Of a stretch of DNA of 64,000 nucleotides, positions 1 to 64,000 are shown one piece after another (position 1 is the stretch's first letter; each line of letters opens with the position of its first letter). The stretch lies in assembly GCF_964355755.1 (NCBI RefSeq), contig NC_092680.1:21925001-21989000 (forward strand), written 5' to 3'. The position numbers and the translations under genes are program-made. The notes under the pieces were generated by a model that searched no databases, was not told where the DNA came from, and saw nothing but the letters and a program-made list of their open reading frames with translations. Source of the DNA: Antedon mediterranea. Lineage: Eukaryota; Echinodermata; Crinoidea; Comatulida; Antedonidae.

Positions 1-1090
1 TTTTAGAAAGTTGTCATCTTTCAATACTTCCTTGTATCGTTCCAGGTGAATGCATTTCTACCAAATTGTTGTAATTACATTTATTATTATCCAATGATGC
101 GTTTACTCAATTTGATATTAGGTCAGAGGTGATGAGTACATTCTATCAATCAATAGTTGAAAGTGTTGTTACTTTATCCTTAATGATAATATTGTATGGT
201 ACAATGGCTGTTCCAATGAAGATAAACACAAGTTACACAAGGTTGTTAAACGTCCCTCAAAAATCATAGGCATACCCCAACGTTCTATTGTTACTTTGTA
301 TGCTGAATGTTTACTCAGAAAGGCAACATTGATCATAAATGATCAATACCATCCTGGCAACCATCATTTCCAAATTATGTCTCACTTACAGTCACAAATT
401 GAGATCGATACTTGCAAAAACTAATAGGTCAGTTTCTTCCTTCTACCCAACAGCAATCCGTGCAATTAATGACACACGTTAAGTTTATACTTCCCCGAAA
501 CTTTGAAATACTGGAATGGGATTTAGTTTTTTACCAACCCCGAAACAAGTTCTAGAAATGCCGGGATGGTGTCCAGCGGGGGATAGTTTCACCCTGTAGT
601 TTAAGTTCTATATTTGTTGTTAGCCGAAACTATTCAAATTTATTTCAATGTAAATGTGTTTTATATGTTTATAAATGACAATACATTGACTTGACTCTCT
701 TTATTTGTTTAGGTAACAAAGGCTAGCACACGGTGCTGGAATGGTGTAATAATATGTAACTTAGAAACGTTTGTGAATATGATTAAGAAAGCCCTACCTA
801 CCTATATATATAATAATAATAATACCACATTTATATAGCGCCCTTTTCATGAGTAATCATGCTCAAAGGCGCTTTACAAGCATTATTACCCCAGTATTTT
901 TTGGGATCAAACACGTATGGAAACATACTCCCATAATGCAGCCGGTAACCAGCGCAATATATATAAATCCAAAGGCAAATTACTGAAAAAAATGACAATG
1001 CTGTGGGTATCAGTGGCTGGATCTCAATGGAGATACAAAAATAAAAAGCGAAAAGCTAAATCAAAACGATAAAGTAAACAGCCAGAAAAG

Positions 1091-1131
1091 TTAGTAGAGC
1101 TTTCGGGCAACACTAGCCCTTCATCAGTGCA
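1091..1131 (-). ncRNA. Weak second hammerhead-like motif
   Basis: On the minus strand CTGATGA (1127-1121) is followed by GGGC, a seven-base loop, GCCC and then GAAA (1104-1101). This gives the core plus a four-pair stem II. An extra A sits between the core and stem II, and no convincing stem III or cleavage triplet follows, so it is at best a degenerate or divergent copy. It lies about 110 bases from the better motif and next to an (AT)n run. Confidence 0.3.
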
Positions 1132-1240
1132 AGAATATATATATATTCAGGTTGAAATTATCAGACCGTTAGGATAGAGTGCTCAATACCAAGGTAGAGC
1201 ATAAATAAATAAAATAACAGCAGAAAACTTGGTTACTTCA

Positions 1241-1317
1241 TTGTTTTAATCACTACAAATTTGTTTCGTACGACCAGCATGTAGCTGGCCGCACTCTTCA
1301 GGTGAAATATAAAACAT
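1241..1317 (-). ncRNA. Hammerhead ribozyme motif (type I)
   Basis: Read on the minus strand, all conserved hammerhead parts are present in order. CTGAAGA (1301-1295) fits the CUGANGA core. Stem II has 11 pairs including two G-U wobbles (1294-1284 with 1278-1268) and a five-base TACAT loop. GAAA lies at 1267-1264, followed by a short stem III (1264-1262 with 1257-1255, loop AATT). A GTA cleavage triplet ends at 1254. Stem I closes with TCAC/GTGA and then TGTTTTA/TAAAACA around an asymmetric internal loop, the feature that contacts loop II in natural ribozymes. Hammerheads of this kind are known from Penelope-like retroelements and retrozymes of animals. No reverse transcriptase was seen nearby, so this is probably an element end. 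Activity is inferred from structure only. Confidence 0.75.
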
Positions 1318-1426
1318 AAGTGACACAGTTGTCTCATAGTGCTTAATAGAAGTGAGTCATCAGGAAGTCGTATACAATAGCCTATTGTTTTAGATAAACT
1401 ATTTGGATCTGCAATTTAGTAAGAAT

Positions 1427-1612
1427 TTGGTTAGGACATCTGCATATCAAGCAGGCGGTCCGAGTTCGAGTCTCGGTTGGGGCGACTTTTTCTCATTCTC
1501 ACAGATTTCCTCATCTTTATCGTTTCAAATTAATTAATTAAATTTCAGTATATCACCGGGCGGTTTAGAATTAATGTTCTTTGCCTGATTTGTTTATATA
1601 TATAAAAGTATC
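1427..1612 (+). repeat. tRNA-derived SINE, 5'-truncated copy
   Basis: From GGTTAGGACATCTGC onward this matches the copy at 1777 almost base for base: the second half of a tRNA-like head with a B-box (GAGTTCGAGTCTC), a T run, an ATTAATTAATTAAATTTCAG segment, an ACCGGGCGGTTTAGAATTAA segment and a TA-rich tail. The first third of the tRNA head is missing. Confidence 0.7.
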
Positions 1613-1776
1613 TCTTCGGAGATCCCGCCTCGTGAATAGAAATACTGTAAGATGAGGGTGTATCAATTTGATCTCTGGTGCGCGTGCGTTCAACTGAGGA
1701 CTAGTGCTGTTCCGCCGTACCACGCCGAGAGTGTTAAAGAGTCGCTATCCAATCGAGTTCGAACAATACCATGAAA

Positions 1777-1955
1777 GCCCCAGTGGTCTAATGGTTAGGA
1801 CATCTGCATATCAAGCAGGCGGTCTGAGTTCGAGTCTCGGTTGGGGCGACTTTTTCTCATTCTCACAGATTTCATCATCTTTATCGTTTCAAATTAATTA
1901 ATTAAATTTCAGTATATCACCGGGCGGTTTAGAATTAATGTTCTTTGCCTGATTT

Positions 1956-1992
<37 letters not shown>
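1777..1992 (+). repeat. tRNA-derived SINE, full head
   Basis: Positions 1777-1847 fold into a cloverleaf. The acceptor arms are GCCCCAG and TTGGGGC, the D arm is closed by GTC/GAC, and the anticodon stem is TCTGC/GCAGG around loop ATATCAA (anticodon ATC by position). The T arm is CTGAG/CTCGG around TTCGAGT. A T run follows at once, as a pol III stop. The non-standard anticodon, the shared tail with the copy at 1427 and the TA-repeat 3' end point to a SINE rather than a working tRNA gene. A cellular tRNA-Asp-like gene is the less likely alternative. Confidence 0.7.
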
Positions 1993-1993
<1 letters not shown>

Positions 1994-2363
1994 CAAATAG
2001 GTACGTGTTTCTTATTGAACTCCGGTACAGGTTTGCCATTTCATGTATGAGTTGACGGGTACGAGTTAATTGCCATGAGTGTTTGTTGGATTGGATATCC
2101 AGCACCCTATACTGTATATTCTACACATAAAAGACACAATTCAATCAACTTTTGGCACTCATCTTTGCATGGATATGTTTCGTTTGTGTGGATAATGATT
2201 TTTATAAACTGCTTATCTCTGTTTATATCTTTAATCACCTTTACATTGTCAAAATAGTGATTTAAATTAAATCTAATTGTTTATTGATGTTATTTAATTT
2301 ATCCTCTTAACTTTATATTATTAATACATTATTATTATCATTTTAATGATTTTTCTTGTGTAG

Positions 2364-5300
2364 GATACAAACCCTATTTATTTGTTTGATAAATCTTTAA
2401 TTGAGCAAGCAAACTATCAACATGGTAGTTCATTGATGGAAGATGATCAGCAACAGTTAGATAATGAGCTGAAAGAACAGGTTGAAGCATTCAGACACCT
2501 TCCACCTAGCTATAATGCTGTTAGTTCAAGAACGCAAATGGCCCTTGTAAGTATAGCCTCTTAGCTTACTAAGATTAATTTGAATATGTGATCTTTCTTA
2601 AAGAGACTGGCTAGTTTTACAGTAGTCATTTTATATTCAAATGAATGGAGCTATAGCTTGGTTTAACATGCTTTCTGTTAGCCCAGAATTCAATCTTCCT
2701 AAGTAAAGCCTCTAATATAGTTTATAAGCATCCTGTAAATTACCAGTTTTTTCTAGTGTGTATGAAATATAATAAATTGCTGTAGTCAAACCTAAATATT
2801 ACGGTGGCTGATTTCCGCCAAAGAAAAAAATTATTTTATAATAATACGGCGTTATAACGCCCTAATAATATAAAATAATTTTTTTCTTTGGCGGAAATCA
2901 GCCACCGTAAAATATAGTGTAAGCATTTTATTTATATATATACACATGTTTTTGCCATAATCTGCTAAAATAATAAGTTATTGAATTTATCTACTTATAT
3001 AGCAACTACACGATCGTGCTAAAGAAAAAGTGCAATCATGTGAGAATGTGGTTAGAGATCAACATCAACAACAGCAAGGATGGATGGCTGTTGTTGCTAA
3101 CTTGGAAGATATCTCTAGGTAAGAAGAAGAAGCAATGAAACATTCATGACAATATCAACATCCATGACAACAATCAATAACAACATTCATAATAATCTAA
3201 TGGCCAACATTTATAATAATATTAACATTAGGCATCTACTATGAAGTTCTATATAGCAGTACATTACCGGTTCATCACCTCGTACAAATAAGTTGCGCAA
3301 CAGAATTAATCCAGCTTCTTTTTATCACTGAATGAATTGTGACTTTTTATTTTGTCAATGTTTTGTACTTTTTTATTGTATTGTATGAAAATCTATTTTC
3401 TATGTATATTTATTTGCAAGTGAAAATAGAAAGGCAAGGAAAAGAATAAGAAGGAAATAATATTATGTAGATAGTGTGCTGTTGAAATTATATTAAAATA
3501 TTGTCACCAGAATGTATTCTTTCTTTCTTTATTTCCATTTACAAAATCATAAACATACATAAATAGTTACAAAACAAAAGAATGGAAAGTATTGCATAAA
3601 ATATTGTGTTTTCAGAGCATTCAAACTTCGAACAAGTTCATTTGAGAATAGTTTGACTGATTTCATGTCAAAAAGAGAAGACTACTTCAAGATGTTATCC
3701 GAGTTCCCAGATGTTCTAAATCAACTAGAGAGAATTCCATTGCCATCAAACCTGGTTGATTCTGCACGGCTTGAGAGTGAGAGTGATCGTGATAGCATGA
3801 CCCTAATGAGATGGATTAGTAGACAGGTTACTTTTTATTTAATAATTAGAATTATGTTAATTATAGGTACTGTGTATTCCTTGAAGAATATTTATATATT
3901 TCTTTTTGGTTAAATCATTTTTTTTTACTAGTGTAATAGTTATATTCATAACTATTGTTAATAGTTATAATTGTGCTCAATAGGCTATTTAACATATTTT
4001 TATTTAAGTCTGCTTAATTTATAGTACTTATTGTATATGTTTTTTGTTTCATACCTTTAAGTGGCAACTTTCGTTGCTGTTGGTTTTGATGAAATGAAAT
4101 GCCTATAATTTAATTATACTTTTACATCATTGTGTCAAAGGTGGTGTGAAATTGCTTATTAGCTTCAATTTCATAAAGCAGGCTATGTTGTTTTTGTAGG
4201 ATGAGCGAAGTTCATTAGTTAACATGTACCAATTATGTGCAAAGTCGCTGGAGCAGTTTGAGCCAAACACGCTTCATGTTTTTAGCTCTGACATTAATGA
4301 TGTTAAAGGTAAACAGCATTTGTATGTAATAATATTTGAAACGTCCTTTACAAAAAAATGGAATAGATGTTTTTTAAATTGACATGTACATTGTTTCAGG
4401 GGCAGATTGATTGCTTTGAAGAAAAGTAGTGTTAATTAAAATTGTCTATTTGTGACTCCCATCCCCCCTGTTTTCAACATTCAGGCCTTTTGTTGAGTGT
4501 GTTTAGTACAATATGATGGCCCTCTATATTAAACTGTCCTGGTTGTAGCATGGCAGAATTCCTCAAAGGTTATATCCATAGTCATTGTAAATGTACAAAA
4601 TAATGTCATTTAGTATTACTTCTGAATCTAAACATTTCATTTTATTATACCAGTGAAAGTTGATAACCCAGGTATGAAAGAAATCAAAGGCCTTGGAGAC
4701 AGGCTGTTTGGATTAGAACAACTGTTAGCACAAGCAAAGAAGACAAGGCAAGACCAGGGAGAGATGGCCCAGGTGTGTGCATTAGGTTTTTACTTCTAGT
4801 CCACATCTAAATAACATAAAGCATGTTAGCAAGTCTGTAGATGTTTTCACTGGGCAATCTAATGTTCAAATACTGAAAGCCAAGCCTATAGTTCCAGTAT
4901 GAAATATGATGACAGGAATTGATGTTATATTGTCAATTTAAAACTCCTTTTGTTCTGTGTTGGTGAACTTGAAACACTCTTATTCTGCCTGATACAATTG
5001 TACTTTTTGTAGTTTTGATGGATGAGTTGTGAATAACTTTTAACAATTTGTATTTGTAGAGCTTTGTTCAGAATCAAACACGGATCAGTAACCTTAGAGA
5101 CACCTCTGTTTTGCCACAACTCTGTGACAGTCACCAGAAACAGCTGGTGGTCATGATCAAGAATCACCTTCAATTAAGAGAAATCAGTCGTCGTTGTTTG
5201 ATTGCAAAAAAAGAGCTTTGTCAAAATCTTCATGTTAGATTGAGGTATATTATTAAAATAAGAGAAGGAAATGCATTAATAATCTGGAATATAAATTCTC

Positions 5301-8300
5301 CCAAAACCAGAGTTTTTATTGCAAAAGATCTCAAAGTTGTTATTTTGTAATGATGTAAACTCAGAAGGTTTTTTGAAATATACATTTCCTGATAGGCTTG
5401 TTTTTTAACGTGTACCTGCAATGTTGAATTTTATACCTATAACACTAATTCTGTAAAAATGCAAATTTGTTCCAGGTGGATAATGTTTGTAGAACAGCAA
5501 ATTACCGGCATTCATGGCAAAATGGTCGTGTACCACGAGAATCTGAAGAGATTAAAGAAACGGTTGGAAATAGCTCAACAGGTTTACAATGCGCCAGAAC
5601 TGTTTGCAAAAGCCTTGGTGGAGATTTACCTCAGAAGGCAGTTTGACTTTCAGTTCTCACAGGTTAGTTGTGACCATGTGTGTGAACTTAAGTCATTGTT
5701 TGTCATTTACAATCAATTTAATAAATTAAAAACATTTATGATAAATAAATGTGTTACCTCTGGTTTCAGTAGTTCAATAAATCCTTATCCAAACAGTTGA
5801 TTACAAAGACGGATTTCCACAAAAATGTGAAGTTGAGGAATTTGAGGAAACTTTCAAATCGTACAAGCTGAAGAACTTTAAACCTAATTATTAAATGGAA
5901 GATGAAATTATGTTCATATTTACCTACTGCCTTTACTCATATCTTGTATTTTTTGTAATAGAAATTTGGAGCGGTGAGTGAGTTGCAGCTAAGGGAGGTT
6001 GACAGACGCAAGGAGTTTTCTGCAATAATGCATTCACATTTTCTTAATGCTATGTTTCCTGGGCTTGGCAACCTTCCACCAGGGATCATGGTTAGAAATT
6101 TACACTTTTTAAAGCATTTTTTATTTTTTAAATATTATTAACATGATTAGTGAAAGTTGTACATTTTCTCAAACAAATAGTTGTGTTGATTAATCTTAGA
6201 TATTTATGTCCTATATATATAATAATGTGTAATATCTAATCTTGTCCATAAATGAGCAAACCTGAATAACCGTTTTTTGTTTTGTGTTTTCCAGCTTGAA
6301 CCGTTGGTGAGTGATACTATTTTGCCTACAGTATCCCTTGAAGATATCAAGCTACTTAAAGACCATGTACCAGAATTAGAACACTGCCTTCAGTAAGTGA
6401 TTTTAATATTGTTACCACATAATATTCAACAAATAAAAGTAATATTATTGCCATAAAATGACCATACCAAACCATTTTATAGTTTCATCTAACTACTGTA
6501 GTGTAAAATCAAAATTATTCTATAAAATCATTAAAGACATCATCAGCTTGCAAACTAAACAAACAATAATATTAAAACATTTGACTACATCTTGCAGATT
6601 TCCAGATGAAGGTTTGAGTAAAGAAACACAAACAGTTGACGAGTTACCAAATAAAGACTGGGAAAAGTTATCAATGAGAGATGTGCTTATAAAACAGCAA
6701 CAAATACAATACAGTGATAAAGAAACTACTCCCACAGCTAACAGGGAGGAAGAGATATACATATCCCATATTGATGATAGATTTACAGATGAATTTGAGA
6801 AAAACTCAAAACAACCCATTGAGGAATCGGTTGAAACACTTAAAAATGAACCATTTGAAGATAATTTAGAGGATGATATTTTGCTGGAAAATGGTGGTCC
6901 TTTATCAGTGACTGGTATCACAATTGGTAGCCATAGCAACTTAAAAATGGATCCTCCTTTTGGGGCTTTATTGTCAACAAACACTGATAACTTTTTGTCG
7001 ACACAAGATAGTGTTGAAATGCCATTTTACAGTTTAGCTGGTAATCAGCTACAATCAGTTTTACCAAAACCACTGATAGGAACAGAGTTCACAAACAAAA
7101 TAGAGACTTTGGAAGATGAACTTGAAGATTTGAAACGAGAGAATGAAGATAAAGAAAGAAAGCTTAAAATATCTGAAAGATTGGAGGTTGAAATTAGACA
7201 TCTTCAACAAGAAATCCAAGATGCAACTTCTAAATTTAACAAATTAGAAAATGAAAAGGAACAGATTTCTAAACAAAATGTAAGCCTAACAGAAAAGGTA
7301 AATGAAAGTAAGAACGTTTTGTTGTCGGAAACAAAGTCAATTAGAGGTGAATTGACAAACATTAAGGATGATTTTAGTTCTTTTTTGACTGATAATAGAA
7401 CAGCAGTTGTTCAATTAGAAACACATGTAAAGTTAATAAGTAAGGAGTATGAAAGAACACAAGTAGATAATGCTAATCTGTTAGAAGAAATGAAACAGGA
7501 AAAGGAAAATAAACTAAAAGAAGAAAATGTGTTTCAAAGAAAATATGAACATTTACTACAGGAACATGAATGTTATATAAAGCAAAACGATGAAAAACAT
7601 GAAATGATGGATAAAGACATAAAGGAAAAAGAAACACTACTTGAGAAAATGTTGAAAGAGAAAGAGAAATTAGAAATTGTTCAACAGGAATTAAGTTTAC
7701 AAATTCAGAAAGAAAATGAACTTAAAAAACAACTTGAAAAAAGTCAACAAGACTTGACAAATTTAAATAAACAAAAGCAAGATCTTAAAGACGAGTATGG
7801 TAACTCTTTAGAAGAATCTAAGAGAAAGCTTGAAAGTCAATTGGAAGATAAGAATCAAGAAATAATTAGGTTAAGATTGAGCCAAGAGGTGGAGATCTCT
7901 GACTTAAGACTAATTGTTAAAGATAAAGAACAATTGATTGATCAGCTTAAGGATGGCAAGGAGGAAATGTTGAAACAGAAAAGTGAAGAAAAAGAGCAAC
8001 TTGTTCTTGAATTAGAAAGCAAGAAGTCTACTGAATTGAAAGAGTTTGAGAATAATTTACGAAAACAATGGGAAGAGGAAATAAAAGCTATGTCAATAGA
8101 GAATTTGATTGCAATTAAACCAGATATAAAATCTGAAGCAATAATCAGAAAAGAGAATGAAGAATCTCTTAAAGGACTCCAAAAACAACTTGAAGAAACA
8201 CATAAGAAAGACTTAAATGTAAGGCTAGAAGAGTTAAAAATAACGAAAGATGAGGAAATAGCAGTAGCCAAGCAGACAGCCCACTCAGAAATTGAGGAAT

Positions 8301-10893
8301 TGTTGGAAAAATACAAAATATGTGAAGAGAAATACCATACATTACAGAAAGACTCTGTGAAGCAGACAAATCAGATGGAAGCATCGTTTATGACAGAAAA
8401 ACAATGTGAGGTTCTAGCAGCTTTAGAAGAAGAAAGAAAGAACCACAAACTGAAGATGGATAAACTCAGACAAAACATGGAAGAAAGTCAGAAAAACGCA
8501 ATCAAAGACGTTTTAGATGATGCTGAATTACGGCATTCAAGAGAAATCCAAGAAATGATGAAAACATTTGATAAAGAAAAACAAAGCAGTCTGGATGATA
8601 TGAAGACTAGCATCCAAGCAGACAAGCAAGTTCACTTCAATACTGCCCTCTCTAAATTATCAGTTGAGAAAGATAAGGAAATTGAAACTTTGAAAAAGAA
8701 AATTGCAGAATTTGAGAAGCAACGTCAAATGGATAAAGGTAATTATACTTATTTCTACTTATTCGAACATAATATACTCTATAGCTGTTTTTAAAATCTG
8801 ATGTCAAACTAATCAATATTAGTATTGTATATACCTCAGCAAAATGTAAATTCTCATTGTTTCTAAATAAAGTCGTATTTGTTTTTGACAGAAGCAATTG
8901 ATAAACTGCTTACTGAAAATTGTGACATCAGTGACATTGTCAAACAAACAATTAGTGAGAGAGCGTTAGAAAACCAGAAACTTAAAGATGAGAATGAATC
9001 TCTACTAAAAAGTAAACAAGATCTGATGGACCTGCAAGTTAGGGGTAGTGGTTCCTCATCTATGGAGGAGTCGGTTTTGTACATGCAGAAGAGTATTCAT
9101 AGGTATTATGTTGTATGGAACAGGGCTGGAAAAGATAGTGAACAAAGATTGTGGATATTCCAACAAATATACTACAGAGGCCATCATAATATACTAATAA
9201 TATGTTTAAACCCAGAAACATACATTATCTGCTTATTGCAGTGATAAACAGTGTTATGTACTGATTTACTGTATCCTATGTAATTGTCTCACTCCTTTAT
9301 GATTTGTCTGATAACAATATCTTAAAGTTTTGTGTCCAACCTATGGGTTAGTATCCATCTTTATACATTACAGCAGTAACGGTAAGCGGTATAAAAAATA
9401 CTATTTCTTATGACCATTTACATTAATATGGAACATATCTTTCTATATTCTGATGTATATAATTGTGTGTATACTTGATCTACCTTAAAACTGACTTCAA
9501 CTTTACATAAATAATAAGATATATCAAGAGATAATGAGAATATGTTGAAGCTATAGTGAGTTTAAATTTGTTTCCCTAGTGATTCATCAACATTGGAAGA
9601 TCAGGCTTCTGGTGGTCATAGACTTACAAAGGCCAAAGAAAATACAGACTTTAGAAAGAGAATGGTAGATTCTACATCTAAAGCAGAAAAAATATCTATA
9701 ATAGAGTGAGTACATTATTAAACAAGGAAGGTTGTAGTATTATTGCTCCCTTATAGTACTAATAAAGTTCTCATATTTTAATCATAACATTAATAACAAT
9801 AATCAATCTGTATATTCATGGTCATTCTCTTGCACAGCTCCATCCTTGAATACTCTTCCACAATCAATCAAGAATGCCAACTCTATTGCCATCTTCAAAT
9901 AGTTGCTGAAAACCCATCTCTTTCGCATAGCATATGAAATGCTAGTTCGAGCCTTGTGGTCGTAACGTACTTCACTGGTTCTGTACCTACACTTATCATG
10001 TTTCACTCATATCAATCAGTCTGTATATACATGAATGGTATCATACTTCACTGATTCTGTACCTAAACTTTTTCTATTCCTGATTTTGGCTTTCAGTATA
10101 GGTGTTGGAGACCTTGTTTTGATCTTCTTTGAAGAGCCACATGACAACTATGTTGTGTTTACACGAGGACAGACACATTACTTTGTACATGCTGATTCAT
10201 TGACAGGGCTTGGCTTAAAACCACATGACCCCAGCAAAAGGTATACATTTGGTGTAAAAGACACATTTATAGTGAAAATATTTGAATTAGGTATGGATTA
10301 ATACTATTATGTATCGGAGTATTTGTTTTTTACATTCATGAGTTATAATTCTGATACTGTGTACCCAAAAAGAGAGATTGCAGTACTCGTATGCTGCAAA
10401 TAGTTTGAAAGAAAAGATTTGATAATAGTTTCAAGTTTAAAGTTTCTCTATTTTGTTCTTAGAGCTTGGATAATTGGCAGAATAACTGACAAGGAGTATT
10501 GTCAAGCTAAGAAGGTATGTCATCTTTACCATGCCATATTTGTTAATTCCTGTACATTATGTTACTACATATAAATATATGCTTCCGTTTCAACAAACAT
10601 GCGGTATGCAAGATTTAATTTGATTGGTTAGGGGTCAAAATTGAAGCAACGTATACTAACCTTGAGCTTTCATGCCGAATGAAAGGTCAGGGTTGTGAGA
10701 GATGGCTTCCACTAATCATTTCCTGGTTTGGACCTATGGAGTTGTACCCTATTGGATTATCAATCTAACATTTATATCTTTTAAGGCCCAAAATAGGTTC
10801 AAGGTTCCAGTAGGCACCAAGTTCTACAGAGTAAAAGCTGAACTCTGCAGTATAAAGGATCACCGTAGGACAAAGGTAGAGAGTAAGACCTAG
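2364..10893 (+). CDS. RB1CC1: RB1-inducible coiled-coil protein 1 (FIP200), 5'-partial
   Basis: Scaffold of the ULK/Atg1 autophagy-initiation complex; it also binds cargo receptors through its C-terminal Claw domain. Exons read as 2364-2546, 3003-3118, 3616-3826, 4200-4308, 4654-4772, 5060-5244, 5476-5662, 5962-6090, 6295-6392, 6598-8738, 8892-9102, 9580-9705, 10097-10240, 10463-10514 and 10786-10893. Their phases agree throughout and give 1372 residues to the TAG stop. The first exon enters at DTNPIYLFDK, equivalent to the end of the vertebrate ubiquitin-like domain. Middle exons match the helical N-terminal region (e.g. GWMAVVANLED, IKGLGDRLFGLEQ). The 2.1-kb exon is a long charged coiled coil. 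The Claw domain follows (VGDLVLIFFEEPHDNYVVF, then AQNRFKVPVGTKFYRVKA). The start codon and first exons are not in the window. Confidence 0.95.
2799..2910. repeat. Hairpin MITE in an RB1CC1 intron
   Basis: Two arms of about 45 bases, starting TTACGGTGGCTGATTTCCGC and ending with its complement, are near-perfect inverted repeats around a short ATAATACGGCGTTATAACG-type core. The whole unit can fold into one long hairpin. The flanks are AT-rich, so I do not assign a target duplication. Confidence 0.75.
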
Positions 10894-13669
10894 CCAGCCT
10901 ACTAATTCTCCTGTGTATGCCATATTAAACTACAGATTAGTTATTATTTAGTATTACTATTTCAAGATGTAATAGTCCACTTTAGGAAGTATCCCTACTC
11001 CAAATTTGTTTTTGTTATAATTATATAAACAAGCTTTGAATTAATAACTTATATACACTATGTTACCAGTTAAGAGGAATCAGTTTGTAAACTTATGTTT
11101 ACTCTAATACAATTCCACAAAATAAAAGGAGTTTTACTTTATTACAATTAATAATTAAGTAGTACTTGGGTTTCAGTATGATTCACTAAACAATAAAATG
11201 AATAATATAAAATATAAAGGCCTATAAACATTAAATTAAAACCCGATTCATTACAATTTGTGCAATCAAATCTAATGCTATGCTTAATTTGAAAGTTTGT
11301 GTTGGTATATTCAAGTAGTATGTGAGAATAAACGAGGTGTATAATTTGTAGTTTCTTGTTTAAATGTAGTAAGATTCTTTATTGTAATTCTATAAACATA
11401 ACAGTAATTTGTGGGATGATTTATTTGAATGCCGTGTATGATATTTAATGTGTAATAAAATAGGCTTATGTGAACATCTTGCTGTACCTTTCATTTGTGT
11501 CAATTCATATCCTTCAGTTTAATATAGAGAACACATATGTTAACATATGATTTTGATTGATCATTTACAAAATGAATGATATATAGACTTTGTTTATATT
11601 TTATGTTCAGTTTTATTTAATTCAGAAATCAATATGTAGTGAGCCCATTCTCCTGTTTCATATCCTTTATAATAATTTATTGTTTAACGGTTTAGTGTTT
11701 GTTCCAAGTGGAAATCAAGGTTGTTCCATAGACATTACAAAATCATGTTTCTGTATTTTAACTATGGAATACATATAAAAGTATGTTATAAATCTCACTA
11801 AAAGGCTAATTTACAATAATGGTAAGCAGAAAACTGGGAGAAAGAAAGCGGGTTTCAATTGACCGTCTGCTCTGTGTTTGTGTAAATAATCATAAGAAAT
11901 AGCCTGTACTAAACAAAAATATAGTTGTAGCCCTATATGATATTACACAAATATCAGAAACAGTGATCCTACTTGCTGCAATTCTAAAAGCTGTTTTGTG
12001 TTAAAAACTGTAATTTTAATTAAAAAGCTTTTTGAACATGAGTTGTTTAGCAGCAATGAAGCGTTTTTAAACAAACTGACAAGAAAATAGTTTGAATAGT
12101 AAGTTTTATTATACAATAGTAGATGCCACCATAAAAAACATCTTAAAAGCAAGTCACACATTGTAAATCTAGAAATGTAAACTTAATACATTTGGAATAG
12201 TTGGGTTAAGTCCATCAAATTTGTACATAGTCTTTACATCAAGTACCTTTGCTACCCAATTTTAAGCTCTGTCTACAGTATCAAACCAGTTTGACAAAAA
12301 AAGTGTGATGTGCCTAAATATGGTAGTAATATGTCCAAATATGGTAGTGATATGACATCATGTCCATATATAGCCACATTTGTCACATAAAGTTTGATAG
12401 TGTAGACAAAGCTTTATAGTAGTACAATATGACCATGTCCTATTTCATTTCCCTGATTTGCACACATATTTAAAAAAAATAGTGGCAATAGGCTTGGAAG
12501 GCAGTGGTGAAAATATTATTAGAAAATGCTTCTTTCCCCACCTGAGTTATTAGTTATCTTAATGTTGATGCTTTGGCTGAAATATATTTCGAATAATGAG
12601 AGAACAACTTTATGTACTTTAAACTTTTGAATCCATCCTTGGGAATCATTATCACATGCATAAATAATTTTCCTTTTAAACAAGATAAAGTTTGAATGGT
12701 AGACCCAAATATAGCTCTACTTTACAAAAACCTAAAAACTATGAAGTTGAAAAACATGATTAAAACCAATAAGATTATTTACACAATTGGTTTAAGAATC
12801 CTATAAGCCAAACGGTAAGGATTAAGGTTATAGCATGTAATAATATTTACAATCTTTAAACTACTGTACTATGACAAATATGTCATAAATAGTTCTATCT
12901 AAGAATTATTATTAAAAGATTCTATACATTTTACTGTATAGATTAAAAAATCACGTACTTAGCTTTTTGTCCACACACACATTTATATCTTTAATACCTT
13001 ATTATAGTTAAACTCAATGTTCAAATACTGTACAATCTTTTACAAGCCAAAAATTACAAAATGTTTTAATGGCACTAACAAGACATTTGCAACTCACAAA
13101 AGTTGCTTTCAAAAGTCACTTTATATACTACTATGATTTAGGATAATTCATTTATTTAATAAACATCAAACAAGTGCACCAAGAAATCAACATTGCTGCG
13201 ACTAATATCAATCATTTTGTACAAATCATTTCAATTGAAGTATCACTTGATACAAATGAGGTATGCAAACAAATAAATTACCCTATTTAAAAGAAAGCAA
13301 TCTTGATATTAATATAGTAAACTAAGCACATGACTAAGAATGGAATGTTTGTGTATTGATACAACAACCTGTTGTTAATGCCTGTTTTACAAAAGTTAAA
13401 GGATTTGAGCAAAGTAAAAATATCTCTTTTTAACTAATCAGAAAGAAACACAGTATTAATAATTATAATTGAGCATCCCAATTTTTTTGCACGTTTTAAA
13501 ACAAAATGTCTCTTAAGATATGAGACCACTACACAATGCAACATGCACGTACTGATGTTGGCTGTGTTTACTCCTGCACATTTGTTTTGTGAGATGTAGT
13601 GAGTAAATGTCTCTTAAGATATGAGACCACTACACAATGCAACATGCACGTACTGATGTTGGTTTGTGT
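10894..13669. other. Convergent intergenic region between RB1CC1 and the zinc-finger gene
   Basis: AT-rich sequence holding the presumed 3' UTRs of both flanking genes. AATAAA-type hexamers occur near 11124 and 11453 on the plus strand. I see no coding potential beyond short chance frames. It contains one family-A MITE (12262-12416) and two noncoding copies of the zinc-finger gene's 3' end (13506-13708). Confidence 0.6.
12262..12416. repeat. Family-A palindromic MITE, copy 1
   Basis: Starts TTAAGCTCTGTCTACAGTAT and ends with the inverse, TAGTGTAGACAAAGCTTTA. Inside are ATGTGCC/GGCACAT-type and ATATGGTAGTGATATGAC elements shared with copies at 29237, 40538, 47212, 47851, 59059 and 60922. TAAAGCTC ends suggest TA- or TTAA-targeted insertion. 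No coding capacity. Confidence 0.75.
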
Positions 13670-13712
13670 TTACTCCTGCACATTTGTTTTGTGAGATGTA
13701 GTGAGTAAATGT
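13506..13712. repeat. Tandem copies of the zinc-finger gene's 3' end
   Basis: A unit of about 102 bp occurs twice (starting at 13506 and 13607), with a partial third start at 13709. Each unit carries a copy of the gene's last coding stretch (minus strand, ending in the TNVQE-stop region) plus about 50 bases of UTR. The copy nearest the gene body is in frame and used; the other lies in the presumed 3' UTR. Confidence 0.75.
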
Positions 13713-15988
13713 CTCTTAAGTTCATCAGTCCTTTTAAAGAGCAATCCACACCGTCGACATGGGATTCCTTTTTTTGGGTTCCACTTATCCCATACAGATG
13801 CCTCTTCCATGAAACTCTGATAGCTTCTAACCCTACTAGCGGCCTCATCGTAATCGCTGTCATCGTCAGAAGAATGTTTTTTTCGTCGCTGTCTTTTGCG
13901 AGGTCTTTTGATGTCAAGTGATTCATCATCACTGGTATCTTCAGATTGTATTTTAGTAGCTGGAAGGTCCATCTTTGCTATTGAAATGACGGCTGTGCTG
14001 CCATGCCCTGTCATTGCGCAATGATATTGATATGCGTGAAGATCTTTACATTTTCTACCACATTCTTTACATTGTCTTTTTTTTTCTTTTTCTGCCGAGT
14101 CATCATCTTCAGATTCTATTTCTTCTTGTACTGCCTTTTGTCTGCTGCCTCTTGCTTTCTTAGCATTTTGTGATGTAGAAGTTTTGCGTTTGTTGGTGCT
14201 TTTAGAGGTCCTATCCTTTGCTGGGCGTCCTTTAGATTTTATGTTAGTATTGTCTGAGTGCCCAGACATAGCAATGTGAAATTCTAATGTTGTGGTGTCT
14301 TTGAATTGTTTTTTACAAGTTGCACACTTTGGTTTTGTAATAGACTTTGTTTGTGCTTTATTATTTTTAGTTGGTTTTTCTTCTTCACTTTCATCGGAAA
14401 TGTCTGATTCAGATTCTTCTGAACTACTGCTATCACTACTGGTGAGATCAGCAATTCTTGACCTTGGTTTGACCTTTACAGCTCTATCTGAGCCTAGTTT
14501 TGATGCTCCATGACCCGATATTGCCATATGATAATACAATGCATTTTTGTTTTTAAATTTTCTGGTACAAACACTGCAAAGTATATCAACAATATCTTCA
14601 TTGAGAGTTAGTACTTGTTCATCATCAGATAGCTCTTCACTGTGACTATAATCACCTTCATCTACTTCCTCTTCTTCGTCCACTTCCTCATCGTCTACTT
14701 CCTCATCATCGTCCACATCACTCACTTCATCTTTATTTGAATCATTTTCCTCCTTAGTTGCATGACCACTTAAGGCCTCGTGGTAATTCAACATTTCTAA
14801 AGTTTTAAATTTCTTCCCACATTCAAAACAGTTGTAGCTTGATTTTGTTGAAGGTTTTCTTTCGTTTAGTGAACTTCCATTTTTAAGTATTTTGGCTTTT
14901 TGTGAGTCAGTTTTATTATTTTTGGTTGTTTTTGTTGCTTTATTTATTTCTGTTGTCTCTGCCCGAGTGTGACCACTAAGAGCACAATGCATATCTAATT
15001 CTTTCAAACTTTTAAACTTTTTCCTACAACCATTACAGTTGAACGATTCGTTTCGATTCTCAAAAGTGTTTTTACTTTTACAATCACTGTTATTACTGCT
15101 TCTTCTTTTTCCATTCATTTCAGATTTTTGTTTTTCACTTTGTTTTTTCTCTGAATCTTTTTTTCCTGAATGTCCCTTTTGTGTTTTCTCAGCATCCTTT
15201 TTTTCTGAAAGCCTTTTTTGTATTTTCTCAGGTTTTTGTAGTTCATTTGATTCCCTATTATCAGAATGTCCTGAAAGCGCTAAATGTAAATCCAAAGATT
15301 TAGAATCTTTGAACTTTTTATTACAACTACCACACGGCAGTTTGATGTTTGTTGTTGCTGGAGTGTTATTCTCTTCTTGACTATCACTCGTGCAATCATT
15401 ATCATGACCTGACATTGCATGACCTGACATTGCTTGACCCGACATTTCATGACCTGACATTGCATGACCTGACATTGCATAGTGAAAATTAAGCGCTTCA
15501 ATGTCTTTAAATTTTCGAGAGCATTCTCCACATTTCAGAGAGACATTTTGTTGTTTGGAGTTCGTCTTTTTCTTATCAATGGATGTGACATTTGTATCGT
15601 TTGGATTAGTATGTCCTCTGGCCGCACAATGGAATGACATAGTCTCTTTATCCTTAAATCGCTGCCCACAAGTTAAACATTTATTCAACATTTTTGTTGT
15701 TTTATTCAATGCATTATGTCCACTCTCTTTACTGTGTTGTAAAGAACAGTCTTGTTTTTTAACAGTTTTCTTTTTGGCAACATTCTTATTTAATGTATGT
15801 TTTTTACCAGTCATTGATGGTGGTAATTCCATACTCGAATCATCTTCCAATAACCCAGACATCATGCTATCTATCAGGTCCTCGTTAAAGTTTCCGTAAT
15901 CCTGTCGTGTGCTTTCTATATTGCTATCATCAAGTTTTGGTATCAATACTTGCAAATATTTGATGTTGTGTATATCAATATCATCCAT
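13670..15988 (-). CDS. Nine-finger U1-like C2H2 zinc-finger protein, 772 aa
   Basis: Not matched to a named gene. One uninterrupted coding exon starts at ATG 15988 (MDDIDIHNIK) and stops at 13670. Nine fingers have the spacing C-x2-C-x12-H-x5-H typical of U1-like/JAZ-type fingers. Eight share the pattern C..C...FK(D/S/N)...H.A.(S/R/T)GH, and the last (CRRCGLLFKRTDELKRH) ends the protein. Such fingers usually bind double-stranded RNA or structured nucleic acid, but the target here is unknown. Linkers are rich in Lys/Ser/Glu with an acidic run in the middle and basic patches near the C terminus (PRKRQRRKKH), suggesting a nuclear protein. After finger 2 an AMSGH pentapeptide is repeated in tandem, extending the His-rich end. 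A 3' splice-site-like TTGTTACAG just upstream of the ATG suggests a 5' UTR intron. Confidence 0.85.
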   Translation of the reverse strand: MDDIDIHNIKYLQVLIPKLDDSNIESTRQDYGNFNEDLIDSMMSGLLEDDSSMELPPSMTGKKHTLNKNVAKKKTVKKQDCSLQHSKESGHNALNKTTKMLNKCLTCGQRFKDKETMSFHCAARGHTNPNDTNVTSIDKKKTNSKQQNVSLKCGECSRKFKDIEALNFHYAMSGHAMSGHEMSGQAMSGHAMSGHDNDCTSDSQEENNTPATTNIKLPCGSCNKKFKDSKSLDLHLALSGHSDNRESNELQKPEKIQKRLSEKKDAEKTQKGHSGKKDSEKKQSEKQKSEMNGKRRSSNNSDCKSKNTFENRNESFNCNGCRKKFKSLKELDMHCALSGHTRAETTEINKATKTTKNNKTDSQKAKILKNGSSLNERKPSTKSSYNCFECGKKFKTLEMLNYHEALSGHATKEENDSNKDEVSDVDDDEEVDDEEVDEEEEVDEGDYSHSEELSDDEQVLTLNEDIVDILCSVCTRKFKNKNALYYHMAISGHGASKLGSDRAVKVKPRSRIADLTSSDSSSSEESESDISDESEEEKPTKNNKAQTKSITKPKCATCKKQFKDTTTLEFHIAMSGHSDNTNIKSKGRPAKDRTSKSTNKRKTSTSQNAKKARGSRQKAVQEEIESEDDDSAEKEKKRQCKECGRKCKDLHAYQYHCAMTGHGSTAVISIAKMDLPATKIQSEDTSDDESLDIKRPRKRQRRKKHSSDDDSDYDEAASRVRSYQSFMEEASVWDKWNPKKGIPCRRCGLLFKRTDELKRHLLTTSHKTNVQE
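15414..15480 (-). repeat. 15-bp in-frame repeat encoding AMSGH
   Basis: Five to six near-identical 15-bp units (plus-strand form CATGACCTGACATTG) add AMSGH, EMSGQ and AMSGH units directly after the second zinc finger. The repeat unit is the finger's own terminal His-x4-His segment, so it looks like slippage within the finger. Confidence 0.85.
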
Positions 15989-17440
15989 CCCTTCAGTTCA
16001 CTGAAATGACCATCAATGGAACCATGTCACCTGTAACAAAAGGCGAGCAATTATCACACACTCAAAAAATGCTACTATTATTTTTATCAATTAAAACCTA
16101 AACGTCATTGTATTTGCAACAAAAATATTTTAATGATAATTGTGATGAGCTCAAAATGTTAATATGCAAACAAATTAAAATAATGGCCTAACTAGCTTAT
16201 TTACTATGTTTAAGTGTTAATTAATAATAATATATTACTGTATTTTCAAATGAAATTTTAAAAACACAGCCTGCAGCTAGCTGCTGAGTTTCTATCTAGC
16301 CGACTCTAGCCTACTCGGCAGTACTACACAGTAACGGATTGCCGTTTACACTCACTGCATCCATATCGAATAGGCCAATTCGAGCTGGGTATTTACTAAA
16401 CTACTAAGAAAGTAGGTCGTACTGTATGTGTAGGGCCTCCTGCTCTCTACACTCGACTCGACTCTAGTTTAGGCCTGGCCCTGCATGTACGTGGGCAAGC
16501 CATCCCCGCGAGAATATTAGTATTTATTAATTATTAGTATTACGAATTAAACGCTATTATTATTCATTTATTTTAACTTACTTACATGAAAAAATATACA
16601 CACTATATGCATAAGATGCAGAATATAGCATATGTTTAACAGAAAATACTGTAATATGTGCAGGCCTAGCCTAGATAATTTTATAGTGGGACGAACTGTA
16701 GAGACACACAGGGGGACGCTGTATTTACGCCCTCTTTTTTATGTTTTGGAAACGGTATGGGCGGCTGATTAAGTCAAAACAATCAAAACCTTTTATTGTA
16801 CAATATTCATAAACAGTAACATCACGTTCTTAATTAAATACTAGAATGTTTGCTAGTGTAGTAATGTACTCGGAGCATTTCCCTGTTCAGTTTTTACCTT
16901 ATTTAAATGTATTATTAATGAAATTATTTAAATAATCTTATTTACATTTTTGTACTTATATTGGCTTATATTTATAGTTTAGTTATTTTATTTTCAACTT
17001 ATTGGTGTTTTACACTGTTGGCTTGAAATAAAGAATAAAGAATAAAGAATTATTTTTTGATATTTTAATAATATGAACGTGTAACAATCCTGGTTCATTA
17101 ATACCAGCACTTGTTGATATTTGGGGAAATATGGATTAATCTGGTAGGCCTATCTTTTACTGGATAACTTCGGTTTTAGAATCACCGATGCGTGACGTGT
17201 CGAATCCCGTGTCGAATTAATCAATAAATAGATTTTATTCGATGATGACCATGAAAAGTGTATGCCAGTGCATGGAGTAAACTCCATGGCCAGTGTCATG
17301 CAATACATAGAATAGTAATTTAAAATCACTTTATTTTCATCCAATTTTATAAATCAATAGGCCTATCAATTCAGCATTGTCAATTAAATTTCTTTATATC
17401 GGATACAAAAATAAAAGACAGTTTTCGTGTACCACCACCG
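15989..17440. other. 5' flank of the zinc-finger gene and intergenic DNA
   Basis: Probable promoter and 5' UTR of the minus-strand zinc-finger gene near 16000-16500, where GGCCTA-rich and CpG-containing sequence is denser than nearby. A short AAAGAATA tandem lies at 17027-17050. I see no gene here. Confidence 0.4.
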
Positions 17441-19214
17441 CAGGCCCGTATGCAGCATTTATAATGGGGGGGTGCGAGCGAAGCGAGCAACAATGGCTGG
17501 GGGCCAGGGGGCCGCCAAGGGCCCCCGGTCAGGGTCCAGGGGCCGAAGGCCCTGGAAAAATTTGCGTTATTTGACGTTCTAAAGACTGATGTAAGACTCT
17601 CTGTTGTGGCTTGGGCTAGTTGAACGATGGACACCAGAACTTAACGCTTTCATGATGAGGCCAACTCAGCAGGGGTGGCGCCAGGATCTTCCCGACGCGG
17701 GGGCTACATTCCCCGACGAGGGGGCTATGCGAGCGAAGCGAGCATCACTAGGCTGGGGGCCACCAAGGGCCCCCGGTGGGGGTCCAGGGGGCGAAGCCCC
17801 CGGAAGCAACGCGTTCTAGCGTCATTTGAGGTCTTTTTAATCAGATTTAGGGTAGCCATTTTTTCCATTTTTTATAATGCATAAATAAAATACTGCGTGC
17901 AAAAAAACGATGCGCGATGACGGTTTCAATCCATATTTTTCAATTTAAAAAATAAAAGTTCAAAGAAAATTTTGAAAAATAGAGTTGGAGGTCCCGGAAA
18001 TTGGACTTATTATACTTCAAAACATGAAAAAAAATATATAAGTCCCTATCATGGGTTGTGACTGAGCTAAGAAATGTTTGAAAAATAGAGATGTTAGGTC
18101 CCGGAAAATGTACTTCTTGTTCTTCGAAATATGACCAGCTTTATTGTTGGGGCTGAGCTAAGAAAATGTTTAAAACTAGAGCTGCAGGTCTTCAAAAAAT
18201 TGCATTTTATACTTTGGAAACATCAGGCCTAGAGGCTTAAAAAACGCAAGCGTAGACCTTTTTCAGTCGGGGAAAAAAGTTTATTCCTCCCAGGGTGTAT
18301 GCATGCGTACCATCTGGACTTCCGAGTGGTGAGAAATTCATGACATACAGGATATTGAAAATGTAATAACTATAGCTATAATGTTGGCTAAGCGAAAATG
18401 GCATGTTTTTTTGTTTAGTAATGGATGAAAAATTGATTTTAGGTGCCCCACGGTACAGAAGGTTACTTGTAAATTAAAAAATTGGTGAACAAACGAACAA
18501 TTAACATAATTCGTTTTTGCTGTAGTGTAGCGTACGTCGACGCAGTACACGACGTAACCGTCGGTAAACTTCGCCTGGAAAATAACACATTACACATTTT
18601 GGTCCCTGGATGAAACTTGATATCACGCGTCTCGACCCAACGTTGAACGATTCGTACAAAGGGATACCGCCAGACAAGTGCGTACCTAGCTATTGTTTAG
18701 TAGTAAGTTAGATCGCTGGCAATAATGAATGCATATAAAGTGCATAATATCACTCTGACGTACTCTCACGGTCAATGAAACGTCGCGGTTTTCTAGGCGC
18801 TGAAGCTAGCTACTAAGTGAACGCGAACGCTTTTTACTGTATATTATATTCCCCGACAAAAAGTACACGTGTTCCCTGACTTTAAGTTGTCTGTATTTCT
18901 CCAGCAAACACTTTACCGCGTACCGCGTACATGAAGCGCTAAGCTATTGCTTGTCGTCACATGATCGACTGCGCATGTTTTACATCGAGTTTGTAGTCAG
19001 TTCAGATTCCGTAATTTAATTACCGGTATTTTTTCATTTTATATTAGCATATTTTTGTTTGTATACCATTGATAATGTAAATTTTGTATATATATAATGA
19101 TATTGTCTTTAGTTAAACAAGACAAGAAAAAATACCAACCGAGGAAATAGTGGACCTTTTGGGACTTGGGGGGGTGCGTCTGCACCCAACGCACCCCCCC
19201 TGGATACGGGCCTG
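17441..19214. mobile_element. Non-autonomous DNA transposon-like element with GC-rich ends
   Basis: The ends are inverted repeats: CAGGCCCGTATGCAG at 17441 and CTGGATACGGGCCTG at 19200-19214, each next to a GGGGGGGTGCG block. The CAGG start is typical of hAT-like elements, but I could not find a matching 8-bp duplication, so the superfamily is open and the ends may come from two related insertions. Inside are two GCGAGCGAAGCGAGC-containing GC-rich blocks (near 17472 and 17730) followed by CCAAGGGCCCCCGGT-type sequence. The right end can form a strong hairpin (19168-19200). No transposase is visible. Confidence 0.6.
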
Positions 19215-20512
19215 TCACCGGTACACGATCCTCAATGCTGTCTGCAATTTGCGCGTGAAATCTGTTCCGATATACGTACACAATAAGTACACACAAAAAA
19301 ACCCATAGCTGATTTTTATACTGAATACCAAAAAGCGATGTATTTGATGTCTTTCTTATTAATTGTGTATAATTCAACGGAATTTATTTTTACAACAAGC
19401 GCGTATTCTGGGTTGTTGTTGCAATACATAACTACGAAAGCAATATCGTCCATGTAATGTGTGAAATGGCATGGAGCGCATTGCAGCAGAAGCTGACGTC
19501 ATCAAATCAGTGTATCAATATTACGCACTAATTGTTATTATTTTCACTAAACCGATTACCTGTATAAATAGTGAATTTACGAGTGTCTGTATGCCACTGA
19601 CTTATATTTGATGGTATGATGAGTGCATGCTAAACGATTGGCGTGGGTGTTAGAATTCAATAAAACAAACAATAACTACAACCTGTTGCCTGCTATGTAT
19701 CGGAATCACACACTGTTTATCGATTACAGTCGGTTCCCATCCGAAACGACGTCCAGGAGCAATATTGTTTAATTTCACAATTAATATTTAAAACATTCTT
19801 ATGGATGGTAATCCTGCAGCAGTATTGTAAGCAACATACGATAGCTAAATGTAAGTAAAATGTTATCTATATAATTTGGTGATGATGCTTTTCTTAACTG
19901 AACAAAATAATAAATATAACTACTTCGTTCAGGCTGCTGTCAAATTGTCATTGAATATGGTTTAGCAATTGTTGCTGATTGCGTTGGACTATTACAAATA
20001 TAATACAGTCATGTTCAAAAGATGTTATTATTTCACAAATCTCGTGTTCTTTTAACACACGATGGAGAAATTTCATTATTTAAAGCGTCATATTTTGTTC
20101 TATTTTTCAGATTTATCTTCATTTTGAACAAGTTTGACGTTGAACAATGACGTAATAGTGTGATTAGTGTCAAATGGAAAATTGTATAGTAGTTCTATTC
20201 TTATAATTCCTTGTTCAATTACTTGAATGTGAACAATCGTTGTTCAATTACTTGAATGTGAACAAGATGACGAAGCTGTTTGAAAGTATCCTTGCTCAAC
20301 TCAACAGACAGGTGGCGTTGTTGAAACTCAATATTATAATTATTCAAGACAAGCTGGAAATGCAAATGTATTGCAATAAAAACAATGCAAATACACAAAT
20401 CGCGTCACTCGTTAAAGGCAGTTCAACAAAACATAATAAGAGGACTAAAATATTACGAAAAGCATTATATTTGTGTGTTGAATTTACTAACGTTTGTCAT
20501 ACAATTGAAATA
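19215..20512. other. MOS upstream region and probable 5' UTR
   Basis: No gene beyond chance frames. A 30-base segment (TGTTCAATTACTTGAATGTG) is tandemly duplicated at 20211-20266. The open frame of MOS extends upstream through 20267 (in-frame ATG) and beyond. An acceptor-like TATTTTTCAG at 20101-20110 suggests a 5' UTR intron. Confidence 0.4.
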
Positions 20513-21508
20513 ATGTCACCAAGACGAAGTTTGAAAAGACAAGCTGGCTTTGAGTTGGTTCCATGCGCTTTTTCTCAGACTCTTGCTGTCGAACCAGGTA
20601 GGCCTACAACGTCTCAACATTTGGACTCGGTTAACGGTAATAATAATAATAACAACTGCTGCCAGCAACAACGAATGGTAAACGAGGATGACTTCTCACT
20701 GGACAAGTTAGCTCACCTAGGTTCCGGCGGTTTTGGATCAGTTTTTAAAGGTACTTATTGTGGCAGAAATGTAGCGATTAAATACATGCATGAAAGTAAA
20801 AGAAAAAGTCGAGCTTTAGTGCAGAGTTTTGAAGCCGAACTAGAAGCTGTCAACTTAGTTCATGAAAACATTGTTCGAATATTGGCGGCAAGTGACCCAA
20901 CTGATGTACAAGTAGGCTGCTTTTTAATTATGGAGTACGCGGGTGATCGAAATTTATTACAATGTATTAATGACCCAACTGAACGATTTCCACTTCAGCG
21001 CAGGGCAAAGTATGCCTTTGATATAGTGAGCGCCTTAGAATACATACACAGCAACTGTTTGGCACATTTAGATATCAAACCAGCTAATGTTATAATTTCA
21101 CCAAATGATAGCTGTAAAATAACTGATTTCGGATGTTGTCGACAAGTAAAGAACGGTGTGGTTATTAATGGTATCACAGACCGATCTTACTTAACCGGTA
21201 CGTATACGTACCGCGCACCAGAACTTTTACGTGGTAGTCTACCGACCGTTAAAGCGGATATGTATTCCTTAGGTATAACTCTGTGGCATATGATGGTTCG
21301 TGAACAACCGTATGATGGAGATATGCACGTGGTTATATTTGCAGTGGTTGCGTACGGTTTGAGACCAGAATGTCCTGATAACGTGAATCTAAATGAACAG
21401 TGGTTTGTAAACCTCTTCAAGCAATGTTGGCATGCTTCACCAAGTGAGCGACCGTCGGCAAATGTTGTCAAGGAGACACTCTTTTGTAAACTTATTCGTT
21501 GCGTTTAA
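20513..21508 (+). CDS. MOS: Mos serine/threonine kinase (MAPKKK of meiotic maturation)
   Basis: Intronless kinase gene. Mos activates MEK/MAPK in oocytes and, in vertebrates, holds metaphase II arrest. I chose the ATG at 20513 (MSPRRSLKR, 331 aa) because its length and Ser/Pro-rich start resemble other Mos proteins; in-frame ATGs exist upstream, e.g. 20267. Counting from 20513: glycine loop GSGGFGSVFK at about 70-79, ATP-binding Lys 90 in VAIKY, catalytic loop HLDIKPAN at 185-192 (Asp187), DFG 205-207 and APE 235-237. HLDIKPANVIIS, TGTYTYRAPELL, SLGITLWHMM and FAVVAYGLRPE are the Mos-specific signatures. Single-exon structure also fits MOS in other animals. The next gene downstream is SYCP2-like, also meiotic. 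Confidence 0.93.
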   Translation: MSPRRSLKRQAGFELVPCAFSQTLAVEPGRPTTSQHLDSVNGNNNNNNCCQQQRMVNEDDFSLDKLAHLGSGGFGSVFKGTYCGRNVAIKYMHESKRKSRALVQSFEAELEAVNLVHENIVRILAASDPTDVQVGCFLIMEYAGDRNLLQCINDPTERFPLQRRAKYAFDIVSALEYIHSNCLAHLDIKPANVIISPNDSCKITDFGCCRQVKNGVVINGITDRSYLTGTYTYRAPELLRGSLPTVKADMYSLGITLWHMMVREQPYDGDMHVVIFAVVAYGLRPECPDNVNLNEQWFVNLFKQCWHASPSERPSANVVKETLFCKLIRCV

Positions 21509-21618
21509 ACGCCAATAAGAAACTACGATGTGAAGGCAATGTTGCCCACGCGCCATTATACTATTCAAGTCCAAAGTTTTATCTATGCCTATTGGCACAA
21601 TGCCATGTACGTCTTTCT

Positions 21619-21970
21619 TTATTTGATAATTGTGTATTTTAGATATTTTTTAATTTAATCATTTTCTAAAAAAAAAAATTATATATATATTATAAAATTG
21701 TACATTATTTATTTGTATGGGTCGTTATTTTTTTGCACAAAGTATAATTAAATTGAAGGTATAATGCATGAATATTTTTATTTGATGGTATTTAATAACT
21801 GTGTATTTTAGATATTTTTAATTTTAATCATTTTATAAAAAAAAATTATATTTATACTAAAAATTGTACATTATTTATTTATATGTGTCGGTATTTTTTT
21901 GCACAAAGTATAAATTGAATTGAAGGTATAATATATGAATATTTTTATTTGATGGTACGTAAATAAATTA
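21619..21970 (+). promoter_or_regulatory. MOS 3' UTR with duplicated CPE-like sites and poly(A) signal
   Basis: A segment of about 168 bp is present twice in tandem (about 21619-21788 and 21789-21957), each ending ATGAATATTTTTATTTGATGG. TTTTTAT matches the cytoplasmic polyadenylation element. The second copy (21942-21948) lies 13 bases before AATAAA (21962-21967), the spacing that drives maternal translational activation of Mos mRNA in other animals. That use here is inferred. Confidence 0.6.
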
Positions 21971-22656
21971 ATATATTTGATCCTTGAATCGAATTTTCTG
22001 ATTTTAATTTCTCAAGTTTATGTATTTATAATTTATTAGTAGCCTACTCAACATTAAACGGAGTAGGTGTATCATAATGAAATTGTACCATTCGGGCCTA
22101 TTCGACGTCATTGTTTTTGCGAAAAAATGTAAGGTTTTTGTCTTAAAGTTAACGCAAAAATAAGAACAATTTTTCGCTTAGATAAATTAATAAATCTGAG
22201 GAGTAAAATTAAGGAGGATTTAAAACAAAGTTTTAGAGACTTCTTGTTTGATAAATCTGGCCCAACGCGCCCCAGGTACGTAAATATTATGCTTATATAG
22301 TAAGTAACTTTATTGACAAACACTTTTGGATCATTGGCAACACACTCATTAGTGGTGCAGTCAACTTAAACCACATACAAATAAACATTATAAACCAAAC
22401 ATACATACATATAGACATTAAATACAATGCAGTGGCTTTTCTTAAAGATGTATTGTCCCTTTGTCAAATTCCAAAAAAATAAAAAATAAAAGATTTTGAA
22501 AAAAAGTAGGTCATTTTGAAGTATCATAATAGTTATTAACTTTCACAAAAAATTAGTCAATTAGTCAAAAAAAATCATTTAACTGAAATACAGACGTTTT
22601 TTGGTTAAACAAGGCCAACAGCCATAAGTCGCGTGCTCTCAGAAAAAAATGAACTT

Positions 22657-23070
22657 TCAAAAAGTAATGTACTTTAAAACTTGTCTGTACATCAAAACAG
22701 TTAAAAAAGTACAGAAAAGCGATAAAACGCATAGTGATACCATACCGACCGACCGACATAGTGAACTATTGAGTCGCGTCCACGCGACTAAAAATAACTT
22801 TGACTTCCTTCCAGCATGGATTAATCCATGCTTCCAGTCAAAGTTTTCGTTCAAACCATATCTCATAATGCAACGCACTTATTTGGCTACTCTGTATGCA
22901 TAATCATAAAACTTCCTCGCGATCTGTGTGAATTGGCAATTGAATAAAAAATGTTGTATATTTTCTATTTCACCACTCTGACATATAGTGCAGTGGCCAA
23001 AAATGTCTTTAGACCATTTACAGGTTCGTCCATCAAGGGGTAAAGTATTCGATCTTAATTTAAATTTTAA
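22657..23070 (-). pseudogene. Decayed LINE reverse-transcriptase C-terminal fragment
   Basis: The minus-strand translation reads KLRSNTLPLDGRTCKW, then HCTICQSGEIENIQHFLFNC. This is the Cys-x2-Cys ... His ... Cys zinc-knuckle-like motif found after the reverse transcriptase of many non-LTR retrotransposons. An in-frame stop follows (before RCIMRYGLNEN). No RT core is present, so it is a 5'-truncated dead copy. Confidence 0.6.
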
Positions 23071-23810
23071 GCTTGGTTATAATCTGCATACTGCGCATGC
23101 TCTGATATGCATGAGGCGCGCGAGAAAGAGGATCATCGGGAGGATTAAATCGCGAGAGCGAGCAGCTGCTGCAACAGCAGCAGACGACAAGAAGTAGTAA
23201 AAGACGGTGATCGCGGGAATTTTGATTGGTTTTGGTAAGAAGCTTAGTGGGCCTAGGGCCTAGGTTAGCTAGACTAATTTGTTTGTTAATTTGTTACCCT
23301 TTTTCGGATGTTAATTAAATATTTGGGTAATAGACAGGCCTTATTAATTAGCCTCTAGCCTAGGGCCTATATGTGAGCTAGGCTGACTGACTGAGGAAGC
23401 AGCATGCAAGCAGTCAGCATCGGAGGACCAGGCCAGCCAGCCAGAGCAGGAAGGGATTTCCAATACAAACGAGACACCATCAATATGCCTAGCTAGGCCC
23501 TATCCTAGGCCTACATACAATATAGCCTATTAGTATTAGAAAATGTTTGCTGATCCAATAGGCCTATCTTAGAGGAAGGTGGCTCATAATAATACTTAAA
23601 TTAATCCTTAGGGTATGTTAATAAATGTAAATTATAATAGGCTACTACTAGCCTATACTAATAGCCTAGAGGCCAGGCTAGGTTAGGCCCTAGTACTAGC
23701 CTAGGCCTAGTGTAGTAGGCCTATATTATTTTAATGTGAATCAAACTTGAAAATACAATATGAAACTGTTGACAGTGTTATCTCTAATCTAGCTAGGCCT
23801 AGGCTAGGCC

Positions 23811-23995
23811 TAAAGCTTGGTTCCCACTAGAACGTAACGCAAGGACGTAAACGCAACGCAAGCGTTTTAACCAATGACAAGCGAAGTTATAGACCGTTAG
23901 CAATCACAAGCGAATACGCCATCGCTTGTGATTGGTCAATTCACTTGCGCTGCGTTACGTCCTTGTATTGCGTCGCTAGTGGCAACCACGCTTTA
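23811..23995. repeat. Family-B MITE, copy 1
   Basis: Begins TAAAGCTTGGTTCCCACTAG and ends with the inverse CTAGTGGCAACCACGCTTTA. Internal halves carry CAAGGACGTAA and its complement TTACGTCCTTG, and AATCACAAGCG with CGCTTGTGATT. Shared with 33465-33612 and 39794-39944. Non-coding. Confidence 0.75.
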
Positions 23996-24376
23996 GTAGG
24001 AGTCCATGTGTCTGTGGGCCTAAATTCATTTTTTTTTCTTTTCACACTACAGACATTCCTTGGATGAATTTCCCAAGACTAAGACTTAGAGGCCTATTCA
24101 AAGCTGAATAAACAAAAATGAATGTTAGTTTTTTTTTCATTCTTGTCCCACCCATTCTATATCAACTTTTCTACATCCTTGATACTATACTATCAAAAAT
24201 GTAACTAAAACACTCCTTCTTGGGTGGATGCTGCATAATGATTTATAGTTAATTCTTATAATGAATGTGCTCTTAATGCACTGTACAAAAACAAAAGGAA
24301 ATGTCAAAATAAAAGTTTTAGATTTATAGATATTGGATATTTAAGAAAAATAAATTCATGATTGCAATAATTACAG

Positions 24377-27300
24377 CCGTTAGTTGAATGCGAGAAAGGT
24401 CATAGCAAACAATCAATGATCCTGAAGTCATTAGACAGACTACTGGACCTTTTGAACAGTAGAAATAGAAATGATTTCTACACCAGCATGCAGGTAAATC
24501 AAAAATACACTTTTTCATTTTTTATTTATTAATAATAATGTAAGGAATTCCATAAAATGTTTTTTTATGGTTTTAATCAATCAATACCAAGTTATAATTT
24601 GAAAATTATTGTACTTTGTACCTCACTATATTAGACTAGTATTTATTCAGTATCATAATAATGTTTTGTTGTTTATTTCTTACTCTCTCAGTAAATAATA
24701 ATAATATCCTGAATTTATATAGCGCCTAATGTTGTGAAACCTCTAAGTGCTGAACATTTTGTTTTATAGGCTTTGAGAGATATTAATATACTTTTAGAAG
24801 ATTTTCGTCCTGATTCAAGTACCAAAAATGATTTAACCGTTAAAAATATTTTGTAAGTATGCCTACTATATTTGTACAACAAAAATTGTATGATGTTTTT
24901 TGCCAACAACATAGAAGATAGAAACTGGTGACAAATATACCTTGCTAAATATAATGTTATGTTACATGGATGATTGATTTCTATTTATATAATTCTTTCC
25001 TGATGTATTTTAAATTGATATTAATTGTAAATTAATTTAGGAAACAACTAAATCAGTTCTTAGTAATAGCTGGAGACTTTGAAATGCAGATGTCATTAAT
25101 TGAGTTGATGGTACGATTAGTGAGAAAATCAGAACGTCCATTTTATGCTAAAAAATGGTTTCCACAACATCATCTCGCTCTCAAGTTTCTTGAAATAAAG
25201 GAATCTTGTTTTGATGAAGTATGTATTTTTTTAAATGTTTTTAAAGATGTATTGTCCCCCCAAAACATCTAAAATGAGTAGGCCATTTAGTTTCAATATA
25301 GTTAATCAATTCCAGAAAAAAATGTTTTCACTTAGAAAAAAAACCCCAAAAAACAAAGTTTAACCAAAAATCTAATTTGGACTATTTTTTGGCTTCAAAT
25401 TACAGTTTTTTCAGGTAAATAATTTGTTTGGATCAAATTTTTGGTCAAAGTGAATAACTCTTGAAATTAAAAAAGCATATTATAAAGAGAAACAATTTAA
25501 AAATAAAAATAAACTTCATATGAGGCTAGACTGGTGGCATTGAAACTGCACACGCATTTCTTTTTTTAACTTGCAAAGCTAATTAATCAGTCTGCTAATT
25601 TGTGTCTAGCCCTGTAATAATTAAATTTACAATTTCTAGAAATTGAATCAAATTAAATAAATCAATATTTAAAATGATCAACTAATTCCTAAATAATATG
25701 TTTGTTATTACTTTAAAGGACTGTAGGAAATTCTTGAATATTTTAAATGAATCTGCTGGTAGAGAGAGGAGGTATGTTACTATATTTAGAAATATAATAC
25801 GTATTGCTTATTTTGATGTTTCATCTTATTGGCATTACCTGTGGCGGAAGCATCAATTAATAATGTGTCTTTACTGTATTACTCTGACATGCTTAATTTA
25901 CGGCGCTTATATTTATGGTTCTCGTCCTATTGGAATCACTTAATAATAATTTACACCATTATTGTATTTAAAACATTTTCTCACTATAATCTTAATATAC
26001 AATATACCAATTTATTTAATGTTAATATTATCTTATAATATTTATAAAATATTTATAATTTAAACAAATAATATTAAAAAAAATTTCAGTATAAAAAGAA
26101 AATTTGCTAAAGGTGTTGTAACAATATTAATGTTATATAATTGTTTTTAGTGTCTACTCTAATATGTAGCTGCTGAAGGTGTTGTAACAATATTAATGTT
26201 ATATAATTGTTTTTAGTGTCTACTCTTATGTAGCTGCTGAAGCACACCTTGGATATCATAAGGTCAGTAACACTCAAGTCTATTCAGAAAATATACCATG
26301 TCATTTTCAAGTAAAATATTGTTAAATATGGAAACAAATATATAATGTAATATTATGTAATGTATTCATGGAGAGATATTTATTGAAAGCCCGACTACTC
26401 AACAAATATTTTCCACATTAAACTCATAAACATTTATTATTTGTATACTACTGAAGCAAACATAGTGTGGGTGGTTTTCAATTAAAGCAACTGGATTCTA
26501 TTCCAATTGAGAATTAACTATATAAAATCTATAATAATCTTTCAGACTGATTTTAATTGTGTTGATTTAATATTCTTTTCTTTTTACAGTTAACTGTCCC
26601 AAAAGGAAATGAATTTTGGGTTGATTTCAATTCAGTTTCAAAGTGCCTTACCATCTATGTTGATGATGAAAATAATAATAGTGTTAGTTATTTTAACTTT
26701 TCTAACTGTCTCAAGTTGCATCCTCTTTTATATTTATCATAAGTTGTCTGAACATAAACTTATCTTGCTCATGAAATGATACAGAACATAAACTTGTCAT
26801 TTTATTTATGAACTTAGAATTTATGTCTCAATTGTATATTTCCTTTCTATTAATGAATTCAAAATTTCATCTGTAGTAAAAACAATCAATATTTACTGCT
26901 TTGGAATTTGACAAAAGTTTGTTATTTATAATTAAAAGTGTTTTACTTTTAGAATGCGTGGGAGACAATTACTATAGCAGATAATGATGTCAACAATTAC
27001 ACAATTAAAGGTATTTATCACATTCTGCATTTCAGAATTTGGCATATTATTTAGTTTTTGTTTTTTAGTTTTTGAGCATTAATTTGGTATATTATTTTGT
27101 TGTGGTTTCTGTAGTTTTTAGGTATAATTTGGCATATTATTTTGTTTTTTTTAGTGTTTTAGCATAATTTGGAATATTGTGTTGATTTTGTTCCTTCAGT
27201 TTTTTTTAGCATAATGAATTGTTGGCCAATTAAGTTATGTTTTTGTTCATTTAATTTTTTAGTATATAAACTAATGTAAATATCATTTCATTTTTACTTT

Positions 27301-30300
27301 TTGAGCATTAATTTGGCATGTTGTTTTTGTTTACAGAGAGAGGGAGGAGGTTTAATATGCTACATCTGAACCTTACACTTCTTGTGAGTGATTTATTTGA
27401 AAAGTGCCAGGATAACAGTCAAGTTGTTCAGATAATGTTTGACAAATCTATTAATCTTAAACATGCATTGAATGTGGCATTTGGAAACAAGTCTTGCAGA
27501 AGAAGTGTAAGTAGCAGTGTAAGATTTAATCTGCTCGCAAAAACATAAAGATAAATAAAATCGATTTGTAGTTTAATCAAGTGAAGTCCCCGGTAAAAAT
27601 TCCAGTTGAAGACCAGTTGGGAATTTTCCCGGTTGTGAATTGAGACAATTACCAGTTGTAAATTTCCCAGTTGTGAATTTTCCAACTGGTCTGATAATCC
27701 CAGTTGTAAATTTTACCAGTTGTAAATTTCTCAACTGGTCTGATAATCCCAGTTGTGAATTTTTCAACTGGTCTGATCAATCCCAGTTGTAAATTTTCCC
27801 AGTTGTACATTTTTCCTAGTTGAGAATTGTCCCAACTGGTAAATTTCAGTACAAAATCGAATCACACAAACTACAGAACTTATTGTTTAACTGTTTATTT
27901 TATTAACTTTAATATTTACAATTACAGTAGTTACTTTCAATTCTGCAGTACTGTAGTTAATTACCCCACAAAGGTCTTAACGACCTGCATAACCCCTACA
28001 TCTACACAAATGTCAGCATATATCCCTCCTGTTTCCTTTTTACAGGTCCATGAAAATGGAGATCTAGTATTTATTCAGTAATATATTTATGAAGTTATGG
28101 CCACGTACCTTCTTTATTTAGGCATGTTGAAAATTAGTCCTGAAAGAGAAAAACCAAAACAAATTGTTACTTATATAAACAATCTACTGGTAGTACAAGG
28201 AATAAATCAAATTCAAATCTCAAGTGTCAATTTATAATTTATATACTCTTACTGAAAAAGGAAGATGGAATAATATTAATAGAAATGAAAGATTATGCAA
28301 ATTATGTGGTTCAATTTTTGGTCAAAATAAATAATCTTTATGACATCAAAATGGTCTATTCAACCAACATTCCCTATTTACATCATCATACAGTAAAATG
28401 AAAATCTTGCCTCGTCTATTGGTACTACAGGTCCTCGTCTATTGGTACTACTGTAATTAAAAAAGTATGTCCTTCCTTTTGCTGGCAAGATGGGGAATCA
28501 ATTCCACCAACTTCTCCTATAAATGCTGGCAAGATAGGGAATCAATTCCACCAACTTCTCCTATAAATGCTGGCAAGATAGGGAATCAATTCCACCAACT
28601 TCTCCTATAAATGCTGGCAAGATAGGGAATCAATTCCACCAACTTCTCCTATAAATGCTGGCAAGATAGGGAATCAATTCCACCAACTTCTCCTATAAAT
28701 GCTGGCAAGATAGGGAATCAATTCCACCAACTTCTCCTATAAATGCTGGCTAGATAGGGAATCAATTCCACCAACTTCTCCTATAAATGCTGGCTAGATA
28801 GGGAATCAATTCCACCAACTTCTCCTATAAATGCTGGCAAGATAGGGAATCAATTCCACCAACTTCTCCTATAAATGGAAGAAAGAAACCTTGTATAAAA
28901 CGAAGATTCTGTATTGAAAGTATTATATTATAGATATCAGGTGGAAAGTCTTCAGTTACTGAGATGGATATTTCAGTAAATAGAACCACTAAAAGCAGTA
29001 AAGACATTTTGTCTGTAATACCAGTCTCTCCAGAATTAATAAGCTCAAGTCTACCACAAGACGAACCTTACCCAAAGGTAGTGTGTGTTTAAGAAACATT
29101 AAATTAATATCAGAAACAGGAGTTTAAGTTGTATCCTGAGTAGTTATAATATGCTACGATTTTGATGGAAAACTTATGAATAATGGTAATATAAGAATAA
29201 TGGGATTCATTAAATCTCAAATTTAGTGAATGTATGTAAAGCTCTGTCTACACTATCAAACTTATGTGATGTGCTCATATATGGACATGATGATGTCATA
29301 TCACTACCATATTTGGGCACATCACAATTGTTTGTCAAACTAGTTTGATAGTGTAGACGGAGCTTTAGTTGACTTATTGTGAAAGATCAAACAAGATCTT
29401 TAACAAGAATGTTTGTCTGAATATATTCAGATTGGAAGAGGAAACAGTGATGTAAGAAGAGTTTCTGTACCTTTGATTGCTATGGTTTCCCCTGCTAGAG
29501 AAACAGTACCAAAATCAACTTTTAAGACATCTAAACCAACTCCTAATGCCTCAATAATGGCTACAAAAAGCAAGAACACTGGACACAAAAAACATGATAA
29601 TAGTAATGACAAAAAAGGTAGATATTTATGAAATAAATTATGGGATACAAATTAAATAGCACTAAAAAGTGACAATGCTGGTTATCAGTGGCTGAATCTC
29701 AATGGAGATACAAATAAAATAAGCACTAAATAAATGCTGTTGTTATCAGTGGCTTGATCTCAATGGAGATACAAAAATAAGTAAATACTACAAAAAGTGG
29801 CGGAGCAGCTTTACATTTGTATCTATTTTTGCATTTTGACATAGATGTTCCTAAAACACCCAAGACAAAGCAAGGTAGTACCAAACGAGTGAAGACGCCA
29901 TTACGTATTATTATACCCAATGATAAATCAAGCACTGATAATGAAAAGTCTAATGATACTGATACAGACATGAAAAAACCTGTTAAAGAGAGAATAGAGA
30001 TTTGTGAACAGATTGACATAAAACGTGAAGTTCAGACAGCACCCAACGGTGAACAGGTAGGCCATGAGGTTGAACTGAACATTGCTGACCTGGTGGTTGC
30101 TGACCTGGTTGTTGCTGACCTGGATATTGCCGACCTGAAGATTACTGACCTGGTAATTGCTGACCTGGGCGATGGCCATGGTATACAGAACAATGAAGCT
30201 GAGAATGATTCTGATGCAGAAGATTTACCAAGTATGTAAATGTGATCAAACAAATTAATTACCTTTTATGAAACTTTGATTATTTATTTAAAAATTTATT

Positions 30301-33300
30301 TTAATAAAAACACTGTTATCCAATCTTAATCATTGATTCTTGATTCTCCAACGGAAAACCTGGTATTAAACATGTTATTTGTCTTAATTTCAGTAGTATC
30401 TTCTGGTCGTATAGTTCCAGTGGAAAATGATTCTGATGTAATTCCAGACTCATTGCCACCTTCTTATGACAGTCAACTTAGCAAAGTGGACAACAGGTAA
30501 TAATATTAATGATGTCATATTTAGCCTCTAACAAATTGTCCTATCGCTTAGAAATAAAAAAGTATTAAATAAAAATTAAGGTGTGTTCTTCTATTGAATA
30601 GAAAAGATTAATGTTTCACAGTTTAGGAGCTGTAAACTGCAAAGGCGCGATCACCATACAAGAGATGTTGCATAGACTAGAGATCTACATTTATTTAAGT
30701 TTGAAATATTATTACATTCACATGTATAAATATAAATTTTAGGACAATCTGTTAGAGGCTAATATAAATACTTACATATTTGTCTTAATATTGAGAAGGA
30801 AATCTAAACAAAATGTCTATAATTGATTGCAGTGAGTTGTATACTAAGAAGGTGTACTTAGCAGCTCTGACTCCAACACTAAGTACTGTCGCAGAAGAGG
30901 AAGCATCGCGTAGTAAGCAGACTACACCCAGTAATAAACCTGAAAGTCCAAGTGGATCCCATACTAAGAATCTTACACAAAGCAATGTACCATCACAGAA
31001 TTCAGGTAAGCATTTATTTATTAATTATCTTTGATATGACGACAATTTTAGTTCTTCCATTCTGCTGTAATGTTTACAGATCTAGTAAAAAATCTTGTAT
31101 AACTCTGCCCACCAGTTTAACCCTGCCCACCAGTTAAACTCCTCCCACCAGTAAAACTCCGCCCACCAGTTAAACTAAAATTATTTTTGTCTGTATTTTG
31201 TAAAACAAATTTCATGTATACCTCAGGTGTAAATGTGTCAATAAAGTTTATCTTATCTTGAATATTAAATAAATTAATTAAATAAGTAAAGCTACTGAAT
31301 CAATTTGTTCCTCCTATAATTAAGAATTTTTCGTTACATTAATCCATTTTTCGTTACATTAATCCATTTTTCGTTACATTAATCTATTTTTAAAGATATT
31401 AATCAAGTATCAGATGAAGACCACCTAAATGTATCACAGGAATCAGTTTGCTCACAATCTAGTAATGTACTACTGAAATGCAGCCAGACAAGAGCAAAAC
31501 CCAAGTATAACCCTAGTCTAGGTGGATGGCAGATAAAAACACAGAAACCCTCAAGAGGAAAAGTAAGAGCCAGCCAACCAAAGGAGAATATCGATGAAGT
31601 CATTCTGGAAAATGAATCGGACCCATACGAATTTCAAGTAGAAACAAGAGCAAGGAAACGTGAAAGTGATTCTCAGTCCTCCTCACCACCATCTTTCTAT
31701 GCGAAGTATAGAAATAGACAAAAGGAATCAACAAAACAAAAAGTAAAAAAAACAAAAAAACAACAGAAAGGAAAAATAGGAAAAAAAAATGACGAGAAGA
31801 ATGAATTAAATAAAAGAAAAACAGAAGACAAAATAGATCATTATTCATTTGAAAAAACCGATGAAGAATGTGGAGCACAAAAACAAGTAAACAGAAGAGG
31901 TTATGATGATACCGATACTGAACCAATTCCATATGACGACTTTATAAAAATGAAAGCAAAACAAAACTTAGAGAAGACGATCAGTGAAGAAGAGTGTCAG
32001 GAAGATTCATTAAGTGACTTTAAAAAGCAAAGTTGTAAAAAGAGTCAAACAAAAGGGAAAGGACGGAAAAGGAAATTTCTTCAATCAATTAATCCTGTCA
32101 AACAAATTAACAGTTTAAACAAAATACTGGAGAAGGAGAACAGGGGCCTAGAACGTAAAAACAAAAGAAACAAAATAGTAGAAATTGAGGTTCTGAGTGA
32201 TGGAAATACTGATGAAATGGAGGTTCATCATCTTGAAGAATGTAATGAAATGGACAACAGTTATAGAAGAAATAAAAAGCAAAGGAAGAAGAACATGCAT
32301 GAAATAGAGGTTCTGAGTGATGGACATACTGATGAGGTTCATCATCTTGAAGAATGTAATGAAATGAACAACAGTAATAGAAGAAATAAAAAGCAAAGGA
32401 AGAAGAACATGCATGAAATAGAGGTTCTGAGTGATGGACATACTGATGAGGTTCATCATCTTGAAGAACGTAATGAAATGAACAACAGTAATAGAAGAAA
32501 TAAAAAGCAAAGGAAGAAGAACATGCATGAAATAGAGGTTCTGAGTGATGGACATACTGATGAGGTTCATCATCTTGAAGAACGTAATGAAATGAACAAC
32601 AGTAATAGAGGAAATAAAAAGCAAAGGAAGAAGAACATGCATGAAATAGAGGTTCTGAGTGATGGACATACTGATGAGGTTCATCATCTTGAAGAACGTA
32701 ATGAAATGAACAACAATAATAGAGGAAATAAAAAGCAAAGGAAGAAGAACATGCATGAAATTGAGGTCCATGATGAACAGCAAAAGAACATGGGTGAGAT
32801 TGAGGTTATGCGTGATGCACATACTGATGATATTGAGTTCCAAGATAGAGATCTTAATGAACTTCACACAATGGTTGGTTCTATGATTCGGGGTTGTAAA
32901 CCAAAACAGCAAGGTGCGAAAAGTAAGCAAATGCATACGGTTGCAGATTACAACCAAATGCATACGGTTGCAGATTACAACCAAATGCATACGGTTGCAG
33001 ATTACAACCAAATGCATACGGTTGCAGATTACAATAAAAAAAAAAAATTAGAAAGAAAGAAGAAAGAGCAGCAAGAAATAAACAATTACCAGCTTGATGA
33101 AAATTACACAAAGAGACAAGAAAGAAGAAAGCCAGGATCTGATGATAGTAATGCACGGATTGAGGATTTTGAAACCCCTCAAGAAGTTGTAAGTTGTGAA
33201 GAAGATGAAGAAATTGACAAAGAAAAAAGTGAGAATGGTTCATTGAAGCTGCAGGAGCAAGAAGTAAAGATGAGTAAAATGGAAAACCTTATAGAAACAA

Positions 33301-36300
33301 TTGAGATAATTGACACAGATGATGAAGAAGAGAAAGAAGACCTAAGTTACAGGAATGAAGAGGAAGATGTATTTGATGAAGAAGCATCTGTTACCAGCTT
33401 TGCAACTATGTGTAAGGTAGGTCTACTAAAGCATAGAAGTAAACATGCTGCAAACTCCAGTCAATTAAGCTTGATTCCCACTAGGACACAACGCAAGGAT
33501 GAAAACCCAACCCAATGACCAGCGACAGTTTGAATAATCCATCGCTTGTGATTGATCAACTCACTTACGTTGCGTTACGTTCTTGCATTGCGTCTCTAGG
33601 GAACCAAGCATTACAAACTAAAATGATCTTAAATGGATTAAAGTCCCATATATAATTGTTTATCATAAAATATATAATATTTACAGACATTAGAAGAAAT
33701 TTTAAACCGACAGGCTTTAAAAAAACTATTTATATCCATTATTCGGTTTCCTTTGAATTTTTAAAACTTTATTTTACTAATTGTTGTTCATAAAAGTTGT
33801 TGATGCCAATAATACATTTTTTGGGTTCTTAGGTCTTGATGACAGACGTGAAGAAATCTAGGAGATCTCGTAGACCTGTAAACTATGAAGAGCGAGGAAG
33901 GTAAGTATTTTTTTACAAAAATGACCAACATAGAATTAAATCTGCTTAATTTTACGTTAAATAAGTTTAATTTAACCTGATTTTGAAGAAATAAATGTTG
34001 AAATAGACTATTCGCATCCATATCATTCATCTTGTGTTATGTGTAACTAATCATTGACGTACGATAATAAAAATTCTTCTTACAATACCTGATAAGTTAT
34101 TGGAAATTATCAGTGTTTAGTGTTAAAATTAGGGATGACTTGTTCATCTTGTATGCTATAAAACTGATGGAAGTTTAGAATTAGTGCTTATCCAAGTATT
34201 GATAAACCAGTAGGCTATTAATTGTCTGTGTTTTGTTTCATTTTCAGCTCTTTAGAAGATAGTTCAACAAGTGCCGGGTCACCAGTAAGATTACTTACAT
34301 TTATTTAAAAATGACATTTATAATTCCCTGTTTCTGCTCCTTCGTTTTGTCAATTGCATTTGGAAAACTACCTTTTTTACATGTTTTGTAGTAGTAGTAT
34401 TTAGTAATGGATGTACAATTCTATCCCAAAGATTGATAATCAACATGGTTTTTTTTAAAGTAAAATTAAGTTGTAAGTACATTTCTCTTCATTACAGACA
34501 AAGAAAGTGTGTAATAAAGTGGCCCTAAGACCTCAATTGAATACCCATAGTCATATGGATATTGGTACAGTTGGTAAAAAGAAGGGAAAAGTCACAAAAG
34601 ACAATGATGATGCATCGAGTATTACAAGCAGAAGAAGCTGGTTAGTAGAAAAGGAAAAGAAACAAGTTAGTACGTACTCAAAAGGTCGCACTAATGTATG
34701 GGTGAAGCAGAAGGGAAGAACATCTTGGTCTCCGTTGGAACCACACTCAAATAAGAAGAATGGTACAGAAAGGTCTCCGTTGGAACCAGACTCAAATAAG
34801 AAGGAGAATGACGCAGAAAGAAAAAGCAAGAAAGGAAAAACAAAGAGGAAGTTGTCATCACTGGGAAATATGTATATGGAACCAAAAGAAGTGGAAAAGA
34901 GTGAAGATGGTAAGAAGAGGAAAAGGGTTGAAGAAGAAGCAGAAGATGATCTTATGGATGAGAAATTGAAAAGCATTCAGCATGTAATTGATGAATTAGA
35001 ACAAATAGATATAGAAGAAGATATACACAAAAAGTGTATTGAAACCACTCCTGCACAAGTCAAAGATAAATATCATGACACTCATAAGGTAACGTATTAA
35101 AAGACAGATTTACGAAAGCCCATTAATGCCATTTTAAGTATATGTTTTTCGAACGTAATCCGTTCTAACGAATTAGTAATTCGTTTGAACAGATTAATAA
35201 TCTGTTCAAACGAATTAGTAATCCGTTCAAACGAATTGCAACATATACAACAAGTGCCATTTAAAGTATATGTTGTAATTACTAATTTGTTTAAACGGAT
35301 TACTAATCCGTTTAAACAAATTAGTAATTCGTTTGAACGAATTAGTAATCCGTTTAAACAAATTAGTAATTTGTTTGAACGGATTAGTAATCCGTTTGAA
35401 CAAATTAGTAATCCGTTTAAACAAATTAGTAATTTGTTTGAACGGATTACTAATTTGTTCAAACGAATTACAACATATACTTTAAATGGCACTTGTTGTA
35501 TATGTTGCATTTGTTTGAACGGATTACTAATTCGTTTGAACAGATTATTAATCCGTTCAAACGAATTACGTTCGAAAAACATATACTTAAAATGGCATTA
35601 ATGGGCTTTCGTACAGATTTATGATATCATTACAATGTGTATTATTTATGGGAAAATACATTACTGGAACATAGGGCCTGTTCGTAGGGGTTGAAAATAC
35701 CAGCTTATTCCCGATTTCCGTTCGCGTGATCCAATTAACTTTTGCCTCAGGCTACAAAAAATTCGAGGTAAAATGTTCACCAAATTTGCAGGTTATTTCA
35801 GCGATAATCCAATTATACTCGGCCTTCGAGGATAATAAATCTCCGATAGAGGCAATGTGTCAAATTTTGACAAACGTTCGCTGCCTAGGCCCGTCATTTC
35901 TCCTACGAAGCTCTTCCATACACGCTTCGAGAGCGATCGTCAGCTGGTGCTGTCCTTGTTGGTGTAGACCGCTTAGTAGGCCTAGCTGGTCGGGGAGCCG
36001 CTGGTCGGTGGTGTTTCCGTCGTGTAACATTGGGCTCAAATTCTTCGTCAATGAGTAAAATAATGGTCGTCAGGAGAAGGCATATTTCGGCAGGATTATC
36101 GGCGTTAAGAGGCATAAGGTTTGTCGCAAGGATAAGCAGTGTAAAAGGTAGCAAGTAATTGTTATTGTAAAGAAAGATCGCGAGTAAAAAATATACAACA
36201 CGAAACTAGCGTGCGAAAATGGGGTCGTAGGTTGTAAAAACAACTGACCTTAAAACGTAATTTCCGGTTTGTGATTCGTCGATTAAGCATTTAAGCGGTT

Positions 36301-39300
36301 AAATATTTCAAGTACGAACAACGCTCAATTTATAACCCGAGGCATGGGTGAAATTAAGCGCTTATTTTAACCACCGTACGAACACGACCATATTTATAAA
36401 ATACTAGGTATTTATACAAAGATCAACAAAAGTATTATAGAAAGTTTGCTCACAGTTATAACTTGTTTTGTTTTATCATTACATAGGTGACAAGAACACC
36501 TTGTAAACTATCTTCACAGCAAAGTGTAAGCACAGCTCAGGATTACATGTACTTTCAAACCTGTGAAGAATTAACATCGACAACAAGCACTCCTTACTTT
36601 GACAAGGAGCATAGTGTTGAGGTTTGCTCATTATTTTATTTAGTATTTACACTTTTTAGTAATTTATTTAAAATATGTATCTAAAAAAAAAAAATATAAA
36701 TTTCTATTGACTAGATGGTACGCTCGCTTCGGTCGCGTACCATCTAGGTCGTACCCACAAATGGTTCTCGAATACACAGTAATTTCAAAGTAGCAAAACT
36801 GGCGATTTCAAATGTACGTACCGCAGGACTATAATACATTGTCGTTTACAGAAATGAATAAATAGACACGATGATTTATGTAGTCAACTAAAATTAGCAC
36901 CCTGGGAATTACTTCCGAAGGAAAAACTTATCACAAAATGAGTCCAAATTTTTGATTTGGACTCATTTAAAGAAACCCAATTTGTGTTTTGTATGTAACC
37001 AGGGAGATGTAACATTAGGGTTTGAGGGATGGGAAAGCGGATAGGTGCAAAGAGGAACAATTTTTAAATATATTCTTTATCCACTCAGTAACGAAATATT
37101 TTTTTCATGTTTTATAGGCCTATAAATAATATACCTCTAAATACAGTAAAACATTTGCGATTTAATACTTTGTTAAAACTGTCACTGTCATAATCGATTG
37201 AAATATTAAAGTCACGATACACCACTACGACGTTTATATTTTTGGTAATTATTAATTAATACAAACGTTGAGAAGGAACTTCGCTCGCGTACCATCTAGG
37301 TCGTACCCACAAATGGTTCTCGAATACACAGTAATTTCAGAGTAGCAAAACTGGCTATTTCAAATGTACGTACCGCAGGACTATAATACATTGTCGTTTA
37401 CAGAAACGAATAAATAGACACGATTATTTATGTAGTCAACTAAAATTAGCACCCTGGGAATTACTTCCGAAGGAAAAACTTATCACAAAATGAGTCCAAA
37501 TTTTTGATTTGGACTCATTTAAAGAAACCCAATTTGTGTTTTGTATGTAACCAGGGAGATGTAACATTAGGGTTGAGGGATGGGAAAGCGGATAGGTGCA
37601 AAGAGGAACAATTTTTAAATATATTCTTTATCCACTCAGTAACGAAATATTTTTTTCATGTTTTATAGGGCTATAAATAATATACCTCTAAATACAGTAA
37701 AACATTTGCGATTTAATACTTTGTTAAAACTGTCACTGTCATAATCGATTGAAATATTAAAGTCACGATACACCACTACGACGTTTATATTTTTGGTAAT
37801 TATTAATTAATACAAACGTTGAGAAGGAACTGTCAGTATAAAGTTTATTTGTATATAATAATGTGTTTATATATCTAACAGTAGAGCCTATCCACAATCT
37901 CAGTAATAAGTTTATTTGTATATATTTTTATATTACATCTAACAGTACGAACATTCACAGTAAGAAATGTTCAATTCAAATGAGGACCAAAAACAGTTAA
38001 TAGGTATTTACAGTATTGTTCAAGTTTATTCTCAAAGGGCCCATATATTTACCTACCGTATGTGTTAAACCAAGGGCTCATAAATCTACCTACTTGTGTT
38101 AAACCAAACTCTGGCAGACTGAGAGATTAGGATGTTCCATTCATCGCAAATCAATACATTTGTATAATCATATATTAAATCTATCAAAATAGTATTTTTT
38201 TAAGAAATTCGGCCTGTCTTCAACATTATGATGCTGTACTCTAGCTGTTCAACCAGTTTTCAGCTATTGAAAACAATTATCGTAGGAGGAGATAGGAAAA
38301 TGCGAAGCCTCCTCGCATTTTTGTGGCGGGTATTTTTCAAGATGGACATCCATTAGACAGTGTATACTACGATCGGGAAACACCCCTATTTGGGGCAAAT
38401 CGTTGAACCTAAATTCGTTTTAATCGTCAATAACTAATTATCTAACTTAATTTAATTAGAAACAGGGTTACATCAGGTGGTTAAAATCAGTACTGAAAGT
38501 ACGAACCAACTTTATATACCATCGAGTAAAAATTCTAGAAGTAAGGCGCGATTTACCGAATTTTGCCCTTACGTAAATTTATATATAGATTAATACTACA
38601 ATAAACCACATTTTTCCTACAGCTTTTGAACTTCCATTTTGATTTTGACCAAGAAATGGGAACTCAAAAAGAAGATGACGAAGAAGAACAAAGAATGACA
38701 ACAATTCCTGCAATCATTCAAGTTGTACCCAGCTCAAATAAAACACCTGCACTACGAGACAAATCAAACATTGCAAGTTTTTATTGAATTACTATAATAT
38801 TATTGTTATCCTCAGTTTTTGAAATTCAAGTTAGTCCCTCGGTGAATCCACTGATCAACACACCAAGATGCTACTTCCTTCAAATACCTAATTCTTTTTA
38901 GAACATTGTACCAACTTCTTTACATCCCATCTATGCCCTTCTATCATGATTAACACGTTATTAAGAAAGTGTCATGACAAAATTTTCTTTTTTCATAGAA
39001 AATAGTTCAACCTCAAACAGTTGTATCAGGACCATCTAAAGATCCAAGACCCACAAAATCGGCTTTAAAGCGCAAATATCAGGTTGAAATTGAATATGAT
39101 GAAGAGGACTTGGAGGAAAAGAGTGAAGATGATACTGTTGATTATGAAGTTCAGAAAGAAAGAAAACCAACAAGGAACTCAGCAAGAGGATCTTCATTAT
39201 TGATGCCAAAGAAATTATTTGACTTTGAAGAACAAGAAGCAGATCAGAGTTATTGTAAGTAAACTACAAAATGAACAAAGGTTGCATCATTACATTTTTT

Positions 39301-42300
39301 GTAGTTCAATTGGTTTTGAACATAATTTTTAAAATCATAATTTATTTTTATTTTGTTCTTGATCATCAAACATTAAATAATTCTAAAATTAACTAATATA
39401 TATACTCATTTACTATTAGGTATCCAGTGGTTGAGATAGACCATTATACTAGGGTGACCTCTCTTCTTTGAAAAATGGCCTGGGTTCTATAATGCAACAC
39501 AGTCAGATATAGTTTTTAATCCTTATTTAAGAAGACGAGGAGAGCCTTCAACATGTGCTATGGTTATGGTGCTTCTGCCTAAACACCTTAGCCACTCTCT
39601 GAAATATATATTTTTTTAAATTGAAATAGATTTTAATGATGGCGAGCAAGTAGGCAAATCAGATGATGGCCAGTTTAATGCTGGTAAAGCATCAACATCA
39701 TGCTTTACAGGTGATGAAGAGATTGAACAAATTGAACATTTACTACAAGTTGTACGTGGTACCATCAACAAGCACATTCAGGTATTATCAGCTTAAAGCT
39801 TGGTTCCCACTAGAGATGCAACATAGACGCAGGGAATGGATCAATGACAAGCGACTGTTTGAATAATCCTTTGCTTGTGATTGTTCAAATCACTTACGTT
39901 GCGTTACGTCCTTGCGTTGCATTCCTGGTGGGAATCCGCCTTTAAGCTATAAAATATGCATCTTATGTATTTTTGTCAATGGAAAACCAAATTGAAATTA
40001 TAATTTGATAATGTTGCAGACAAAACAAAGTCAAACCAAGAAACTAGCGGGATGTGCTATTAATACTGTCACCAAGCATTTGAAGAGCTTTAGGAGCTAT
40101 CATCAAGCTAGGTAAGAAATTTGTTTTGAAAACTGGTATATTATATGATAAATAAAAGAGTAAAAACACACAGAAAATTGCACCAACACAGATAAGCACT
40201 TCAACAACTTATAATAATTATTTGATATTTCTAACATTAGTAAAAAGTAGGTTCATCTGGATCTTTAGATTGTGATGTAACAATTTATTTTCATTTCAAG
40301 TCTTTATTTGCGCATACACAACCCATTGTGTTTTGTAACAGAAAATTTCTTTTTTAAACAGTTTCAAAGAATTGAAATTGGGACAACAAAAGATATTAGG
40401 AGAGATTTTGTCTTTGGAAGAAGGTTTAGAGGCGATGAATGCAATTGAACTAAAGAGTAGTAAACTAATGAAACAACTGCATGGAAAATTATCACTTAAG
40501 CTGTATGAAAAGTAAGGCAATAAGACAAGTTTCTTGTCCATATATAGGCACATCACATGATATGCTTGAATGTGGTAGTGATATGATGACATCATGTCTA
40601 TATATAGGCACATCACATGATATGATGACATCATGTCTATATATAGGCACATCACATTTTTTTTTGTCACATGGGTTTCACAGTCTAGACAGAGCTTTAG
40701 CAATAAAATTATTTACGATTGTAGAAAGACTATATAATTTTTGCAGATTTTATTTCTGTTAATAATATATTTTATAACAAATGTTTAATTACTGTTTTCC
40801 TTCGAAAAATATTGTGAATCTAACCTGCAATGTAATTTATATATTTTAACAGCATTGAAACTATTAGAAATACATTGGAAGAGTTCCAAGAGAGGAATGT
40901 CCAACTGGACATCAGCCTTAAGAGGGAGTTGCAAAGTGGACTACAGAATATCATCTTCCAAGAGATAAATGAACTTAAGAACAAGATTATTCAAGATGAA
41001 GTAAGTAGAAGGTTTCATCCTGTGTAATGTTTGTGTATTATTCAAGATGAAGTAAGTAGAAGGTTTCATCCTGTGTAATGTTTGTGTATTATTCAAGATG
41101 AAGTAAGTAGAAGGTTTCATCCTGTGTAATGTTTGTGTATTATTCAAGATGAAGTAAGTAGAAGGTTTCATCCTGTGTAATGTTTGTGTATTATTCAAGA
41201 TGAAGTAAGTAGAAGGTTTCATCCTGTGTAATGTTTGTGTATTATTCAAGATGAAGTAAGTAGAAGGTTTCATCCTGTGTAATGTTTGTGTATTATTCAA
41301 GATGAAGTAAGTAGAAGGTTTCATCCTGTGTAATGTTTGTGTATTATTCAAGATGAAGTAAGTAGAAGGTTTCATCCTGTGTAATGTTTGTGTATTATTC
41401 AAGATGAAGTAAGTAGAAGGTTTCATCCTGTGTAATGTTTGTGTATTATTCAAGATGAAGTAAGTAGAAGGTTTCATCCTGTGTAATGTTTGTGTATTAT
41501 TCAAGATGAAGTAAGTAGAAGGTTTCATCCTGTGTAATGTTTGTGTATTATTCAAGATGAAGTAAGTAGAAGGTTTCATCCTGTGTAATGTTTGTGTATT
41601 ATTCAAGATGAAGTAAGTAGAAGGTTTCATCCTGTGTAATGTTTGTGTATTATTCAAGATGAAGTAAGTAGAAGGTTTCATCCTGTGTAATGTTTGTGTA
41701 TTATTCAAGATGAAGTAAGTAGAAGGTTTCATCCTGTGTAATGTTTGTGTATTATTCAAGATGAAGTAAGTAGAAGGTTTCATCCTGTGTAATGTTTGTG
41801 TATTATTCAAGATGAAGTAAGTAGAAGGTTTCATCCTGTGTAATGTTTGTGTATTATTCAAGATGAAGTAAGTAGAAGGTTTCATCCTGTGTAATGTTTG
41901 TGTATTATTCAAGATGAAGTAAGTAGAAGGTTTCATCCTGTGTAATGTTTGTGTATTATTCAAGATGAAGTAAGTAGAAGGTTTCATCCTGTGTAATGTT
42001 TGTGTATTATTCAAGATGAAGTAAGTAGAAGGTTTCATCCTGTGTAATGTTTGTGTATTATTCAAGATGAAGTAAGTAGAAGGTTTCATCCTGTGTAATG
42101 TTTGTGTATTATTCAAGATGAAGTAAGTAGAAGGTTTCATCCTGTGTAATGTTTGTGTATTATTCAAGATGAAGTAAGTAGAAGGTTTCATCCTGTGTAA
42201 TGTTTGTGTATTATTCAAGATGAAGTAAGTAGAAGGTTTCATCCTGTGTAATGTTTGTGTATTATTCAAGATGAAGTAAGTAGAAGGTTTCATCCTGTGT

Positions 42301-45300
42301 AATGTTTGTGTATTATTCAAGATGAAGTAAGTAGAAGGTTTCATCCTGTGTAATGTTTGTGTATTATTCAAGATGAAGTAAGTAGAAGGTTTCATCCTGT
42401 GTAATGTTTGTGTATTATTCAAGATGAAGTAAGTAGAAGGTTTCATCCTGTGTAATGTTTGTGTATTATTCAAGATGAAGTAAGTAGAAGGTTTCATCCT
42501 GTGTAATGTTTGTGTATTATTCAAGATGAAGTAAGTAGAAGGTTTCATCCTGTGTAATGTTTGTGTATTATTCAAGATGAAGTAAGTAGAAGGTTTCATC
42601 CTGTGTAATGTTTGTGTATTATTCAAGATGAAGTAAGTAGAAGGTTTCATCCTGTGTAATGTTTGTGTATTATTCAAGATGAAGTAAGTAGAAGGTTTCA
42701 TCCTGTGTAATGTTTGTGTATTATTCAAGATGAAGTAAGTAGAAGGTTTCATCCTGTGTAATGTTTGTGTATTATTCAAGATGAAGTAAGTAGAAGGTTT
42801 CATCCTGTGTAATGTTTGTGTATTATTCAAGATGAAGTAAGTAGAAGGTTTCATCCTGTGTAATGTTTGTGTATTATTCAAGATGAAGTAAGTAGAAGGT
42901 TTCATCCTGTGTAATGTTTGTGTATTATTCAAGATGAAGTAAGTAGAAGGTTTCATCCTGTGTAATGTTTGTGTATTATTCAAGATGAAGTAAGTAGAAG
43001 GTTTCATCCTGTGTAATGTTTGTGTATTATTCAAGATGAAGTAAGTAGAAGGTTTCATCCTGTGTAATGTTTGTGTATTATTCACTGGGGCGGATCCAGA
43101 CATTTTTGAGAGGGGGGGTCCGCCGATAAAAAGGGCACATCAGATATTGAGTATTTGAGCCACAGCCCCCCCATGGTGGGGGTTGTGGCGAAGCGAATTT
43201 TGTTACAGGACACACTTAGATGGCCAGAAATGGCACTCTCGCACGCAAAATCCATGATAAATGGCACCTTTCTAGTTCGCCGGAAATGACACTTTATTAG
43301 CAGGGATAACGATGCAAAATTAAAAGTTGTTATTTTTCAACCAATTTAAACATTATCTGTTGGTATTTTGTTTCAATATTCCAATAAAGAAAGAATTACG
43401 AAAATCTGACTTGTAGTTTTCGAAATATAGGGTCTAAAACATTGCCGAAAATGATCGTTTTTAGCCACGAACGTTGTAAACAAATTGCGCCATTTTTCGC
43501 TAAAATAATTACATATAATTACGTTTTATAGTAATTTCTTTTATATATCAACATTGGAAATATCAATAAAATATGTTATTAAATGTTTATAAAATATATA
43601 GAGTTGTTTATTTAACGGAGTTCGTACAAATTCATTGCTCTAAATTTGTGTAGTACCGTTCAGTACAGAGTGATCACGTGACTTCTTGGTACACGTACGC
43701 GAGAGAAAACATTCCGCTGTGGGTGATTCGCGTCCACCAATCAAATAGCCAGAATCCAAAATCATTCAACCGGCCGTGAGCTCTGCCGATCGCGAGAAAG
43801 CTCAGCTTTGATTGGCTTACGATGACATCATATCACAAAATGGTGGTTTTGTAGTTGAGCCTCACGTAATTTTCACAAATAATTGTTTCAAAAATGAAAT
43901 AAATGAACCTTCTTTATGGTATGTGTGATTTTTCTTTAAAAGATTTGAATAATAAAGGCTTGATATCGAGAAAAAAACATTTTTTTTGCACTTATAATAA
44001 ATATTTCTCAAAGAAAAAAGCACATGGCTTGTAGAACTATATTATCTTGGCGTAGGAAGTCAAACAAATCCCAGGTCATGAGAGGCTCAACTACAAGAAC
44101 AAAGTTGAATAGTGTAGGATGACCGTTCGATGATTTTTGAGTAAACAATCTACCGCGTATGGTCGTACGCGCTAGATAGTACGATATTTTAAATACATTT
44201 TTTACATGTTTGGTTGGATGTAATGGAAATAAAAAATAGTTGATCTGATGGAATGATATGTAAATAAACAAATACTCAAAAGAATTATGTTTACAGTTCA
44301 ATTATTTTCAGAATAATAATACATCAAAATGTGTTTACCAATGGACAAATAATCACGTCAATGACATAGCGCGCATGGTAACGTACGCGGAGTTGAATCG
44401 TAAACAGTTTACATGCGCCCTCTGTAGTATGTGAAACGATCTATTTTTAGAAGTTTAAGTAGAGATCATCACGCGTCACCACCTCTCACGATGCTCTTTG
44501 ATCGGCCGCCGTAACTTAACATCGCGCTCATTGTGATAAATTTCTGTTTTTATTTTTGGGGTTAGTGTAGCCTACTCTGTGCATACTAATATACACACAA
44601 ATATGTCACACGAATAAAATATTGAACCTCTAAAAAAAGGGCACCCTTAAAATTTAGGGGGGGTCCGGACCCCGTGGACCCCCCCTCTGGATCCGCCCCA
44701 GATTCAAGATGAAGTAAGTAGAAGGTTTCATCCTGTGTAATGTTTGTGTATTATTCAAGATGAAGTAAGTAGAAGGTTTCATCCTGTGTAATGTTTGTGT
44801 ATTATTCAAGATGAAGTAAGTAGAAGGTTTCATCCTGTGTAATGTTTGTGTATTATTCAAGATGAAGTAAGTAGAAGGTTTCATCCTGTGTAATGTTTGT
44901 GTATTATTCAAGATGAAGTAAGTAGAAGGTTTCATCCTGTGTAATGTTTGTGTATTATTCAAGATGAAGTAAGTAGAAGGTTTCATCCTGTGTAATGTTT
45001 GTGTATTATTCAAGATGAAGTAAGTAGAAGGTTTCATCCTGTGTAATGTTTGTGTATTATTCAAGATGAAGTAAGTAGAAGGTTTCATCCTGTGTAATGT
45101 TTGTGTATTATTCAAGATGAAGTAAGTAGAAGGTTTCATCCTGTGTAATGTTTGTGTATTATTCAAGATGAAGTAAGTAGAAGGTTTCATCCTGTGTAAT
45201 GTTTGTGTATTATTCAAGATGAAGTAAGTAGAAGGTTTCATCCTGTGTAATGTTTGTGTATTATTCAAGATGAAGTAAGTAGAAGGTTTCATCCTGTGTA

Positions 45301-47501
45301 ATGTTTGTGTATTATTCAAGATGAAGTAAGTAGAAGGTTTCATCCTGTGTAATGTTTGTGTATTATTCAAGATGAAGTAAGTAGAAGGTTTCATCCTGTG
45401 TAATGTTTGTGTATTATTCAAGATGAAGTAAGTAGAAGGTTTCATCCTGTGTAATGTTTGTGTATTATTCAAGATGAAGTAAGTAGAAGGTTTCATCCTG
45501 TGTAATGTTTGTGTATTATTCAAGATGAAGTAAGTAGAAGGTTTCATCCTGTGTAATGTTTGTGTATTATTCAAGATGAAGTAAGTAGAAGGTTTCATCC
45601 TGTGTAATGTTTGTGTATTATTCAAGATGAAGTAAGTAGAAGGTTTCATCCTGTGTAATGTTTGTGTATTATTCAAGATGAAGTAAGTAGAAGGTTTCAT
45701 CCTGTGTAATGTTTGTGTATTATTCAAGATGAAGTAAGTAGAAGGTTTCATCCTGTGTAATGTTTGTGTATTATTCAAGATGAAGTAAGTAGAAGGTTTC
45801 ATCCTGTGTAATGTTTGTGTATTATTCAAGATGAAGTAAGTAGAAGGTTTCATCCTGTGTAATGTTTGTGTATTATTCAAGATGAAGTAAGTAGAAGGTT
45901 TCATCCTGTGTAATGTTTGTGTATTATTCAAGATGAAGTAAGTAGAAGGTTTCATCCTGTGTAATGTTTGTGTATTATTCAAGATGAAGTAAGTAGAAGG
46001 TTTCATCCTGTGTAATGTTTGTGTATTATTCAAGATGAAGTAAGTAGAAGGTTTCATCCTGTGTAATGTTTGTGTATTATTCAAGATGAAGTAAGTAGAA
46101 GGTTTCATCCTGTGTAATGTTTGTGTATTATTCAAGATGAAGTAAGTAGAAGGTTTCATCCTGTGTAATGTTTGTGTATTATTCAAGATGAAGTAAGTAG
46201 AAGGTTTCATCCTGTGTAATGTTTGTGTATTATTCAAGATGAAGTAAGTAGAAGGTTTCATCCTGTGTAATGTTTGTGTATTATTCAAGATGAAGTAAGT
46301 AGAAGGTTTCATCCTGTGTAATGTTTGTGTATTATTCAAGATGAAGTAAGTAGAAGGTTTCATCCTGTGTAATGTTTGTGTATTATTCAAGATGAAGTAA
46401 GTAGAAGGTTTCATCCTGTGTAATGTTTGTGTATTATTCAAGATGAAGTAAGTAGAAGGTTTCATCCTGTGTAATGTTTGTGTATTATTCAAGATGAAGT
46501 AAGTAGAAGGTTTCATCCTGTGTAATGTTTGTGTATTATTCAAGATGAAGTAAGTAGAAGGTTTCATCCTGTGTAATGTTTGTGTATTATTCAAGATGAA
46601 GTAAGTAGAAGGTTTCATCCTGTGTAATGTTTGTGTATTATTCAAGATGAAGTAAGTAGAAGGTTTCATCCTGTGTAATGTTTGTGTATTATTCAAGATG
46701 AAGTAAGTAGAAGGTTTCATCCTGTGTAATGTTTGTGTATTATTCAAGATGAAGTAAGTAGAAGGTTTCATCCTGTGTAATGTTTGTGTATTATTCAAGA
46801 TGAAGTAAGTAGAAGGTTTCATCCTGTGTAATGTTTGTGTATTATTCAAGATGAAGTAAGTAGAAGGTTTCATCCTGTGTAATGTTTGTGTATTATTCAA
46901 GATGAAGTAAGTAGAAGGTTTCATCCTGTGTAATGTTTGTGTATTATTCAAGATGAAGTAAGTAGAAGGTTTCATCCTGTGTAATGTTTGTGTATTATTC
47001 AAGATGAAGTAAGTAGAAGGTTTCATCCTGTGTAATGTTTGTGTATTATTCAAGATGAAGTAAGTAGAAGGTTTCATCCTGTGTAATGTTTGTGTATTAT
47101 TCAAGATGAAGTAAGTAGAAGGTTTCATCCTGTGTAATGTTTGTGTATTATTCAAGATGAAGTAAGTAGAAGGTTTCATCCTGTGTAATGTTTGTGTTAG
47201 CACCATGCATTTAAAGCTCTGTCTACACTATTACACTTTATGTGAAAACAAAATGTGATGTTCCCATATATGGATATGATGTCTTATCACCACCATATTT
47301 TGGGCACATCACATTTTTTTAGTCAAACTAATTTGATAGTGTGGACAGAGCCCCCTATTACAAAACAAAAGTTAATTGAACAATTCCAAATCACTGTTAT
47401 AAATAAGTTTGTTAAATTTATGTATTTTCAATTAATTTCAGAAACGCCAGGAATTGATGCAAGTGAAAAGATCATTGCAGTCACTTTTTACGACATTGTG
47501 A
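24377..47501 (+). CDS. SYCP2: Synaptonemal complex protein 2-like, N terminus not found
   Basis: Lateral-element protein of the meiotic synaptonemal complex. Exons in consistent phase: 24377-24493, 24770-24852, 25041-25218, 25719-25771, 26217-26262, 26590-26682, 26953-27010, 27337-27506, 28934-29077, 29431-29617, 29845-30231, 30394-30496, 30833-31005, 31396-33416, 33833-33900, 34248-34284, 34498-35088, 36487-36621, 38999-39254, 39630-39781, 40020-40111, 40362-40511, 40853-41000, 47442-47501. They give about 1833 residues. An optional exon at 38623-38721 also keeps frame but has a poor donor. The first exons match the ARM-like domain (AGDFEMQMSLIELMVRLVRK) and the Spt16M-like domain (NEFWVDFNS). 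A long low-complexity middle contains VIPDSLPP. The C-terminal coiled coil ends RQELMQVKRSLQSLF, close to vertebrate SYCP2 ends. About 180 N-terminal residues were not located. SYCP2L is an alternative name; a pre-duplication orthologue of both is likely. Confidence 0.88.
26110..26241 (+). repeat. Duplicated acceptor and start of SYCP2 exon 5
   Basis: A 66-bp unit containing intron end, TTTTTAG acceptor and exon start TGTCTACTCT occurs twice. The first copy (acceptor at 26149-26150) has two extra bases and reads into a stop (TAG); the second (26215-26216) continues the correct frame into YVAAEAHLGYHK. Confidence 0.85.
27590..27850. repeat. Self-complementary CCCAGTTGTAAATTTT / CAACTGG cluster
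   Basis: About ten imperfect copies of CCAGTTGTRAATTTT alternate with CAACTGGTCTGATAATC. CCAGTTG and CAACTGG are complementary, so adjacent units can pair into hairpins. It lies in a SYCP2 intron. Confidence 0.7.
28480..28876 (+). repeat. 44-bp minisatellite, about 9 copies
   Basis: Units begin TGCTGGCAAGATAGGGAATC and end in TTCTCCTATAAA. Copies are nearly identical (AAG/TAG and GGGG/AGGG variants). Intronic in SYCP2, ending about 60 bases before the exon at 28934. Confidence 0.9.
29237..29367. repeat. Family-A MITE, copy 2
   Basis: TAAAGCTCTGTCTACACTAT at the left and TAGTGTAGACGGAGCTTTA at the right, with CATATATGGACATGATGATG and GGGCACATCACA inside. Intronic in SYCP2, 60 bases before an exon. 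Confidence 0.8.
31101..31176 (+). repeat. About 20-bp tandem repeat, 4 copies
   Basis: Degenerate units of the form CYGCCCACCAGTTWAACTC. Intronic. A second short array, TTTTTCGTTACATTAATCCA repeated three times, lies at 31326-31386 directly before the large SYCP2 exon. Confidence 0.8.
32164..32775 (+). repeat. In-frame 114-bp repeat in the large SYCP2 exon
   Basis: About five copies encode a 38-residue unit containing KKQRKKNMHEIEVLSDG and HHLEERNEMNNSN, alternating basic and acidic. The copies are nearly identical, so the expansion is recent. A 27-bp repeat encoding QMHTVADYN follows in four copies (32928-33036). Both preserve frame. Confidence 0.9.
33465..33612. repeat. Family-B MITE, copy 2
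   Basis: TTAAGCTTGATTCCCACTAG at the left and CTAGGGAACCAAGCATTAC at the right. It lies 50 bases after the donor of the large SYCP2 exon (33416/33417); the exon's open frame runs into it if unspliced. Confidence 0.7.
35112..35612. mobile_element. Fold-back MITE with 8-bp target duplication
   Basis: 501 bp. Ends are a long perfect inverted repeat (about 49 bases) starting ACGAAAGCCCATTAATGCC. They are flanked by ACAGATTT on both sides (35104-35111 and 35613-35620). The core is many copies of short self-complementary words such as GAACGGATTACTAAT and GTTTAAACGGATT, so the whole element can fold repeatedly. An 8-bp duplication fits hAT, P or Merlin-like groups; I do not choose between them. It lies 23 bases after a SYCP2 donor site. 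Long frames on both strands are repeat artefacts. Confidence 0.9.
35674..36389. mobile_element. PIF/Harbinger-like non-autonomous element
   Basis: Imperfect terminal inverted repeats: GGGCCTGTTCGTAGGGGTTG at the left and the complement of GGTCGTGTTCGTACGGTGGT at the right. They are flanked by ATA (35671-35673 and 36390-36392). GGGCCTGTTCG-type ends with 3-bp duplications are common in Harbinger relatives, although their usual target is TWA. The CpG-rich interior holds a broken minus-strand frame (about 36154-35860) rich in Arg/Pro, which may be a transposase remnant. Intronic in SYCP2. Confidence 0.55.
36713..37831 (+). repeat. About 551-bp tandem duplication with palindromic start
   Basis: Two copies, from about 36735 and 37287, match over their whole length with few changes (a T deletion in TTTGAGGG is one). 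Both end CGTTGAGAAGGAACT. The first copy is preceded by an inverted repeat, TAGATGGTACGC and GCGTACCATCTA, around TCGCTTCGGTC (36714-36748). Probably a transposon fragment duplicated in a SYCP2 intron. Confidence 0.8.
39794..39944. repeat. Family-B MITE, copy 3
   Basis: TAAAGCTTGGTTCCCACTAG at the left and CTGGTGGGAATCCGCCTTTA at the right, 12 bases after the SYCP2 donor at 39781/39782. Confidence 0.75.
40538..40699. repeat. Family-A MITE, copy 3, internally rearranged
   Basis: The right end TCTAGACAGAGCTTTA is intact. Inside, ATATATAGGCACATCACATG occurs three times, and the left end is degraded. It starts near 26 bases after the SYCP2 donor at 40511/40512. Confidence 0.65.
40989..43084 (+). 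repeat. 51-bp splice-donor minisatellite, left block (about 41 copies)
   Basis: Unit: ATTCAAGATGAAGTAAGTAG followed by AAGGTTTCATCCTGTGTAAT and GTTTGTGTATT. The first unit overlaps the end of SYCP2 exon 40853-41000: ATTCAAGATGAA is coding (IQDE) and GTAAGT is the donor. Every later copy therefore repeats exon end plus donor. Copies look identical throughout. The antisense strand stays open, producing a spurious 17-residue repeat frame. Confidence 0.97.
43085..44701. mobile_element. 1617-bp TIR element inserted in the minisatellite
   Basis: Perfect 16-bp terminal inverted repeats, CTGGGGCGGATCCAGA, with further GGGGGGGTCC homology inside. They are flanked by ATTCA (43080-43084 and 44702-44706). 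Removing the element and one ATTCA restores the uninterrupted 51-bp array. There is no transposase; the longest frame is 97 aa without recognisable motifs. The superfamily is not assigned: a 5-bp duplication excludes typical Tc1/mariner (TA), PIF/Harbinger (3 bp) and hAT (8 bp). Confidence 0.92.
44702..47197 (+). repeat. 51-bp splice-donor minisatellite, right block (about 49 copies)
   Basis: Continuation of the left block with the same unit and phase, ending within a unit at GTTTGTGT before a family-A MITE. The SYCP2 terminal exon (47442) follows about 245 bases later. Confidence 0.97.
47212..47352. repeat. Family-A MITE, copy 4
   Basis: TAAAGCTCTGTCTACACTAT left and TAGTGTGGACAGAGCC right, with CATATATGGATATGATG and GGGCACATCACA inside. 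Confidence 0.8.
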
Positions 47502-48768
47502 AGGACAGGTGGTCGAGGACAATAACTTGTATGTAAATGAGTTGCTTTTGATACTGTTTAAAAATATATGCAATAATATCGCTATCTACTGCAATATGTA
47601 ATATATATGAAATTATTATTAAATTTATAGAAAATTATTTTATTTTGAAAAAAGATATTTATGATAATTTTGAACATTCCTGTTAATTAGCAGTTGAATT
47701 GTTGAGTTATTTAATGTTATTTAAGATAAAACTATTGTTATAACTGTTTTTGGAGAAAAATAAATGCGTTACCAAAAAATTACTATGCATACCGATTTTT
47801 ATTGTATTTATCTGAAAACTATGCACGCAATTAATAATAGTAAACACTTTTAAGCTCTGTCTGCACTAATTAGACACTGACAAAAAAGTAAGGTGTGCCT
47901 AAATATGGTAGTGATCTCTTATACATGGGCACATCACATGTTTTTGTTGCATACAGTTTGATAGTGTAGATTCTGGTATACAGTATGCATTGTTATGTAA
48001 TCCCAAAATATAAGAAATGCTTGATAAACATTGAAACATAGCTGAATACAATGCCAACAATTACAAATGTTTGTTTCAGAATTAAAACATTTAATGCATA
48101 TTTATATTTTATTTTCTTTCTACAACTGAATACATTTCTAGGTTATGAATATTATGATAATCTACTGTTGTTCTCACTCAATACAAAAACACAGGTATAT
48201 TACATATTATAGGGTAACTACTGCATCACTGTACATGCCATTTACATAGCACACATAGTGTTATTGTATATTAATTCTAAAATTACTGTTGCTGCGGATT
48301 TTATCACGATAGTTCTCTAAAATCAACCTTAGCCATTTTCATTGCAATTTGCATATTCAAAGTTAAAAAAATCTCTTGGTTTGGGAACACATTACAGTAA
48401 AAACAGGTTGACCATGAAAAGACCAAATTAAAAGTGTTGGTGCAGCTGGCCTTCAGAGCTAGACAGCGTGTTTCATTGTTCAGATGTAAAGGGTGAATAT
48501 TCACAGTATCTTTCATAATTTTCAGATAGTAGAGCCATATACCAACATCTTAGGTAACCAGTAAAATGTATGATCCAAATATAGATAATGCTATCATCAG
48601 CAGCGATATTCTTATAGTTATCATATGGGTTAGATTGTTTTCTTTGGATTGCCCGGGCAATTTACATTTTTCCTGAACTGTAAATGTGTCTGTCTGTTTA
48701 GAGGGCTGGAACTCAGCACTGGCCTACAAGGCAATACAAGTTACACCACCAAGTCATGTGACGAGTCT
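47502..48768. other. Convergent 3' ends of SYCP2 and CCDC25
   Basis: AT-rich 3' UTR and intergenic DNA. AATAAA at about 47758 is a plausible SYCP2 poly(A) signal. It contains a 3'-truncated family-A MITE at 47851-47970 (TAAGCTCTGTCTGCACTA). I see no other gene. Confidence 0.55.
47851..47970. repeat. Family-A MITE, copy 5
   Basis: Left end TAAGCTCTGTCTGCACTA, internal CCTAAATATGGTAGTGATC and GGGCACATCACATG, right end stops at TTTGATAGTGTAGA. Confidence 0.7.
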
Positions 48769-50657
48769 TCACATGAAATCGTCTGAAGCGTCCGAATCAA
48801 CATCTTGATTCGACGTCATTTTATCACTTGTCATTAAAGATGAATAACTCCTGAAATTAAAATTACATAAATGTTGAAGCAACAATAATGACTGTACTTT
48901 CTAATTAGTAAATTGATGACTTTGTATTATTTTACCTTAATTCTGCTTCCTCTTTACGTTGTACTGCTGCAGACTTTTCCTTTTCCCTTTCTTCTTGCAC
49001 TTTCCGCCTACTTTCTTTTCGTTCTTCTTGATCTCGTTTTTCTTTTTCAGCTCTGAGGTCTGGAAATTTCTCTTCTTTTGTTCTGTTGAGTCTATTTACT
49101 ATTTCATTTTTCTTTTTTTCAACTTTGATTGATTTAACCTTTTATTTGAGAAAAGAGATAATATAATTAGTAAGATCAAATTTAGTTTAAACATAAGTTA
49201 ACGAACACAGTATAAGTTGCTTATTTAAACTGACTGTGATATCTTACATCTTTTCCTCTGTGGAAACCTATTTGTCCGACGTCCATATCACCAGTTTTCT
49301 TCAGGTTTGCCCAAGGTGTGTACACTATATTGATATTGTTCATCTTGCACCCTTAAAAAAGGAAAGTTAATTAATTTTGGAAAATTTAATTCAATAATAA
49401 TTTTATTTTTCTATCAATGATTCTTTTGACATTTGCAATAATTATAATTTTGTATTTAAAGTTAATTACCACCAGACCTAAATTTTGGTTGTCTCAATAA
49501 AAAAGTATTACAAATTTGGCAGAAACATACTGTCCAGCAGTAATGACAGCCTCTTTACACTGTAATTCAAAAATATGAACAGAGTATTTTTATTTAGCAC
49601 TATACTAATAGTTCATATTACAACTGTATATAAAAATGATAATCCAAAGTTCACCAGTATTTACCTTGTATACTGTTGGCTTTGACTAGCTGAGCACAGT
49701 CTTCTAGGACAGCAGCTGGAATGTCATCAATTGTTTGATGCTTTGGTAACCGAAGATAGACATGAGCTGATGATAGTTTATCAACATGAAACCTAAAACA
49801 CAATGAATTTATTACTTATAATTCATAATAAATTCAACTTTTTTTACAACAATATTTGCATGTTAAGATAACTCACCACACATCTTCTGGGAATCCAAAT
49901 TTGATTAAACCTTCATCTAAAAATAAATTAAAAAACAGACTACACTGCTAGTTATAAAGTTAGTTATTATAATATTTTATATTAAATTATTTAAATGTAA
50001 TAAATAATTTAGGCCAATAATACTATTTATAAATTAAAATTTTACTGAGAATACCTATAGATTAAAACAACACTTTTCACTCACTTTCATGTTTATCCAA
50101 ACCCATGTATATACAATAGGGAGGTGAAACAACTGAAAAATAAGAACAATAATTAAATACAGTACTAATTTTAGGCCTATAATATTATTAATAAGGCCTG
50201 CCTAGCTACTGTAGGGCTAGTATCCTTGTCCAACTAACTAAGTCATAAATTATAAACATTTCTACTAGACTAGGCTACTACTACTCTAGGCCTGCCTAGC
50301 TACTGTAGGGCTAGTATCCTTGTCCAACTAACTAAGTCATAAATTATAAACATTTCTACTAGACTAGGCTACTACTACTCTAGGCCGGCCTACTTAATAA
50401 CTTTCATATAGCCTCCTGTATTTGAACCATATAATAAATATCATTGGCCCGGGCATATAGCTAGGGGCCCTAGTTAGCCTAGGCCTGGCCCTCTAGCTAG
50501 TAGTAGTAGGCCTCTACTAGGCCTAGTAGGCTAGGCCTACCTATCCTATTAATATTATTAATATTATATTAAATAATGTTGTTAAATGATAAATTTAGCG
50601 TAATTCAACTTAACTTATGCTACTTTACATACCATCACTGATATAGTAGAATACCAT
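48769..50657 (-). CDS. CCDC25: Coiled-coil domain-containing protein 25
   Basis: Complete orthologue of the small NFACT-R-domain protein CCDC25. Seven exons on the minus strand: 50657-50633, 50132-50085, 49916-49877, 49792-49665, 49351-49248, 49138-48936 and 48850-48769. The phases agree and give 209 aa (human 208). It starts [29 protein letters not shown] and [20 protein letters not shown] are the NFACT-R (DUF814) core. The C-terminal half is a charged coiled coil, and the end [16 protein letters not shown]...DDFM mirrors the vertebrate tail. In mammals it has been reported as a membrane sensor of extracellular DNA; the domain otherwise suggests a tRNA- or ribosome-related role. Head to head with CAD. 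Confidence 0.97.
50188..50392. repeat. Tandem duplication in CCDC25 intron 1
   Basis: A segment of about 95-100 bp starting GGCCTGCCTAGCTACTGTAG is present twice in direct tandem with almost no differences. Confidence 0.85.
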
Positions 50658-51365
50658 GTCGAATAGCCACCGTTATTCAATTTTTATTTATCAATGGACT
50701 TGGCTGCTAAGCCCACCCGCAAAACAATAACAAGGTAGGCCTTTCCCCCTCTTCCTGCTGCCACCGCCTGCAGAAGCTGCTTGCAGCCGCCGATCTGATG
50801 TCTCATACGCCGTCTTCGAAACGCGACACGCTGGCCTCACGCTGGAGAGAGGATCGGATGGCACCCACATGAAACTTAACGCCCTCTCTAAACTATTAGA
50901 CTTCGAACAGTCGTCAAGTATGACTCACAATTGTTTTATTATCAAGGCCGGTCGTAAACGCTACAGTAAAGAGACTACACCCAATATCCTACTAATCCTA
51001 CGCACCAATCATAACAGCATGGCCGTCATGCTGCTCTGTCCATCTTTTTAGAACACTCAAATTGAATCTGCTGAAGAATTAATCAACTTATATATTTCAA
51101 GCTATCCAACCAAATCTACCATCCTTTAAAAACAACGGAAGACATACGTCGTACTGCAGACTTGGTTAGTGAATCCGTAATAAAGAAAAACAGTTTTCTG
51201 GTGGACACCACATGTTATTCTACTCATGAACTTGGATTACAAATAGTGACGTAATAAGTGGAAAACGCGCGAAATTGAAACATCAACAACAAACACTTCG
51301 TACACACAGAGTACGGCCGCACAGGATACGAAGCCAGCTCTGCAACCTGTGTGAAGTAGGTCACG
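50658..51365. promoter_or_regulatory. Bidirectional CCDC25-CAD promoter interval
   Basis: 708 bp separate the two start codons, which point away from each other. The middle (about 50700-50870 and 51240-51360) is richer in G+C and CpG than the surroundings. A 60-aa plus-strand frame at 50869 has no recognisable homology. Promoter function is inferred from geometry alone. Confidence 0.55.

Positions 51366-64000
<12,635 letters not shown>

Follow-up and report, generated by a model that had tools for sequence, protein, structure and literature searches.

How does an exon come to be followed by about ninety copies of its own donor, and which of these can the spliceosome take if the protein is to be made? 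The question is raised by an animal SYCP2 gene, coding for a protein of meiosis, in the 64-kb stretch of DNA analyzed here (C11:21925001-21989000, below referred to as the window). The genome comprises 354 Mb in 18 contigs; GC content is 33% for the window and ranges from 32 to 36% among five loci. Contigs C1-C11 total about 353.5 of 354.4 Mb and thus hold nearly all sequence, so that 11 chromosomes are probable; 11 is also the chromosome number of crinoids. Amphioxus, with about 41% GC and 18-20 chromosomes, is probably not the source, and a COX1 search gave no match. The following features of the gene are considered:

24377-27506, plus strand: eight SYCP2 exons (SLD domain and its neighbourhood) that identify the gene and splice to a 266-aa open frame
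40853-41000, plus strand: SYCP2 exon 5' of the array, 148 bp, ending GATGAA/GTAAGT (donor 1); one of the final five exons, which splice in frame to a stop
40986-43084, plus strand: left part of the array, 51-bp period, 41 donors
43085-44701, strand not assigned: inserted DNA transposon, 1,617 bp, with inverted ends and an ATTCA target duplication
44702-47197, plus strand: right part of the array, 51-bp period, 49 donors
47442-47501, plus strand: coding part of the terminal SYCP2 exon, KRQELMQVKRSLQSLFTTL-stop

Identity of the gene, proposed earlier from the letters, was supported by the 266-aa frame, which matched SYCP2_SLD in Pfam (PF18584, E 1.6e-16, 61.1 bits at a cut-off of 26.5) and the SYCP2 structure 5iwz in PDB (E 2.9e-30); the Spt16M-like domain of SYCP2 is recognised from these two matches. 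The model covers these eight upstream exons and the last five. The last five (39620-47501) splice in frame to the stop, and the start of the first of them (39620) was set from the open frame. The C-terminal coiled coil of SYCP2 binds SYCP3. The C-terminal 118 or 203 residues of the model (coil) gave no relevant match in Pfam or PDB, and the description of the terminal exon as conserved is thus unsupported. Two further repeats, with periods of 114 and 27 bp, both multiples of three, lie at 32181-32767 and 32928-33034 inside an open frame of 711 aa located in the SYCP2 region. Directly 5' of SYCP2 there is an unbroken 433-aa protein kinase frame (20207-21505, Pkinase E 1.4e-46), which we take to resemble MOS.

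The 11-mer GAAGTAAGTAG was found in 90 exact copies between 40998 and 47169, on the plus strand only, as compared with an average of 0.05 in shuffled sequences (n=100). The donors follow one another at 51-bp spacing from the end of exon 40853-41000, and TRF made a single array call there (40986-47197, period 51), so that the ninety or so tandem donors described by the sequence-only reading are real. Its unit, counted from 40989 with 33 intron bases, had to be corrected: the repeat starts at 40986 and combines 15 exon bases with 36 intron bases, donor included. Tandem units thus contain the exon end together with the adjoining intron, and each of the 90 GTAAGT donors lies inside a repeated unit. 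Due to this growth the intron, about 280 bp long before it (36 + 244), now measures 6,441 bp. When two units were used as a genome DNA query, 46 matches were obtained, all in this array, though misses in such a search are no proof of rarity. An antisense frame of 732 aa composed of 17-residue repeats (40941-43139, minus strand) crosses the left part of the array; a unit length of 51, divisible by three, keeps it open, and it is probably meaningless.

The run of donors, taken before as unbroken from 40989 to 47197, is in fact divided by a 1,617-bp transposon that had been overlooked and that leaves 41 donors on its 5' side and 49 on its 3' side. Ends of the insert are inverted (CTGGGGCGGATCCAGA and TCTGGATCCGCCCCAG), and the 5-bp duplication ATTCA stands at both flanks. 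Its first 154 bases occur in at least 40 places of the genome, itself included, with 93-100% identity (40 of 358 candidates were scored). No period-51 mismatches were registered in either half of the array (0 of 2048 comparisons in the left and 0 of 2444 in the right), and removal of the insert with one ATTCA left 4538 period-51 matches of 4538, or 89.98 units. The insert is, therefore, a dispersed mobile element that arrived in a pre-existing array, the array being the older of the two. The perfect match of the units supports the recent expansion suggested earlier, or else a recent homogenisation; most likely the array either expanded recently or has had its uniformity maintained by exchange.

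Structures of this kind are known. In amphioxus, minisatellite-like tandem duplications across an intron/exon boundary, either 5' or 3', were named "mirages" (PMC3087553, as far as its accessible text goes). They were reported for Adh3 and the globins BflGb6 and BflGb9 in the same source and for Adh, troponin C and PGBD5 in the accessible part of PMC3902484, with the splice signal repeated in many cases, but not all. In these sections RT-PCR is said to suggest normal splicing, and intron gain from mirages is proposed. The SYCP2 array shares with them the boundary-spanning minisatellite-like units and the repeated splice signals, and differs in having a transposon inside and in its size, about 90 identical units here versus 3 and 6 in the two haplotypes of BflGb6 (PMC3087553, same portion). 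In human IFI6 (6-16) an exon-end minisatellite likewise supplies several successive donors, and use of the later ones is reported, giving three mRNA species (Turri et al. 1995, as presented in the consulted part of PMC4526556), whereas the later SYCP2 donors tested lead to a stop. Tandem duplication also multiplied splice signals in potato RdRp, with intron gain (PMC4974935, partial text), and in human internal tandem repeats at exon-intron boundaries that were linked to new introns (PMC2812944, partial text); unlike these, the SYCP2 array enlarged an existing intron and needed no new one. Among the literature covered, which included few subscription papers and is therefore weak evidence of absence, no array approached 90 donors. 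Thus, the SYCP2 array is real and extreme in size, but its kind is already known, and it cannot be regarded as a singular case, because arrays over splice sites form a published class and recur in this genome.

One might suppose that the array, or at least its copy number, was produced by assembly. Its copies, read in one assembly, show no differences at all, and one amphioxus mirage was misassembled in the draft genome (PMC3087553, in the accessible portion). Against this, a transposon lies inside, flanked by its target duplication and with an exact period on either side, and similar boundary arrays are present in other genes, some of them, unlike this one, with internal differences. We consider an artefact highly improbable.

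Virtual splicing of six donors to the terminal exon gave an unequal outcome. Donor 1 (41000) produced ...IIQDEKRQELMQVKRSLQSLFTTL-stop and was the only one to keep the SYCP2 frame, while donors 2, 3, 4, 46 and 90 each produced ...IIQDEVSRRFHPV-stop, so that the predicted addition of VSRRFHPV and a stop by later donors holds for all five tested. The stop is located 24 nt ahead of the junction with donor 2 and 75 nt with donor 3. Nonsense-mediated decay acts on stops roughly 50 nt or more ahead of a junction. With donor 3 and all subsequent ones the distance is at least 75 nt, and the mRNA should therefore decay. Frequent use of later donors, or of poly(A) sites within the insert, would give SYCP2 without its last 19 residues and with the VSRRFHPV end, possibly a meiotic regulator. 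Such a truncated product might be expected in so far as all donors are identical across the repeated unit, the stop of donor 2 escapes the decay limit and the insert contains 10 AATAAA/ATTAAA signals on the plus strand, with none in the rest of the intron. It is nevertheless unlikely, given the decay expected from donor 3 onwards, the resemblance of the insert to a random transposon hit and the amphioxus arrays, reported without aberrant mRNA in the available part of PMC3902484.

Based on these data one can assume, with a probability of about 0.7, that the locus is a giant mirage, in which a minisatellite caught the SYCP2 exon/intron boundary and expanded, and from which SYCP2 is presumably made by the exon-proximal donor. 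The founding unit would have spanned the exon end and the intron start by accident and multiplied to about 90, presumably via slippage or unequal exchange; the transposon entered the array afterwards. The spliceosome would mostly take the first, exon-proximal donor, paired across the 148-base exon, and the other 89 donors would in this case serve as intron filler. The minisatellite part of this reading is based on the sequence itself, whereas exon-proximal use is deduced from two things, the frames of conserved genes being intact and what was reported for amphioxus. The same outermost-site rule would be required by CAD and DHX8, where, as in SYCP2, only the outermost site tested keeps the frame.

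Six boundary arrays were found in this genome besides the index one: two in CAD, one at an SYCP2 acceptor and one each in DHX8, dynein and myosin (myosin counted once). Three of them belong to SYCP2 and CAD in the window, sampling of the myosin and dynein families contributed two, and a genome-wide donor pattern one. The three located in the window are:

26105-26242, plus strand: 66-bp repeat, two copies (26151 and 26217), at the acceptor of SYCP2 exon 26217-26262
53240-53976, plus strand: 56-bp repeat, 13 copies, at the donor of CAD exon 53187-53245; 13 donors, spacing mostly 56 bp
56684-56968, plus strand: 94-bp repeat, three copies, at the acceptor of CAD exon 56915-57046; three acceptor copies

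The CAD model consists of 24 exons and an unbroken 1468-aa frame reaching the window end; its frame was kept by the first donor only (one of five tested) and by the last acceptor only (one of three). In the CAD unit CAG/GTATGT is preceded by a pyrimidine-rich run, which makes it a candidate recursive splice site. DHX8 (C1:17774900-17778400), itself a splicing helicase gene, has 22 GGTAAG donors at an exon end, the first ones 37 bp apart; this array was located via the genome-wide donor pattern, not by sampling. The join from its donor 1 matched human DHX8 with E 6.7e-58, and the six later donors examined (2-6 and 22) ran into a stop, leaving one of seven that kept the frame. In one myosin head exon (L023) three donors with 128-bp spacing stand at the end of the fetched piece, and a paralog (L022) has a similar donor repeat; about 20 paralogous myosin-head genes are scattered over C3:19.6-25.1 Mb, the donor repeat being common to the two that were read. 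A dynein heavy chain exon (L049) carries a 138-bp unit in two copies across its donor.

Strength of the competing sites was estimated from pairing with the U1 5' end, which reads ATACTTACCTG in two U1 loci. Each donor of the SYCP2 array pairs at -7.2 kcal/mol, which places it 16th when 35 donors are sorted, ties included. In CAD the 12 decoys pair better than the real donor (-9.7 versus -8.2 kcal/mol). U1 snRNA genes form a cluster at C5:15664856-15752909, with at least 42 of them, many about 1.86 kb apart. It is tempting to generalize that position beats strength without limit, the exon-proximal donor winning against 89 identical competitors in SYCP2 and 12 better-pairing ones in CAD; we offer this only tentatively and would sooner doubt it than rely on it. 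If RNA bore it out over the boundary arrays of the genome, splice choice would here follow from whichever exon is shortest or whichever donor is made first, and could be measured at many natural loci together. In two-donor constructs the intron-proximal donor is often preferred when U1 binds both well. This predicts the opposite choice, and an RNA test would therefore be informative either way.

Since the SYCP2 donors are identical, strength is removed as a variable, and RNA reads would reveal the effect of position. CAD offers a sharper test than SYCP2, because its decoys pair with U1 better than the real donor does. Recurrence of the arrays at 5' and 3' intron/exon boundaries of conserved genes makes the test repeatable across loci, among which unit lengths and copy numbers vary and long alleles can be compared with short ones. 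The value thus lies in the set of arrays, with which both donor and acceptor choice become testable in living tissue.

Are the arrays directed to splice sites, or captured by chance? The test set comprised 70 open-frame-validated splice sites (35 donors and 35 acceptors) taken from CAD and from the SYCP2 exons modelled here. Splice sites were spanned by four of the ten arrays in these regions, whereas random placement of founding units gave 2.22 on average and reached four or more in 15.6% of 20,000 trials (P 0.16); without the index array three of nine were observed versus 2.01 expected (32%). For myosin, 50 exon pieces were used, 40 from Pfam and 10 from tblastn. Of 80 Pfam matches those in 18 fetched loci were taken, and one of the 41 entered (C2:1004786-1005049) was lost across a cut between two loci, so that 40 were placed; for dynein all 91 matches were placed. 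Two arrays span a site in the myosin sample, both in the paralogs L022 and L023, and one (L049) in the dynein sample. With founding-unit shares of 1.48 and 1.46%, about 1.5 and 2.7 captures would be expected, respectively, if each piece has two splice sites. By eye, 7 arrays lie within 60 bp of a myosin piece and 9 of a dynein piece, and of these 3 span a splice site and 13 do not. The capture rates are rough, because profile matches stand in for complete exons and the arrays number only ten.

A mechanism linked to splice sites, such as transcription-coupled breakage at boundaries, could be invoked from the four arrays in ten and from the fact that 5' and 3' boundaries are both affected here and in amphioxus (PMC3087553, accessible text). 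Yet random placement reaches four often enough, the paralogous myosin pair and the single dynein case are near the chance level, and donor-bearing arrays were also found outside recognisable exons, which makes this mechanism very unlikely. Preference of arrays for splice sites is thus unsupported, and random capture of splice sites by abundant minisatellites is a sufficient explanation, although with ten arrays the test is weak enough to be compatible with a modest boundary preference. These data suggest that mirages require no special mechanism and that a minisatellite-dense genome captures splice sites at random.

Pattern scans were also tried as a measure of genome-wide enrichment. When three CAGGTAAGT were required at gaps of 15-45 bp, 76 matches (6 + 70) were obtained versus 12 for the reversed pattern; for three AGGTAAGT at gaps of 46-72 bp the numbers were 366 and 211, respectively, loci being drawn among the matches listed. 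The claim of enrichment was dropped: these are counts of overlapping matches rather than loci, and large arrays therefore dominate them. Among ten loci fetched from the scans, one (DHX8) has its array at a coding exon end, three (L028-L030) have ends that fall within the array, and in six (L002, L003, L004, L005, L026 and L027) no coding exon was seen by eye at the first donor; the array of L002 is apparently antisense to an exon.

TRF repeats cover 17.7% of the 64-kb window. Minisatellites are dense there, and near-perfect arrays include a 63-bp unit in ten copies in a CAD intron (55553-56182) and a 44-bp unit in nine (28480-28877). In a myosin gene region (L018, 4851-6369) a 31-bp unit is repeated 49 times with 100% matches and contains a repeat ORF of 568 aa.
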